Below are positions 1 to 47,964 of a stretch of DNA of 47,964 bases, piece by piece. Each line of letters opens with the position of its first letter. Positions within the stretch are counted from its first letter, which is position 1. Origin of the DNA: a virus; IMG/VR virus record IMGVR_UViG_3300042541_000663, positions 1 through 47,964 of that record; one strand, 5' to 3'. The notes under the pieces are model-generated. The model made no database searches. It was given only the letters and a program-made list of their open reading frames with translations, and was not told the origin of the DNA. Both the position numbers and the translations under genes were made by a program.

Positions 1-2
1 TT

Positions 3-425
3 GCAGTTAGCATACAGGAAAGCGTTACTGGAGCTGACCAAGTAGAATCAAGCTATAGTATTGGAAGCTTAATACAAGAGTCTGCCACTGGGTCTGACGC
101 TGTAGAGGCGTTAGCATATCTAAATAGTTTTGTTACTGAAGGCGCTACTGCTTCTGATGCTATTGATGGCATGGCGGCGTTTCATTCAAGTATACAGGAG
201 CTGGTTAGCTCTTCTTCATCTACGTCTACTGCCGCTGATTTTGTAGCCTCAATTAATGAACTTGCCCAGGCTTTGGATTCCACTGCAAGCAGTCCTCTCT
301 GGCAGGTAATTAATACCTCAGAATCCGCCACTTGGAATACAATAAATACTTCAGAAAGCGGAACTTGGAGTACAATAAATACATCAAGCACAAGTGGTTG
401 GCAAGTGATAAAAACTCAACCATAA
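3..425 (+). CDS. Repeat-rich virion/tail protein, C-terminal part (cut at the left edge)
   Basis: The frame is open from the first bases to the stop at 425, so this is the C-terminal part of a longer protein. The visible part has degenerate repeats of about 20 residues around S-I-Q-E-S-V/A-T-G-A/S-D, then a second series of W-x-x-I-N-T-S-E-S units ending in a Trp-rich tail. Low-complexity Ser/Thr/Ala repeats are typical of phage fibres and appendage proteins, and it sits immediately before a run of tail-fibre genes with a 9-nt gap. The first internal ATG (171) is unlikely to be the start because the repeats continue upstream of it. No enzymatic motif is visible. Function is inferred from context only. 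Confidence 0.7.
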   Translation, partial: AVSIQESVTGADQVESSYSIGSLIQESATGSDAVEALAYLNSFVTEGATASDAIDGMAAFHSSIQELVSSSSSTSTAADFVASINELAQALDSTASSPLWQVINTSESATWNTINTSESGTWSTINTSSTSGWQVIKTQP

Positions 426-434
426 TAGGGACAT

Positions 435-2855
435 ATGGCGCTCATCTTAGCTGACAGAGTAAAAGAGACTTCCACCACTGCAGGTAATGGCACATTCACG
501 CTTGCTGGAGCCGCTCCCGGCTTTCAATCCTTTGCTGTAATTGGCGATGGAAATACCACCTACTACTGTATCGCAGGGCAAGGGACTAATGAGTGGGAGG
601 TAGGCATTGGAACCTATACGTCTTCTGGTACTACCCTAGCCCGTACTACAGTTCTATCTAACAGTTCAGCAACAGAGCCAACAGCACTAGTATTCTCCGC
701 TGGGACCAAAGATGTATTCGTTACTTACCCTTCAGAGAAGTCAGTCAATCTGGACGCATCAGGCAATGCAACTGCATTGGGTACTCCAGTAGCCTTTACA
801 GGTACAAACATAACTGGCACTGCAGCAGGTCTTACAGCAGGAGCCGCAACGGTATTAGCTACGGCAAGAAACATAGCAGGTGTGTCTTTTGATGGCTCTG
901 CTGCCATAGCTATTCCATTAGAGAATCTATCCGATGTATCAATTGGTACCGCGGCGGTTAATGAGTTGCTTGGGTATAACGGCACAGCTTGGGTTAATGT
1001 TGCGCCTAACTCAGCATCAGCCGGAACAGGAGTGGTATTTTATAACGCCACTCCGGTCATAACTGCGGCGGGAACTGACAACGATATAGCCATTCTTACC
1101 TTTGCATCTATCCCAGTCACAACAGCAGAGCAGGTCATAACAGGCACAGCAGCTAATAATACTGTTTGCTTCTCTGCTTTTGTTACTACCGCGCTAAATA
1201 GAATTATATTTGATGCTGGCGTATATGATTTTACGATATGGGCGGGTGTAGACAGCCGCGCTAACAACTCGTTTACAACCATTACTAGGCAAATATATAC
1301 AGCTACCCCTTTTGTAGTCGGCACTGTAACTACTACAGGCACAGGATCAAGCCGCACAGCTACAGCATCATCAGGAACGCCCTTTGCAACTTCGGTTATA
1401 GATGCTTCTGCTACAAATACAGTCGCTTCATTTTTGCAAACCCCCCAAGGTCTGTATCAAATAACCGCTAGAACCTCTGATACTGTAGTAACTATTACCA
1501 CACCCAGTGGGTATACCAATGAGTCAGCGGTTGCTGGCACTGTATGGAAGAAACTATTTGGAATTACTACCCCAGAAATAACATCTATATCCCCTAACTA
1601 CACTGAATTCAGTATATATACAACTCAGCCTTCAACTGTAGTTACTGCAGCAACAAAAATGGGGATTCTTGGCTTTGTTACTTCGGACCATACGAGAACT
1701 ATATCCCTAACCTACAATGGCACAATCAGAAATACCCACGTTAATACACCTTTAGCTAATCTACACAATGACTTGGCTGGATTGCAGGGCGGAGCCGCTA
1801 CAGAGTATTTTCACTCTACCTCCGCTGAATATGCGGGCACAGGCACTGGAGTCTTTGTAAGAGCAACGTCTCCTGCTCTAGTAACGCCAGATCTAGGCAC
1901 TCCAAGTGCGTTAGTAGGAACTAACATAACCGGCACAGCTACAGCATTTACTGCCAGTAACGTAACCACCAATGCTAACCTAACGGGTGAAGCCACCTCT
2001 GTAGGTAACGCAGCCACCCTAACCAACTCAGCGGTTATAGGTAAGGTCTTAACTGGATACACATCAGGGGCAGGTACAGTAGCAGCTACAGATACTATTC
2101 TTCAGGCAATACAGAAGTTAGATGGAAATACTGCAGCAGTTCCCGGTACAGTAACTTCAGTCTCAGTAGTATCAAACAACGGCTTTGCTGGCACAGTAGC
2201 TACGGCTACATCTACTCCGGCTATAACCTTAACAACAACAGTAACAGGCATGCTGAAGGGTAGTTCTGTATCTGGAATTGTAAGTGCTGGAACAAGTGGT
2301 ACTGATTACTCTGATGGTACTTCAGCCCTAGCTACCGGCATATTAAAGAGTACAACTACAACTGGTGCGCTGACTATAGCAGTAGCGGCAACAGACTATG
2401 TGGCTCCTAGTGCATATGCTTCAGCTAACGGTCTTACAATGGCTACAGCTAGGCTACTGGGCAGGACTACATCAGCAACAGGAGCAGCAGAAGAAATCAC
2501 AGTAGGAACTGGATTATCTTTAGTTACAGGAACGCTAACAGCAACAGCAACCTCGGCATCTCTGTCTAATGATACAACCACAGCTTCTCAGATATACCCA
2601 GTATTTGCCACTGGAACAACTGGAACAATAGCAAATCTATACACATCTAATGCCAAGCTACTTTATAAACCATCAACAGGTGAGCTAAGTGTTACTGCGC
2701 CAATAGCTATTAATGGGTTAGTACTTAACGCTAATACAGTAGCTACCAGTTATACTATTGCTGCTGGATTCAATGCCCACTCAGTCGGACCAATAACTGT
2801 GAATAGTGGCGTTGTGGTCACAATAACTTCAGGGCAGCGTTGGTTTGTGTCTTGA
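435..2855 (+). CDS. Tail fibre / appendage protein (806 aa)
   Basis: Large Thr/Ala/Gly/Ser-rich beta-structured protein, typical of phage fibres. The N-terminal ~100 residues (starting MALILADRVKETSTT and including G-T-K-D-V-F-V-T-Y-P) look like a compact attachment domain. The middle repeats G-T-P-x-A-L-V/F-x-G-T-N-I-T-G-T-A-like units. The last ~37 residues (S-V-G-P-I-T ... S-G-Q-R-W) recur at the end of the next gene, so a C-terminal module has been duplicated. It is the first complete member of the fibre array and is probably involved in adsorption. Receptor and exact virion position cannot be told from sequence. Confidence 0.75.
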   Translation: MALILADRVKETSTTAGNGTFTLAGAAPGFQSFAVIGDGNTTYYCIAGQGTNEWEVGIGTYTSSGTTLARTTVLSNSSATEPTALVFSAGTKDVFVTYPSEKSVNLDASGNATALGTPVAFTGTNITGTAAGLTAGAATVLATARNIAGVSFDGSAAIAIPLENLSDVSIGTAAVNELLGYNGTAWVNVAPNSASAGTGVVFYNATPVITAAGTDNDIAILTFASIPVTTAEQVITGTAANNTVCFSAFVTTALNRIIFDAGVYDFTIWAGVDSRANNSFTTITRQIYTATPFVVGTVTTTGTGSSRTATASSGTPFATSVIDASATNTVASFLQTPQGLYQITARTSDTVVTITTPSGYTNESAVAGTVWKKLFGITTPEITSISPNYTEFSIYTTQPSTVVTAATKMGILGFVTSDHTRTISLTYNGTIRNTHVNTPLANLHNDLAGLQGGAATEYFHSTSAEYAGTGTGVFVRATSPALVTPDLGTPSALVGTNITGTATAFTASNVTTNANLTGEATSVGNAATLTNSAVIGKVLTGYTSGAGTVAATDTILQAIQKLDGNTAAVPGTVTSVSVVSNNGFAGTVATATSTPAITLTTTVTGMLKGSSVSGIVSAGTSGTDYSDGTSALATGILKSTTTTGALTIAVAATDYVAPSAYASANGLTMATARLLGRTTSATGAAEEITVGTGLSLVTGTLTATATSASLSNDTTTASQIYPVFATGTTGTIANLYTSNAKLLYKPSTGELSVTAPIAINGLVLNANTVATSYTIAAGFNAHSVGPITVNSGVVVTITSGQRWFVS

Positions 2856-2871
2856 AAAATAGGAGATAGAA

Positions 2872-3990
2872 ATGGCAACATGGTCAGACCTAAAGATAAA
2901 GTTAATAGCTACTGGAGATGAAGCCGGTGCTTGGGGCGTTACCACAAATGAGAATCTGGGAACTGCTTTAGAAGAGGCTATTGTAGGGAGGTCAGCAGTA
3001 GCATTAATTGATGGCTCTAATACAATCAGCCTTACCAATAGCACTGCTAGTCAGGCCGCAAGAAACTATATTCTAAACTGTACTGGCGCACTTACAGCTA
3101 CAGCAACGCTAATAGTCCCCAGTATAAGCAAGCCTTACATTGTTGAGAACAACACCACTGGAAGCCAGAGCATATTGGTAAAGACTTCTGCAGGTACTGG
3201 AGTAACAGTTCCTTATGGTAGCGTTGCAATGGTGTATTCCAATTCAACAAATGTAGTTGGAGCGTTTAGCTTTGCATCTAGCTTATATGTAACCTCTTTG
3301 GGGGCAGGCACATCCTTATTTACGGCAGCCACAATTACCACAGCCACAATCAATGGCGGGACAATAACTGGCATTACAGATCTAGCTATAGCAGATGGCG
3401 GCACTGGAGCAAGTACAGCAACAAACGCCAGGACTAACTTAGGCTTGGGAACAATAGCAACGCAGAATTCAAACAGCATAACTATTACTGGTGGAACAAT
3501 CACTGGTATAACAGACTTAGCTGTTGCAGATGGCGGCACAGGATCATCTACCTTTGCGGTTAATAATCTATTGGTAGGTAATGGCTCAACTACATTTGGC
3601 ACCATTGCGCCAGGATCAGCTGAGAATGTACTATCTTCTAATGGCACTTCATGGAGCAGTGTATCTCTGAGTGATAAAGTAGTTCTAAAGGATAGTGCAA
3701 CTGGTTCTGCATATATGCCAGTAGGAACTACAGGACAGAGAACGTCCCCCCCAACAAACGGCCTGCTAAGATATAATACAACTACTAGCGGCTTTGAAGG
3801 ATATGCAGCAGGGGCATGGGGCGGGGTAGGCGGAGCACAGGCTAATGGTGTAATCTATGAGAACTCACTGATTATCTCAGAAAACTATACGCTTTCCACA
3901 GGTAAGAACGGATTTAGTGTTGGACCAATCACAATCGATTCGGGCATCACAGTTACTGTGCCCTCAGGCCAACGCTGGTTGGTCCTCTAA
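2872..3990 (+). CDS. Tail fibre / appendage protein (372 aa)
   Basis: Begins MATWSDLKIKLI, followed by a W-G-x-T-T-N-E-N-L-G-T-A-L-E-E-A segment of a kind seen at the start of many aquatic-phage fibre proteins (from memory). The central part has repeated G-G-T-I-T-G-I-T-D-L-A-I/V-A-D-G-G-T-G units, expected to fold as beta strands. Its C terminus (S-V-G-P-I-T-I-D-S-G ... S-G-Q-R-W) is homologous to the end of the preceding fibre. An AGGAG precedes the ATG. Probable adsorption-apparatus component. Confidence 0.75.
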   Translation: MATWSDLKIKLIATGDEAGAWGVTTNENLGTALEEAIVGRSAVALIDGSNTISLTNSTASQAARNYILNCTGALTATATLIVPSISKPYIVENNTTGSQSILVKTSAGTGVTVPYGSVAMVYSNSTNVVGAFSFASSLYVTSLGAGTSLFTAATITTATINGGTITGITDLAIADGGTGASTATNARTNLGLGTIATQNSNSITITGGTITGITDLAVADGGTGSSTFAVNNLLVGNGSTTFGTIAPGSAENVLSSNGTSWSSVSLSDKVVLKDSATGSAYMPVGTTGQRTSPPTNGLLRYNTTTSGFEGYAAGAWGGVGGAQANGVIYENSLIISENYTLSTGKNGFSVGPITIDSGITVTVPSGQRWLVL

Positions 3991-4006
3991 AAAATAGGAG
4001 ATATAA

Positions 4007-4648
4007 ATGGCTAGCTCGTTAAATGCTGCAACGTCTGGAGGCGGAGGCGTAATTGTTACCTCTGATGCCAGCGGCGATTTAAACATACAAAGTGGCGGCT
4101 CTACAGTAGTTGCTGTGACCAGCACTGGTGTGGCTGTGACTGGCACTCTGAGTTCTTCTGGAGCTAGTACGTTTACTGGTACAGGAAAGTTTGCCACTAC
4201 AATTGGTGTAGGCAATGCAACTCCAAGCGCATCAGGATCAGGCATAACATTCCCGGCAACACAAAGTGCTAGTTCAGATGCTAATACTCTGGATGATTAT
4301 GAGGAAGGTACTTTTACTGTCACAGACCAAAGTGGTGCTGGTTTAACATTTTCTAATAATACTGGAAGATATGTAAAAGTAGGCGGTCTTGTTTATTTTG
4401 CTATGGATGTAATATTCCCTACAACGGCAAGTGTTGCAAATATAGTTCTTAGCCTACCATTTCAATCTGGGACATCATGTGCATTTAGTGCTGCTGTTGG
4501 TTACAGTAATGCAGGATTTATACCTTCTGCATATATAGGCATTTCACAATCAAGAGTTGTAATTTATAGCACCACAGGTGTAGCTGTAACTAATGTAACT
4601 TTTTCAGGAAAAGAATTAGCAATATCAGGATGTTATCCAACAACTTAA
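4007..4648 (+). CDS. Tail fibre-like protein (213 aa)
   Basis: The N-terminal half (T-S-G-G-G-G-V-I-V-T-S-D-A-S-G-D-L-N-I-Q) is a short fibre-type segment. Around residues 88-100 is D-A-N-T-L-D-D-Y-E-E-G-T-F-T, a motif that recurs in phage fibre C-terminal domains, followed by a beta-rich globular domain. The gene has the same AGGAGATA leader context as the gene before it. Likely a small fibre or receptor-binding subunit; no enzyme motif seen. Confidence 0.65.
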   Translation: MASSLNAATSGGGGVIVTSDASGDLNIQSGGSTVVAVTSTGVAVTGTLSSSGASTFTGTGKFATTIGVGNATPSASGSGITFPATQSASSDANTLDDYEEGTFTVTDQSGAGLTFSNNTGRYVKVGGLVYFAMDVIFPTTASVANIVLSLPFQSGTSCAFSAAVGYSNAGFIPSAYIGISQSRVVIYSTTGVAVTNVTFSGKELAISGCYPTT

Positions 4649-4691
4649 CTAGCGTGGATTCGTTAGTCGGACACTTAACAGGAGAATTAAA

Positions 4692-4946
4692 ATGGCATTA
4701 ACTAAAGAAACAGTAGTAGACCAAATCACCGTCACCGAGAACGGCATCGTTCTCTATCGTGAGGCAACTCGCATCATGGAAGACGGTCAGCAACTGAGCC
4801 AAACCTACCACCGCACCAGCCTCACGCCAGCCCAAGACTTAACAGGTCAGCCAGCCAATGTTGCTGCTATCTGTAATGCTGCTTGGACACCAGAAGTTAT
4901 TGCTGCGTACAAAGCGCAAGTAGAACAAAGCAAACTAGGAGCATAG
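4692..4946 (+). CDS. Small conserved phage protein in the fibre cluster (84 aa)
   Basis: Starts MALTKETVVDQITVTENG with a CAGGAG Shine-Dalgarno. It has a beta-hairpin-like N terminus (I-V-L-Y-R-E-A-T-R-I-M-E-D-G) and an alpha-helical C terminus (W-T-P-E-V-I-A-A-Y-K). Proteins of this type accompany fibre genes in many phages; the role is unknown. One nucleotide separates it from the next gene, so they are probably translated together. It could be an assembly chaperone or a small structural subunit. Confidence 0.6.
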   Translation: MALTKETVVDQITVTENGIVLYREATRIMEDGQQLSQTYHRTSLTPAQDLTGQPANVAAICNAAWTPEVIAAYKAQVEQSKLGA

Positions 4947-4947
4947 C

Positions 4948-6159
4948 ATGAGTTCTATCGTAGTCGCAGGAGACACTTCTGGCAGCATCACAATAGCTGC
5001 TCCAGCCGTTGCAGGCAGTAACACAGTTACATTACCCGCATTAACAGGAACAGCAGTTGTTCAGACTAGCAGTGGAGTTGCTATTACTGGTACAGGAGCA
5101 TTGCGTGGCTCATACGGAACAGGTGGCATTACTTCTAACTTTGCTGCTGGTGATGGCGCACTTAATGCTAATACTACGGGGGCTAATAATTCAGCAGTTG
5201 GATATAACACCCTAACTGCCAACACAACTGCCTCTAATAATTCAGCGGTCGGATATAACGCACTCTTATCCAATACAACTGGTGCTGATAACGCAGCAAT
5301 GGGTCGGGGCGCACTCGCTAACAACACAACTGCCTCTAATAACACAGCAGTTGGGTCTATCGCACTCAACTCCAACACAACTGGAGCAAACAACTCAGCA
5401 TTAGGCTATCAAGCCCTCTACTACAACACTGCCTCAAACAACACAGCAGTAGGCTACCAAGCTATGCAAGGCGCTAGTGGGACGAGTACGGGTACTAATA
5501 ATGCTGCGTTTGGGTATCAAGCAGGATTTGCCATTACAACCAGTAACAGTAGCACAGCAATTGGCGTTCAAGCTCTTCTTGCTTTAACTACTGGGACAAA
5601 TAATACAGCGGTTGGAAACAATACTGGGTTATTGCTAACTACAGGCGCATCTAATCAAGTATTTGGCGATAACATTACTCTTGCTGCTGCCGCAACTGGT
5701 CGCATTGGAATAGGTCGTGACTTCACACAAGGTGTAAACACTTCAGTAATCATTGGCAACGGTACTAACCGTATCTCTAACTCATACACTGTAAATGCTA
5801 CTTGGGCGTTCTCATCTGATGAGCGTATCAAGAACGTAATCGGCAAGGATACTCTAGGACTAGACTTCATCAATGACCTAGAGCCAGTTACATTCCGTTG
5901 GAAACCATCTAATGAAGTACCAAAAGAACTTACCTCACGTTATGCAGAAGAGAATGTTCAAGACACTAACATAGTAATGCACGGTCTTATTGCTCAGAAC
6001 GTCAAGGCTGCACTAGACAAGGCTGGTGTAGATACATTTACAGGCTGGTCAGAGGATGAGGATGGTACACAGAAACTTGGTTTGGCTGACTTGATTACAC
6101 CAATGATTAACGCTATCAACGAACTCACAGCACGAGTAAAACAACTAGAGGGTAAATAA
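4948..6159 (+). CDS. Tail fibre with C-terminal S74 intramolecular chaperone (403 aa)
   Basis: Residues ~70-240 contain about eight repeats of ~20 residues around N-N-T/S-A-V-G-Y-x-A-L-x-x-N-T-T, resembling the head repeats of trimeric autotransporter adhesins and expected to form a left-handed beta-roll. From ~289 a peptidase S74 (endosialidase-type chaperone) domain follows: S289-S290-D-E-R-I-K-N, then L-E-P-V-T-F-R-W-K and G-L-I-A-Q-N-V, ending in a coiled coil. In this family the chaperone trimerises the fibre and then cuts itself off at the Ser before Asp; S290-D291 fits. Probable receptor-binding fibre. Confidence 0.85.
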   Translation: MSSIVVAGDTSGSITIAAPAVAGSNTVTLPALTGTAVVQTSSGVAITGTGALRGSYGTGGITSNFAAGDGALNANTTGANNSAVGYNTLTANTTASNNSAVGYNALLSNTTGADNAAMGRGALANNTTASNNTAVGSIALNSNTTGANNSALGYQALYYNTASNNTAVGYQAMQGASGTSTGTNNAAFGYQAGFAITTSNSSTAIGVQALLALTTGTNNTAVGNNTGLLLTTGASNQVFGDNITLAAAATGRIGIGRDFTQGVNTSVIIGNGTNRISNSYTVNATWAFSSDERIKNVIGKDTLGLDFINDLEPVTFRWKPSNEVPKELTSRYAEENVQDTNIVMHGLIAQNVKAALDKAGVDTFTGWSEDEDGTQKLGLADLITPMINAINELTARVKQLEGK

Positions 6160-6303
6160 ATGATTAAGCTAGAGCTGAGTATTGATGAAGTTAATCTGAT
6201 AATGAATGGTCTGGGAAATATGTCATATGTACATGTTGCTGCTTTAGTGGAAAACATTAAAGCTCAGATTGCCCCTCAGCTCGCTAAAGATATAGGAGAA
6301 TAA
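6160..6303 (+). CDS. Small conserved phage protein (47 aa)
   Basis: A 47-residue gene starting directly after the fibre stop codon (TAA then ATG), beginning MIKLELSIDEVNLIMNGLGN and ending L-A-K-D-I-G-E. Its 3' end contains the AGGAG of the next gene. Acidic/hydrophobic alternation suggests two helices. Small proteins with L-x-x-x-E-V-N-x-I-x-x-x-L-G are common beside fibre genes in aquatic phages (from memory); function unknown. Confidence 0.6.
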   Translation: MIKLELSIDEVNLIMNGLGNMSYVHVAALVENIKAQIAPQLAKDIGE

Positions 6304-6304
6304 T

Positions 6305-7201
6305 ATGTCGGTAATTATTAATGGCGATACGGGAATTACTACACCTGCTGAGACAGTACAGGGCGCTCTAACAACCACTGGTAACACTATACTGGGTGAT
6401 GCAACTACAGACACACTGAATGTAGGTAACGGTGGATTGGTAAAAAATGCTAGTGGTAATGTGGGGATTGGGACGAGTAGTCCTACTGTTAAGCTAGATG
6501 TATCTGGCGTTGCTAAAGCAACTGCTCTTTCTATATCAGGCACAACGGCATTTTCGGCAGGGACAATATCTCAAGATATTAATTGGGGTATGTATTTTAT
6601 GGCAGTCGCAGGGGCATCCCAAGCAGAATTTGCGTGGGTAAATAGTGCAAGTGCAGAACGTATGCGTATCGACTCCAGCGGTAACTTGCTGGTGGGGACT
6701 ACGAGTACGGGATTTTCTAATTCATGGTCTGCATCACTTCGAGTGGCTTCTCTTGGAGACCTTCTTATAAATCACCCAAATACAGCAACTTCTGGAACTG
6801 CCTATGCTCAATTTGGTTATAACGGTGCTGGTATTGGCTCAATTACCCAAAATGGTACTACTGCTGTTGCATACAATACTTCATCGGACTATCGCCTAAA
6901 AGAAAACATTGCACCAATGACAGGTGCATTAGCAACTGTGTCACAACTCAAGCCAGTAACCTACTCTTGGAAAGCCGATGGTTCTGATGGTCAAGGCTTC
7001 ATTGCTCATGAACTTCAAGCAGTAGTGCCTGATTGTGTAACTGGCGAGAAAGATGCTGTAGATGCTGAAGGGAAGCCAGTGCATCAAGGCATCGACACCA
7101 GCTTCTTGGTGGCTACCCTCACAGCCGCGATTCAAGAACAACAAGCCCTCATCACACAGTTACAAGCAGATGTAGCAACACTCAAGGCACTCAAAGCATG
7201 A
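6305..7201 (+). CDS. Second tail fibre with S74 chaperone domain (298 aa)
   Basis: N terminus MSVIINGDTGITTPAETV, then beta-rich segments with N-A-S-G-N-V-G-I-G-T-S-S-P and R-M-R-I-D-S-S-G-N-L-L-V-G-T-T, typical of fibres carrying S74 tails. The S74 domain occupies ~193-298: S193-S194-D-Y-R-L-K-E-N-I, L-K-P-V-T-Y-S-W-K, G-F-I-A-H-E-L-Q and a terminal coiled coil. Predicted self-cleavage lies at S194-D195. A compact fibre that may be an alternative to, or partner of, the preceding S74 fibre. Its stop overlaps the next ATG by 4 nt. Confidence 0.85.
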   Translation: MSVIINGDTGITTPAETVQGALTTTGNTILGDATTDTLNVGNGGLVKNASGNVGIGTSSPTVKLDVSGVAKATALSISGTTAFSAGTISQDINWGMYFMAVAGASQAEFAWVNSASAERMRIDSSGNLLVGTTSTGFSNSWSASLRVASLGDLLINHPNTATSGTAYAQFGYNGAGIGSITQNGTTAVAYNTSSDYRLKENIAPMTGALATVSQLKPVTYSWKADGSDGQGFIAHELQAVVPDCVTGEKDAVDAEGKPVHQGIDTSFLVATLTAAIQEQQALITQLQADVATLKALKA

Positions 7202-7452
7202 CCATCAACAAAGAGTTCATAGATCAACCGGCACATTTCATTGTTGCTCTAGTTCTTGTCATTGGATTCTCATTCATCACATCACTCTGGATGGCGGCTA
7301 TCATTAGCGCCGTGACTGGATTAGTCAGAGAGATATACCAAAGATACGATCAGGATAGGGCATGGTATGACTTTGGGCAGGGTAGCCGTTTAGACTTGAT
7401 CTTCTGGGGGCTAGGTACTGCCGCAGGAATATTAATAATGATTCTCTGGTAA
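7198..7452 (+). CDS. Small membrane protein (84 aa)
   Basis: Two hydrophobic spans, ~13-42 (F-I-V-A-L-V-L-V-I-G-F-S-F) and ~66-83 (L-I-F-W-G-L-G-T-A-A-G-I-L-I-M-I), separated by a charged loop with E-I-Y-Q-R-Y-D-Q-D-R. ATGA overlap with the S74 fibre gene. Two spans with a polar loop would fit a holin, but it lies away from the endolysin, so a membrane or virion-associated role is equally possible. Confidence 0.6.
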   Translation: MTINKEFIDQPAHFIVALVLVIGFSFITSLWMAAIISAVTGLVREIYQRYDQDRAWYDFGQGSRLDLIFWGLGTAAGILIMILW

Positions 7453-7464
7453 TTTGGGTGACAT

Positions 7465-7623
7465 ATGACCATTAAAGACAAAGCTAAGAAGGTAGTGGGC
7501 AAGGTTGATGAGGTTATTGCTATAGCTGATCCAGTATCAGACAGATTCCTTGATCTGATTAAAGAGTCTAAGAAAACATTACTGGTAATATCTATAATCG
7601 CATTTATTATTTGGTTGATCTAG
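7465..7623 (+). CDS. Single-span membrane microprotein (52 aa)
   Basis: Starts MTIKDKAKKVVGKVDEV, with an amphipathic Lys-rich N-terminal half and a C-terminal span (K-T-L-L-V-I-S-I-I-A-F-I-I-W-L-I) running to the last residue, so a tail-anchored topology is likely. GGGTGACAT lies just before the ATG. It follows another small membrane gene. Function unknown. Confidence 0.5.
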   Translation: MTIKDKAKKVVGKVDEVIAIADPVSDRFLDLIKESKKTLLVISIIAFIIWLI

Positions 7624-7673
7624 ATGACTGATAGTAGTCTCCTTGTTAATACCTATACAGGAGTATAGCAAAA

Positions 7674-9818
7674 ATGCTCCAATTGCTACAGTTTCGCGCG
7701 GGCGTTAACAGAGAAGGGACCACCCTTGCTAATGAGGGCGGCTGGTTTGAATGTGATAAGGTAAGATTCAAATCAGGCTATCCACAGAAGATTGGTGGAT
7801 GGGTGCCGTTGACCTATGGAACATATCTTGGTGTAGCAAGAGCACTATGGAATTACGTTACCCTAAGGGGCTTTAATGTTTTAGCCATAGGAACAAATCT
7901 TAAATACTACATAGAAAATGGTGGTGTCTATTATGACATTACGCCTCTACGCTATACCTCTGTAGCAGGTGATGTAACCTTTAGCGCTACCATTGGCTCA
8001 AAGGTTGTTACTGTATTTGATGCCGGAAATGGTGCAATCAATGGTGACTTTGTAACCATCTATGGTGCTGTATCTCTTGGCGGAAATATCACAGCAACAA
8101 TACTTAACCAAGAGTTTGAGATAACTTATTTAGACTCTAACTCATACACTATTACAGTACCAGTAGAAGCTAATTCTAGTGATACTGGAGATGGTGGAGT
8201 TGCTGCTTATGGCGAATATCAACTAAATGTAGGGCCTGAGATTTATATTACAGAGAATGGCTGGGGCGCTGGACTTTGGGGCGGTATAACTAATACTGGT
8301 CTTACTACTAATCTAGATGGCACAATTAATAATTCTGTTACAACTATAACTGTAACTGATGCCACTGGATTTCCAGCTACTGGTGTTCTGCTAATAGGAT
8401 CAGAGTTAATTTCATATACCGGCATTTCAACTAATGACTTTACTGGGTGTGTGCGGGGCGTACAAGAAACAGTTGCAGTTGAACATTTGGCTGATTCTAT
8501 TGTATATAACACCGCAAACTTTTCTGGCTGGGGCGAGTCCAGTACTGAATCTATTTCAGCTCAGTTAAGGCTTTGGAGTCAAGATAACTTTGGTGAGTTC
8601 TTAATATTCAATCCTAGGAATGGTGCATTATATCTTTGGATACCAGAATATGATGGCAGCAATATTATTTACAATAGAGGAGAGCTATTATCTCCGTCTA
8701 GTTCTGGCGAATATCAGACAGATGCTAGCTGCCCTTCAATAGCAATTCAAATATTAATATCTGATGCATCTAGATTTGTAATAGCCTTTGGCTGTAATGA
8801 TTACGCCACAAATGTACAAAGCAGAATGTTAATTAGATGGTCAGACCAAGAAGATTATAAGACTTGGGCTCCTGCAATTACCAATCAGGCAGGTAGTTAC
8901 TTATTAAGTAATGGCTCTACTATTGTTACCGCTATTCAGACGCGGCAAGAAATATTTATCCTGACAGATTCAGCTGCTTATTCTATGCAGTATATTGGAC
9001 CGCCATATATATGGGGCTTTAATATTCTGTCAGATAACATATCTATTATTGGTCCTAACGCAATATCTACAGCTAATAATATTGTTTACTGGATGGGCCA
9101 GGAAAAGTTTTATTGCTATACGGGGCGGGTAGAGACTTTGCCTTGTACCCTGAGACAGTACGTCTATGGCAATATCAATATGGAGCAGAGCTTTCAATTC
9201 TTCTCTGGCACTAATGAGGGATATAGTGAGGTATGGTGGTATTACTGTTCAGCCAACTCTACTGTAGTAGATAGATATGTAATCTACAACTACTTAGATA
9301 AGGTCTGGTACTACGGAAATCTAGAAAGATCTGCTTGGCTAGATAGCTCTCTAAGAAGATTCCCTATGGCAGCTACCTATGAAAGTGCAATGGTATACCA
9401 TGAAGACGGTACAAATGATGAAGGCATAGATGGAATACCGGTTCCCATAGAATCTTATATTCAGTCATCAGACTTTGATATTGGTGATGGTCATAACTTT
9501 GGATTTGTGTGGAGAATTATTCCTGATCTGACATTTGATGGATCTACTACACCTAATCCTGATAAACCAGAGGCTGTATTTACTGTACGCCCAAGACAGA
9601 ATCCTGGCGCTCCCTATGGCACATCAGATCTGCCAGTAGTTGAATCAGCTCAGTCTTATGCTAATCAAAGAAACTACACTGTCCAAGAGTTTACACAGAT
9701 TGTTTATACAAGACTGCGTGGGCGGCAGATGGCGTTCAAGGTCAGCTCAGATACATTAGGAACACAGTGGCAGCTAGGGACTCCTAGGATTGATGTTAGA
9801 CCTGATGGCAGGCGTTAA
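7674..9818 (+). CDS. Head-completion / tail-nozzle-like protein, P22 gp10-type candidate (714 aa)
   Basis: Begins MLQLLQFRAGVNREGT, followed by E-G-G-W-F-E-C-D-K-V-R-F-K-S-G-Y-P and K-I-G-G-W. It then contains repeated W-rich beta segments (A-L-W-N-Y; L-R-L-W-S-Q-D-N-F-G-E; M-L-I-R-W-S-D-Q-E-D-Y-K-T-W). This arrangement is typical of the large beta-propeller-like proteins that close the portal in short-tailed phages (P22 gp10 or T7 gp12 type). An inserted segment near 205-270 (T-I-T-V-T-D-A-T-G-F-P) resembles an immunoglobulin-like or fibre-type beta domain. AGGAG precedes the start. Assignment by family resemblance; moderate certainty. Confidence 0.55.
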   Translation: MLQLLQFRAGVNREGTTLANEGGWFECDKVRFKSGYPQKIGGWVPLTYGTYLGVARALWNYVTLRGFNVLAIGTNLKYYIENGGVYYDITPLRYTSVAGDVTFSATIGSKVVTVFDAGNGAINGDFVTIYGAVSLGGNITATILNQEFEITYLDSNSYTITVPVEANSSDTGDGGVAAYGEYQLNVGPEIYITENGWGAGLWGGITNTGLTTNLDGTINNSVTTITVTDATGFPATGVLLIGSELISYTGISTNDFTGCVRGVQETVAVEHLADSIVYNTANFSGWGESSTESISAQLRLWSQDNFGEFLIFNPRNGALYLWIPEYDGSNIIYNRGELLSPSSSGEYQTDASCPSIAIQILISDASRFVIAFGCNDYATNVQSRMLIRWSDQEDYKTWAPAITNQAGSYLLSNGSTIVTAIQTRQEIFILTDSAAYSMQYIGPPYIWGFNILSDNISIIGPNAISTANNIVYWMGQEKFYCYTGRVETLPCTLRQYVYGNINMEQSFQFFSGTNEGYSEVWWYYCSANSTVVDRYVIYNYLDKVWYYGNLERSAWLDSSLRRFPMAATYESAMVYHEDGTNDEGIDGIPVPIESYIQSSDFDIGDGHNFGFVWRIIPDLTFDGSTTPNPDKPEAVFTVRPRQNPGAPYGTSDLPVVESAQSYANQRNYTVQEFTQIVYTRLRGRQMAFKVSSDTLGTQWQLGTPRIDVRPDGRR

Positions 9819-10691
9819 GTGGCTTTATTAAATAAACTTGTCCCCTCTAAATCAGCAGTGCTTCCTGTGGGCGTTGTTGATTACAGTAGACAGTATCAGG
9901 ATCAGCTTAATAATATTTTGCGTCTCTACTTCAACCAAGTAGATAATAATTTAGCATCTATTTTAACTAATGTTGGTGGGCGTTTCTTAGGATTCCCCTA
10001 TGGCTCATTTCTAGATACTACAGATCAGGTAGCAGGCTCTACTACAGTAGCCTATGCCATGAGATTTAATGCTACTGAGTACTCTAATTCTATAACCGTA
10101 TCATCAAAGACTGCCACATTTACCGCCTCTATTAATAATGGCGGGGTCTTAGCCGGAACAGTTCTGACAGTGGCTACTATTGCTACTGGTAGTGTTATAT
10201 ATCTAGGCATGCAGCTAACTGGAGTTGGAGTAACTGTTGGTACAAGAGTTATAGCGTTTGTCTCTGGATCTGGTGGAGTTGGTACTTATACAGTAAGCGC
10301 TTCTCAGCTAGTAGCAACTGTGGCTATGGTTGGGGATTTGCCATCAAAGCTGTCTCCAGAATTCCCTGGGATTTATAACTTACAGGCTAGTGCTGAACTT
10401 CTAAATAATGGGGCTGGATCTCAGACAGTAGAGATATGGCTAATGCGGAATGGAGTAAATGTTGCTAATAGCAATAAAATTTACTCAGTTAATGAGCCAA
10501 TAGATACAAGTGTGGTTGCAGTATATAGCTCATTTATTGAGCTACAGGGCGCTGATTATATAGAGATAATGTGGCGAACATCAGATATAAATGTATATAT
10601 TAATCATACTGCTATAGGGGCTGCTCCAATAAGGCCTGTAACCCCATCAGTAAAGGCTTCAATGAGCTTTGTATCTTCTATACCAGCATGA
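9819..10691 (+). CDS. Virion structural protein of unknown role (290 aa)
   Basis: GTG start directly adjoining the previous stop, so translation is coupled. The N terminus has Y-R/S-R-Q-Y-Q-D-Q-L-N-N-I-L-R-L-Y-F-N-Q-V-D, a helical segment recurring next to gp10-like genes in aquatic phages (from memory). It is followed by a Gly/Thr/Val beta region (residues ~100-170) and a C-terminal beta-sandwich-like domain (V-E-I-W-L-M-R-N-G; D-Y-I-E-I-M-W-R-T). Probably a tail or head-tail junction component. Confidence 0.55.
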   Translation: MALLNKLVPSKSAVLPVGVVDYSRQYQDQLNNILRLYFNQVDNNLASILTNVGGRFLGFPYGSFLDTTDQVAGSTTVAYAMRFNATEYSNSITVSSKTATFTASINNGGVLAGTVLTVATIATGSVIYLGMQLTGVGVTVGTRVIAFVSGSGGVGTYTVSASQLVATVAMVGDLPSKLSPEFPGIYNLQASAELLNNGAGSQTVEIWLMRNGVNVANSNKIYSVNEPIDTSVVAVYSSFIELQGADYIEIMWRTSDINVYINHTAIGAAPIRPVTPSVKASMSFVSSIPA

Positions 10692-10724
10692 TATTATTAT
10701 GAAAATACCAATTGGGAGTATGAA

Positions 10725-11927
10725 ATGAGTCTACATGTGCTAGCTAGGCATTTGGCATCAGAAGGAAGGGGGCCTGACACTGAGCTTGTTCATATGACAA
10801 GAGGTGAGATAAATGGTCTACAGGGGCTAGCTGTTGCAAATGGAGGGTCTTTAACTATAAACCCACAAACTGGCCTAGTAGAGGCAGGATGGTTAAAGAA
10901 TATTTTGAGAAGCCCAATAACTCAGACTCTAGCAGGTGCTGCTCTTACTGTACTTTCTGGTGGAGCAATCAACCCAATGATGTCTGCTGCCATAGTGGGT
11001 GGGGTTACTGGAGTAGCTACAGGCAGCGTAAAAGATGGATTGGTGGCTGGTCTAGGGGCATGGAGTGGAGCAGGACTTGCAAAAGGAGTGATGGGATTAT
11101 CTGGATTACCTGATAAGGCAAGTGTTGCATCAAAGGCAGCGTCAGCAGAAGCTAATGCAATGGGGCCTGGAAAGCCAATTAGTTCGGGTCGTGCTGGTCC
11201 AGGACAGATGACACCAGTAGTAGAAGGCCCTCGGCCTGCTGCAGCATATAAACCAACTTCATATAAAGATATTGTGACCTCCACTGGAGAGGCAATAACT
11301 GATGTGGTTAAGTCAGCTCCAAGTACAATGTCATCAGGAATTGATAGAGCCACTTCAGGATTAGGAAATCTTATTGGAACGGGGGAGTCTGGAACTGCAG
11401 CAAGAGAAGCATTCTGGAAAGATTATAAAATTCCTGTATTAGCTACGGGTGCATCACTTCTAATGAACGAGTCACAGGCTGGAAATAATCCACAGGCAAC
11501 AACTTGGCAGGATCAGATTATTGCTCCTAATACCAATAGCTTTGATCCTAATTGGAGCGCACACAGAGCTGGGACAAATATTTCATATAGGGCTCCTGCA
11601 GATACTTCAGAGCGTAATTACTTTACTGCAAAAGAAGGTGGATTAATGGGCCTTGCTAATGGCGGAGAAGCTAATGGACCAGTGGAGGCTATGTCTCTGC
11701 AGAACTATGTTGGGCAGAATACAGGCTACCCAATGGCTAATCAAAACACTCCATCATATTCATCAGGTCAGATTGCAAATCCCATAGTACAAAATGTTCT
11801 TAGCCTGCCAGGAGATGGCAATATGGACCCATATACAGGCGAAGAGAGGTTTGCTGCAGGTGGGCAAGCTGGAAGAATGTTGCATAATCTAAGTGGAATG
11901 TATGGCAATGCCATGCACTCTAACTAA
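10725..11927 (+). CDS. Probable internal virion protein, Gly/Ala-rich (400 aa)
   Basis: Begins MSLHVLARHLASEGRGPD with L-V-H-M-T-R-G-E-I-N-G-L-Q at ~22-34. Residues ~65-125 form a hydrophobic glycine-zipper stretch (A-L-T-V-L-S-G-G-A-I-N-P-M-M; G-G-V-T-G-V-A-T-G) that could insert into a membrane. The C-terminal part is polar and disordered, with G-G-L-M-G-L-A-N-G-G-E-A and a final Y-G-N-A-M-H. Membrane-active Gly/Ala segments fit ejection proteins of short-tailed phages, and the location between nozzle and polyvalent genes supports this. Specific role inferred. Confidence 0.5.
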   Translation: MSLHVLARHLASEGRGPDTELVHMTRGEINGLQGLAVANGGSLTINPQTGLVEAGWLKNILRSPITQTLAGAALTVLSGGAINPMMSAAIVGGVTGVATGSVKDGLVAGLGAWSGAGLAKGVMGLSGLPDKASVASKAASAEANAMGPGKPISSGRAGPGQMTPVVEGPRPAAAYKPTSYKDIVTSTGEAITDVVKSAPSTMSSGIDRATSGLGNLIGTGESGTAAREAFWKDYKIPVLATGASLLMNESQAGNNPQATTWQDQIIAPNTNSFDPNWSAHRAGTNISYRAPADTSERNYFTAKEGGLMGLANGGEANGPVEAMSLQNYVGQNTGYPMANQNTPSYSSGQIANPIVQNVLSLPGDGNMDPYTGEERFAAGGQAGRMLHNLSGMYGNAMHSN

Positions 11928-11937
11928 GGAGTAACTT

Positions 11938-12891
11938 ATGAGTTATGTACCCAAATATAGTTCTTATAATCCCTCAACTGGGCGCTTTGGTAATGAGCCA
12001 GTTTCTACAGGTTTAAGTACAGTACCCTCAGCTCTTACGCCACTTGCTATAGCATCTACATTTAAGTCTATACTGAATAGGCCGCCAACTTCAGCAGAGA
12101 TTGCTCAATACAAAGGTACTGTCCTTAGCCCAGCTGCTCTAGCACAAAGTATTCAAGTTGGAAATCCAGCTACTAGTGCAGAATACACAGACAATCTTAC
12201 AAAAGCATTTGTACCTAAAATAAATTATGATGCTTCTGGTACGGCTTCAATTCGGGGGGCTCAGCCACAGGCAGCTCAGCCAGCTGGGTTATCTGCCCTT
12301 AATTCAGCAATCAATACACAAGTAGCTAACAGGCTAGCGGCACCATCTGGATTTAACTTTGCTGCACCTGCATCTGTTCAGGCTACGTCTCCTGTTGCAG
12401 CTAATCCTAATATGTCATCAGTCCCTAGGCGGGACGCAGTTTCTGCTGCATTGAATACTGCGATAATGCAGAAGCAATTACAAGATCAAGCGCAGGCGCA
12501 GGGCATTGGCTCCTTTGTTGCTCAGGCAGCTCCTCCAGGATCGCCATATAGCGCAGGATCACCTCAATTTGCACATGGCGGATTGTCCTCTATTAATGGT
12601 CAGTATAATCTTGGCGGTTACTCTGATGGCGGAAGACTTCTAAGGGGTCCAGGAGATGGAGTATCAGACTCTATTCCAGCACGGATAGGTAATAGGCAGC
12701 CTGCTAGATTGGCAGATGGTGAGTTTGTTATACCTGCCAGAATAGTATCAGAAATAGGTAATGGCTCTACTGATGCTGGAGCTAGAAGGCTTTATGCCAT
12801 GATGGATAGAATCCAAAAAGCGCGTAAGAAGTCAATTGGCAAGAATAAGGTAGCGGTTAATAGTAGAGCAGACAAGTACCTACCTAAATAA
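11938..12891 (+). CDS. Probable internal virion / assembly protein (317 aa)
   Basis: Low-complexity Ala/Ser/Pro/Gln body with a distinctive C-terminal module: G-G-R-L-L-R-G-P-G-D-G-V-S-D-S-I-P-A at ~235-252, then A-D-G-E-F-V-I-P-A-R-I-V-S and G-A-R-R-L-Y-A-M-M-D-R-I-Q-K-A-R. I know this module from the ends of tape-measure-like and other large phage structural proteins. A Lys-rich tail follows. AAGGAG precedes the ATG. Likely part of the internal core or ejectosome; function not established. Confidence 0.5.
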   Translation: MSYVPKYSSYNPSTGRFGNEPVSTGLSTVPSALTPLAIASTFKSILNRPPTSAEIAQYKGTVLSPAALAQSIQVGNPATSAEYTDNLTKAFVPKINYDASGTASIRGAQPQAAQPAGLSALNSAINTQVANRLAAPSGFNFAAPASVQATSPVAANPNMSSVPRRDAVSAALNTAIMQKQLQDQAQAQGIGSFVAQAAPPGSPYSAGSPQFAHGGLSSINGQYNLGGYSDGGRLLRGPGDGVSDSIPARIGNRQPARLADGEFVIPARIVSEIGNGSTDAGARRLYAMMDRIQKARKKSIGKNKVAVNSRADKYLPK

Positions 12892-12902
12892 TGGAGTAAG
12901 TC

Positions 12903-14246
12903 ATGAGCGCAACAACAAGCACCATACAGAGCACCTCTTATGCGCCACAGGCACAGCCACTACAGAATGAGGTACTAGATAGAGCCGCAACGCTAGCCAG
13001 CCTACCATATCAGCAATACCTAGGTCAGCAGGTAGCAGGTCCAGACCAGCTTCAACTACAAGCACAGCAGGGCGCGGCTAATCTTAGAACATCTCAAGGG
13101 CTGGAGCAGGCTCAGCAGCTGACTGGGATGGCGGCACTTAATGCGCTGAATACCCAGTATGGTCCAATGAACTATGCGGCCCAGCAGGCTTATGCTCCAA
13201 ACCTGCAAAACTACCAGATGACTGGTCCTGCTAATGTGGGAGCGCAAGCATTACAGAATTATCAGATGGCTGGTCCTGCCAATATATCTACTGGGCAATT
13301 TACAGATCCTAATGTTGCTGCTAGTTACATGTCTCCCTATCAGCAGCAGGTAATTGATAATCAGAAGTTACAAGCTCAGAGACAATCAGATATAGCCCAA
13401 GCTGCAATTATGGGTGAGGCTACACAGCGCGGTGCTTATGGTGGTGGTAGGCAGGCAATTATGCAGGCAGAGCAGAACCGCAATAACGCATTTAACCTAC
13501 AACAGATTCAAGCAGCGGGTAATCAAACTGCATATGAGCAGGCAATGGCCCAGTACAATGCAGATCAAGCTAGAAGATTAGGTGCATCTCAGGCAAATCA
13601 GAATGTTGGATTACAAGTTGGTCAGCAGAATCTTGCAGCAAATCTTGCAACTCAGCAGCTTGGATCTGCACAGAGTTTGGCTGCACAACAGGCCAATCAA
13701 GCTACAGGTCTTGCTACAGGCCAACAGAATCTTCAGGCTATGCTAGGCGTTCAGCAGTTGGGCGCAGGTCAGAGCTTAGCTGCTCAACAAGCTAACCAAC
13801 AAGCAGCGCTGGCAGCCCAGCAGGCTAATGAACAGTCAAGACAGTATGGTGCCGGACTAACACAGCAAGCAAATACACAGGCACTCTCAGCTGCTAACCA
13901 ATTAGGTGCGCTAGGACAGGCAGAGTTTGGACAGCAGAAGGATGTTATTACAGGACAAGCTGCAGCAGGTGCAGAAAGACAAGCATTACAACAGCAGCAG
14001 TTATCTACAGACTATAATAATTTCTTGCAGCAGCAGCAGTATCCATACCAGCAAGCTGCGTGGATGAATGAAATGATTAAATCTGCGCCTACACAGACTA
14101 CACAGGCAATATACGCACCACCACCCTCAATGGCTGGACAGTTGGCAGGTGTTGGGGCAATGGCATTAAGTGGATCAAAGGCAGGATTCTGGGCCAATGG
14201 TGGCCTAACAGGACTGAGCTTATATAACTTGAGCAGAGGGCGATAA
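12903..14246 (+). CDS. Gln/Ala-rich probable internal virion protein (447 aa)
   Basis: About a third of residues are Gln or Ala. Residues ~140-200 carry the recognisable F-T-D-P-N-V-A-A-S-Y-M-S-P-Y-Q-Q-Q-V-I-D and G-A-Y-G-G-G-R-Q-A-I-M-Q-A-E-Q-N-R-N segments found in many podovirus proteins. Residues ~235-330 hold repeats (Q-N-L-A-A-N-L-A-T-Q-Q-L-G-S-A-Q-S-L-A-A-Q-Q) predicted to form long coiled coils. The C terminus is Gly-rich. It probably builds the internal core or DNA-ejection conduit. The start overlaps nothing, but the stop TAATG overlaps the next gene by one base. Confidence 0.5.
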   Translation: MSATTSTIQSTSYAPQAQPLQNEVLDRAATLASLPYQQYLGQQVAGPDQLQLQAQQGAANLRTSQGLEQAQQLTGMAALNALNTQYGPMNYAAQQAYAPNLQNYQMTGPANVGAQALQNYQMAGPANISTGQFTDPNVAASYMSPYQQQVIDNQKLQAQRQSDIAQAAIMGEATQRGAYGGGRQAIMQAEQNRNNAFNLQQIQAAGNQTAYEQAMAQYNADQARRLGASQANQNVGLQVGQQNLAANLATQQLGSAQSLAAQQANQATGLATGQQNLQAMLGVQQLGAGQSLAAQQANQQAALAAQQANEQSRQYGAGLTQQANTQALSAANQLGALGQAEFGQQKDVITGQAAAGAERQALQQQQLSTDYNNFLQQQQYPYQQAAWMNEMIKSAPTQTTQAIYAPPPSMAGQLAGVGAMALSGSKAGFWANGGLTGLSLYNLSRGR

Positions 14247-15520
14247 TGAGTTTGAAAACTCTTAATGGTGAGATGGACAAGGTAAGGGAATACGCCACCC
14301 AATATAGTAAGCCACAGATGGCAGCTATGGTGCAGAACCAGGAGATGAGTCTGGAAGATGCAACTATGGCTGGGGCTATGATAGATAGGATTACAGCTAC
14401 CGCATTAAAGCCACCTACTCAGGATGTAGCCCATAAGATTAATCCTTATCTGTCAGCACCACAGATGGCTCAAGCAATGCCACCCCAAGCTCCCATGCAG
14501 GGAATGAAGCCCACAGCAGAGCCAACAGCACTGGCTGCTGAAGGTGGGCTAATGCACATGAATCATGGTGGATATCATGCGGGTCTGGCAGGCCTAGAGT
14601 CAAACATTCCAGAGATGGCAGGTGGTGGAATAGTTGCGTTTGCCGGGGGCGGAACCTATGGATCAAATCTTCCAGGTGGTCCAATGCCACAACAGCCATT
14701 GAATATCCCTGCACAGCAAACCCCAGAAGGGATTATGGCAGCCCAGAGTAATATGGATAGGCTTGCTGGTGTTAACCCAAACTTCTTCTCTGAGCAACAG
14801 GCGGGTCTTGCACAGGATAGGAAAGATCTGGCTGCTGAAAAAGATAAAGCTATAGGCCAAGGAATGTTCCTATTTGGCGCTAAGCTACTGGGCGCAAGAG
14901 AAGGTCAGCTATTTAGTACTGCTAGTGAGGCAGCACAGCAAGCATTCCTACAAGTTGCTGGGGCTCATGGTGAGATTAAGAAGCAAGAGTCTGAGTTGAA
15001 GAGCGCATCACGCGCATTGAGTGCAGCGCAGCAGCAATTTGCTCAAAATAAATCAAGTAATGCTTTAGCTGCTATATCAGCTAACCAACAAAGAATTGAA
15101 GATGCAAAGAACGCTCAGATAGCGGCAAAGAATGTAGAGAACCAAGGATACTTCAAAGGATTTCTGGAGCTATATAATACCAATCAGAAGGGTGCTTATG
15201 ATTTGGCTATTGCTAACATTAAGGCTAAGTCAGAGAATAGTACAGAATCTGAGAGGACAATAGCGCGTTTAGAAAAGATCAGGGCTAATGGAACCCCAGA
15301 GGAAATGGCTCAATATTTAGCTGACTTTAATACCGCCAAAGGAAAAGCCATTGATGAAAAAGACGTTCTAGCAATTCAGAAGGGAGATCCTTACAATATG
15401 AAAACTGAAGGGGATATTAAAAAACAACTTGAGGCTGCTAAACGTATTGCCAGTGAAGCGAGAAACCCACAAGCTCCAGGTCAGCCTGCAATAGTAGACT
15501 TTAACAGTCTTAATAAATAG
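14246..15520 (+). CDS. Probable internal virion protein (424 aa)
   Basis: N-terminal helical domain (L-N-G-E-M-D-K-V-R-E-Y-A-T; E-D-A-T-M-A-G-A-M-I-D-R-I) followed at ~90-150 by a flexible Gly-rich linker containing A-E-G-G-L-M-H-M-N-H-G-G and A-G-G-G-I-V-A-F-A-G-G-G, a pattern found in several phage ejection-type proteins. The C-terminal 200 residues are a long coiled coil rich in Ala, Glu and Lys. TAATG one-base overlap couples it to the preceding gene, and it directly precedes the giant polyvalent gene. Function inferred from neighbourhood. Confidence 0.5.
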   Translation: MSLKTLNGEMDKVREYATQYSKPQMAAMVQNQEMSLEDATMAGAMIDRITATALKPPTQDVAHKINPYLSAPQMAQAMPPQAPMQGMKPTAEPTALAAEGGLMHMNHGGYHAGLAGLESNIPEMAGGGIVAFAGGGTYGSNLPGGPMPQQPLNIPAQQTPEGIMAAQSNMDRLAGVNPNFFSEQQAGLAQDRKDLAAEKDKAIGQGMFLFGAKLLGAREGQLFSTASEAAQQAFLQVAGAHGEIKKQESELKSASRALSAAQQQFAQNKSSNALAAISANQQRIEDAKNAQIAAKNVENQGYFKGFLELYNTNQKGAYDLAIANIKAKSENSTESERTIARLEKIRANGTPEEMAQYLADFNTAKGKAIDEKDVLAIQKGDPYNMKTEGDIKKQLEAAKRIASEARNPQAPGQPAIVDFNSLNK

Positions 15521-15528
15521 GAGCTGCA

Positions 15529-18500
15529 ATGGATGTAAGGATGCCAGATGGGACGGTTGTTACTGGCGTTCCTGAGGATATAACCAAGGCAGATTTACTT
15601 GCCCGTTATACCAAGTATCAATCTGCACCTCCAGATACATCTGTTAAGTTAAAGGATGTGGGGGCTGGCTTAGTAACAGCTGCTGCTAATCTTGGGCAGC
15701 TTCCAGGTAATCTTTATACGCTTGCTACTGGTGAGCAGAATGCACCATTCCCAGTTGGTCCCCTAACAGAGAAAGCTAAAGAGCTAGGTGCCTATGGCGC
15801 TAGCTTAGAATCTCCTGAGCTTAAAGCTGCTAAGGCAAGCCGCACTGCAGAGGCTAAGCAGGCAAGAGCATCTGCTATGGCAGAAGAAGAGCCTGGTATG
15901 TTGCAGGATATTAAAGGTCTTGCAGCTGAGTTTGGATCAGCATTAACCACCACAGCATCAAATCCCAGTCTTATCACCAATCTATTTGCTGAGACGTTAC
16001 CACAGATGCTTCCAGCATTAGCTGCAGCTAGGACAGCTAGTGGGCTATCAATGATGAGATCTGTTGCTACTGGTACAGGTAAAGAAGCCGCAACTAAAGC
16101 GGCAGTTAGAGCGGGGACAATAGCTGCAGTTGGTACATCAGCTGTTCAGCAGGGCACTGAGGTTGGAATACAGACATACAAAGATATGGCTGATCACCTT
16201 GTTGCAAATGGGATGTCTAGGGCTCAAGCAGAGGGCGCTACCATTGGATATGCTCAGGCTGCTGGCGCAACTTCTGCATTTATCTCACTACTTACCCAGG
16301 CACTTCCTATTACTAGAAGGCTAGAAGAGTCCTTTGCTGGCAAGGTTGGAACAGGTAAGGGGATTAAAGACAAGGCAATCTCTGTAGCCAAAACTACTGT
16401 TGGTGAGTCAGGGCAAGAGATGGTGGAGGAAGGCGGTGGAGAAGCCACAAAGAATTTCTTTATGCAGAAGGTTAAGCCAGAGCAGGGCTTACTGGAAAAT
16501 GTTGGAACAACAGCAGCGCTTGGTGCTATTGGTGGCGGTGGTGCGGGTGCAGCAGTAGGGTCTATAAGTGAGCTAGCAGCTCCTCCAGCTGCTCCAGTAA
16601 CTCCTCCACCCCCAGCTCCTCCAGCTGCTCCAGCTGCTCCAGTAACTCCTCCACCCACACCCCCAGCTGCACCAGTTGAGCCAAAGAAGGCGGCAGAAGC
16701 AGCCCCAGGAGATTACTACACTGGCTCAGTAGAAGACCAAGGACTGTCTCTGAAGGACATACAGAATAGAGATAGAAGTGGTCCTGCTTCTATTGCACAG
16801 ATGCAAGCAATAGCAGCAAAGCCTGACTATAACCAAGTCAGCGTATCCAGAACATTATCCAGTGGAGCTCCAGTAGTTATCACTGATACGCCAATCCCAG
16901 AAAATAGAATGGGTAAGGTAAGCAATGTATCTGCTGGTGAGGGAAAGGAAATACCAATCCAGTATGCAGTTGTAGAAGCTGCAGATCTAACCCCATCACA
17001 TGATGCATCAGGTAGCCCTATTGCTAACTTTGCTAATAATGATGTGGAAGGTATACGCCCTGTAGTGGGCAATGGGCGTGTTGCAGGATTACAACAGGCT
17101 TACATAAATGATACAGCTACAGATTACAAGGCAAAGTTACTCAGAGATGATGATCATGGGATAGATCCTGTTGCTATATACACAATGGATAATCCTGTCT
17201 TAGTTAGAGTAATGCCTAAGAAGTCTCTAACTACAGATATAGCTGATGTGGGCAATAAGAAACAGGCGCTGGAGATGTCGGCACCAGAGCAGGCCAAGAT
17301 TGATATGGGCCGCTTTGATATGCAGGGCGTGGACTTCAAGGCTGATGGAACCCCCACAAGGGAGTCATTGAATGGCTTCATTATGGCTATGCCCCAGACA
17401 GAACATGGCAATCTAATAGAGAGTGCTGGCATCCCTAGTAAGCAGGCTGTAGAACGCTTGAATAATGCAATGTTTGCTAAGGCATATGACAGTGATGCGC
17501 TGATCAATATGCATACAGAAACAGCAGATCCAGAAGCCCAGCAAGTTATGAGGGCGCTGGCTATAGCTGCCCCTGCTATGGCTCAGCTGGACAATGCTGG
17601 TGAATATGATATACGCCCTGATGTAATCAAGGCGGCAGAGATGGTGGTTAATGCCAAGAGAAGTGGCGTCTCTTTAGATGAGTATGCTAGGCAAAGGGAC
17701 ATTGGGGATAGTGAAAACGCTGGGCGTATTGTTCAGATGTTTGCTGACAATATCCGCGCACCAAAGAAGATGGGTGCTGCGCTAACAGAGCTAGCTAATA
17801 CTGCTGCAGCTCAGACTGACATTAAAGAGGATATGTTTGGTGAGAAGCAAACACCTATGCCTCTTAACCAAGTCTATGATGTGCTGCATACCCCCAAGGA
17901 GAAGCCGCTATTTTCTCTAAGCAATATAACAAGAGCTGAGGCTGAATCTTTGGCAGTTAGCCCCACAGTTAAGGTGAATGCACTTTACAAGCTAAAGAAA
18001 GCAAGAAAGCTAAAGGAAGCAAATAAGATTAATGATGCTCAATTTGAGGGTCAGATATCAGATGTTATTAGTCTTCTAGAACAAGCAAAAGAAAGGGGCA
18101 AATACAAAGGTAAGGTGCGTGGTCCAAACTGGATAAGAGCTAAGCTCCGCACAGGTGTGCACAATGGAACCATATCAGAGGGGGAAGCTAGATTTGTAGA
18201 GTGGTTATTAGATCAGAATCCTAACTTGGCTCATGATCTAGCCATAAGGATTACAACAAAGGAAGGTAAGGGCGCGGCTGGTCAGTATAGTGCTGATGGG
18301 CGTTTGATGACTCTGTTTGCTTCTAATATGAATGAGGGAACAGCGGTACATGAAATCCTGCATCACACTGAAAGAATGATGCCAGAAGATGTGCAGGAAG
18401 GAATTAAAAAAGAATGGGCCGCAGCTTGGACAAAGGCATATAAGAATGCAACTCCAGAAGTGCAGGCTGCGCTAGATGATATGTTACTTGCTATTGCTGG

Positions 18501-21500
18501 TGATACTAAAGCAAAAGAAAGAACAATGCAGGCGTTTAAAGATGGGACGCTAGATATAGATACTCATTACCAGCTGTTTGGGCCATCAGAATATTGGGCG
18601 GTAAATGGTACAAGAATACTTGCAGCTAGAAATGAAGCAAAAGGCTGGGTAAAGAAAGCTTGGCAATGGCTGAAGGAGCTTGTTCAAAGGATTAAAGGTC
18701 TTCTTGGCCTTAGATCAGATGCTCCTATATTAAAGGCGCTCTCAGCAATACTTAAATCAAGTGGGGAGTTTGTTTCTAAGAATACCCTTACTCAGTCAGA
18801 GATCAATTTCTCTCTTGCTGAGGGTGATCCCGCAAAGTCTAGTGCGTCTTGGAACTCACCAGAACCCACTCAGCTGGATAACATAATCTTCAAATACCAG
18901 AACAAGTTCATTGATCTGAAGCGTGTACAGGAAGAGATTTTAGAGTCTGGAGCTACCATCCCAGACAGAATAAATGTCTACCAAAAAGAGACGCTCTATC
19001 ATGGAGCAACTGGTACAAAGACAGATGAGTTTGTTAATAAGGAACTTGGTCCACTGATGCGGGATATGAAAGCCCGTAACGTAACCACAGATCAGCTGGA
19101 AACTTACTTACATGCACGGCATGCAGAAGAAGCCAATATCCGCATAGCTACAATAAACCCAGATGATAAGGCGCTACAAGATGGTGGTAGTGGTATGTCT
19201 ACTGCTGATGCCAAGAAGTATTTGGCTGGACTGGGCAAGTCAGAGAAGGCTAACTTAGAACCTTTGGCTGCTAAGGTTGATGCAATCCTTGAGAAGACTA
19301 GACAGTTATATGTAGATGAGAAGCTAGTCTCTGCTAAGCAGGTGGATAGCTGGCGGAATATGTTCAAGCATTACATCCCACTAATGCGTGAGGATAACGA
19401 TGGCGGCATGGGTGTAGGCCAAGGTTTCTCTATTAAAGGCAAAGAAGTTAAGAGCCGCACCGGCTCCAAGACTAAGGTAGTTAATATCTTGGGCAACATT
19501 GCCTTACAAAGAGAGCGTGTAATTACTAGGGCTGGCAAGAATGACACTGCCAAAGCACTAGCTGGACTGGTTGTTATGAATCCCAATCCAGAGTTCTGGA
19601 CCTTTGATAAGACCCCCATGAAGAGGGAGTTGATTAAGGCTGCCACCTTCTATTCTGTTTTGTATCATGGAAGCGTGGTCCAAACATTTGGAACCAACAG
19701 GACTGAGGCTCTGAGGTTTATTGCTCATCAGGGTGATGATGCCTATACCCTACACAAAGAAGCCATCCCAGAACATGTTGCTGAGGTTGCAAACACAAAC
19801 TACAAGCAAGCAGACAATGTAGTTGTAACCAAGATTGAAGATGCTGATGGTCAGATTAATGAGCATGCCATCATATTCAATGAAAAGAATCCCAATGCAA
19901 TGCGTCTTGCCAGAACCCTAAAGAATTTAGATGGAGTTCAGCTTGAAGGAATCATGGCTACCTTTGCAGCGGTAACTAGATACTTTGCCTCAATCAATAC
20001 CCAGTACAACCCTATCTTTGGAATTATCAATTTGATTAGGGATGTTCAGGGCTCACTGATCAATCTGTCTTCTACCGCATTGGCTGGGAAACAGAAGGAA
20101 GTTTTTGCTTATGCAGTGCCTGCATTAAGGGGTATCTATAGGTCTGTACGCGCAGATAGGCTTGGTAAGGATGCCACAGATCCCATGAGCAAGAGATTCA
20201 AAGAGATGCAGCTAACAGGTGGCATGACAGGCTATAGGGACTTGTACAAGAATAGTGATGACAGATCTAAAGCTATAGAGGGTATGCTTAACCCGCAAGG
20301 GTGGCAGCAGAGCAAGACAGGAAAGATAGTTACTATTAACGGAAGGCTTAATGTTCCTACCGCTATAGCCCAGAAGAACCTCAAGATAATATTTGATTGG
20401 CTCAGTGACTATAACCTAGCAATGGAAGGAGCTATTAGGTTATCTGTGTATCAAGTAGGTCTGGATAATGGATTGAGCAAAGAGCAGGCTGCATCCGCAG
20501 CTAAGAATATCTCAGTTAACTTTAACCGCAAGGGTGATGTAACCACCCGGGCTTCTGCACTCTTTGCGTTCTTTAATGCGTCTATGCAGGGTACTGCGCG
20601 GATTGCAGAGACGCTTACCACTATGGACAAGGGTGATATAAAGACCTTTAAAATAAGCAAGATTGGGAAGAAGGCTATTGCAGGTGGTCTAATACTGGGA
20701 TCAGTGCAGGCTATCCTGTTAGCAATGGCTGGGTTTGATGATGAAGATCCTAAAGAGTTTGTGCGTGAGAAGAATCTTATCCTCCCTATTGGTAACAACA
20801 AATATGTAATGCTGCCAATGCCGCTTGGGTTCAATGCAATTCCTAACATGGGTAGGATAACAACTGAGTATGCCCTTGGTGGATTTAAGAGCCCAGGTAA
20901 GTACACCACTAAAATATTTTCTATGTTGGCAGATACTTTTAACCCATTAGGTAGTGCTGGCTTCTCTCTGCAAACCGTTGCTCCTACAGCGATTGATCCG
21001 CTTGCCGCATTGGACTCAAACAAAGACTGGACTGGTCAAACCATAGCCAGAGAAGAGTACAACAAGATGGCCCCTACTCCTGGGTTCAAGCGTAATAAGG
21101 ATGTGGCTAGTGGTGCGGGTATAGCTATTGCAGAGGCCATTAATATGCTGACCTTTGGAACAGACTATACGCCTGGAAAGCTAAGCCCTACTGGTGATCA
21201 GATAGACTACTTGGCGGGGCAGGTAACAGGCGGTATTGGTAGGGAAATAGGAAAGTTATTTACTACAGGTAAGTCAGCTGTTACTGGGGAAGAAATACCT
21301 GTTCACAGAATCCCTCTAGTTGGGCGCTTCTATGGTGATACAGGAGCGCAGTCTAGCCAAGCAAACTCTTTCTATACCAACATTAAAGCCACCAAGGAAA
21401 TTGAGGGTGAGGTTATGGGCCGGATGAAAGAGACTAAGTTCACCCCAGAAGAGAAGAGACTTGAGGTGGCTAAGTATATTAAAGAGCATCCAGAGTACAA

Positions 21501-21690
21501 GCTTATTGATCTAGCAAGTGCTGCTGAAAGGGATGTTAGTGAGCTCAGGACATTTAAAAGAACTCAAGTTGCAGCTAAGAAGCCAAGAGAAGAGATTAAG
21601 AAGACAGAAGAAAAGATTACCAAGATAATGACTACCTTCAACAACCGCGTCAGGCAGGCGGAGAAAGATGAGATCAGAGCCAAAAAGTGA
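15529..21690 (+). CDS. Large polyvalent protein: ParB-like, zincin and LPD38-like domains (2053 aa)
   Basis: Giant multidomain protein. Residues 1-30 (V-R-M-P-D-G-T-V-V-T-G-V-P) are a short domain often found at the front of internal virion proteins. A Pro/Ala linker lies at ~350-385. A DdrB/ParB-like domain spans ~440-640 (A-D-L-T-P-S-H-D at ~485, G-N-G-R-V at 514). A zinc metallopeptidase-like segment has H-E-I-L-H at 941-945. A helical domain follows at ~1120-1300. A large polyvalent associated domain of LPD38 type lies at ~1490-1700 (N-P-I-F-G-I-I-N-L-I-R-D), ending in a hydrophobic span at ~1715-1737. Such proteins are thought to enter the host with the DNA. The activities of the peptidase and ParB-like domains are untested here. 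Confidence 0.75.
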   Translation: MDVRMPDGTVVTGVPEDITKADLLARYTKYQSAPPDTSVKLKDVGAGLVTAAANLGQLPGNLYTLATGEQNAPFPVGPLTEKAKELGAYGASLESPELKAAKASRTAEAKQARASAMAEEEPGMLQDIKGLAAEFGSALTTTASNPSLITNLFAETLPQMLPALAAARTASGLSMMRSVATGTGKEAATKAAVRAGTIAAVGTSAVQQGTEVGIQTYKDMADHLVANGMSRAQAEGATIGYAQAAGATSAFISLLTQALPITRRLEESFAGKVGTGKGIKDKAISVAKTTVGESGQEMVEEGGGEATKNFFMQKVKPEQGLLENVGTTAALGAIGGGGAGAAVGSISELAAPPAAPVTPPPPAPPAAPAAPVTPPPTPPAAPVEPKKAAEAAPGDYYTGSVEDQGLSLKDIQNRDRSGPASIAQMQAIAAKPDYNQVSVSRTLSSGAPVVITDTPIPENRMGKVSNVSAGEGKEIPIQYAVVEAADLTPSHDASGSPIANFANNDVEGIRPVVGNGRVAGLQQAYINDTATDYKAKLLRDDDHGIDPVAIYTMDNPVLVRVMPKKSLTTDIADVGNKKQALEMSAPEQAKIDMGRFDMQGVDFKADGTPTRESLNGFIMAMPQTEHGNLIESAGIPSKQAVERLNNAMFAKAYDSDALINMHTETADPEAQQVMRALAIAAPAMAQLDNAGEYDIRPDVIKAAEMVVNAKRSGVSLDEYARQRDIGDSENAGRIVQMFADNIRAPKKMGAALTELANTAAAQTDIKEDMFGEKQTPMPLNQVYDVLHTPKEKPLFSLSNITRAEAESLAVSPTVKVNALYKLKKARKLKEANKINDAQFEGQISDVISLLEQAKERGKYKGKVRGPNWIRAKLRTGVHNGTISEGEARFVEWLLDQNPNLAHDLAIRITTKEGKGAAGQYSADGRLMTLFASNMNEGTAVHEILHHTERMMPEDVQEGIKKEWAAAWTKAYKNATPEVQAALDDMLLAIAGDTKAKERTMQAFKDGTLDIDTHYQLFGPSEYWAVNGTRILAARNEAKGWVKKAWQWLKELVQRIKGLLGLRSDAPILKALSAILKSSGEFVSKNTLTQSEINFSLAEGDPAKSSASWNSPEPTQLDNIIFKYQNKFIDLKRVQEEILESGATIPDRINVYQKETLYHGATGTKTDEFVNKELGPLMRDMKARNVTTDQLETYLHARHAEEANIRIATINPDDKALQDGGSGMSTADAKKYLAGLGKSEKANLEPLAAKVDAILEKTRQLYVDEKLVSAKQVDSWRNMFKHYIPLMREDNDGGMGVGQGFSIKGKEVKSRTGSKTKVVNILGNIALQRERVITRAGKNDTAKALAGLVVMNPNPEFWTFDKTPMKRELIKAATFYSVLYHGSVVQTFGTNRTEALRFIAHQGDDAYTLHKEAIPEHVAEVANTNYKQADNVVVTKIEDADGQINEHAIIFNEKNPNAMRLARTLKNLDGVQLEGIMATFAAVTRYFASINTQYNPIFGIINLIRDVQGSLINLSSTALAGKQKEVFAYAVPALRGIYRSVRADRLGKDATDPMSKRFKEMQLTGGMTGYRDLYKNSDDRSKAIEGMLNPQGWQQSKTGKIVTINGRLNVPTAIAQKNLKIIFDWLSDYNLAMEGAIRLSVYQVGLDNGLSKEQAASAAKNISVNFNRKGDVTTRASALFAFFNASMQGTARIAETLTTMDKGDIKTFKISKIGKKAIAGGLILGSVQAILLAMAGFDDEDPKEFVREKNLILPIGNNKYVMLPMPLGFNAIPNMGRITTEYALGGFKSPGKYTTKIFSMLADTFNPLGSAGFSLQTVAPTAIDPLAALDSNKDWTGQTIAREEYNKMAPTPGFKRNKDVASGAGIAIAEAINMLTFGTDYTPGKLSPTGDQIDYLAGQVTGGIGREIGKLFTTGKSAVTGEEIPVHRIPLVGRFYGDTGAQSSQANSFYTNIKATKEIEGEVMGRMKETKFTPEEKRLEVAKYIKEHPEYKLIDLASAAERDVSELRTFKRTQVAAKKPREEIKKTEEKITKIMTTFNNRVRQAEKDEIRAKK

Positions 21691-21823
21691 GCTGTGTTAT
21701 CTGACTAAGCCAAGGAAGCCTGTGGAGAAAGCTGGCTTATCTTTTCTGGCAAAGGTGTTTACTAATAAGTACAGTGATGAGAAAGTTGGTATACTCACCA
21801 AGCACAAATCTTTAGGACAATGA
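21668..21823 (+). CDS. Small basic protein overlapping the polyvalent gene end (51 aa)
   Basis: Starts inside the last 23 nt of the polyvalent gene in another frame, with GGAG five bases before the ATG. Begins MRSEPKSELCYLTKPRKP and ends T-K-H-K-S-L-G-Q. Net basic, no membrane span. The well-placed Shine-Dalgarno and the fact that it fills an otherwise empty 140-bp gap support it. Function unknown. Confidence 0.5.
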   Translation: MRSEPKSELCYLTKPRKPVEKAGLSFLAKVFTNKYSDEKVGILTKHKSLGQ

Positions 21824-21829
21824 CATGGG

Positions 21830-22075
21830 ATGTTTTTAATAATGGACATGCAAACTCTAATTAATTTTGGTGCTGCGTCAGTCTTAACTGTTATAGGCTG
21901 GTTTGCCAGACAGTTATGGGAAGCAGTTAATAGGCTGAAGGATGATGTGAAAAGTATAGAAATATCATTGCCTACCAACTATGTCAGGAAGGATGATATG
22001 GAATGTAGGTTTGATAGGATAGAAGCTATGCTGGCAAGAGTCTTTGAGAAGCTAGATCACAAGGCAGACAAATAA
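21830..22075 (+). CDS. Membrane-anchored small protein of the lysis region (81 aa)
   Basis: N-terminal membrane span (L-I-N-F-G-A-A-S-V-L-T-V-I-G-W-F-A), then a coiled coil and the motif L-P-T-N-Y-V-R-K-D-D followed by R-F-D-R-I-E-A-M-L-A-R-V-F-E-K-L-D. I recognise this as a common phage lysis-region protein without known function. ATG codons at 21830, 21842 and 21848 are all possible; none has a clear Shine-Dalgarno, and 21842 (MDMQTLI) may be the real one. TAATG overlap with the next gene. Confidence 0.65.
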   Translation: MFLIMDMQTLINFGAASVLTVIGWFARQLWEAVNRLKDDVKSIEISLPTNYVRKDDMECRFDRIEAMLARVFEKLDHKADK

Positions 22076-22263
22076 TGAAACAGAAGCGCCACTCAAAGAC
22101 ACTATGGTGGAATGGTGCTTTGATCCTAGCTCTTGGTCTACTTGAACTTGCGGCGCAGACCTTCTCTATGTTCATCCCCCCACTAGCATATGCTGTCCTA
22201 ATCTTTATAAGCAGTGCGGGTAATATGATTCTCAGATTTAAGACTACAGAGCCAATAAAATGA
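22075..22263 (+). CDS. Small membrane protein, holin candidate (62 aa)
   Basis: Starts MKQKRHSKTLWWNGAL, with two predicted spans at ~13-32 (A-L-I-L-A-L-G-L-L-E-L) and ~36-53 (L-A-Y-A-V-L-I-F-I-S-S-A-G-N-M-I-L-R). A basic N terminus and short polar tail fit a small class II-type holin. It lies directly upstream of the endolysin with a 4-nt overlap, the classic holin position. Assignment rests on size, topology and position, since holins share little sequence. Confidence 0.55.
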   Translation: MKQKRHSKTLWWNGALILALGLLELAAQTFSMFIPPLAYAVLIFISSAGNMILRFKTTEPIK

Positions 22264-22670
22264 TTACCCTACAGGACTACTTCATTGATAGACCTCATCC
22301 TACAGAATATAATCTGAACGCCTTGACTCTGCTATATAGAGTTAATAATCTATTGGCTGCGTACACTACTGATACAGGCCTAATAATCCCTAACAATCCA
22401 GCTACTGGCAGTCAGGTCTCAGGCTCTAAGGGTGGTGATGGCGGGTTCAGACTTCCTACCTCTTTGACTGGCTCATCAAAATCAGCACATAAGACTGCCC
22501 AGGCTGTAGATATTGCGGATCGTGACCAGTGCCTAGATAAGTGGCTGGACAAATATCCTGACGCGCTCATTAAATATGATCTATACAGAGAAGAGCCAGC
22601 ATCAACTCCAAACTGGTGTCACCTTTCCACGCGCAAACCCTTGTCTTCGAAGCGAACATTCAAACCATGA
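22260..22670 (+). CDS. Endolysin, peptidase M15-like (136 aa)
   Basis: Predicted zinc-dependent peptidase that cuts peptidoglycan cross-links. Zinc-ligand pattern: S-A-H77-K-T-A-Q-A-V-D84-I, then E111/E112 and N-W-C-H121-L, as in phage M15-type (D-Ala/carboxypeptidase-like) endolysins. The length is normal for a single-domain Gram-negative endolysin. No signal peptide is seen, so release would depend on a holin such as the preceding gene product. ATGA overlap with that gene at its start and with the inner spanin at its stop. Confidence 0.8.
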   Translation: MITLQDYFIDRPHPTEYNLNALTLLYRVNNLLAAYTTDTGLIIPNNPATGSQVSGSKGGDGGFRLPTSLTGSSKSAHKTAQAVDIADRDQCLDKWLDKYPDALIKYDLYREEPASTPNWCHLSTRKPLSSKRTFKP

Positions 22671-23158
22671 TATGGGCTGGATTACAGGCACTATCTCTAA
22701 GTACTAAAATTGCTATCTGTACAACGCTCTGTGCTGCGTTATTTTCTTTCGGCCTATACTTGGGTAACAAAATAGGGGTAAGTTCTTGCTATGAGGCTCA
22801 AATCGAGGCGCAAGCCCACTCTATTGAGACAGGGATCAAACAGGCTGTGGTTTCAGATCAAACGGTCACACAGTATGTGGACAGAGTACAAATTGTGCAG
22901 GGAAAGAGCAGAGAAATAATTAAAGAGGTGAAAGTTTATGTTCAGGATACTTGTACTTTGTCTGGCGGTTTCAGGTTGCTCCACGATAGCGCCGTCAACA
23001 ATGAACTTCCCAGCCCCTCCAGAATTGCTGATGCGGAAACCATTAGCGTTGAAGCCGTTGCCCAAACCGTTATTGAAAACTACCAAGCCTGTAACGTCAA
23101 CTCAGAAACCCTATCAAGTCTCCAGTCCTGGGTCAAAGAACAATCCGCAATTAGATGA
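22667..23158 (+). CDS. Rz: Inner-membrane spanin, Rz-like (163 aa)
   Basis: The start is set at the ATG overlapping the endolysin stop (ATGA); an in-frame ATG 51 nt upstream lies inside the endolysin gene and is less likely. One N-terminal span (K-I-A-I-C-T-T-L-C-A-A-L-F-S-F-G-L-Y-L), then a periplasmic helical domain with V-D-R-V-Q-I-V-Q-G-K and a conserved C-T-L-S-G-G-F-R-L-L-H-D-S segment seen in Rz proteins. It should link to the outer-membrane spanin encoded within it and fuse the two membranes in the last step of lysis. Confidence 0.8.
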   Translation: MIWAGLQALSLSTKIAICTTLCAALFSFGLYLGNKIGVSSCYEAQIEAQAHSIETGIKQAVVSDQTVTQYVDRVQIVQGKSREIIKEVKVYVQDTCTLSGGFRLLHDSAVNNELPSPSRIADAETISVEAVAQTVIENYQACNVNSETLSSLQSWVKEQSAIR

Positions 23159-23162
23159 GTAG
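22938..23162 (+). CDS. Rz1: Outer-membrane spanin lipoprotein, Rz1-like, nested in Rz (74 aa)
   Basis: Lies in a different frame within the inner spanin gene and runs 4 nt past its stop. It has a short signal sequence MFRILVLCLAVSGC whose lipobox ends V-S-G-C14, and a Pro-rich mature part (F-P-A-P-P-E-L; K-P-L-P-K-P-L; S-S-P-G-S), the hallmark of Rz1. GAGGTG sits 8 nt before the ATG. The nested arrangement is the same as in phage lambda. The presence of a lipoprotein spanin is good evidence for a host with an outer membrane. Confidence 0.8.
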   Translation: MFRILVLCLAVSGCSTIAPSTMNFPAPPELLMRKPLALKPLPKPLLKTTKPVTSTQKPYQVSSPGSKNNPQLDE

Positions 23163-23316
23163 CACTTCCTCATAAGTATACTGATTTATACCTGTTTTGA
23201 GATATAGATAGGTATAAGTAACGATTAAGTTGGGCTAGGCAGACATGCTGAAAATATCTTGCTGGGTCGCGGCTGGGAAACCCGTTTGATCCTGGGTAGA
23301 CAACCGCCTGACTTAT
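23163..23316. other. Intergenic region between convergent operons
   Basis: 154 bp between the end of the rightward lysis genes and the end of the leftward early operon. It holds an 8-bp inverted repeat TTATACCT (23186-23193) / AGGTATAA (23210-23217) with a 16-nt loop, and further on a GGGAAACCC stretch with short inverted segments. No T-run follows either, so no standard terminator is claimed. It may serve as a two-way transcription stop. Confidence 0.35.
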
Positions 23317-23442
23317 TCACATGAACATCCAGGCAACAATCATTATTACTGTTCCAAATACAGCAAGTAGTGGGGTAATGGCTAGCATTAAAAGTAGCCA
23401 CTCATGGTGTGAGAATCTATGCCTGTATTTATTCTTAATCAT
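23317..23442 (-). CDS. Single-span membrane microprotein (41 aa)
   Basis: Begins MIKNKYRHRFSHHEW, a basic cytoplasmic head, then a span L-L-L-M-L-A-I-T-P-L-L-A-V-F-G-T-V-I-M-I running to the C terminus. Its ATG overlaps the end of the zinc-ribbon gene (23435) by 8 nt in another frame. Last gene of the leftward early operon. Too short for homology by eye; accepted because of the overlap and clean membrane topology. Confidence 0.45.
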   Translation of the reverse strand: MIKNKYRHRFSHHEWLLLMLAITPLLAVFGTVIMIVAWMFM

Positions 23443-23614
23443 TTGGACCTCTATACATTCCTGTTGCATCAAACTTCTTCCTGCCAGCAGTACACTCAGG
23501 GCAGATCCGCCTAGTTATCTTGCCAAGTTTATTATAGATAGCTTTCCACCCTAGTAAGCCCTCCTCTGTTACAAACTTAGACTTGCCACATTGCATACAG
23601 AACTTAGTTGTCAC
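23435..23614 (-). CDS. Zinc-ribbon microprotein (59 aa)
   Basis: GTG start overlapping the stop of the upstream gene (GTGA). It contains two knuckles, C6-M-Q-C9 and C38-P-E-C41, spaced ~29 residues apart with a helix between them (E-E-G-L-L-G-W-K-A-I-Y). This is a four-cysteine zinc-ribbon layout as in small nucleic-acid- or protein-binding phage proteins. The C-terminal tail is basic (G-R-K-K-F). A possible transcription modulator; no target known. Confidence 0.55.
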   Translation of the reverse strand: MTTKFCMQCGKSKFVTEEGLLGWKAIYNKLGKITRRICPECTAGRKKFDATGMYRGPND

Positions 23615-23760
23615 TCCACCTTCTCCTTTTGTTCTGGCAATTCATTGGCTGGATTAGAGTACGCCCTTTCAAATATCTCTAGAAGTACTGGGTCTGCATT
23701 TATTTTATCCGCTATCTCTTTGCACCAAGCACCAACTTCTTCCTTAGTCATTATTGTCAT
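23611..23760 (-). CDS. Small acidic phage protein (49 aa)
   Basis: Starts MTIMTKEEVGAWCKEI with a GGAGAAGAACAC leader matching the start context of its operon neighbours. Helical and acidic (D-P-V-L-L-E-I-F-E-R-A-Y), ending E-Q-K-E-K-V-E, where the final AAGGAG is also the Shine-Dalgarno for the zinc-ribbon gene. Function unknown. Confidence 0.5.
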   Translation of the reverse strand: MTIMTKEEVGAWCKEIADKINADPVLLEIFERAYSNPANELPEQKEKVE

Positions 23761-23787
23761 GTGTTCTTCTCCTTTATTCAGCGAATG

Positions 23788-23976
23788 TCAGGCATCGCGC
23801 TCTGCCATTTTTGTTTGTATCCAAGCATCTATTTCGGTGTCGACCCATCTCGGTGCGCCGTTAAGGTCTGCTATATAAATTGGTTTGGGGAGGTCTACTG
23901 TCTTCACAAGAGTATGAAACCCTGATTTTGACACGTTCAGCTTTTCCAGCATCTCAACTATTCGCAACAGTTTCAT
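23788..23976 (-). CDS. AlpA-like helix-turn-helix regulator (62 aa)
   Basis: Pattern of the AlpA/MerR-type winged-helix regulators: L-L-R-I-V-E-M-L-E-K at 3-12, a recognition-helix region V-S-K-S-G-F-H-T-L-V-K, then D-L-P-K-P-I-Y-I and R-W-V-D-T-E-I-D-A-W-I at the end. Normal length for the family. Members act as DNA-binding activators or excisionase-like proteins; no integrase was seen, so a transcriptional role is more likely. AAGGAGAACAC precedes the ATG, which overlaps the upstream stop. Confidence 0.75.
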   Translation of the reverse strand: MKLLRIVEMLEKLNVSKSGFHTLVKTVDLPKPIYIADLNGAPRWVDTEIDAWIQTKMAERDA

Positions 23977-24143
23977 GTGTTCTCCTTGTCGTAATCCTGC
24001 AAAGCGACACTAGCTGAGCGCCAAACACCGTAAGCCGCACTAAATATCTTGGCATCACACCAAGATTCGCCGGCAGCAACAGTAGCATCATAAGCGCTCT
24101 TAGCATCATCCATCGCCTTCACCAGCTCTTCTCGCGTACTCAT
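23973..24143 (-). CDS. REELV-family small helical protein (56 aa)
   Basis: Begins MSTREELVKAMDDAKSAYDA and is helical and Ala/Asp-rich throughout. Its first ~14 residues and the underlying DNA are nearly identical to the start of the next gene upstream (24709), so these are recent duplicates. The C terminus K-E-N-T is encoded by the Shine-Dalgarno of the AlpA-like gene. No known function. Confidence 0.6.
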   Translation of the reverse strand: MSTREELVKAMDDAKSAYDATVAAGESWCDAKIFSAAYGVWRSASVALQDYDKENT

Positions 24144-24709
24144 GTGTTTTTCCGCTTTAATAGCTGTTCAATGGCTCTGGCATAGTCGATGTCAATGTTT
24201 GGATTACCACCAAGACTACACTTCAAACCAAGCTCTTTGGCTATTGCAAAAACCTCCTCATCCGTCAGCCCTACCCATTCCCCCTTCTCAATATCAATAC
24301 CGAACTCAGTAGCAACAGCCAATGCAACCTTAGATGTCATCTCTCTGGCTTTATCCTGCATATGTGAGTTACCTCCGTCCTGCCACTGGACGTAACCCGG
24401 CTGGTTGTTCCATGTCTCGTACAGAGCTTTTGCCGATTCGCTGTCCTTATACGGTTCGCTTTCATTTTCTTTCCAATGTTCACACTCACAGACATATCTA
24501 CCAGCATTGTGCGATGCATTCCGTGCGAATCCATGCGGCGCATCTGGATGAGTTTTGCATTTAATCCCACCATCATCAGCTCCATCGTTGCTCAAAGCCA
24601 ATAAAGCAACCTCCTTAACATTCCAAGCAATACACCAAGCTAATTCAGCAGCCAAATACATTTCCTCCGCATCCTCCACCGCCTTCACCAGTTCTTCTCT
24701 TGTACTCAT
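24140..24709 (-). CDS. REELV-family protein fused to a His/Cys domain (189 aa)
   Basis: N-terminal ~45 residues belong to the small REELV helical family (MSTREELVKAVEDA). Residues ~48-85 carry C-x-T-H-P-D-A-P-H-G-F and Y-V-C-E-C-E-H-W, possible metal ligands of a type seen in small phage proteins. The C-terminal part has G-E-W-V-G-L-T-D-E-E-V-F-A-I-A, a motif common in phage accessory proteins. It looks like a domain fusion. Ends R-K-N-T by overlap with the next start. Function unknown. Confidence 0.6.
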   Translation of the reverse strand: MSTREELVKAVEDAEEMYLAAELAWCIAWNVKEVALLALSNDGADDGGIKCKTHPDAPHGFARNASHNAGRYVCECEHWKENESEPYKDSESAKALYETWNNQPGYVQWQDGGNSHMQDKAREMTSKVALAVATEFGIDIEKGEWVGLTDEEVFAIAKELGLKCSLGGNPNIDIDYARAIEQLLKRKNT

Positions 24710-24715
24710 GTGTTC

Positions 24716-24913
24716 TTATCCTTTCCCAACATTGTCAGACATAACCGAAAGAGCTAACGCCTCACCCCGTTCTGCTGCCGCTTTCAATTCTGCTATTGCA
24801 TATAACGTGTTTTCGGTATCGCTGCATCCGTCATCACCGATTCCCAGTGCCTCATCAATCGCAGCCAAAGATCGAATGGCATCTTCAAGCATGATTCTGT
24901 AATTTTCAATCAT
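24716..24913 (-). CDS. Small conserved phage protein (65 aa)
   Basis: Helical protein with S-L-A-A-I-D-E-A-L-G-I-G-D-D-G-C and T-L-Y-A-I-A-E-L-K, a pattern that recurs in small phage early proteins. AAGGAGAACAC precedes the ATG, which overlaps the upstream stop by 4 nt. No enzymatic or DNA-binding motif seen. Confidence 0.6.
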   Translation of the reverse strand: MIENYRIMLEDAIRSLAAIDEALGIGDDGCSDTENTLYAIAELKAAAERGEALALSVMSDNVGKG

Positions 24914-25494
24914 GTGTTCTCCTTATCTTTATAACAATTAGCATAAGCCTCATATCTAACAAGGTACGCATCTTTAGCGGCATCATGCGCTCTAAGATCA
25001 TTAATTTTTACAGCCCTAGCATCCTCCGCCGCCTGTACTAATTCTTCTCTAGTTTTCATACACCCCACCCCTCTCTTAGCCTTAACAGCATCCCAATGAT
25101 CATCAACAGCTACACAAGAAGCAGCATAATTAAAATAAATAGTAGCTATAGAACGGCTATCCTCCCCAGCAGCATCCAGTGCGGCATCCCTAATGGCAGC
25201 ACAAGCAATCCTAGCATCAGCCCAAGCAGCTTCATCTGCTTTCTTTTGATCTTCTTTGCTCTTTACTTCGCCTTGCTCATAGAGATGCGCCTCCCATGCT
25301 TGGCTAGCCATTTCCCGCTTGGTCTTATCAGCAACCATTTGTGCAAACGTCATTAGATGTTTAGTGTTAACGTGCCAGACTGTACCCTCAGGGTCCTTGT
25401 CAATTGCATCACGCAGCATTTGCTTTACCTCAATTTCTGACCGCAGCTTATTCTCGTACACTACCTGCTCTTGCTCTTCTTCAAATGTACTCAT
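24910..25494 (-). CDS. Accessory protein with in-frame REELV module at its C terminus (194 aa)
   Basis: Residues 1-145 form an acidic helical region ([33 protein letters not shown]). From the internal Met near residue 146 the sequence restarts as MKTREELVQAAEDA and ends K-D-K-E-N-T, matching the independent REELV genes. Either two genes have fused or the internal ATG (preceded by GAGGGGTG) is also used. The upstream start has AAGGAGAAAAACAC. Function unknown. Confidence 0.55.
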   Translation of the reverse strand: MSTFEEEQEQVVYENKLRSEIEVKQMLRDAIDKDPEGTVWHVNTKHLMTFAQMVADKTKREMASQAWEAHLYEQGEVKSKEDQKKADEAAWADARIACAAIRDAALDAAGEDSRSIATIYFNYAASCVAVDDHWDAVKAKRGVGCMKTREELVQAAEDARAVKINDLRAHDAAKDAYLVRYEAYANCYKDKENT

Positions 25495-26009
25495 GTGTTT
25501 TTCTCCTTATTTTTTGCCCTTGACAATACTCTGCGCTCAGTTGCAACAAGTGCCGCAACTTCTTTGCTGTAAACAGCCTTGCCCATTTTTATGATTTTCC
25601 AAATAGCACTCCCCCCCATCCCTAACTCACGCTTTACATCAGCCAGCGTTTTCTTTTCTTTAAGTATTTTTTCAACAATCGGTGCTAATCTATTCAGCCT
25701 ATCAGCATGATTTTTTCTGTTTCTATCAGCAACCTTATCTCTTCCAGCCTGAGAATATTCGGCTGGTGATATGCCAATTCTGTGGGCTGCATTCTCTTTA
25801 CATCTTGCCGTTGTTTCTGCTAACCAATCAGGATCAAGAAGCCTCTGCTTTGCAGATTTGCTTATGCGATGCGATAACGATTCATCAACCAATGGGGTAG
25901 TCTTCATCATGCCAAACTGTTCTTTGTAATCAGCTGGGTCAACATGGTGCTTGTGGCGCAAATGAACCCCAAGGTTTATATAATCCTTATCACATAGCAA
26001 GCATTTCAC
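25491..26009 (-). CDS. Ros/MucR-like zinc-finger protein with C-terminal HTH-like part (172 aa)
   Basis: The GTG start at 26009 is chosen because AGGAG lies 8 nt upstream; an ATG 30 nt earlier lies inside the sigma gene. Near the N terminus is C-L-L-C-D-K-D, then L-G-V-H-L-R-H-K-H and [11 protein letters not shown], the layout of Ros/MucR C2H2 zinc-finger regulators. The later part has [20 protein letters not shown], which could be a second helix-turn-helix. Probably DNA-binding. Its 3' end KEKNT contains the next gene's Shine-Dalgarno. Confidence 0.65.
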
Positions 26010-26619
26010 GATCCACTCTCCTCTCTTCTCTCTTCTCATATTCTTCTGGGTCAGTAGCTAGAAGTAGAGGCTGTGATCTTGTTGGGTGACGCAGCTTCCT
26101 TAACGCCTTTGCTTCAACCTGCCTAACCCTTTCGCGGGTCACTCCAAATATATTAGCCACCTCCAGTAGGCTGTGTTCTTTTCCATCAATGCCAAACCGA
26201 AGGTTTATAATTTTCCGTTCTCTCTCTGTCAGCTCTTCTAATATGGTTCCAACTGCACCCGTTATATCTTGGCGCTCCAGCCTCAAAGATGGATCTTGTG
26301 TTGGATCATCTAGCATACGGGATATATCTTCAAACCCTAGATCAACAGTACCTTTATTGGTTTTAAGTGGTGTCATCTGTTCCTGTGAGAACAAGTCTGA
26401 GGGCATTACAAACAGATACTCACAAACTTTTAGCACCACTGGATGCCAGTCCCCTTTCCTAGTGACTGGGGCTCTCTTTAGATTAATCACATCACCAAAG
26501 GTAGCATTACAAGTCTGTGCATTGCGGCATAACTCTGAGACAGTCTTGATTCCGCGCTCTTCCATTAAGCGTAGGATATTTGCATTCCTTACTCTTACCT
26601 CTACTCTATAATCACTCAC
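25990..26619 (-). CDS. Phage sigma-70 family factor, region 4 with N-terminal regulator-like domain (209 aa)
   Basis: The GTG start is set by AAGGAGG four bases upstream and the GTGA overlap with the preceding stop. The C-terminal half has the sigma region 4 pattern: [17 protein letters not shown], then the helix-turn-helix [24 protein letters not shown] at ~153-176, which binds -35 elements in this family. Region 2 (the -10 binding part) is absent. The N-terminal ~85 residues ([17 protein letters not shown]) look like an HTH regulator domain. It may redirect host polymerase to phage promoters. Confidence 0.8.
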
Positions 26620-26840
26620 GCATCCTCCTTGAGTTTGCCATAAGCCCTCCAAGCATTATAAGAATTAGTATTAGCAGCATTATAAGCATCCTCAACAACT
26701 CTAAAGTCAGCCCAAGCATCATTAATAGATGCATTATAAATGCGCTTAGTAGTTGCCCTAGCCTCATTCCTGGCAACATCAGCAGCAATCCTAGCAGTAT
26801 CAAAAGCTTCAAAAGCCTTTCTGTATTCTTCTTTGTTCAT
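26616..26840 (-). CDS. Small helical protein, distant REELV-family member (74 aa)
   Basis: [27 protein letters not shown]: entirely helical, rich in Ala, Asn and aromatic residues ([16 protein letters not shown]). The opening [10 protein letters not shown] resembles the REELV proteins downstream, suggesting an older duplication. Its C terminus L-K-E-D-A is encoded by the AAGGAGG that drives the sigma gene. Function unknown. Confidence 0.55.
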
Positions 26841-27034
26841 GACTCCTCCTTGAACTTATCTATTCTCTGATTACATACAAAGAGCATATGTACCCAATCA
26901 TAGCCATCCATCATGCGCTCACCAGTCTCAGCTTCATGGATAGTAAGTGGGCAGATCTTGGTTAACAGACCTAGCTCTACTTGAGTAAGGCCAGCCGCCA
27001 GTCTTAGCGCCTTAACTGCTTCAGGGGTTTGCAT
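26837..27034 (-). CDS. XRE-like helix-turn-helix protein (65 aa)
   Basis: Residues ~8-45 fit a Cro/C1-type fold: V-K-A-L-R-L-A-A-G-L-T-Q-V-E-L-G-L-L-T, then T-I-H-E-A-E-T-G-E-R. Single-domain, the size of a Cro-like or antirepressor-like protein. It lies in the same operon as the sigma factor and could regulate the early promoters. AAGG precedes the start. Confidence 0.65.
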   Translation of the reverse strand: MQTPEAVKALRLAAGLTQVELGLLTKICPLTIHEAETGERMMDGYDWVHMLFVCNQRIDKFKEES

Positions 27035-27039
27035 CTAAG

Positions 27040-27300
27040 TTACCTTGTCCCGTCTTGATGAGCATCGCGTTCTTCCATCATTTTGTCAGCCATCATATAT
27101 GCCAGGCTAGCAATATCCGGTATCCCAGATTCAGTGTGAGTAATGACCAGAGACTGCATAGCTCTAGCTGCAAAGTAGTCCCTAAGCTCCATGCCTTGAG
27201 ATACATACTTTAATGGGAACGCATTAACTTTATCTTCCTCATGTCTTCTCATATCTTCATCCTGCATCTGTCTCATCAGCTCATGCGCTTGCTCATCCAT
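27040..27300 (-). CDS. Small conserved phage protein (86 aa)
   Basis: Charged N terminus, then G-M-E-L-R-D-Y-F-A-A-R-A-M-Q-S-L and A-S-L-A-Y-M-M-A-D-K-M-M-E-E-R, a pattern known from many phage and prophage small proteins of unknown function (G-M-x-L-R-D-x-F-A). Overlaps the upstream gene by 8 nt. Soluble and helical. Confidence 0.65.
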   Translation of the reverse strand: MDEQAHELMRQMQDEDMRRHEEDKVNAFPLKYVSQGMELRDYFAARAMQSLVITHTESGIPDIASLAYMMADKMMEERDAHQDGTR

Positions 27301-27490
27301 TATCTTTCTCCTCTTGGAATTGATCTAGTGCTGCATCTTCTTCTGCTTTGATTCTCTTCTGCTCACTTGGCGGAATCCAGCCTAGCTTTCTAAACGTCCC
27401 TAACACATCAGTAGATACATCATTGATATATACAAAATCTTTATCAGTGATACCTCTGTGTATTATTACTCCATCATCTTCCTTACCCAT
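27293..27490 (-). CDS. Small acidic protein (65 aa)
   Basis: The ATG at 27490 (MGKEDDGVIIHRG) is preferred: GAGG lies 6 nt upstream and overlaps the hydrolase stop. A TTG four codons earlier is also in frame. It contains D-F-V-Y-I-N-D-V-S-T-D-V and L-G-W-I-P-P-S-E. No recognised family. Confidence 0.5.
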   Translation of the reverse strand: MGKEDDGVIIHRGITDKDFVYINDVSTDVLGTFRKLGWIPPSEQKRIKAEEDAALDQFQEEKDNG

Positions 27491-27498
27491 AAAATACC

Positions 27499-27876
27499 TC
27501 AACTGTAAAAGTGGTGCTCACCACAGGTTGTTATCAATCTAAGCTTACTCCAGCTCTTTGGCTTTTCAATCCAGGTTGCATGGAAGTGGGTGCCAGCAAA
27601 CTTACCTTCACCATATAACGCTGTCTTGGCAGCCCTCTCAGACTTAATCCAGGCTGCGCTTTCCTTATTAGGCCTGTGCTCTGGCCTTACTGCCCCACCT
27701 AACATCTTCTCAGGCACCCAGCTAAACTGGGCAGGGGCTAGTATAACCTTGGCTATATCCCCATCTGGACCCATGCGATTTAAGGCCACCTGTGCAATCT
27801 TGGTCATGCAAACCTCCTCCTGATTGCGCCCTTCAAACCAGATAGTCAGAGTTAACCACATCAACAGTTCAGTCAT
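27499..27876 (-). CDS. Cell-wall hydrolase, SleB-like (125 aa)
   Basis: The start at 27876 is set by GGAGG and an ATGA overlap with the upstream stop. Family pattern: W-F-E15-G-R (catalytic Glu region), I-A-Q-V-A-L-N-R-M, A-P-A-Q-F-S-W, then G-T-H-F-H and a final H-H-F-Y. SleB-type (Hydrolase_2) enzymes are lytic transglycosylases or amidase-like wall hydrolases. The N-terminal stretch is hydrophobic but is not a clear signal peptide. It lies in the early recombination operon, far from the lysis genes, which is unusual. Confidence 0.75.
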   Translation of the reverse strand: MTELLMWLTLTIWFEGRNQEEVCMTKIAQVALNRMGPDGDIAKVILAPAQFSWVPEKMLGGAVRPEHRPNKESAAWIKSERAAKTALYGEGKFAGTHFHATWIEKPKSWSKLRLITTCGEHHFYS

Positions 27877-28145
27877 GTACCCTCCAGTAAATGAATAGTG
27901 CAATCTAACAACAGATCCTCTGATATCCCATGATACTTAGTAAAGCCCCTGCTACCCATGCCATGCACCCCTGTGGCCCCTCTGTGGTGCTCAGGACATA
28001 AGGGGATTACTGGTGCGTTATCCCTCTTCCCGCCCTTCCTGATGTGGTGCAATTCTGCTGGCGTATCCAGTACACCTTTGTAGATACACAAGACACACCC
28101 AAGTCTGGCGGTCTTGTCATACCTAAGCTTCTGCTCCTTGGTCAC
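27873..28145 (-). CDS. Ref-type HNH nuclease-like protein (90 aa)
   Basis: G-C17-V-L-C20 and H33-H34-I-R-K-G-G-K-R, then V-I-P-L-C50-P-E-H53-H54 and G-V-H61: the zinc and HNH layout of phage P1 Ref-like, RecA-dependent nucleases and short relatives. Its neighbours are an annealing protein and an SSB-like protein, so a role in recombination is reasonable. ATGA overlaps on both sides. Confidence 0.75.
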   Translation of the reverse strand: MTKEQKLRYDKTARLGCVLCIYKGVLDTPAELHHIRKGGKRDNAPVIPLCPEHHRGATGVHGMGSRGFTKYHGISEDLLLDCTIHLLEGT

Positions 28146-28423
28146 TTAACCAAACAGGAGATTTGATCATTCAGAATGTCTGCTATCTTCTGACCGTCAA
28201 AGGATACTGCATTGGCAATCTTGTCATTATTGATTACCTCTGATGCATCCCTCAGCCCCTTGTTATAGCCACTGGCATACTCTCCATGCCCCTCTATAAT
28301 CATGGTCAGTGCATCACGCACCATAGCTGAGGCCTGTCTCTTCTGGGCCAACTTCTTTAGTGCTTCATATATCCCTCTAGTCAGATTGACTGAGTAAGGG
28401 ACTAGCTTGTTGTCGCTTTCCAT
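28142..28423 (-). CDS. Ribbon-helix-helix-like protein (93 aa)
   Basis: N-terminal V-P-Y-S-V-N-L-T-R-G-I-Y-E-A-L-K-K-L-A, then A-S-A-M-V-R-D-A-L-T-M-I-I-E: a beta strand plus two helices as in ribbon-helix-helix DNA-binding proteins. The C-terminal half has S-G-Y-N-K-G-L-R-D-A and a terminal D-I-L-N-D-Q-I. AGGAG is 8 nt before the ATG. Probable regulator of the surrounding operon. Confidence 0.6.
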   Translation of the reverse strand: MESDNKLVPYSVNLTRGIYEALKKLAQKRQASAMVRDALTMIIEGHGEYASGYNKGLRDASEVINNDKIANAVSFDGQKIADILNDQISCLVK

Positions 28424-28824
28424 AAATGGAACTCCTGTTTGATAGATAAGAACCTTGATTTAGCAATGGCATTGGTGGCAATTTCAGTCCTGGACTCAAC
28501 ACCCAGCTCATGCTTCAGCCAGTTAGTTGCATCCAATTCCCTTGCCTCCAATATCACCCCAGACTCTAGCAAGAACTGCCAGAAGGCTGAGTCCCTGCAT
28601 AAGATTGCAGCAGATCTAACTGTATCCCTGCCCAACTCTTGCTCCCTGTTCATGGGGCTGCTGTCATCAGCTATCCTAACAACAACAACCTGATACCGCG
28701 CCCCAACAAAGTCCCTTAGTATTGGCTCAGGTACTTCATCAGGGTGCATTCTCAGAGTAAGAATATATCCACTGCTATCTTGTTTGATGGCAACTTTTAT
28801 AGCCTCAAAGTTACTGGTTTCCAT
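28402..28824 (-). CDS. Conserved phage protein of the recombination cluster (140 aa)
   Basis: Features I-K-Q-D-S-S-G-Y-I-L-T-L-R-M-H-P-D-E-V-P and F-V-G-A-R-Y-Q-V-V-V-V-R-I, then S-A-A-I-L-C-R-D-S-A-F-W-Q-F-L. I know this protein type as a constant neighbour of phage SSB and annealing genes, without a known activity. The start codon abuts the SSB-like gene stop. Possibly a single-strand-binding or replication accessory protein. Confidence 0.6.
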   Translation of the reverse strand: METSNFEAIKVAIKQDSSGYILTLRMHPDEVPEPILRDFVGARYQVVVVRIADDSSPMNREQELGRDTVRSAAILCRDSAFWQFLLESGVILEARELDATNWLKHELGVESRTEIATNAIAKSRFLSIKQEFHLWKATTS

Positions 28825-29099
28825 CAGAATGGGATATCTTCATCATTAGCTTGGGGCTTCTGCTGGGCCTGCTGCTGCGCTGGCTTGTAGTCATTAACCT
28901 TCATGGAGAAGTAGTCACCATTGGTGCCTTGCTTAGTCCAGCCAGACAGCTTGATAACAATGTCATCCTCATCTGTCTCATTCAATGCCTTCTTCAGCAT
29001 CTCACGGGTGAAGGACATATCCCCACTCAGATCTGGTGACTTAGGGTTGACCTTGTTACGGGCGTAGAAGAGTGCTCCTGTGTTTGGATACTTATTCAT
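28824..29099 (-). CDS. Single-strand DNA-binding-like protein (91 aa)
   Basis: Starts MNKYPNTGALFYARNK; the middle has K-S-P-D-L-S-G-D-M and I-V-I-K-L-S-G-W-T-K-Q-G with F-S-M-K-V, compatible with a small beta-barrel. It ends in a Gln-rich linker and an acidic tip D-E-D-I-P-F, the classic SSB tail that recruits partner proteins. It sits directly downstream of the annealing protein, with an 8-nt overlap. Confidence 0.7.
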   Translation of the reverse strand: MNKYPNTGALFYARNKVNPKSPDLSGDMSFTREMLKKALNETDEDDIVIKLSGWTKQGTNGDYFSMKVNDYKPAQQQAQQKPQANDEDIPF

Positions 29100-29814
29100 T
29101 TGGTAATTTCTCCTTGGTTTCTGTCATTGCAGCGATTAACTTGTCATAGCATTCTTTATCATGCAGCTGGATGTACTCATAGATGTTCTTGTTAGACCTG
29201 TACAAGGTCTTGCAATCGCTCTGAGTCTGAGCCATCTCCAAAGAGACTAAGGATGTTTCATAAGCTAGAGATATCCAGTCTGCTAAGGTGCCATTAGGTA
29301 GAGGAGTAATGGTCATTGCCATCTTGCCCTCACCCTTCATTGGCATAGGTTTGATTTCTGCAACACTTTCTTTGATTACTGCAACACTTTCTTTGATTAC
29401 TGCAACACTTTTAATGGGAACAACCTTAGCCTTGTTGTCCTCATCCTTGCTCACATCCGGTAAATCATCTCCAGAATAGATGTATAGGCCAATTCCAAAA
29501 CAGGCTATGCACTTAGCTAGGCAGCGCATCATTGCATCTGATATCTGGCGTGATGATGGATCTATTAAAGAGTTATTCTTGTAATCCATAACAGGCAGGT
29601 GCATACGCATAGTCTTGCCCATAGCGTGGACCAAGCAATGAACCATCACAGATCCGCCCTTGTAGAAGGTGGGCTCAGGAAACTCCCATATGGCATCAGG
29701 ATCATTCTGTAGCAGTACGTCTACAGCATGAGTCCATGAGAGGTAACTTAGGTTGCCCTTCTTCTCAATAAACTCACTAACATTGAGCTCTCTTAACTCT
29801 AGGAAAGTCTTCAT
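29092..29814 (-). CDS. Sak3/DUF1071-type single-strand annealing protein (240 aa)
   Basis: Residues ~1-125 show the family pattern: F-L-E-L-R-E-L-N-V, L-S-Y-L-S-W-T-H-A, E-F-P-E-P, M-R-M-H-L-P-V-M-D-Y-K-N, then R-Q-I-S-D-A-M-M-R-C-L-A-K and G-I-G-L-Y-I-Y-S-G-D-D-L-P. These proteins pair complementary DNA strands in phage recombination with an exonuclease and an SSB, both encoded nearby. A linker at ~135-155 holds tandem E-S-V-A-V-I-K repeats. The C-terminal part is less conserved. Confidence 0.75.
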   Translation of the reverse strand: MKTFLELRELNVSEFIEKKGNLSYLSWTHAVDVLLQNDPDAIWEFPEPTFYKGGSVMVHCLVHAMGKTMRMHLPVMDYKNNSLIDPSSRQISDAMMRCLAKCIACFGIGLYIYSGDDLPDVSKDEDNKAKVVPIKSVAVIKESVAVIKESVAEIKPMPMKGEGKMAMTITPLPNGTLADWISLAYETSLVSLEMAQTQSDCKTLYRSNKNIYEYIQLHDKECYDKLIAAMTETKEKLPNE

Positions 29815-30029
29815 TTGGATACCTTTCTTGGGCGGCCTGGCTTGACTAGGGCCTTGCTTATACGTTCAGCGTCAGCTACAGCCTTCTCATACATAGAGTC
29901 TTCTCTAACCAGATCCATTGCTAACTTCTCTTCTAGCTCATCCATAATCCAGGACACTTCCCTCCAAGGGGAGTTCATCAGGATTCTTTGAAGCTGTAGG
30001 TTCTGTTCTTGGTTCATCTCAATATTCAT
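29811..30029 (-). CDS. Small helical protein with basic tail (72 aa)
   Basis: Helical (E-Q-N-L-Q-L-Q-R-I-L; W-I-M-D-E-L-E-E-K-L), ending in K-P-G-R-P-R-K-V-S-K, which resembles an AT-hook (G-R-P-R-K) and may touch DNA. AAGGAGAAGTT precedes the ATG. Between the annealing protein and the secreted cysteine-rich peptide gene. Role unknown. Confidence 0.55.
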   Translation of the reverse strand: MNIEMNQEQNLQLQRILMNSPWREVSWIMDELEEKLAMDLVREDSMYEKAVADAERISKALVKPGRPRKVSK

Positions 30030-30038
30030 AACTTCTCC

Positions 30039-30185
30039 TTATACGCAGGTTGTATTGCAGTTGCCAGATGTGCAGCAGGTGGTGCAAACCGTCAGCTTAC
30101 CCCCAACAAAGACGCTGTTAGTGGTGCATGATGCATACGCCATGCTTGCTATTAGAAGCATATAAACTCCTAGTATGTATTTCAT
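30039..30185 (-). CDS. Secreted cysteine-rich microprotein (48 aa)
   Basis: The ATG overlaps the upstream stop (ATGA), with GGAG before it. Signal sequence M-K-Y-I-L-G-V-Y-M-L-L-I-A-S-M-A-Y-A, with a predicted cut after A-Y-A (residue 18). The mature part of ~30 residues has six cysteines (C20, C34, C37, C38, C43, C47) in C-T-T-C-C-T-S-G-N-C-N-T-T-C, suggesting disulphide bonds in the periplasm. An unusual product for a recombination operon. Function unknown. Confidence 0.6.
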   Translation of the reverse strand: MKYILGVYMLLIASMAYASCTTNSVFVGGKLTVCTTCCTSGNCNTTCV

Positions 30186-30451
30186 GATTTCTCCTTTTCT
30201 AACTCTTCAACTATTAGATCGTGGCAATGTGCTATTACTTCACCCTTATTAATATCCGCCCAGTTACTTCTCCTTTCTGCTGCTTGCATATATTTCACAA
30301 TATATTCTTCCTTGCTGAAGTAGATGTTCTCACCATATGTTCCAATCTTATTTAAGAACTTCTGCTCATCTGCTGTTGTATGGCTCTTGATTGCTGCCCT
30401 TACAATCATTACTGGTTTTTTCTTGGTAGGGTTTGCCGGTAGTAGTTTCAT
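30182..30451 (-). CDS. Small protein of the recombination operon (89 aa)
   Basis: Basic N terminus (P-T-K-K-K-P-V-M-I-V-R-A-A-I-K), then helical A-E-R-R-S-N-W-A-D-I-N-K-G and a charged end E-E-L-E-K-E-K-S. CAAGGAGAGCAAATG context. Overlaps the nuclease gene stop by 4 nt. No recognised family. Confidence 0.55.
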   Translation of the reverse strand: MKLLPANPTKKKPVMIVRAAIKSHTTADEQKFLNKIGTYGENIYFSKEEYIVKYMQAAERRSNWADINKGEVIAHCHDLIVEELEKEKS

Positions 30452-31320
30452 TTGCTCTCCTTGTATTTTTTAAACTGATCACAGAATGTTGAGACTGGGC
30501 AGTACTTCTCACACCTAGTCCTCTCTCCTTCTCTTACCTCTATTTCAAACGCATCACCTAAGTCCTCCAGCAGACCATAGGCTTCCTGCTTATCACCATA
30601 AAGATGCTTGGCCCTAGCTGCACCCTTCTTCTTTATGGCATATACAGTCTGCTTCTCCCACATCTCAGCAGACGTACACTCTGGATACTTTGCCCCTGTA
30701 CCAGCAGCAAAGAACCCATCATTGTGGTGCTCAAGACGTTCCTTGACGTACTGCTCCCTCTTCTCAAAGGACCATAACTCTATATCTAAGACAGCTACAG
30801 GAGACTGTGGGTATCCCTCCTTCCTATCTACTTCCCTAGCCTGCCAGTCCCTTACAATGGCTACAATCTGTATCTTCTTTACTGGCAGACCCTTGCACCG
30901 CTCAACCAGCCAAGCGTACATGTTCAGCTGACTAACCCACTCCTCCTTCTCTGCCATGACAGACCATGCACCAGTCACCTTATAGTCAGAGACTATGATT
31001 CCATCAGGCTCAATCTCTTGCAGATCTATAGCACCTGAGATCTTCCAATCATTCAGCTCTGTGTGCAGGCGCTCCTCTACTACATGGTTATCACCCTTGC
31101 CATGCTCTAGGATGTTGTGTATGGCGGTTCCAAAGATGCTCCAGATCATCTCAGATACGTCAGATGTTAGGTCTGAGCCATGCTTAGCGCGTAGCTGCAC
31201 CAGCTGGGTGGGTGAGAGTAGTTCAGTAACGCTTATTTGAGAATCACCCCTGCTATACTGTGGGCGGCGTATTACATTTACAAAGGTATCAGGTAGATTA
31301 AACTTGTTAGTTAGTTTCAT
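30448..31320 (-). CDS. RecB/Cas4-like PD-(D/E)XK exonuclease (290 aa)
   Basis: Nuclease motifs in order: G-T-A-I-H68, G-A-I-D99-L, V-S-D112-Y-K114 and a Q-x-x-x-Y motif (S-Q-L-N-M-Y-A-W). The C terminus has C270-x3-C274-x5-C280, which with an upstream Cys (near 216) could bind an iron-sulphur cluster as in Cas4/AddB nucleases. Likely resects DNA ends for the annealing protein encoded downstream. First gene of the leftward early operon, with GGAGGAAAT before the start and a sigma-70 promoter upstream. Confidence 0.8.
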   Translation of the reverse strand: MKLTNKFNLPDTFVNVIRRPQYSRGDSQISVTELLSPTQLVQLRAKHGSDLTSDVSEMIWSIFGTAIHNILEHGKGDNHVVEERLHTELNDWKISGAIDLQEIEPDGIIVSDYKVTGAWSVMAEKEEWVSQLNMYAWLVERCKGLPVKKIQIVAIVRDWQAREVDRKEGYPQSPVAVLDIELWSFEKREQYVKERLEHHNDGFFAAGTGAKYPECTSAEMWEKQTVYAIKKKGAARAKHLYGDKQEAYGLLEDLGDAFEIEVREGERTRCEKYCPVSTFCDQFKKYKESK

Positions 31321-31339
31321 ATTTCCTCCAGGAGATACA

Positions 31340-31369
31340 AGTGTAGTCTAAGGAATATCTACATGTCAA
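31340..31369 (-). promoter_or_regulatory. Leftward early promoter (sigma-70-like)
   Basis: On the minus strand a perfect TTGACA (-35, 31369-31364) is followed after 18 nt by TACACT (-10, 31345-31340), about 20 nt before the start of the nuclease gene. Consistent with host polymerase driving the early operon before any phage sigma is made. Confidence 0.65.
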
Positions 31370-31403
31370 GTATTATTATCTTAGGGGATTCAACTATTGT
31401 CTT

Positions 31404-31694
31404 ATGAGTAAATATGCCAGAAGAGTGGATGACAACCAGAATGAGATAGTAGCAGCTTTGAGAGCGTGTGGTGCTACTGTCAGGATCATTAGCCAAGGTG
31501 GTGGTATCCCTGACCTGCTGGTAGGTTATAGAAAGCACACTATCTTGATTGAGGTTAAGGATGGGGCCAAGGTGCCCAGCGCACAGAAACTAACTGAGGC
31601 GGAGCAGGAATTCTTTGATACTTGGCGTGGTGGTACAGTAGTTATCATTAATAGTGTGGATAAAGCTTTAGCCCTCCTCAAGACTTTGCTATAA
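31404..31694 (+). CDS. VRR-NUC-type nuclease (96 aa)
   Basis: R-R-V-D-D-N-Q at 6-12, G-G-G-I-P-D37-L-L-V-G, then I-L-I-E50-V-K52-D: the PD-(D/E)XK core of small VRR-NUC or Holliday-junction-resolvase-like proteins. It then has L-T-E-A-E-Q-E-F-F-D-T-W-R-G, typical of this family. Divergent from the early operon and followed by a strong terminator, so it is probably a one-gene transcript. No Shine-Dalgarno is evident; it might be translated from a leaderless or weak site. Confidence 0.75.
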   Translation: MSKYARRVDDNQNEIVAALRACGATVRIISQGGGIPDLLVGYRKHTILIEVKDGAKVPSAQKLTEAEQEFFDTWRGGTVVIINSVDKALALLKTLL

Positions 31695-31762
31695 TTACAT
31701 CTCTTCTTGGTAGAAGAACCTGTAGTGTCCTCCTGGCTTGTATGGTCGCTGGACTGTAGTAC

Positions 31763-31800
31763 AGAGAGCCGCGCCCTCCAGCTAACGGCTCTCTTTTTTT
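31763..31800 (+). terminator. Rho-independent terminator after the VRR-NUC gene
   Basis: Perfect 9-bp stem AGAGAGCCG (31763-31771) / CGGCTCTCT (31786-31794) with a 14-nt loop, running into an unbroken T tract to 31800. The clearest intrinsic terminator in the window. It isolates the nuclease transcript from the repeat region to its right. Confidence 0.85.
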
Positions 31801-31816
31801 GTCCCCATTTTCCCCA

Positions 31817-31973
31817 GAGCGGTATTAAACAGGACCATACCGGCATTAAGAGCGGTATCATAAACCCTATAGGTGATGGGTTTCAGAGTAAATACCGGTA
31901 TGAGGAGCGGTATTAAGAGCGGTGGGAAAGTGGGATTCCCAGTGTTTCCCAGATTCCCAGTGTTTCCCACTTT
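31817..31973. repeat. Iteron-like repeat cluster, candidate replication origin
   Basis: Four copies of GAGCGGT (31817, 31850, 31905, 31917), three continuing as GAGCGGTAT, with inverted ATACCGG forms at 31837 and within the palindrome ATACCGGTAT at 31892-31901. Then two directly adjacent 18-bp copies of GATTCCCAGTGTTTCCCA (31934-31951, 31952-31969), flanked by inverted AAAGTGGGA (31927-31935) / TCCCACTTT (31965-31973). Non-coding, next to replication genes. Origin function is inferred from repeat architecture. Confidence 0.5.
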
Positions 31974-31994
31974 GGGCGCAAGACGTACCTTAAC

Positions 31995-32096
31995 TTAACA
32001 GTTCCACTTATTTAAGTTAACAGTTATATAGAAGCCATATAGATGCTAGCCTCTACCACTATAATTAGAGATAACAGTTCTGCCAGTTAGAGATAA
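31995..32096. repeat. Two pairs of short direct repeats, each at 22-bp spacing
   Basis: TTAACAGTT at 31995 and 32017, with a third near-copy ATAACAGTT at 32071; TTAGAGATAA at 32065 and 32087. Both pairs recur at exactly 22 bp, about two helical turns, so proteins bound to them would face the same side. AT-rich. It may be the unwinding part of the origin candidate or an operator array. Confidence 0.4.
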
Positions 32097-32132
32097 TTAT
32101 GCCGGATTGAAATAGCGATTTGGGTCCGGTAC

Positions 32133-32161
32133 TTGACATTCCAATACAGTCCAGATATTCT
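32133..32161 (+). promoter_or_regulatory. Rightward promoter of the non-coding region
   Basis: TTGACA (32133-32138), 17-nt spacer, TATTCT (32156-32161). Perfect -35 and a 4/6 -10 at ideal spacing, with no protein-coding gene following for almost 500 bp. Expected transcription start near 32168, directly before the structured region. Confidence 0.6.
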
Positions 32162-32167
32162 GCGCTT

Positions 32168-32600
32168 GTCAGAGTTGGCACTCTGGTTAATTGCCCGGTT
32201 AGACCCCAGTGAATTTAGGTGGGGCATGTGTGGTCTAGTTCCATTCTTAACCGGGTGGTGTTAACTAGGTTGCCCATGCCAAGGGCCATGCCCCTCCTAA
32301 GTACATTGGGGTTTTTCTTTGGGCGCTCTGTCCGTACTGATCACGTTAGCTATGGGCCTGAATGGGCTGCTATCAAGAATACACAGGCAAGGGTACACCC
32401 CCTTTAATGCCGCGTAGCCTGTCAGAGAGGGACTACACAAAATGCAGGGTCAAGTGGTGAGACAAGCCCAGCGTTGATGAATCTCTGCCTTAGGGAATAC
32501 TAGGATACCTCAGTTGGTATCTGGGTAAGTGCTAGCCCACAGCTATCACCCTTGGGGACCTATAGAATAAATTGGCAATAGATGGTATAGCAGAGAATAT
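32168..32600 (+). ncRNA. Candidate structured non-coding RNA region
   Basis: About 430 bp without a credible gene, downstream of a promoter. Helices found by eye: CAGAG/CTCTG (32170/32181); CCCGGTTA/TAACCGGG (32194/32248) enclosing GACC/GGTC and CCA/TGG; ACAGGC/GCCTGT (32383/32417) enclosing AAGGG/CCCTT; and TCTCTGC/GCAGAGA (32482/32590) enclosing GATACC/GGTATC (32504/32516) and TGGG/CCCA (32522/32536). Nested, closed multi-branch helices are more than expected by chance. A T-run terminator at 32291-32316 may end a shorter ~150-nt form. Not matched to any RNA class I know. Confidence 0.4.
32291..32320 (+). terminator. Possible weak terminator within the structured region
   Basis: CCCC (32291-32294) pairs with GGGG (32308-32311), followed by TTTTTCTTT. 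Short stem, good T tract. Upstream GCCC (32272) and GGGC (32283) can pair with each other or, alternatively, GGGC can pair with GCCC at 32290, so it could switch between ON and OFF forms. Confidence 0.4.
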
Positions 32601-32605
32601 AAGTA

Positions 32606-32634
32606 TTGACAGCTACCTGGAATAGGAATAAGGT
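32606..32634 (+). promoter_or_regulatory. Rightward promoter for the ParB-helicase-primase genes
   Basis: TTGACA (32606-32611), 17-nt spacer, TAAGGT (32629-32634). Perfect -35, weak -10. It lies ~20 nt before the 32655 gene and directly after the last helix of the structured region. An activator might make up for the poor -10. Confidence 0.5.
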
Positions 32635-32654
32635 ATGGTTTTAAAGGAGGATAT

Positions 32655-32813
32655 ATGACTAGAAACTTTTGTGGTACTACGTTAGAAGAGGCAACAGCAA
32701 CAGCGGAGAAGTACATAAAGGATTGGATGCAGCACCAGCAGGCAGTGATAGAAGGGCATTTTAAGAAGAATGATATTTACTTTGTAACAGTAAGATACAC
32801 CTCACTTGACTAG
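32655..32813 (+). CDS. Small protein at the head of the replication operon (52 aa)
   Basis: Strong AAAGGAGG six bases before the ATG. Begins MTRNFCGTTLEEATATAEKY, mostly helical (Y-I-K-D-W-M-Q-H-Q-Q-A-V-I-E) with a final beta strand I-Y-F-V-T-V-R-Y. First gene after a promoter-like site and 8 nt from the ParB-like gene. The excellent ribosome site supports it. No known family. Confidence 0.6.
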   Translation: MTRNFCGTTLEEATATAEKYIKDWMQHQQAVIEGHFKKNDIYFVTVRYTSLD

Positions 32814-32821
32814 GAGACACC

Positions 32822-33613
32822 ATGCACATAGGCCTAAACACAATACGCATTGACTGCAACACGCAATCCAGAGAATCCATCAGCCCAGACGTTGTAGGCC
32901 AGTACGCTGAGGATATGCAGGGAGGTAACATCTTCCCATCAGTCATAGTCTACTATGATGGCACGTTCTACTACTTGGTAGATGGGCATCACAGATTCCA
33001 CGCTGCCATGAAGATAGGCGCACCTAGTCTGGAGTGTACAGTTATTGAGGGTACGCTGCGTGAGGCTGTCCTGTTTTCAATGACGGTTAACAGTAAGCAT
33101 GGCCTACCCAGAAGCAGCGCAGATAAGCGGTATTGCATTCTGCGTATGCTGGATGATATTGAATGGGGTGAATACAGCAATAACCACATAGCCAAGCTGT
33201 GCCATGTTGGTCATGTATTAGTAGGTACAATCCGAGCAGAGCTTGGGAAGATTGCCCCAGCGGTAAGAAAGCATGTTAGAGATGGGAAGGAAGTTCTGCA
33301 GAAAGTCAGGGAGAAGAAGGAAAGGATTGTTGCCCCTGCTGAGGATACAGAGACAGAGATGGAACTTCTAAGGGCTTCAGTTGTGGACCTGATGGATGAT
33401 AACGCCGCCCTCAAGGATAAGATTTCTATTGGCTTGTCTGGAGAATCTGATGAAGAGAAGGCCAATTTAACAGAAAGAATGAAGAGTCTGGAGGCTGAGA
33501 ATGTATTGCTCAAAGTAGAAGTTAGGGCAATTACTAAATCACGCGATGCATACCAGACAGAAAATGCTGAGCTGATGAAGCAAATTGCAAGAATGAAAAA
33601 GTCCTCCCATTGA
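32822..33613 (+). CDS. ParB/Srx-fold DNA-binding protein (263 aa)
   Basis: ParB N-terminal domain with L-V-D-G-H-H-R-F-H-A-A at 52-62 (the D-G-x-H-R signature), preceded by I-F-P-S-V-I-V-Y-Y-D-G. A helical region at ~100-150 (N-N-H-I-A-K-L-C-H-V-G) could be the DNA-recognition helix-turn-helix. Residues ~165-260 are a coiled coil. ParB-type proteins bind palindromic sites and some cut DNA. A perfect palindrome lies 24 nt after the stop. Role in replication, segregation or regulation is inferred. Confidence 0.7.
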   Translation: MHIGLNTIRIDCNTQSRESISPDVVGQYAEDMQGGNIFPSVIVYYDGTFYYLVDGHHRFHAAMKIGAPSLECTVIEGTLREAVLFSMTVNSKHGLPRSSADKRYCILRMLDDIEWGEYSNNHIAKLCHVGHVLVGTIRAELGKIAPAVRKHVRDGKEVLQKVREKKERIVAPAEDTETEMELLRASVVDLMDDNAALKDKISIGLSGESDEEKANLTERMKSLEAENVLLKVEVRAITKSRDAYQTENAELMKQIARMKKSSH

Positions 33614-33636
33614 TTCTATTGGGATTTTAATACTCT

Positions 33637-33654
33637 CCTTGTCGATCGACAAGG
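33637..33654. promoter_or_regulatory. Perfect 18-bp palindrome, copy 1
   Basis: CCTTGTCGATCGACAAGG, exactly self-complementary, between the ParB-like and helicase genes. The same sequence occurs at 41233-41250; the two copies share the preceding CT as well. No T tract follows, so not a terminator. Candidate protein-binding site, or in RNA a 7-bp stem with a GATC loop. Confidence 0.75.
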
Positions 33655-33669
33655 AAGCAGGAGAACAGC

Positions 33670-35178
33670 ATGGCAGAGTTAAGTTTGTATGATTACCAGA
33701 ATGAGGCTATTGAGGAGCTAAGAAAGGGCTTTGCTAATGGTAAGAGGGCGCAGGTCTTAGTCTCCCCTACTGGGTCAGGCAAGACTGAAATGGCAATTGC
33801 TTTGATGGCTGCTACTGCTGCCAAGGGTAACAAGACTGCCATGCTGCTGGACCGCATAGTGTTATGTAATCAAACCAGTGCGCGGCTTGATAGATATGGA
33901 TTAGATCATGGCGTATATCAGGCAGATCACTGGCGGAATAGACCTTATGAAAAGATACAGGTCTGTTCTGCTCAGACTATGGAGGCGCTGGGGGTTATGC
34001 CTGATGTGACTCTGCTGATTATTGATGAGTGCCACACAATAAGAACTAAGACTGCCGCCTACATTAAGTCCAACCTCAAGTTAAAGGTAATAGGTTTGAC
34101 CGCCACGCCATTTACTAAGGGCATGGGTAAAATCTATGACAACGTGGTCAGCACTGTAACCACTAAGCAATTGGTAGCCAGAGAAGTGCTTGTCCCTCTC
34201 AGAGTATTCATAGCCAAAGAGATAGATATGGAGGGTGCTAAGAAGTCTGGGGGGGAATGGACCAACAGTGAGGCCACAGCGCGGGGCAAGAAAATCACAG
34301 GTGATGTGGTGGCTGAGTGGATAAAGGTAACTCACAAGATATTCAACAGGCCAAGGAAGACGCTGGTGTTTTGCTCCGGCACAGAGCATGGAGTGGATCT
34401 GGCGCGTAAGTTTCAAGAGCAGGGCTACAACTTTATAGCTACATCCCACAAAGATCCAGATGAGTGGCGTAAAGAAATCCTGCGGGAGTTCGCTGAACCT
34501 GACTCCAAGATACATGGCCTGATAGCAACTGACCTGTATACCAAAGGCCTAGACATTCCAGATGTAATGATAGGAGTGAGTGCCCGTCCATTTTCTAAGT
34601 CATTCAGCAGCCATGTCCAGCAGATGGGGCGCATCACTAGGGGGAATCCTGGAAGTGATAAATCTTTTTCGGTCTGGATTTGCCACTCCGGTAACTATCT
34701 CAGATTCAAGGATGACTGGGATGAGGTGTACCACAATGGCGTGGATGAGTTGGATGATGGCAAAGAGAAGACCAAGACAGAGCCTACAGAGTTTGAGAAG
34801 GAGGCAGCTAAGTGTCCCAAGTGCCATGCCCTATGGGCCAAAGGTTCTGATGCCTGTTACAACTGCGGCTTTGTTAGGGAAAAGCAGAATACAGTTTACT
34901 CAGTGAATGGCATATTAACTGAGCTACAGGCACCCGTTATTGTGAAGTGTGACTGGGATAAGCAGGAGTTCTGGTCAGCTATGGTGTGGAATATGCAGCA
35001 CAAGGGTTGGAAGCAGGGCAGGGCAGCCAAGCTATTCAAAGATAGGTTTAGTGAGTATCAGGCCCCAGACTTAAAGAATATCCCTGTTAAACCTAGTGCG
35101 CGTATAGATCTGTTTGCGAAAAACAATTTAATTGCGTGGCAGATTAAGCAGAAGTATTTGCGTGAGCATGGCAGATGA
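33670..35178 (+). CDS. SF2 DNA helicase with zinc ribbon (502 aa)
   Basis: ATP-driven helicase of the DEAD/DEAH (SSL2-like) group. Motif I P-T-G-S-G-K38-T-E, motif II D119-E-C-H, motif III T-A-T-P at 144-147 and motif VI Q-Q-M-G-R-I-T-R at ~317-324. A zinc ribbon follows with C382-P-K-C385 and C396-Y-N-C399, then a C-terminal domain of ~100 residues. AGGAG is 7 nt before the ATG. Its stop overlaps the primase start (ATGA). Likely unwinds DNA at the phage replication fork or origin. Confidence 0.85.
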   Translation: MAELSLYDYQNEAIEELRKGFANGKRAQVLVSPTGSGKTEMAIALMAATAAKGNKTAMLLDRIVLCNQTSARLDRYGLDHGVYQADHWRNRPYEKIQVCSAQTMEALGVMPDVTLLIIDECHTIRTKTAAYIKSNLKLKVIGLTATPFTKGMGKIYDNVVSTVTTKQLVAREVLVPLRVFIAKEIDMEGAKKSGGEWTNSEATARGKKITGDVVAEWIKVTHKIFNRPRKTLVFCSGTEHGVDLARKFQEQGYNFIATSHKDPDEWRKEILREFAEPDSKIHGLIATDLYTKGLDIPDVMIGVSARPFSKSFSSHVQQMGRITRGNPGSDKSFSVWICHSGNYLRFKDDWDEVYHNGVDELDDGKEKTKTEPTEFEKEAAKCPKCHALWAKGSDACYNCGFVREKQNTVYSVNGILTELQAPVIVKCDWDKQEFWSAMVWNMQHKGWKQGRAAKLFKDRFSEYQAPDLKNIPVKPSARIDLFAKNNLIAWQIKQKYLREHGR

Positions 35179-36005
35179 CCTTTGTAGACTTTTGCAGATT
35201 GCACGGCGTGATAATAAGTCACACCCCCAAGATAGGTAACTGGGCGCGGTATCCAACAGAAGACCACCCTCATAAAAGGAATGGGGCTGTGAAGTTCATG
35301 CTTACACATGGCTTTGTGCAGAACCACGCCACTGAGGATACCGTATCTGTCTGGCAACCTGATGTAGCCCCCACTATCAGGGCTGGTGATGTCATAGCCA
35401 TAAAGAATGCAGGAGCTGATATAGCCAAGAAGCAGGGACAGGCGGCTATCAAGGCGGCAGTCCTTTTAAAACAGGCCAGGTTAACCACTCATCCATACTT
35501 ACGCAGGAAGGGCTTTCCTGATGACGAGGGGAGCGTGATAGAGACAGATGAGGGGTTGGTATTACTTATACCAATGCGCGTCTCTGGGGCGCTTGTGGGG
35601 CTTCAGCAGGTCAGTCCTACAGGTGAGAAGCGTTTCCTATATGGACAGAGGTCAAATGGTGCGGAATTTGTATTTGATAACAGGGGAGTTAATATTCTGT
35701 GTGAGGGCTACGCTACCGCCCTATCTCTCAGGCTTGCCCTTAAAACTATGAAGCGTAGGTACACTTTGCACGTTTGCTTCAGTGCGTCAAACCTAGTGAA
35801 CATTGCTAGCCAGCTGGAGGAGGGATTTGTTATTGCTGACAATGATCTCAGCGGGGTGGGGGAGGCCAGTGCCAAGAAGACAGGCTGGCCTTATTGGATG
35901 AGTGATTCAGTTGGTCAGGACTTTAATGACTTCCACCTAGCGCGTGGACTATTTGCCGCCACTCAAGGCCTGACCACGTTGTTTATGCCGCCACGCCCCT
36001 CTTAA
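35175..36005 (+). CDS. Toprim DNA primase (276 aa)
   Basis: N-terminal part has N-G-A-V-K-F-M-L-T-H-G-F-V-Q and V-S-V-W-Q-P-D. The Toprim catalytic domain shows C-E177-G-Y-A-T-A-L-S and I-A-D222-N-D224-L-S-G, the acidic metal-binding residues, then Q-D-F-N-D-F-H. Short compared with DnaG; similar to phage primases that pair with a separate helicase. Translationally coupled to the helicase. Its 3' end overlaps the convergent small-protein operon by 23 nt. Confidence 0.8.
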   Translation: MTFVDFCRLHGVIISHTPKIGNWARYPTEDHPHKRNGAVKFMLTHGFVQNHATEDTVSVWQPDVAPTIRAGDVIAIKNAGADIAKKQGQAAIKAAVLLKQARLTTHPYLRRKGFPDDEGSVIETDEGLVLLIPMRVSGALVGLQQVSPTGEKRFLYGQRSNGAEFVFDNRGVNILCEGYATALSLRLALKTMKRRYTLHVCFSASNLVNIASQLEEGFVIADNDLSGVGEASAKKTGWPYWMSDSVGQDFNDFHLARGLFAATQGLTTLFMPPRPS

Positions 36006-36243
36006 TTTGCTTGAGCATCTTCACCAGCTTCTTATTAATCACCACAGCATCACAGTAGCAGTCCGGCATAGAGCAAGCGCATCCCTTTAATGGGTATTCA
36101 ATGCCAGTAATTAAGTCTGTGACTGTGGCCTTCCACTTCATTCCACGCTTCATTTTTAGTACATCAGCATCAGAGATCAGCAGCTTGATCCTCTCATCAG
36201 AGTTATCAGAAGTCTTAGGTGTGCAGATATTAGTACCCTTCAT
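35983..36243 (-). CDS. Small protein with a Cys-rich segment (86 aa)
   Basis: ATG at 36243 is preferred (GGAG 7 nt upstream); an ATG 33 nt earlier has no Shine-Dalgarno. Contains L-L-I-S-D-A-D-V-L-K-M-K-R-G-M-K-W and C-A-C-S-M-P-D-C-Y-C-D, four close cysteines that could bind a metal. Last gene of the leftward small-protein operon, convergent with the primase gene. Function unknown. Confidence 0.6.
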   Translation of the reverse strand: MKGTNICTPKTSDNSDERIKLLISDADVLKMKRGMKWKATVTDLITGIEYPLKGCACSMPDCYCDAVVINKKLVKMLKQIKRGVAA

Positions 36244-36448
36244 TTTTCTTCTCCAGTAGTTTGCGTTCTGTTTCAATAAAATGCGGAGTCTCCTCCTCCA
36301 CCAGAACTATGATGGTTTCAATAGCATCTCTGTCATCATAGTCAAAGGCAGCGTGGAAGGCTTTGTTAAGGGCATTCATTTCTGAATAGCCCTCAACCCT
36401 CACCACAAATTCCACCCTTTTCTGTAATTTGATCCTGTAATGTGGCAT
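36230..36448 (-). CDS. Small alpha/beta protein (72 aa)
   Basis: MPHYRIKLQKRVEFVVRVEG opens with two beta strands, then a helix (M-N-A-L-N-K-A-F-H-A-A-F) and an acidic end. The layout F-x-V-x-V then A-x-x-x-A resembles other members of this operon (37147, 37353). ATGA-type overlap with the upstream gene. Unknown function. Confidence 0.6.
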   Translation of the reverse strand: MPHYRIKLQKRVEFVVRVEGYSEMNALNKAFHAAFDYDDRDAIETIIVLVEEETPHFIETERKLLEKKNEGY

Positions 36449-36816
36449 CAGCTTTCCAGTTTATGCACGGTTATATTGGTCAAACTGTACCTGTATCTGC
36501 GCTTCTCACCAGTAGTTCTGATCTCGCCAGCGGCCTTCAATCTGGTCAACGCCTTAGAAACCAGGTTTTCAGTTTGGTAATCCACGCCACTGGGCAGTAT
36601 TTTTTGCTTGATTAAAAAACTGGTAGAGGATGGGTGTTTCTTCAAGAATGTCAGAATTTGAGAAGAGATGCTAACCCCTTTCGGGATCATATCCTTCTTA
36701 TACAGTTCAGACAGATGCATACTGTGAGTCGAGGCCTCCATCAGATCCGCCGCTATCCCGTCCAGAGTTCCTGTGCCTGTCAGGTCAGCGTACTGCGCCC
36801 CTACAGGCCACCTCAT
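36448..36816 (-). CDS. Winged-helix-like regulator (122 aa)
   Basis: The start at 36816 is set by GGAGGGAGCA and an ATGA overlap with the upstream stop. The C-terminal half fits a winged helix: I-S-S-Q-I-L-T-F-L-K-K-H-P-S-S-T, S-F-L-I-K-Q-K-I-L, then N-L-V-S-K-A-L-T-R-L-K-A-A-G-E-I and a wing R-T-T-G-E-K-R-R-Y-R-Y. Possibly autoregulates the operon. Confidence 0.6.
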   Translation of the reverse strand: MRWPVGAQYADLTGTGTLDGIAADLMEASTHSMHLSELYKKDMIPKGVSISSQILTFLKKHPSSTSFLIKQKILPSGVDYQTENLVSKALTRLKAAGEIRTTGEKRRYRYSLTNITVHKLES

Positions 36817-37073
36817 TGCTCCCTCCATTGGTCTACATACGCACCTACCACATCCCAGGTGATGCCATACTCGCAGTTATGCCCACGTTGCATCTGATTC
36901 AATATATCCTTAGCATCATCATCACTCATAGGGGTGCAGTCACCCGCAATGTCTTGAATGTCTGATATGTGCCACCAAACGGACATCCAATCATTAGATG
37001 CCACTCTGTCAAGCTCATACTGCGCCTTCTCATTTGATATACAGTCCGATACCAATAAAGTTACTTCTCTCAT
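36813..37073 (-). CDS. Conserved small phage/bacterial protein (86 aa)
   Basis: Contains V-W-W-H-I-S-D-I-Q and M-S-D-D-D-A-K-D-I-L-N-Q-M-Q-R-G-H-N-C-E-Y-G-I-T-W-D. This pattern (helix, then G-I-T/N-W-D) recurs in small proteins of many phages and bacteria, without known activity. GAGGG before the ATG. Preceded by a membrane micro-ORF. Confidence 0.6.
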   Translation of the reverse strand: MREVTLLVSDCISNEKAQYELDRVASNDWMSVWWHISDIQDIAGDCTPMSDDDAKDILNQMQRGHNCEYGITWDVVGAYVDQWREQ

Positions 37074-37144
37074 GATTTATCCCTCAAAAAAATCCACGCT
37101 ATAAAAACTACTATCAAGGTATACGCTACTTCGTTTTCACACAT
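37070..37144 (-). CDS. Membrane micropeptide (24 aa)
   Basis: M-C-E-N-E-V-A-Y then a span T-L-I-V-V-F-I-A-W-I-F-L, ending R-D-K-S. Starts 2 nt after the upstream gene's stop and overlaps the downstream start (ATGA), so translation is coupled on both sides. No Shine-Dalgarno of its own. Confidence 0.4.
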   Translation of the reverse strand: MCENEVAYTLIVVFIAWIFLRDKS

Positions 37145-37146
37145 AA

Positions 37147-37356
37147 TTAATAACTTGACAGGGTTGCAGCTTCATATTCATCTTCTAAATCAAAAGAAGG
37201 TATTGGCACACTTTCCCCATCTTCAATCACTTGAATTGTTATACCTTCTTCCATTTCTGTGTATTCAGTGGATCGCTGCTTAATCCAAGCCTCCTCCTCA
37301 TTTTCTGCTTCAATCTCAACATACTGAATGACACGCTGCTCAAAATAGAATCTCAT
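37147..37356 (-). CDS. Small acidic alpha/beta protein, paralogue pair member (69 aa)
   Basis: MRFYFEQRVIQYVEIEAENEEEAW: beta-alpha, then a strand I-T-I-Q-V-I-E-D-G. The gene directly upstream has S-V-Q-V-I-E-D-A in the same place, so the two are tandem paralogues. ATGA overlap. Strongly acidic; could mimic DNA or bind a host protein, which is speculation. Confidence 0.55.
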   Translation of the reverse strand: MRFYFEQRVIQYVEIEAENEEEAWIKQRSTEYTEMEEGITIQVIEDGESVPIPSFDLEDEYEAATLSSY

Positions 37357-37547
37357 GTCGCACCCCCAATAGTAAAATATGGCATGGATATGGGTGCATC
37401 CTCAATAACTTGCACACTGATGCCGCTGTCATGCACTACATCCGCCTGTTTATCCCGCCTGAGAAATTCTGCATCTGCTTGCTCTTGTGTTTCCGCTTTT
37501 ATAACGGTTTCAAAGGTCATGGTGCAGGTAAAAACGTATGAGTTCAT
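37353..37547 (-). CDS. Small alpha/beta protein, paralogue pair member (64 aa)
   Basis: MNSYVFTCTMTFETVIKAETQEQADAEFL-type fold (strand, strand, helix), then I-S-V-Q-V-I-E-D-A. Paralogue of the next gene in the operon. AAGGAGGAATC before the ATG, which overlaps the preceding stop; that Shine-Dalgarno encodes K-E-E-S at the end of the upstream protein. Confidence 0.55.
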   Translation of the reverse strand: MNSYVFTCTMTFETVIKAETQEQADAEFLRRDKQADVVHDSGISVQVIEDAPISMPYFTIGGAT

Positions 37548-37735
37548 GATTCCTCCTTGAGTGTGCTGCCCTCGCTATCCGTATCAGAAGGCGAGGAGAT
37601 ATGAGTCACCTCTCCACATGGATAAGCATTTAAAGCTTGCTCCTCCGCGTGATCCTCATCTTCTGCCCAACATTGAAAGAACATCTGAAACTTGTCGCCC
37701 TTATCTTCGCGCAAGCTTACTAGGTATGATTTCAT
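37544..37735 (-). CDS. Small acidic protein (63 aa)
   Basis: MKSYLVSLREDKGDKFQMFF, then A-E-D-E-D-H-A-E-E-Q-A-L-N-A-Y-P, a pattern common in small proteins of unknown function in phages and plasmids. The C terminus L-K-E-E-S is the translated ribosome site of the next gene. GGAGGCAGC before its own ATG. Confidence 0.55.
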   Translation of the reverse strand: MKSYLVSLREDKGDKFQMFFQCWAEDEDHAEEQALNAYPCGEVTHISSPSDTDSEGSTLKEES

Positions 37736-37772
37736 GCTGCCTCCAGTTGTCCGTTATCGTCTTGGTTTTCAT
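37701..37772 (-). CDS. Tiny coupled ORF (23 aa), doubtful
   Basis: ATG overlaps the upstream stop (ATGA), with GGAGG 4 nt before it. Sequence begins MKTKTITDNWRQHE and ends K-L-A-R-R, basic. It carries the next gene's Shine-Dalgarno and runs into that gene in another frame, so it may only keep ribosomes moving between genes. Confidence 0.3.
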   Translation of the reverse strand: MKTKTITDNWRQHEIIPSKLARR

Positions 37773-38128
37773 GATTCCTCCATCCAGGTTGCTGGTAGTT
37801 CCACCCCTTCATTCTCTGCCTGTTCGCGTATATATCTCTCATCATGCCCGTTGTAATCGTCTGGCGATGATTTCAGCAAGTCTGATAAGAATCCCTCGTC
37901 TCCCTGATCTGGGGTATTGTGAAATATTTCAAGACTGCCAGTGTCATGGTTTATCATTGCACACTGATAATCCGCATTTACTAGAAAAACAAAGCCGCTG
38001 CCCTTATTAAATGCGGGCTTCACTTCATCATCGGAAAAGTTATCTGGTAGCGGTTTGGACAATATTTCGCGCAGCATCTCTCTCTCTCTTGAACCAAATT
38101 CACCTATATTCTCAGTGTAATAACTCAT
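37769..38128 (-). CDS. Conserved small-operon protein (119 aa)
   Basis: ATG at 38128 (MSYYTENIGEFG) has AAGGA 8 nt upstream; an in-frame ATG 18 nt earlier lacks one. Motifs: G-S-R-E-R-E-M-L-R-E-I-L, F-V-F-L-V-N-A-D-Y-Q, L-E-I-F-H-N-T-P and G-F-L-S-D-L. I know near-identical motifs from uncharacterised phage and bacterial proteins. No enzymatic motif. Confidence 0.65.
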   Translation of the reverse strand: MSYYTENIGEFGSREREMLREILSKPLPDNFSDDEVKPAFNKGSGFVFLVNADYQCAMINHDTGSLEIFHNTPDQGDEGFLSDLLKSSPDDYNGHDERYIREQAENEGVELPATWMEES

Positions 38129-38150
38129 GGTTATATCCTTTTGCACGTTG

Positions 38151-38163
38151 CCGGATCTGCCGG
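38151..38163 (-). other. Short leader hairpin before the 38128 gene
   Basis: CCGG, ATCTG loop, CCGG, about 23 nt upstream of the start. The fourth in a run of leader hairpins in this operon. Only 4 bp long, so weak. Confidence 0.3.
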
Positions 38164-38175
38164 ATCAGTTTAATG

Positions 38176-38370
38176 TTAATTGTTTTGTTCCTTGTATCTT
38201 CTGCATACCTCATTCACTCTATCGCTACGAATTACGCCATAAAGGAAGTTTGTCTTTGCTGCAAATTTACGCGCCTTTGAGTAACTATCGAATCGCTCCC
38301 CATAATTAGCTGGTTGTAGGTATACATCTCTGCCGCCAGAACATACTTGCAGGACTGTGTAATCGCTCAT
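38176..38370 (-). CDS. Small basic protein (64 aa)
   Basis: ATG at 38370 (MSDYTVLQVCSGGRDVYL) with GAGGA 7 nt upstream. Contains F-D-S-Y-S-K-A-R-K-F-A-A-K-T-N-F-L and R-V-N-E-V-C-R-R. Unknown family; net basic, so nucleic-acid binding is possible. A leader hairpin lies ~33 nt upstream. Confidence 0.55.
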   Translation of the reverse strand: MSDYTVLQVCSGGRDVYLQPANYGERFDSYSKARKFAAKTNFLYGVIRSDRVNEVCRRYKEQNN

Positions 38371-38402
38371 TAGTATTTCCTCATAGTTAGGGTAGTATGT
38401 TG

Positions 38403-38418
38403 CCGAAATTGGTTTCGG
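38403..38418 (-). other. Leader hairpin before the 38370 gene
   Basis: Perfect 6-bp stem CCGAAA/TTTCGG with a 4-nt loop, in the gap 33 nt upstream of the start codon. No T-run on either side. Confidence 0.45.
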
Positions 38419-38479
38419 GAACATCCATAATTTAATAATTAATACAGTTACTTGATAATAGATTCTTAGCTAATCATTG

Positions 38480-38653
38480 CTAAAATGTGGCCTTATGCTC
38501 TACTTGTTTACTGTCCTTTTCGCACAAGAATACTGATATTTCATAAGAATTTTTAGCCTTGAATATTTTAGCGGCTGCGTCTTGTGCATCAAAGGTGCGT
38601 AAAGCATAGACTTCACAAGTCTTGCCACGATAAAAGCATTTATAACCGAACAT
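38480..38653 (-). CDS. Small conserved phage protein (57 aa)
   Basis: ATG at 38653 (MFGYKCFYRGKTCEVYA) with AAGGGG upstream. Y-K-C-F-Y-R-G-K-T-C-E-V then A-Q-D-A-A-A-K-I-F-K-A-K-N-S-Y-E-I-S-V-F-L-C: a compact beta-alpha-beta fold found in many phages. The pattern is familiar; function is not known. Confidence 0.6.
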   Translation of the reverse strand: MFGYKCFYRGKTCEVYALRTFDAQDAAAKIFKAKNSYEISVFLCEKDSKQVEHKATF

Positions 38654-38687
38654 AGTAGTTCCCCTTATAGTTAGGATTGTTTGTAGA

Positions 38688-38707
38688 GTGTAGATTTTAA
38701 TCCACAC
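38688..38707 (-). other. Leader hairpin before the 38653 gene
   Basis: GTGTAGATTTTAATCCACAC, an inverted repeat with one A:C mismatch, 35 nt upstream of the start codon. Could also be an operator. Confidence 0.4.
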
Positions 38708-38731
38708 TTCACTAATCAATTAATAGAGTGA

Positions 38732-38989
38732 CTACGCTCCGCTATTGAATGAAGCATAAGAGCGTATGGGAGAATCATAATTGGAATGGGATTCCTTAAT
38801 TTCCACTTGTTTCCCTAACTCATTCATTTTGGCTATGAATCGGGACAGGTCACAGTCCTCTTCCAGGTATACGTTATCTCCCTTTTGATATGAATAATGA
38901 GAGATTTTATCTAGGATTTCCAGGTCTATTAATTCTTGCCGATTTACTTGAAGCCAGCCATGTCCTGGGTCAGCGTGGAATAAATACAT
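38732..38989 (-). CDS. Conserved small phage protein (85 aa)
   Basis: ATG at 38989 (MYLFHADPGHGWLQV), GAGGA 8 nt upstream; an ATG 93 nt earlier would overlap the neighbour without a Shine-Dalgarno. Motifs D-P-G-H-G-W-L-Q-V, I-S-H-Y-S-Y-Q-K-G and V-Y-L-E-E-D-C-D-L recur in phage and bacterial proteins of unknown function. Confidence 0.65.
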   Translation of the reverse strand: MYLFHADPGHGWLQVNRQELIDLEILDKISHYSYQKGDNVYLEEDCDLSRFIAKMNELGKQVEIKESHSNYDSPIRSYASFNSGA

Positions 38990-39025
38990 GATATTTTCCT
39001 CTTGGTAGTTTATAAAGTATTTCCC

Positions 39026-39043
39026 TATAGGCCTAAACCTATA
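39026..39043 (-). other. Leader hairpin before the 38989 gene
   Basis: TATAGG/CCTATA, 6-bp stem with a 6-nt loop, 37 nt upstream of the start codon and overlapping nothing else. Confidence 0.4.
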
Positions 39044-39053
39044 AGGCAAAACT

Positions 39054-39236
39054 CTATGAATGGGTATATCCGTCCTTCTCAATACCTAGCCACATATCGC
39101 ACCAATGAAGCATTAAATAACCATAACCATGCTGGACGGTACGTCTAAACTGTAGATAGCTCATATTCTGGTTATCCTGGTTATATTTACGTTTAATGGC
39201 TTGTTGCTGTTCTTTAGTTATCTTTTTATTAAGCAT
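39054..39236 (-). CDS. Conserved small phage protein (60 aa)
   Basis: ATG at 39236 (MLNKKITKEQQQAIKRKY) with AAGGGG upstream. Helical N-terminal half, then Y-L-Q-F-R-R-T-V and L-H-W-C-D-M-W-L-G-I-E-K-D-G-Y-T-H-S, a C terminus I recognise from small proteins of many phages. Role unknown. Confidence 0.6.
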   Translation of the reverse strand: MLNKKITKEQQQAIKRKYNQDNQNMSYLQFRRTVQHGYGYLMLHWCDMWLGIEKDGYTHS

Positions 39237-39414
39237 GGAATTCCCCTTGATATGCAAAGTCTTCCAGGCTTGTTATAAGTCCATCAAAGTCCTCTGAACT
39301 TCCCAGTATCCCCGCCAGGGTAAAAACAGTGTCCAGGTCAACGCCCATATCATCGGCAAGCGTTTCCAGGTAGTCGCGTCTTGATGTATATCCTTCGTCC
39401 GTGTATATGCTCAT
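39229..39414 (-). CDS. Small acidic protein (61 aa)
   Basis: MSIYTDEGYTSRRDYLETLAD, then G-V-D-L-D-T-V-F-T-L-A-G-I-L-G-S-S-E-D-F-D-G-L: helical and acidic, a common phage small-protein type. Overlaps its downstream neighbour by 8 nt and its upstream neighbour by 4. Function unknown. Confidence 0.6.
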   Translation of the reverse strand: MSIYTDEGYTSRRDYLETLADDMGVDLDTVFTLAGILGSSEDFDGLITSLEDFAYQGEFHA

Positions 39415-39719
39415 GCTGACACCCCATTATTAAGTTTTTCTTGTGCCAATTGCTTCCAGTCCAGGGGGGTTAGTTCGTCTTGCTTATGCTTAGCAATTTC
39501 TTGCCAGTTAACCTCATCCAGGAAAGCCATTGCATAGTCCCAGGCAATACCTCCCAGGTCTGGACAGCTATTATCAACGGCAAGGATAGCGGTTTCTTTT
39601 AGATAATCTGCCAATTCGTGCGCCTCATAGGGCGTGTTAACGTCTATTCTAAATCCGTCAATTAGTTCTAAATTGACGCGCCATGTAGCGTAATTCGTCC
39701 ATCCGTTATATTTGTTCAT
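39411..39719 (-). CDS. Conserved NYATW-type phage protein (102 aa)
   Basis: N-terminal M-N-K-Y-N-G-W-T-N-Y-A-T-W-R-V-N-L-E, then I-A-W-D-Y-A-M-A-F-L-D-E-V-N-W-Q-E-I-A. This family is widespread in phages and plasmids and has no assigned function. CGGAG before the ATG, which overlaps the micro-ORF upstream (ATGA). Confidence 0.65.
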   Translation of the reverse strand: MNKYNGWTNYATWRVNLELIDGFRIDVNTPYEAHELADYLKETAILAVDNSCPDLGGIAWDYAMAFLDEVNWQEIAKHKQDELTPLDWKQLAQEKLNNGVSA

Positions 39720-39787
39720 GGTTTACTCCGTATTGATAAGATTAAAAGAACAAAAGAAAGCAGTAATGGGAAAAGGATATAAAACAT
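39716..39787 (-). CDS. Membrane micropeptide (23 aa)
   Basis: M-F-Y-I-L-F-P-L-L-L-S-F-V-L-L-I-L-S then I-R-S-K-P: almost entirely one membrane span with a positive tail. TAATG overlap with the upstream micro-ORF and ATGA overlap with the next gene. Such tight coupling argues that it is translated. Confidence 0.45.
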   Translation of the reverse strand: MFYILFPLLLSFVLLILSIRSKP

Positions 39788-39879
39788 TATTTACCCCGCG
39801 TAATAAAGAACATAAAAGACATAAAACAGACTTGAAATAATGCGATACATAAAAAGTAATCAAAGATATCGTAGGTCAT
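39787..39879 (-). CDS. Membrane micropeptide (30 aa)
   Basis: M-T-Y-D-I-F-D-Y then a Phe/Met/Leu-rich span (F-L-C-I-A-L-F-Q-V-C-F-M-S-F-M-F-F-I), ending T-R-G-K. ATGA overlap with the gene before and one-base overlap with the micropeptide after. Positive-inside rule suggests the C terminus is cytoplasmic. Confidence 0.45.
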   Translation of the reverse strand: MTYDIFDYFLCIALFQVCFMSFMFFITRGK

Positions 39880-40082
39880 GATATGAATCCATCAGTGCCA
39901 TCAGCAGATACGCGCACGTATAATTCAGGATCATAAAAATCATAGACTACGTCACCAGACTCTGACAGGAATGCAAGATCGCCTAAAAACTGATAAAAGA
40001 CACAGATTAATGGCTCTTGATCATATCGCTCAAATACTGGTGCGTACCATTCACCAATGATTAATTCGTTATAAGTTTTCAT
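39876..40082 (-). CDS. First gene of the small-protein operon (68 aa)
   Basis: MKTYNELIIGEWYAPVFERYD, then L-I-C-V-F-Y-Q-F-L-G-D and V-V-Y-D-F-Y-D-P-E-L-Y: beta-rich and acidic. AAAGGA before the start. Directly behind a strong promoter and operator, so among the most expressed of this operon. Family unknown. Confidence 0.55.
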   Translation of the reverse strand: MKTYNELIIGEWYAPVFERYDQEPLICVFYQFLGDLAFLSESGDVVYDFYDPELYVRVSADGTDGFIS

Positions 40083-40118
40083 GATGGTTTATCCTTTATA
40101 AGTAGTGGTAGAGATGTA

Positions 40119-40146
40119 ATTCTATCCCATCTATTGAGAGTGTCAA
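40119..40146 (-). promoter_or_regulatory. Leftward promoter of the small-protein operon
   Basis: On the minus strand TTGACA (40146-40141), 16-nt spacer, TAGAAT (40124-40119, 5/6). One of the best sigma-70-type promoters in the window, 37 nt before the first gene. Its -35 overlaps an inverted repeat. Confidence 0.7.
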
Positions 40147-40149
40147 TAG
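40131..40149. promoter_or_regulatory. Candidate operator overlapping the -35 box
   Basis: CTATTGA-gagtg-TCAATAG, perfect 7-bp half-sites 12 bp apart, covering the -35 of the leftward promoter. GGTTAACC (40149-40156) and a third half-site CAATAG follow. Position suits a repressor; the winged-helix, XRE-like or AlpA-like proteins are possible binders. Confidence 0.55.
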
Positions 40150-40156
40150 GTTAACC

Positions 40157-40405
40157 AATAGATTGTTAAATATATATTGATATTCTAGGGGGTCAGTCAA
40201 TGCTATCCTATGCAAAAGTATTAAAACGCAGCCAGCGCGGTCCTGGTGAGAATGGGGGCAGAATGGCTCTGGGCTTGGGTTCCAGGGTATGTGAGTGGTT
40301 ACTATCATGGAATGGCGCATGGATAAAGGATAGTTGTTCCCTATTTGTTCCCCATTGTGTTATATTCGCGGCAATGAGTTCAATAGCGTAGCGGGACAGT
40401 CTAAA
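40157..40405. other. Control region between the small-protein operon and the terminase genes
   Basis: About 250 bp, no credible gene. Contains the AT-rich stretch TTAAATATATATTGATATTC, and TTGTTCCC twice near 40335-40350, followed by TTATATT. A rightward promoter for the packaging genes must lie here or further upstream, but I cannot fix one with confidence. Confidence 0.35.
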
Positions 40406-41197
40406 ATGACAAAGGTATCTAGAGCATCCATAAAGGATAAACTAAAAGACACAAAGTCTATTAGTTCCGCACTAATGATCAAGCGTGGATCTCTCACCCA
40501 CAAACAATTGAAGTTTGCACAAGGTATCGCCATTGATGGGTTAACTGGTGCGGAAGCTTATAGGCAAGCATATGACAGTAAGGCCAAACCTCATACAGTA
40601 GCCAATAACGCCAGTGCGATGATTACAAAACATAAGGGTATTCAGGCGATCATAACTGCAATGGAAGCGGCAAAAGAGGCTGAGAGATATAATACTGCCG
40701 AATCCCTGCGCTCATTGGTGATCAATAGCCTAGTACAAACACTGATAGACCCTAGCACTAAAGCCAGTGATAGAACCAATTGCGCTAAGGTACTGGGACA
40801 GGTAACTGAGGTCGCAGCGTTTACCACAAGGTCAGAGACAACAGTTATAAAGGATAGTGGGGAACTCAGACTACAGATACTTGATGAGCTTAGATCAATG
40901 ATGCTTAGCTCTAACCAATCAATAACTGATATAGATACTGATTCTTTAATGGCTGAACTCATTGTGGGAAAAGATGATGAACTCTCAGCGGGTGAATTGG
41001 CAGAATGTGGGAAATTAGTACCAGAAACAGCATTAAAAGAGGGTGGGAGTGGGGATGAACCCCTTTTTGATGTAGATGAGGTGGCTGGTTCTCTACATAT
41101 TATTCCTGACAAACAATCATTTCCCCCAGAGAATTCCTTAGATTCACCTCTTCCTGACTCAGATCGCATACAGAAAAGGGCCCCCTATGTTAAATAA
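40406..41197 (+). CDS. terS: Terminase small subunit (263 aa)
   Basis: The ATG at 40406 gives a sensible N terminus (MTKVSRASIKDKL); the 24 codons before it look like untranslated leader. Residues ~27-75 have L-T-H-K-Q-L-K-F-A-Q-G-I-A-I-D-G, G-A-E-A-Y-R-Q-A-Y and A-S-A-M-I-T-K-H-K-G-I-Q, the DNA-recognition helix-turn-helix of small terminases. The middle is an oligomerising helical region, and the C-terminal ~80 residues are acidic and disordered. Recognises the packaging site. Confidence 0.75.
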   Translation: MTKVSRASIKDKLKDTKSISSALMIKRGSLTHKQLKFAQGIAIDGLTGAEAYRQAYDSKAKPHTVANNASAMITKHKGIQAIITAMEAAKEAERYNTAESLRSLVINSLVQTLIDPSTKASDRTNCAKVLGQVTEVAAFTTRSETTVIKDSGELRLQILDELRSMMLSSNQSITDIDTDSLMAELIVGKDDELSAGELAECGKLVPETALKEGGSGDEPLFDVDEVAGSLHIIPDKQSFPPENSLDSPLPDSDRIQKRAPYVK

Positions 41198-41289
41198 TTC
41201 ACATGGGTGGGGGGGTATATATTTTTTTTGCTCCTTGTCGATCGACAAGGTAGGGCATAATTTCTCAATGAAATCAATGGTACGTTAAA
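41198..41289. other. Intergenic region between terminase genes with homopolymer runs
   Basis: Seven G (41209-41215), then TATATA and eight T (41222-41229), then the second 18-bp palindrome. Unusual base composition. Packaging sites often lie in or near terS, so this may be part of pac or cos, but no cleavage motif is recognisable. Confidence 0.35.
41233..41250. promoter_or_regulatory. Perfect 18-bp palindrome, copy 2
   Basis: CCTTGTCGATCGACAAGG, identical to 33637-33654. It stands 40 nt before the next gene, upstream of the large terminase. The shared exact sequence in two unrelated gene gaps argues for selection. Confidence 0.75.
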
Positions 41290-41520
41290 TTGAAAAGATA
41301 CATAAAGCCTACTACTGAGCAGCGCAATGAGGTTAATGAGATGGTGCTTGATATCCAGAAGTTGTTGGATGGTAGAGAGTGGGGACCTTCATTGGCGGCA
41401 TTAACAATCTGTATTGGAGAGATGGGGGAGATGATTGACAGGGAGGACCAGTCTGACTTTGTATCTTATGTGTGTGGTGTCCTTAGTGGGATTATGCATG
41501 TTAAGGGTGAGCTGCATTGA
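41290..41520 (+). CDS. Small protein between terminase genes (76 aa)
   Basis: Opens with TTG and no clear Shine-Dalgarno, so the start is uncertain (an ATG at 41341 is possible). Helical: V-N-E-M-V-L-D-I-Q-K-L-L-D-G-R-E-W, then I-G-E-M-G-E-M-I-D-R-E-D-Q and C-G-V-L-S-G-I-M-H. No family recognised. Could be a packaging accessory by position. Confidence 0.45.
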   Translation: MKRYIKPTTEQRNEVNEMVLDIQKLLDGREWGPSLAALTICIGEMGEMIDREDQSDFVSYVCGVLSGIMHVKGELH

Positions 41521-41585
41521 TTATTAACAGAGAGATGATTGCTAGTAGGCGGGACTTAGATCGTGCTGTATGTATGGAGGTTACA

Positions 41586-41810
41586 ATGACACCTGCCCAG
41601 AGGGAGGTCTTTTTGTTTATAGATGAGTACTGGCTACAGTATGGGTTTGGTCCGTCTATTAGGGATATATGTGAGTTTAGGAATAAGCCTGGGCTTGGTA
41701 ACACTGCTAAGATAATAGACCGTCTAGTAAGGCTGGGGGTTTTAAAAAGGGTTAAGGGAATGGGTAGGAGTGTTAGACCTGTGTATATTAACTTTAGGAA
41801 GCTGGACTGA
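41586..41810 (+). CDS. LexA-type winged-helix DNA-binding protein (74 aa)
   Basis: ATG at 41586 has a strong GGAGG 6 nt upstream, better than the TTG at 41517. Matches the LexA N-terminal domain: M-T-P-A-Q-R-E-V-F-L-F-I-D-E-Y, Y-G-F-G-P-S-I-R-D-I, then A-K-I-I-D-R-L-V-R-L-G-V-L-K-R and R-S-V-R-P. No protease half, so it is not a self-cleaving repressor. May regulate the packaging operon. Overlaps the large terminase start by one base. Confidence 0.65.
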   Translation: MTPAQREVFLFIDEYWLQYGFGPSIRDICEFRNKPGLGNTAKIIDRLVRLGVLKRVKGMGRSVRPVYINFRKLD

Positions 41811-43282
41811 TGGGTATTGCGGAAATGATAGCGGATCTTCCTCTAATGGAGCAGGAGAAGCTATTTGAGAACGTGGCCCAATATAAGGGGGCTTTGGTAA
41901 GAGAGAAAGCCCAGCAAGACTTCCTATCCTTTGTTAAGGAGATGTGGCCTGGGTTTATACATGGCAGACACCACGCCCTCATGGCTAAGAAGTTTCAAGA
42001 GATTGTAGATGGGAAATTAAAAAGACTGATTATTAATATGCCACCTAGGCATACAAAATCGGAATTTGCCTCTAATATGTTACCTGCTTGGTTCTTGGGT
42101 AAGTTCCCAGAGAAGAAAGTTATCCAATGTTCTAATACGGCAGAACTGGCTGTTGGCTTTGGACGTAAGGTTAGAAACTTGGTAGGGTCTGAACAGTACT
42201 CTAAGATCTTCCCAGATGTAACGCTAAAGTCTGACTCTAAGGCTGCAGGACGCTGGGCTACAAATCACGGGGGAGACTATTTTGCTATTGGGGTTGGCGG
42301 GACGGTAACAGGGAAAGGAGCTGACTTATTAATAATAGATGACCCACACTCTGAGCAGGAAGCGAAACTAGCCCAAGGGGACCCTAGTGTATTTGACTCT
42401 GTATATGAGTGGTATACGTCTGGCCCTAGGCAGCGTCTTCAACCTGGAGGGGTTATTATTGTAGTCATGACACGCTGGTCAGATAAAGATCTAACTGGCA
42501 AGCTCTTAAAGGATGATACTGAATGGGATATTGTCCAGTTACCTGCAATTCTGCCTAGTGGTAATGCTTTATGGCCTGAGTTCTGGGAGCTAAGAGAGCT
42601 GTTAGATCTAAAGGAAGAGCTCCCTGTATATAAGTGGAACGCTCAATATCAACAGACTCCTACTGGAGAAGAAGGCGCTTTAGTTAAAAGAGACTGGTGG
42701 CAGAGATGGGAGGCTGATAGGCCCCCTAAGTGTGAGTTTATAATACAGTCATGGGATACTGCGTTTACTAAAAGTCAGAGGGCGGATTATTCAGCCTGTA
42801 CTACTTGGGGGATTTTTCACTTAAATGAAAACCCAGAAGACGTTAATATAATCATGCTAGATGCGTGGAAGGATAAGCTGGAATTCCCTGATCTAAAGGA
42901 CACGGCTAAGAGATTCTATGATGAATGGCAGCCTGATGCCTGTATTATTGAAGCTAAAGCTGCTGGAGCTCCACTGATATTTGAATTAAGACGTATGGGC
43001 GTGATGGTATCTGACTACACTCCTGTAAGAGGTAATGATAAGTTTGTCCGTATTAACTCAGTAACTGATTTATTCAGGTCTGGGCGGGTCTGGGCTCCTG
43101 AGACTAAGTGGGCAGAAGAGGTAATAGAAGAAATGGCTAGATTTCCTAATGCAGAACATGATGACTTGGTGGATTCTACGGTCCAAGCTCTAATAAGATT
43201 TAGGCAGGGTGGGTTTTTAAGACTCGACTCTGATGAGGAAGATGATAATATTGGTTTTAGGCGTAAAAAGACTTACTACTAA
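41810..43282 (+). CDS. terL: Terminase large subunit (490 aa)
   Basis: ATPase: Walker A-like P-P-R-H-T-K-S-E at 78-85 and Walker B L-L-I-I-D177-D178-P-H. Nuclease: S-W-D316-T-A, E381-A-K-A-A-G and H450-D-D-L-V-D-S, the acidic metal-binding residues of the RNase H-like fold. Normal length. Pumps DNA into the procapsid and cuts the concatemer, docking on the portal encoded next. TGATG overlap with the previous gene. Confidence 0.9.
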   Translation: MGIAEMIADLPLMEQEKLFENVAQYKGALVREKAQQDFLSFVKEMWPGFIHGRHHALMAKKFQEIVDGKLKRLIINMPPRHTKSEFASNMLPAWFLGKFPEKKVIQCSNTAELAVGFGRKVRNLVGSEQYSKIFPDVTLKSDSKAAGRWATNHGGDYFAIGVGGTVTGKGADLLIIDDPHSEQEAKLAQGDPSVFDSVYEWYTSGPRQRLQPGGVIIVVMTRWSDKDLTGKLLKDDTEWDIVQLPAILPSGNALWPEFWELRELLDLKEELPVYKWNAQYQQTPTGEEGALVKRDWWQRWEADRPPKCEFIIQSWDTAFTKSQRADYSACTTWGIFHLNENPEDVNIIMLDAWKDKLEFPDLKDTAKRFYDEWQPDACIIEAKAAGAPLIFELRRMGVMVSDYTPVRGNDKFVRINSVTDLFRSGRVWAPETKWAEEVIEEMARFPNAEHDDLVDSTVQALIRFRQGGFLRLDSDEEDDNIGFRRKKTYY

Positions 43283-43291
43283 GGAGTAAAC

Positions 43292-45778
43292 ATGTCAGCA
43301 GATTTTGATAAAGCTCTGTATCCCGCACCTTTAATGGAAGAGGAAGAGGATAACCCAGAGATAGAGATAGATATTGGTGAGATAGAGGAAGAAGAATGCG
43401 TTGATGGCGAGTTTGAGGCCAATCTTGCTGAAGAAATGAATGAGGCAGACCTAATTAGCCTAGCTTCGGACCTAATTCAGGACTATGAGGATGATGAGTC
43501 CTCAAGAAAGGACTGGATGCAGACCTATGTAGACGGATTAGAGCTACTAGGTATGAAGATAGAGGAAAGGTCTGAGCCTTGGGAAGGAGCCTGTGGTGTT
43601 TATCACCCACTTCTGTCAGAAGCTTTAGTTAAGTTTCAGTCAGAGACAATTATGGAGACATTTCCAGCGGCAGGACCTGTTAAAACTAGGATCATTGGCA
43701 AGGAAACCCCAGCTATAAAAGATGCTGCTGATAGGGTACGGGATGATATGAATTATCAGCTCACAGAGATCATGGTTGAGTACCGCCCTGAGCATGAAAG
43801 AATGTTATGGGGCTTGGGTTTAGCAGGTAATGCATTTAAGAAGGTTTACTTTGACCCTTCTCTTGATAGGCAAGTCTCATTATTTGTTCCGGCGGAAGAT
43901 GTAGTGGTCCCTTATGGAGCGTCAAATATAGAGACATGTGACCGCGTAACTCATGTGATGCGTAAGACTAAGAATGAGATTAAACGCCTCATGGCTGCCG
44001 GTTTCTATAGAGATATAGACCTACCAGATCCTGTTAATTCATTAAATGAAATAGAGAAGAAGATAGCAGAGCAGATGGGATTTAGAGCTACCTCTGATGA
44101 CCGCTATAAGCTTCTTGAAATGCAGGTATACCTAGACCTACCTGGGTATGAGGATGAAGAAGATGGAGAAGAGACTGGCATAGCTCTACCTTATATAGTC
44201 ACAATTGATAAGAATACTACAGACGTATTGGCTATCCGCCGTAACTGGAGGCCAGAAGATCCTACTAAACAGAAAAGATCTCACCTAGTTCACTATGGCT
44301 ATATCCCAGGCTTTGGTTTCTACTGCTTTGGATTAATCCATCTAATAGGTGCTTTTGCTAAGTCTGGTACTTCTATCATTCGCCAGCTGGTGGACGCAGG
44401 TACTTTATCTAACCTGCCTGGTGGATTAAAGACTAAGGGTATGCGCGTTAAGGGTGATGACACTCCTATCGCCCCAGGTGAGTTTAGGGACGTAGATGTA
44501 GCCTCTGGCACCATTAGAGATAACATTCTTCCGCTTCCCTATAAAGAGCCTAGTCAGGTTCTATTCCAGCTGATGAATCAAATCATTGAGGACGGGCGTA
44601 GGTTTGCCTCAGCTGCTGATTTGAATGTATCTGATATGTCTGCTAATGCCCCAGTAGGAACTACTCTAGCTATTCTGGAGAGGACTTTAAAGGTTATGTC
44701 TGCAGTTCAGGCCCGTATTCATTACTCTATGAAGCAGGAGCTGAAGCTATTAAAGGCAATTATTAGGGACAATACTCCTAAAGAGTACAGTTATCAGCCT
44801 ATAGATGGGAGCAGAAAGGCTAAGCAATCTGACTATGATCACTGTGATGTGATCCCAGTTTCAGATCCTAACGCCTCTACTATGTCTCAGAAGGTAGTTC
44901 AGTATCAGGCTGTAATGCAGATGGCTGCGGCAAACCCACAGATCTATGACCAAGTGGAGCTAAACCGTCAGATGCTAGAGGTCTTGGGTGTTAAAAACAT
45001 TGGCAAGTTAGTACCTAATGCTACTGATGAAAAACCCAAAGACCCAGTATCTGAGAATATGGCAGTACTTAATGGCAAGCCTGTTAAAGCTTTCATTTAT
45101 CAGGACCATGACTCACACATCAAAGTACACCAATCTTTTTCTGATGACCCAGTGTTGGCGCAACAGCTATCCCAAAACCCACAAGGTCAGGTTCAGCATG
45201 CTTCACTACTGGCCCATATTAATGAGCACATAGCCTTCCAATACCGCAAGAACATTGAAGAGCAGCTTGGAATTCCATTGCCGGATATGGACAAGGAATT
45301 GTCTAATGATATGGAAACTGAGATTTCTAGGCTTATGGCTATGGCTGCAGGTCAATTGCTGGAGAAGGACAAGTCAGATATTGCAAAGCAGAAGGCGGCA
45401 GAACAGGCGCAAGATCCTCTGGTTCAGATGCAGCAACAAGAGCTTCAGCTGAGAGGAAGAGAAGTGGCTGTCAAGGAAGAAGAGGTCAAGATCAAGCAGG
45501 GTCTGGCTATTGTGGCAGTACAGGAGCAGCAGGATAAGAAGCAGAATGAGGCAGATAAGCTCAATGTCCAAATGCAGATAGCTGGCCTACAAGTTGGTGC
45601 AAAAATCTCTAAGGATAAGGCTGCGATAGATGCAGATAATATGATTGAGGCCTTTAGAATAGCGGAGAAAGAGCAGGCACTAAGGGCTAATATGGACTTA
45701 GAGGGTGCAAAGTTAGGTGTAAAAATCGGGGGTATGGTTGAATCCGCGAACAAAGAAAATAAGAAGGGCGGTAAATGA
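43292..45778 (+). CDS. Portal protein (828 aa)
   Basis: Follows the large terminase with a 9-nt gap and an AAGGAG. After an acidic N terminus come W-M-Q-T-Y-V-D-G-L-E-L-L-G, G-A-C-G-V-Y-H-P-L-L-S-E-A and F-P-A-A-G-P-V-K-T, motifs of large podovirus-type portals. The C-terminal ~150 residues are a long Gln/Glu/Lys coiled coil (barrel-like). The length is in the range of P22-like portals and larger than siphovirus ones. Forms the dodecameric DNA gate. Confidence 0.85.
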   Translation: MSADFDKALYPAPLMEEEEDNPEIEIDIGEIEEEECVDGEFEANLAEEMNEADLISLASDLIQDYEDDESSRKDWMQTYVDGLELLGMKIEERSEPWEGACGVYHPLLSEALVKFQSETIMETFPAAGPVKTRIIGKETPAIKDAADRVRDDMNYQLTEIMVEYRPEHERMLWGLGLAGNAFKKVYFDPSLDRQVSLFVPAEDVVVPYGASNIETCDRVTHVMRKTKNEIKRLMAAGFYRDIDLPDPVNSLNEIEKKIAEQMGFRATSDDRYKLLEMQVYLDLPGYEDEEDGEETGIALPYIVTIDKNTTDVLAIRRNWRPEDPTKQKRSHLVHYGYIPGFGFYCFGLIHLIGAFAKSGTSIIRQLVDAGTLSNLPGGLKTKGMRVKGDDTPIAPGEFRDVDVASGTIRDNILPLPYKEPSQVLFQLMNQIIEDGRRFASAADLNVSDMSANAPVGTTLAILERTLKVMSAVQARIHYSMKQELKLLKAIIRDNTPKEYSYQPIDGSRKAKQSDYDHCDVIPVSDPNASTMSQKVVQYQAVMQMAAANPQIYDQVELNRQMLEVLGVKNIGKLVPNATDEKPKDPVSENMAVLNGKPVKAFIYQDHDSHIKVHQSFSDDPVLAQQLSQNPQGQVQHASLLAHINEHIAFQYRKNIEEQLGIPLPDMDKELSNDMETEISRLMAMAAGQLLEKDKSDIAKQKAAEQAQDPLVQMQQQELQLRGREVAVKEEEVKIKQGLAIVAVQEQQDKKQNEADKLNVQMQIAGLQVGAKISKDKAAIDADNMIEAFRIAEKEQALRANMDLEGAKLGVKIGGMVESANKENKKGGK

Positions 45779-45966
45779 GCCGCTCTATAGAGTCAGTACT
45801 TAAAGATATACAGTTAAAGAAACAACAGATAGTTGAGGTAGTTGCTACAAGCGCAGCTAAAGACTATGCAGAGTACCAAAAACTTTGCGGGGAGATTAGA
45901 GGTCTTTCCATCGCGGAGGGTTATATCCTTGATCTCTTAAAACATATGGAGCAATCTGATGACTGA
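45775..45966 (+). CDS. Small helical protein after the portal (63 aa)
   Basis: MSRSIESVLKDIQLKKQQIVE, helical throughout with a coiled-coil look, a Y-Q-K-L-C-G-E-I-R-G-L motif and a final L-K-H-M-E-Q. ATGA overlap with the portal and 8-nt overlap with the GroES-like gene. Common in this position in podovirus-like genomes; role unknown. Confidence 0.6.
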   Translation: MSRSIESVLKDIQLKKQQIVEVVATSAAKDYAEYQKLCGEIRGLSIAEGYILDLLKHMEQSDD

Positions 45967-46327
45967 AATCGCTACAGAAAGCGAAGAAACAAAGGCAACA
46001 CAATTGCCTGTACCAAGTGGCTACCACATCCTGGTTAGCTTGCCTGTAATAGAAGAAAAGTATGATAGTGGCTTATTGAAGGCTGACTCAACCCGTCAGT
46101 TTGAAGAAGTGCTAAGTACTGTGTTCTTTGTAGTTGCATTGGGTCCAGACTGTTATTCTGACAAAAGCAGATTTCCAGGTGGGCCTTGGTGTAAGAGTGG
46201 AGACTTCATATTGGCTCGTCCTAATACTGGTACACGTTTAAAGATACATGGCAAAGAGTTTAGATTGATAAACGATGACACAGTAGAGGCAGTTGTAGAA
46301 GATCCAAGGGGAATCAGTAGGGCTTAA
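45959..46327 (+). CDS. GroES-like co-chaperonin domain protein (122 aa)
   Basis: After a short polar leader: P-S-G-Y-H-I-L-V-S-L-P, then F-F-V-V-A-L-G-P-D-C-Y, W-C-K-S-G-D-F-I-L-A-R, and R-L-K-I-H-G-K-E-F-R-L-I-N-D-D-T-V-E-A-V-V. These fit the GroES fold (cf. V-L-V-K, V-G-x-G, G-D-x-V, E-Y-x-I, D-I-L-A-V-V). Lies between portal and scaffold, so it may help fold the coat protein through host GroEL, as phage T4 gp31 does. Confidence 0.65.
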   Translation: MTEIATESEETKATQLPVPSGYHILVSLPVIEEKYDSGLLKADSTRQFEEVLSTVFFVVALGPDCYSDKSRFPGGPWCKSGDFILARPNTGTRLKIHGKEFRLINDDTVEAVVEDPRGISRA

Positions 46328-46361
46328 CAAAATACCGAAAGGTAACATTTAGGAGAATGAA

Positions 46362-47273
46362 ATGAGTGAAGATGCCTTTGAATTTCCAGATGAGAAGGAA
46401 GAGAAGGAGTTTGAATTTGATATAGAAGATGACACCCCTGCCAAGGATCAAAACCGTGAGGCTTTGCCCAAAGATTTGGTGGAGGATCTTGATAAGGATG
46501 AGTTAGAGGAGTACTCAGAGTCAGTAAAGGTAAAACTCAAGCAGTTCAAGAAGGTTTGGCATGATGAGCGTAGAGAGAAGGAAAGTGCTTTAAGGGAGCA
46601 GAACGCAGCTCTAACCTATGCCCAGACAGTCCAGGAAGAGAACAAAGCCTTAAAGAACCGCTTAGCTCAGGGTGAGAAAAGCCTTATGGATACCTATAAG
46701 GGCGCTACTGAGATGGAAGTTAAGGCGGCTAAGAGAGAGTATAAAGAAGCATATGACCTTGGAGACTCAGACCAATTAGTAGATGCCCAGGAGAAATTAT
46801 CAGGGGCTCAATACAGACTGGCTAGAGCACAAGAATATGTTGCCCCTTTACAAGTACAAGAAACTCCTGTACATGTACAGCCTGAAGTTCCAAAACCAGA
46901 CGCAAGAGCTATGGCGTGGCAAGAGCGCAATGGCTGGTTTGGTAAGGATGAAGAAATGACAAGCCTGGCTTTAGGGCTACATCAAAAGCTTGTGACTCAA
47001 AATGGTGCAAGTTATGCATCAACAGATGAGTACTGGGAGAAAGTCGATGACACAATGCGGAGACGCTTCCCAGAAAACTTTGAAGAAAAAACGCAGTCCA
47101 CAAACAGACAGCGTACAGAGAAACAAAACTCGATAGTTGCACCTGTAGGCAGAAGCGTGAGTTCACAAAAACCCAAGCTAAAGCAATCACAGTTAAATAT
47201 TGCAAAGAAGCTCAAGCTAACGCCTGAGCAATACTATCGTGAAGTTATAAAAATGGAGGCCAACAATGGCTGA
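46362..47273 (+). CDS. Probable capsid scaffolding protein (303 aa)
   Basis: Acidic first 60 residues (F-P-D-E-K-E-E-K-E-F-E-F-D-I-E-D-D), then a long charged coiled coil at ~50-170 (E-R-R-E-K-E-S-A-L-R-E-Q-N). A Pro-rich hinge follows, then a basic C terminus (K-P-K-L-K-Q-S-Q-L-N-I-A-K-K-L-K-L), the coat-binding type of tail seen in scaffolds. Position between portal and coat fits. AGGAG before the ATG. Confidence 0.7.
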   Translation: MSEDAFEFPDEKEEKEFEFDIEDDTPAKDQNREALPKDLVEDLDKDELEEYSESVKVKLKQFKKVWHDERREKESALREQNAALTYAQTVQEENKALKNRLAQGEKSLMDTYKGATEMEVKAAKREYKEAYDLGDSDQLVDAQEKLSGAQYRLARAQEYVAPLQVQETPVHVQPEVPKPDARAMAWQERNGWFGKDEEMTSLALGLHQKLVTQNGASYASTDEYWEKVDDTMRRRFPENFEEKTQSTNRQRTEKQNSIVAPVGRSVSSQKPKLKQSQLNIAKKLKLTPEQYYREVIKMEANNG

Positions 47274-47715
47274 AAACAAATTACCAAGAGCAGCGGATAC
47301 ACGCATTGAACACCAGCGCCCTGAGAAGTGGCGTCCACCAGAACTCTTACCAGAACCTGATAAGATGCCTGGATATGCGTATAGATGGATAAGGGTTTCT
47401 ACTTTAAGCGTATCTGATCCAAGAAATCTCTCTGCCAAACTCAGAGAAGGTTGGGAGCCAGTTAAGATTGAAGAGCAGCCACAGTTCCAGCTGTTAATTG
47501 ATGGAACCAGTCGCTTCAAGGACTGTATTGAAATCGGTGGACTATTACTATGCAAGACTCCTATGGAGTTTGTGGAGCAGCGGAATGCATTTTATCGCAG
47601 TCAGGCTGAAAGCCAGATAGAGTCAGTAGATAATAGTCTTATGAGACAAAGTGATCCACGCATGCCCATGTTTACTGAGCGTAAATCTACTACCTCATTT
47701 GGCAGGGGCAAATAA
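47266..47715 (+). CDS. Head-region structural protein (149 aa)
   Basis: MAENKLPRAADTRIEHQRPE, then W-R-P-P-E-L-L-P-E-P, Y-R-W-I-R-V and L-R-E-G-W-E-P-V, and I-G-G-L-L-L-C-K-T-P. This protein commonly separates scaffold and coat genes in phages of this type. Overlaps the scaffold by 8 nt. Could be a decoration or completion protein. Confidence 0.55.
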   Translation: MAENKLPRAADTRIEHQRPEKWRPPELLPEPDKMPGYAYRWIRVSTLSVSDPRNLSAKLREGWEPVKIEEQPQFQLLIDGTSRFKDCIEIGGLLLCKTPMEFVEQRNAFYRSQAESQIESVDNSLMRQSDPRMPMFTERKSTTSFGRGK

Positions 47716-47736
47716 AAAACATTTAAGGAGTTTAAT

Positions 47737-47964
47737 ATGGCTTACCCTACTATCAACGGACCTTATGGGCTGCGGCCTATAAACCTGATTGGTGGACAAG
47801 TATTTGCAGGGTCCACCCGCAACATGGAAATCGCATCTGGCTACAGCGAAAACATCTTCTTTGGCGATTTTGTCAAAAGAGTTGTTGGCGGCACTATTGA
47901 AAAAGATGTAGGTACAACCGCTAACACACCTTGCGGCGTGTTCTTGGGCTGTTTCTACACCGCA
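47737..47964 (+). CDS. Probable major capsid/head protein, N-terminal part (cut at right edge)
   Basis: AAGGAG six bases before the ATG, and the frame is open to the end of the window (76 codons). Begins MAYPTINGPYGLRPINLIGG, then G-Q-V-F-A-G-S-T-R-N-M-E-I and E-N-I-F-F-G-D-F-V-K. I recognise similar starts from head-module proteins of aquatic phages. Its place after scaffold suggests the coat protein, but a decoration protein is possible. The rest is outside the window. Confidence 0.6.
   Translation, partial: MAYPTINGPYGLRPINLIGGQVFAGSTRNMEIASGYSENIFFGDFVKRVVGGTIEKDVGTTANTPCGVFLGCFYTA

Follow-up and report, generated by a model that had tools for sequence, protein, structure and literature searches.

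GOLLD RNAs are phage encoded, with a conserved 3' region, a less conserved 5' region, and a linker that may hold tRNAs, and are found near tRNA islands, and ROOL RNAs of phages and prophages have multiple pseudoknots, quaternary kissing loops, a variable linker, and no protein partner (PMC12286853). The window analyzed here is a 47,964-nucleotide stretch of an IMG/VR virus record (IMGVR_UViG_3300042541_000663) with tail-fiber, structural, terminase, portal, Sak, exonuclease, ParB-like, helicase, and primase genes. At 32133-32563 (plus strand) it contains what is, by sequence comparison, a predicted noncoding RNA gene of two modules, a 5' module (32160-32320) and a 3' core (~32329-32563). The first-pass annotation had suggested that the phage has a structured RNA gene, possibly of a new class, and conservation and covariation over more than 150 viral loci strongly support this, the class being absent from Rfam 15.

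The overall plan is most like those of GOLLD and ROOL, without membership of either by covariance model (CM). It resembles GOLLD (RF02032) in being phage borne, in having a conserved 3' and a variable 5' region and a linker with tRNA-like inserts, and in its elaborate fold, but the window RNA is about half as long (~400 versus 659 to over 800 nt) and the 3' modules are exchangeable; the GOLLD CM matches 0 of 17 records at E values up to 10. Many pseudoknots and a variable linker are shared with ROOL, whereas size and arrangement differ, and Rfam gives no ROOL or OLE match in the window or its relatives. The closest known relation is the Betaproteobacteria-1 RNA (RF02932), by position and without detectable sequence likeness. 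The family described here is a large, well-defined one that Rfam 15 lacks, and it sets an orphan RNA already known, Betaproteobacteria-1, within a broader scheme in which one 5' module precedes interchangeable 3' RNA bodies.

Genomic setting and the 5' module

The RNA region lies between a small endonuclease-like gene and a 52-aa ORF with a ParB-like gene (Table 1). As proposed in the first pass, about 430 bp within 32133-32600 are without a credible gene, the sole ORF being 62 aa with a GTG start; the TTGACA-17-TATTCT promoter is present in the sequence, as is the next one after the RNA region (TTGACA at 32606, with a spacing of 17 to TAAGGT). High-scoring sigma70-like hexamer pairs are enriched 5' of the core among homologues (32 of 93 loci versus 28 of 465 shuffles), and a new promoter often lies directly 3' of it. 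No Rfam 15 family matches the window, even at E values up to 10, in agreement with the earlier view that this is not tmRNA, RNase P, or 6S RNA, and neither ARAGORN nor Rfam gives a tRNA or tmRNA match.

The RNA region is conserved in two close relatives (L002 and L003), both of which have rearranged DNA 5' of the promoter. Both relatives have ~700 bp extra, with a 216-aa ORF, at window positions 31693-31754, which the window lacks. At 31818-32090, in the interval from the upstream terminator to the RNA promoter, the window has repeats (AGCGGTATTA; TTCCCAGTGTTTCCCA; GTTAACAGTT/AGAGATAA) that resemble protein-binding sites and are partly absent from L003.

Table 1. Features of the RNA gene and its neighbors in the window
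Feature	Position	Strand	Basis or remark
Small endonuclease-like gene	31404-31694		upstream neighbor of RNA region
Sigma70-type promoter TTGACA-17-TATTCT	32133..32161	+	sequence; hexamers 32133-32138 and 32156-32161; belongs to predicted RNA gene
Hairpin 1, CAGAGT/ACTCTG	32170..32185	+	sequence; conserved in L002, L003
Pseudoknot strand A, CCCGGTTA	32194..32201	+	8-bp match to 32248-32255
Long terminator-like hairpin	32204..32311 (arms 32204-32228 and 32287-32311)	+	sequence; equivalents in most homologues
Pseudoknot strand A', TAACCGGG, within terminator-like hairpin	32248..32255	+	pairs with strand A
U-tract TTTTTCTTT between 5' module and core	32312..32320	+	equivalent junction is 3' module exchange site in other phages
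3' core, conserved family	32329..32563	+	nhmmer, covariance model R1
P1	32333-32335/32343-32345	+	covariation, columns 14-16/24-26
P1 loop pseudoknot	32338-32341 with 32372-32375	+	covariation, columns 20-22/53-55
P2 hairpin	32354-32358/32365-32370	+	100% paired, 63 sequences
P2 loop contacts	G32360-C32384, U32363-A32383, G32364-C32382	+	one contact GC to CG in 18
P3	32386-32388/32409-32411	+	98.8% paired; two-sided changes at 4/4 pairs family-wide
P4	32414-32420/32429-32436	+	100% paired; two-sided changes at 5/7 pairs, 6/7 in independent sample
Pseudoknot P5	CAGAGA 32423-32428 with TCTCTG 32482-32487	+	two-sided changes at 5/6 pairs
P6 hairpin	32442-32449/32467-32474	+	two-sided changes at 7/7 pairs
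Pseudoknot P7	GGUGA 32456-32460 with UCACC 32546-32550	+	AU48/GC46 at columns 142/244
Variable hairpin P8, GATACC/GGTATC	32504..32521	+	covariation, columns 187-194/204-211
52-aa ORF and ParB-like gene	32822-33613		downstream neighbors of RNA region

Three nested helices had been drawn by eye in this region, and one of them, CCCGGTTA/TAACCGGG in the 5' module, is real and covaries, being changed on both sides to CCCGATTA/TAATCGGG in L002 and L003; it is not nested, however, and forms a pseudoknot into a hairpin loop. In other phages the core usually has as its 5' neighbor a long hairpin rich in GC, with a T run after it; at 69 of 92 loci a run of at least four T's lies within 50 nt 5' of the core. 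Cognate pseudoknot strands match over at least 7 bp at 67 of 87 loci, as against ~11% of strands swapped between loci, a control that includes relatives. In alignment A4 (33 loci), which covers one 5' module type, pairing in the pseudoknot and stem reaches 99.7%, a percentage biased upward by the 7-nt match required for entry, although only two loci were dropped for that reason; two-sided changes occur at 12 of 30 pairs.

At some loci the modules are separated by inserts (a protein gene, a tRNA-like element, or other structured-looking domains), and at others there is only a gene directly 5' of the core. The tRNA-like insert, ~150-200 nt 5' of the core in L202 and L101, has a 7-bp acceptor-like stem and a T-arm-like UCUGGUUCGAYUCCAGA, and ARAGORN makes no call. 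A further element, GAATGCGYAGRCTGATRCGC ... GCCGGAGATCAGCACCGGCC with a long closing helix, recurs 5' of the core in L098, L138, and L125 and is also present in Acidovorax phage AP1 (L239:4690-5680, minus strand), where a TTGACA-17-TACAGT promoter precedes the unannotated gap of ~960 bp that contains it.

Covariation and pseudoknots of the 3' core

The 3' core is, on comparative evidence, a predicted RNA of ~235 nt with several pseudoknots. Its helices, including the non-nested ones, were defined by the most strongly coupled columns among 95 non-redundant sequences, and this covariation-based structure replaces a nested RNAalifold solution. Absence of covariation in homologues had been named in the first pass as grounds against a structured RNA, and covariation is found: in an alignment of 63 sequences (A2), two-sided changes occur at 26 of 32 core pairs, and 98.0% of cells are paired, compared with 30-42% when the partners are slid. 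Parts of P5 had been fixed by the first search pattern, and the test was therefore rerun on 30 loci chosen on the P2 motif only, which are 96.7% paired (26-44% slid); the two-sided changes reported for P5 come from a sample not selected on P5, which is also absent from the CM. G-U and U-G pairs outnumber A-C and C-A by 134 to 11 in A2 (twelve to one) and by 60 to 15 in A3, which points to RNA of the plus strand rather than to DNA or the opposite strand.

Pseudoknot P7 connects the loop of P6 with the 3' end and takes the forms GGUGAUAG/CUAUCACC, GGGAGG/CCUCCC, and GGUGAAG/CUUCACC in other members, and the outermost pair of P3 is mismatched in the window itself. The other two helices drawn by eye give way to different pairings in the comparative data, with the GCCT of GCCTGT (originally paired with ACAGGC) falling inside P4 and the TCTCTG of TCTCTGC (originally paired with GCAGAGA) forming P5. 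The RNA region as a whole folds better than shuffles (z -2.92), and the core alone (32328-32472) folds no better than shuffles (z +0.49); most of the energy signal can thus be traced to the 5' hairpin. Folding energy would be misleading if used by itself, and the evidence for the RNA is covariation.

Distribution and position among phages

Homologues are present in well over 150 viral contigs, including divergent ones reached via loci of the neighboring helicase gene. A first pattern, drawn from the P4/P5/P6 region, gives at least 120 matches in viral contigs, all confirmed by the core HMM, which finds at least 149 loci in all, some being the same contig twice; a second, using only the P2 motif, gives 50 stretches, 41 of them new, and covariance model R1 matches all 41. 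In the window itself, nhmmer matches 32329-32561 (E 2.6e-55), and R1 scores 131.1 bits at 32343-32490, with pseudoknots P5 and P7 both present.

The first pattern has five matches in 84,980 species genomes, with one clear member (L207), on a 5.5-kb contig of a Burkholderiales bin; L206 (19.5 bits), from the same scan, is pattern selected and probably a chance match. Because viral contigs are rich in matches and the species genomes hold a single clear member, the family is essentially one of phages, mostly on environmental contigs. The Burkholderiales bin, together with the Betaproteobacteria-1 relatives, hints at betaproteobacterial hosts. A weak R1 match (27 bits) in a Burkholderiales genome (L237:1501-1634, minus strand), lies directly after a Toprim primase-like gene and before a terminator, and it may represent a divergent relative in a prophage. 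The plasmids searched have no match to the core, and the named phages searched have only partial, divergent cases; the core was not found in the region read of Methylophilales phage MEP301, which has the closest named capsid, and R1 matches nothing in the gaps of Paracoccus phage Shpa and Pseudomonas phage PS-1. In one public phage record (MW202484; L213:4934-5293), the core is annotated as a hypothetical protein, which is probably a misannotation. We found no paper describing the core or the module exchange in the literature searched, which included few subscription papers, and an earlier description is possible.

The core is present in exactly one copy in all 30 core-containing records tested, but its position differs, lying before ParB-like, helicase, and primase genes, between scaffold and major capsid genes in T7-like phages, or elsewhere. 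No neighboring gene family is common to all loci among the gene clusters compared, and only 4 of the 23 helicase-related phage records searched have a strong R1 match, with many helicase relatives lacking the core. A replication primer or origin RNA, or a pRNA-like packaging RNA, would fit with its frequent location beside ParB-like, helicase, and primase or scaffold and capsid genes, but the shifts between these gene classes, and the absence of the core from many relatives that have the same replication genes, leave such a role highly improbable.

HEARO and the IscB omegaRNA (RF02033) are comparable in being compact, pseudoknotted RNAs, at ~200 nt, and there is an apparent resemblance around CGUUAGCUGA...CCCGAGAA, which could suggest a guide-type RNA separated from its nuclease. 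However, R1 has no credible match at 14 IscB loci or at a HEARO locus (L211), the HEARO CM has no match at the window or the loci scanned, and no nuclease is a recurrent neighbor in the gene clusters examined, such that a guide RNA is largely refuted and scarcely credible.

Exchange of 3' modules and candidate roles

In phage MW202545 (L214), a 5' module of the same kind leads directly into a Betaproteobacteria-1 RNA (100.1 bits), and Acidovorax phage AP1 carries such an RNA (93.4 bits) directly after its primase gene. The window has a 5' module type of its own, with the same topology as the type preceding Betaproteobacteria-1, and the 3' end of the L214 RNA is similar in style (UCCACCUCUGGG versus UCCACCCUUGGGG). 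The Rfam model is 120 nt and lacks the 5' module, and the location after a shared 5' module, at L214 and at one class (class 1) of the exchange loci described below, is a feature proposed here that lies outside the Rfam definition. The Betaproteobacteria-1 CM (gathering threshold 49.4 bits) has no match in the window at E values up to 10, none in 13 other loci at E values up to 5, and none in 39 records including that of the window; R1 conversely does not recognize L214. Betaproteobacteria-1 was also considered as a replacement for the core in the helicase relatives without one, and was not found there (39 records). In MW202545, six tRNA genes (L214:4306-4881) directly precede the 5' module with its Betaproteobacteria-1 RNA.

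Exchange of the 3' module with other RNAs, which the first-pass annotation had not foreseen, is seen when the search pattern is placed inside one 5' module type, other than that of the window, giving 57 stretches, 46 of them new. The R1 core follows this 5' module in only 11 of the 46, and elsewhere its place is taken by a second type, a Betaproteobacteria-1-like module, a type with only P1 and its pseudoknot in common, and further types. In one pair of phages (L303/L317), the 5' modules are 99% identical and the upstream 1.1 kb 81% identical, and the 3' modules share 0.61 identity, compared with 0.60 for shuffled sequences; the same holds for L314/L317 and L291/L318, the three pairs having 94-99% identity in the 5' module, 81-86% in the upstream 1.1 kb, and 0.60-0.61 in the 3' module, versus 0.60 shuffled. 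More generally, phages whose 5' modules are 93-99% identical, with homologous DNA upstream, have 3' modules whose likeness does not exceed that of shuffled sequence. There are 75 such exchange pairs at a 5' identity of at least 0.80. The predicted RNA body is thus replaced as a whole, at the U-tract junction, between related phages, although among the alternative 3' modules a structured RNA is established for Betaproteobacteria-1 only. These natural swaps provide matched phage pairs that differ mainly in the RNA, and because of this the purpose of large phage RNAs becomes testable.

We favor, while giving it only an even chance of being right, a trans-acting phage RNA gene, an effector cassette in which the 5' module is common and the 3' body is exchanged in the manner of a specificity determinant. 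Host RNA polymerase would transcribe the RNA from its own promoter, with some transcripts ending at the terminator-like hairpin to give a ~150-nt RNA and others reading through to give one of ~400 nt; the 3' module would fold compactly and act in trans, its target belonging to either host or phage, and the 5' module would be a common handle for expression, stability, or assembly. Because 3' modules exchange at a single locus, the effector may be under antagonistic coevolution, as in counter-defense, host takeover, or exclusion of other phages. Counting against this reading, a canonical terminator-like hairpin precedes the core, making co-transcription of the two modules uncertain, and no terminator follows the core. 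The inserts between the modules at some loci, the loci with only a gene directly 5' of the core, and the many helicase relatives without a core also weigh against it, and the exchange data come from a single 5' module type, different from that of the window.

The same arrangement could reflect a cis-acting leader, with the 5' hairpin as an attenuator and the core controlling the downstream genes by processive antitermination or as another regulatory element. Consistent with this are a pseudoknot strand able to compete with the terminator-like hairpin, the many flanking genes on the same strand, and the lack of a terminator after the core, but the downstream genes are wholly different between phages (an early replication operon, major capsid, and others), the core often runs directly into a new promoter, there is one copy per genome, and the 3' module is swapped while the upstream DNA stays homologous, and we therefore consider a leader unlikely. 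An RNA-only multimer similar to GOLLD and ROOL, in which kissing loops would form a homo-oligomer or cage with the variable inter-module linker inside, is quite unlikely. It draws on the match to their published plan (PMC12286853), on a linker in which an ORF, a tRNA-like element, or another insert may lie, on the six tRNA genes adjoining one related locus, and on a covarying loop-loop helix, although covariation does not distinguish intra- from intermolecular kissing; the shorter RNA and the lack of GOLLD, ROOL, and OLE matches noted above weigh against it, and 3' exchange is harder to explain if one particle needs both modules.

The trans-acting reading can be extended, tentatively and with the balance of probability against it, to a single-locus RNA effector system of environmental phages, in which a standard module of promoter and kissing hairpin would present one of several unrelated, intricately folded RNA bodies that phages exchange. 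If so, it would be an RNA counterpart of swappable protein effectors or counter-defense genes.

At least three further uncatalogued, RNA-like 3' modules follow the same 5' module in the exchange loci (L288-L333; for example, L294:596-810, L289:3105-3330, and L322:1990-2265). Representatives of these have no Rfam match, and single-sequence folding gives no structure signal for the remaining 3' modules, or for the core. One of them contains a T-loop-like GGUUCAAUUC stretch.

Follow-up and report, generated by a model that had tools for sequence, protein, structure and literature searches.

The window, i.e., the whole stretch of viral DNA that was analysed (47,964 nt), contains exactly two copies of the palindrome CCTTGTCGATCGACAAGG, at 33637-33654 (site 1) and 41233-41250 (site 2), and no third site resembling it at three or fewer mismatches. 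Both copies are exact, as described in the initial annotation, and a repeated palindrome did not occur in any of 100 dinucleotide shuffles. Site 1 can be extended to 20 bp (33636-33655) if an outer T/A pair is counted. It is located, as had been proposed, in the gap before the helicase and primase genes, with the stop codon of a ParB-like gene (33613) 23 nt upstream of the copy and the helicase start (33670) beyond it. Site 2 had been assigned to the gap between the terminase genes, and it does lie 3' of terS (stop codon 41197), but two small open reading frames (41290-41520 and 41517-41810) intervene before terL, which starts at 41810. No matches were obtained in a megablast search of the window against named phages, and the window is probably an incomplete genome, because related records reach 58-67 kb. 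The features considered here are as follows.

32822..33613, + strand: putative orphan ParB-family protein (263 aa) with ParB/Srx-like N-domain, HTH and C-terminal coiled coil; phrog_1033, E=3.5e-14
33212..33241, + strand: predicted recognition helix, residues 131-140 (HVLVGTIRAE); helix in the AF2 model; bases of the palindrome vary with its residues 131 and 133
33607..33655, + strand: composite element at site 1, consisting of the conserved flank CCATTGATTnnATTG and the palindrome; inverted repeat
33637..33654, no strand: site 1, CCTTGTCGATCGACAAGG, perfect 18-bp palindrome between the ParB-like and helicase genes
33670..35178, + strand: helicase, directly 3' of site 1; phrog_16, E=1.4e-72
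35175..36005, + strand: primase-like gene; phrog_2249, E=6.5e-28
40334..41197, + strand: terminase small subunit (terS), 5' of site 2; phrog_51, E=2.9e-10
41232..41280, - strand: composite element around site 2, in the opposite orientation to the one at site 1
41233..41250, no strand: site 2, CCTTGTCGATCGACAAGG again, in the gap 3' of terS
41290..41520, + strand: 76-aa ORF, conserved 3' of site 2
41517..41810, + strand: LexA-type winged-helix DNA-binding protein (97 aa); PF01726, E=3.9e-6, 27 bits versus a cut-off of 23.7
41810..43282, + strand: terminase large subunit (terL); phrog_38, E=8.5e-112

The flanks of the two copies, which had been reported to differ, turned out to be related once the inversion of the second copy is taken into account: 33607-33655 and 41232-41280 form 49-nt arms that are 78% complementary. 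Both flanks share CATTGATTnnATTGRG, whose zero-mismatch occurrences are confined to these two places, and the conserved flank of the composite element occurs in classes I and II.

The ParB-like protein

The AF2 model of the 263-aa protein (mean pLDDT 82.9) is confident over residues 1-80 of the N-domain (about 92-96), where a ParB/Srx N-terminal fold is predicted, and its best PDB matches in Foldseek were M. xanthus ParB, Noc, Caulobacter ParB bound to parS, and KorB. At the sequence level, ParB/Spo0J was found weakly by profile search, and the Pfam ParBc_2 score is under the cut-off. A Box II-like GxxRxxA motif is present, and G55, H57, R58 and A61 are invariant in 42 sequences of the ParB-like protein, which share 27-87% identity. 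The model also contains an HTH formed by helices 120-127 and 131-140, the latter being the second HTH helix, followed by the coiled coil. Taken together with the covariation described below, these helices suggest a central HTH that reads the palindrome, as in the ParB superfamily. In our own alignment by helix register (V134=V176, S130=S172), which was not computed, H131 would fall on R173 of Caulobacter ParB, a specificity residue that was studied by Jalal et al. (PMC7383237).

The ParB-like gene is located directly upstream of the helicase gene throughout the clade, and bacterial genomes mostly encode proteins related to it in the N-domain and HTH, many of them in Burkholderiales and Planctomycetes bins. 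A ParA-type ATPase (PF13614) was found in none of 12 records, some of which may be incomplete, versus 14 of 14 controls, and direct reading of the 263-aa sequence revealed no ParA-binding motif (L/F/I)G(K/R)G(L/F/I), including LG[RK]GL. Because both the ATPase and the motif are missing, the protein is, as judged from sequence, an orphan ParB. Pfam tyrosine integrases were likewise found in 0/12 records, while the control genomes were all positive.

Palindromes in related phages

The exact 18-mer was found in two contexts in IMG/VR contigs belonging to the same species group as the window. One contig (L005) carries both copies of CCTTGTCGATCGACAAGG 7,596 nt apart, like the window, the terminase-side copy is present in four others (L002, L003, L007, and L008), and a third copy lies in the structural-gene region of L001, L004, and L006. 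The left end of the window overlaps L001 at 77-89% identity, and in relatives of the L001/L004/L006 type the third copy would thus fall about 2.2 kb to the left of window base 1. The window lineage accordingly has two sites, plus one in related contigs.

Beyond these exact copies, a palindrome is found upstream of terL in relatives at a near-constant distance (-576 to -581, with -577 being the position of site 2), where it is spelled CCTTGTCGATCGACAAGG in L015-L017, CCTTGCTTAGCAGCAAGG in L013, ATCTTGCTGCTAAGCAAGAT in L018, and AGTGATCAGGAATTCCTGATCACT, a 24-mer, in L021-L024. The alleles upstream of the helicase gene include CTTGCTGCTAAGCAAG in L181 (contig of L018) and TAGTGAAAAGCAATTGCTTTTCACTA in L182 (contig of L022). 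The two places of a genome are usually matched, either by the same allele or by shared outer half-sites at a constant spacing. For instance, CTTGCTGCTAAGCAAG is present at both places of one relative contig, and AGTGA-N14-TCACT occurs at both places in relatives (13 matches versus 0-2 at neighbouring spacings). Two separate contigs, L020 (site 2) and L184 (site 1), have an identical inner sequence in inverted positions. A scan for the exact CTTGCTGCTAAGCAAG pattern yielded 88 stretches, most of which probably match by chance, the pattern being a 16-mer; two were examined, namely a 37-kb relative and the contig of L013. In a search for near-palindrome pairs, several shorter loci did not rise above shuffles.

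With regard to the suggestion that related phages be searched for the palindrome and its position, a palindrome is usually kept at both places, but its spelling is not conserved. Relatives with both genes and no palindrome, which had been named as evidence against a ParB site, were encountered only in the form of a changed sequence; the palindrome usually persists, and the helix changes alongside it.

In complete-looking distant relatives the site class is dispersed, and a genome of ~65 kb can carry as many as 11 copies. Genome G006 has 11 copies of TGGMAACGTTGCCA and G001 has 11 matches to the TGGnAAnnTTnCCA pattern, a dispersal like that of the palindromic KorB operators, and 3-5 sites each were found in G002, G003, G005, and G007. 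Intergenic places are favoured, since 14 of 50 sites touch non-coding DNA versus 2.7 expected, although the majority of sites are still genic and some lie within structural genes. In some phages a site is even present inside the parB gene, where the linker that follows the HTH is encoded (L189, L197, L211, and L217). Perfect-arm sites are only slightly denser within parB than elsewhere (0.11 versus 0.065 per kb), so that presence, and not enrichment, is claimed. A general GTGG-N8-CCAC motif was dropped because its count was not above those of other spacings, and the motif was refined instead. Many small contigs with ParB relatives show no recognisable site, and MW202545, a distant named relative, has zero such palindromes in 30.7 kb. 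Dispersed copies, many of them in coding sequence, are usual for DNA sites of the parS or operator type and would be unexpected for a purely RNA device, and the comparison therefore favours a DNA site, parS- or operator-like, over an RNA hairpin.

Covariation of helix and palindrome, and alternative readings

The relationship between protein and site was analysed in 26 ParB representatives with <85% identity, for which sites were called by T-7, G-6, A-3 and pairing alone, leaving bases -5 and -1 unused. Among them, F or Y at residue 133 is associated with a central CG ([[14,1],[1,10]], p=2e-5), and H131 with G at -5 ([[20,2],[0,4]], p=0.001). Phage relatedness was partly controlled: sequences were clustered, a tree was used, and the other columns served for comparison. 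On a tree built without the helix, about 8 changes were counted for the states of residue 133 and of the centre, and 4 and 6 for 131 and -5, respectively, indicating several switches. Among all 254 alignment columns, residue 133 was the top column for the central bases (z 10.3, versus 4.0 for the runner-up), and residue 131 was the top column for base -5 (z 5.6, versus 5.1 for the runner-up). In loci fetched afterwards the rule for 131 held ([[7,0],[1,8]], p=0.0014) and that for 133 showed a trend only ([[5,5],[0,6]], p=0.09); some sites in these later loci are probably chance hits. Exceptions to the 131 rule are L194 and L196 (H131, T at -5) as well as L012 (N131, G at -5).

The window site, which has T and not G at -6 and is thus outside the motif class from which the rules were derived, fits both of them, with H131 and G at -5, and with L133 and a non-CG (GATC) centre. 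Compared with the closest relative (L012, 86% identical), the window ParB differs at residues 131, 132, 135, and 136, i.e., at four of the six positions 131-136 (hypergeometric p=0.004), and the palindromes of the two differ as well.

The proposal that the ParB-like protein is a candidate reader of the palindrome is thus supported both by recognition-helix/site covariation and by a predicted fold like that of ParB, Noc, and KorB. We consider it probable (about 0.78), based on sequence comparison and structure prediction, that the palindromes are specific DNA-binding sites of the phage's own orphan ParB (32822-33613), similar to parS or KorB operators, and the differently spelled versions in dozens of related phages vary in step with the DNA-reading part of this protein. 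The protein would probably bind as a dimer, with one half-site per recognition helix, and might load at these few sites, and a nucleotide-dependent clamp closure, as in ParB, Noc, KorB, and VirB, is possible. Bound in this way, it may control nearby phage genes, namely its own operon with helicase and primase and the terminase module, comparable to the dispersed operators of KorB on plasmid RK2. By this analogy, a KorB-like regulatory role appears most likely for the sites, while a function in segregation or compaction during a carrier state is conceivable, and a link between replication and packaging is suggested by position only.

Among the alternatives, the sites could be genuine parS centromeres belonging to a partition system that acts in an extrachromosomal or carrier state, as the ParB fold, the multiple copies, and the palindromes near and within parB would allow. 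This reading is nevertheless unlikely, given the absence of PF13614 from all 12 records with 14/14 controls positive, the missing Pfam tyrosine integrase, and the lack of LG[RK]GL in the ParB-like sequence, with the caveat that the window record is possibly fragmentary. The earlier idea of a centromere in the ParABS sense is left unsupported by the failure to find a ParA, for which reason gene control or local organisation of the DNA is a better candidate than classical partition.

LexA proteins bind palindromes, and the winged-helix LexA-like protein encoded at 41517-41810, immediately 3' of site 2, could accordingly use the palindrome as its operator; its gene adjoins that site clade-wide, and its PF01726 match is above the cut-off. 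However, the window and L013 share exactly the same DNA-binding region in this protein, yet their palindromes are CCTTGTCGATCGACAAGG and CCTTGCTTAGCAGCAAGG, respectively, and the region is near-identical in L021-L024, where the palindrome is a different 24-mer. A LexA operator would be expected to change with the recognition helix, whereas here the helix is identical and the palindrome different, and no covariation comparable to that of the ParB helix was seen for the LexA-like protein, which makes it quite improbable as the reader.

An RNA hairpin acting in the transcript, by termination, stabilisation, processing or translation control, is more improbable still. The 7-bp stem with a GATC loop noted in the initial annotation can be formed on paper, some palindrome arms show compensatory changes, and site 1 adjoins the place where relatives carry a real RNA pseudoknot. 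The comparative evidence nevertheless favours a DNA site: neither copy is followed by the T-run of an intrinsic terminator, most alleles have a symmetry that runs through the centre and would be superfluous in an RNA loop, and sites inside genes as well as covariation with a DNA-binding helix argue against an RNA element. The palindrome and the pseudoknot, for which Rfam returned no family on the loci bearing it, are separate elements in L182 and L193. Finally, packaging, recombination or invertible-segment sites, a reading suggested by the inversion of copies and flanks around a 7.6-kb segment including terS, are hardly credible despite the inverted 49-nt arms and the adjoining terminase, as the gene order is unchanged in L005 and the L012 contig with no inverted form seen, relatives have many copies scattered elsewhere, the window yielded no match to a Pfam tyrosine recombinase, and the covariation of the ParB helix would be left unexplained.

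Comparison with known systems

Orphan ParB-fold proteins are common among phages, and with the reading as binding sites of an orphan ParB, one clade of them gains candidate DNA sites together with a quickly testable residue-to-base code. The many natural pairs of protein and site with differing specificities would provide material for work on the evolution of ParB-type recognition, and some orthogonal pairs might be useful for DNA labelling. A broader scenario is tentative and, in our view, rather doubtful as a whole: a ParA-less clade of tailed phages might use an orphan ParB sliding-clamp regulator with dispersed palindromes, the specificity of which would have changed repeatedly, all sites of a genome shifting together, so that replication and packaging are joined in a single switch and co-infecting phages are kept apart.

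KorB is a ParB-family sliding clamp that acts with KorA on plasmid promoters, with operators up to 1.5 kb away (PMC11790492). Similar to KorB and its OB sites on plasmid RK2 (PMC11790492), the phage has a ParB-family protein with dispersed palindromic operators, here candidate sites. The predicted fold of the phage protein matches the KorB structures 8qa9 and 8qa8, and a second HTH protein is located nearby in the phage, as KorA accompanies KorB. Unlike KorB, the phage system has a phage setting, other site sequences, and a very rapid change of site sequence.

As in ParB-parS and Noc-NBS (PMC7383237), palindromic sites would be read by an HTH, and specificity would be altered by few residues of the recognition region. 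Unlike the chromosomal ParB and Noc proteins, however, the phage protein lacks ParA and a ParA-binding motif, has a different half-site and about 15% identity, and ends in a C-terminal coiled coil. The deposited annotation, taken alone, labels some of the distant phage relatives StrR-like, which recalls the StrR-like pathway regulators discussed in PMC10886168. Orphan proteins with a ParB-CTPase fold have been surveyed in phages with respect to nucleotides and domain fusions (Kaljevic et al. 2025, PMC12704722). Like the phage orphans of that survey, the protein studied here has a predicted ParB fold and is missing the ParA-binding motif; in contrast to them, for which the available part of the survey gives no DNA sites, it comes with candidate sites.

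RNA pseudoknot upstream of the helicase gene

A conserved H-type RNA pseudoknot, GCCCAAGCCAGCGGGC..GUGCUGGCAG, lies immediately 5' of the helicase Shine-Dalgarno sequence in the related phage locus L187 (L187:4800-4848), and the pseudoknot recurs at the equivalent place before the helicase gene in some 50 loci, L189, L191, L236, and L249 among them. Its pairing is maintained in 97.9% of cells, with two-sided changes in nine of the ten pairs, while none of 500 shuffles reached its score. An Rfam search with loci carrying the pseudoknot returned no family match. In L182 and L193, the pseudoknot and the palindrome are separate elements, and the lineage of the window seems to have lost the helicase-upstream pseudoknot.

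Palindromes and repeats in related phages

Palindromes are also present within the parB gene (L189:4645-4692, L197:1644, and L217:9647), where they code for part of the ParB linker (SGKVST, SGNVAT, and SGNIST); the L189 gene carries two copies, spaced about 30 nt apart. Other relatives possess perfect 26-bp palindromes, in which the outer AAACT...AGTTT is constant and the middle variable, often with two per contig, one having an AT centre and the other a CG centre:

L041: 5003 and 9555
L344: 956 and 14284
L347: 3074 and 16945
L362: 17444
L380: 11337

As well, L043 carries three copies of TGATAACGTTATCA (535, 600, and 665) 5' of terL, with a period of exactly 65 nt. The palindrome AGCGTTAA(tt or at)TTAACGCT is common to loci whose ParB-like protein has the helix SPQLV (L360:19468, L365:2246, L374:3421, and L377:10439), which makes the two a candidate for another helix/site pair.

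Other elements near the two sites

33607-33623 and 41264-41280, inverted between the two: flank motif CCATTGATTnnATTGRG
41206-41231, directly 3' of terS: GGTGGGGGGGTATATATTTTTTTT
36448-36828, minus strand: 126-aa ORF

The flank motif adjoins the palindrome at both places, and is more conserved across site classes than the palindrome itself. The G-run and TATATA after terS, which were found again at this place in aligned close relatives, may serve as a signal for packaging or as part of a promoter. Finally, the 126-aa ORF, located between site 1 and site 2, is a possible second regulator, with weak similarity to a PaaX-like winged helix (E=0.004, below the cut-off).
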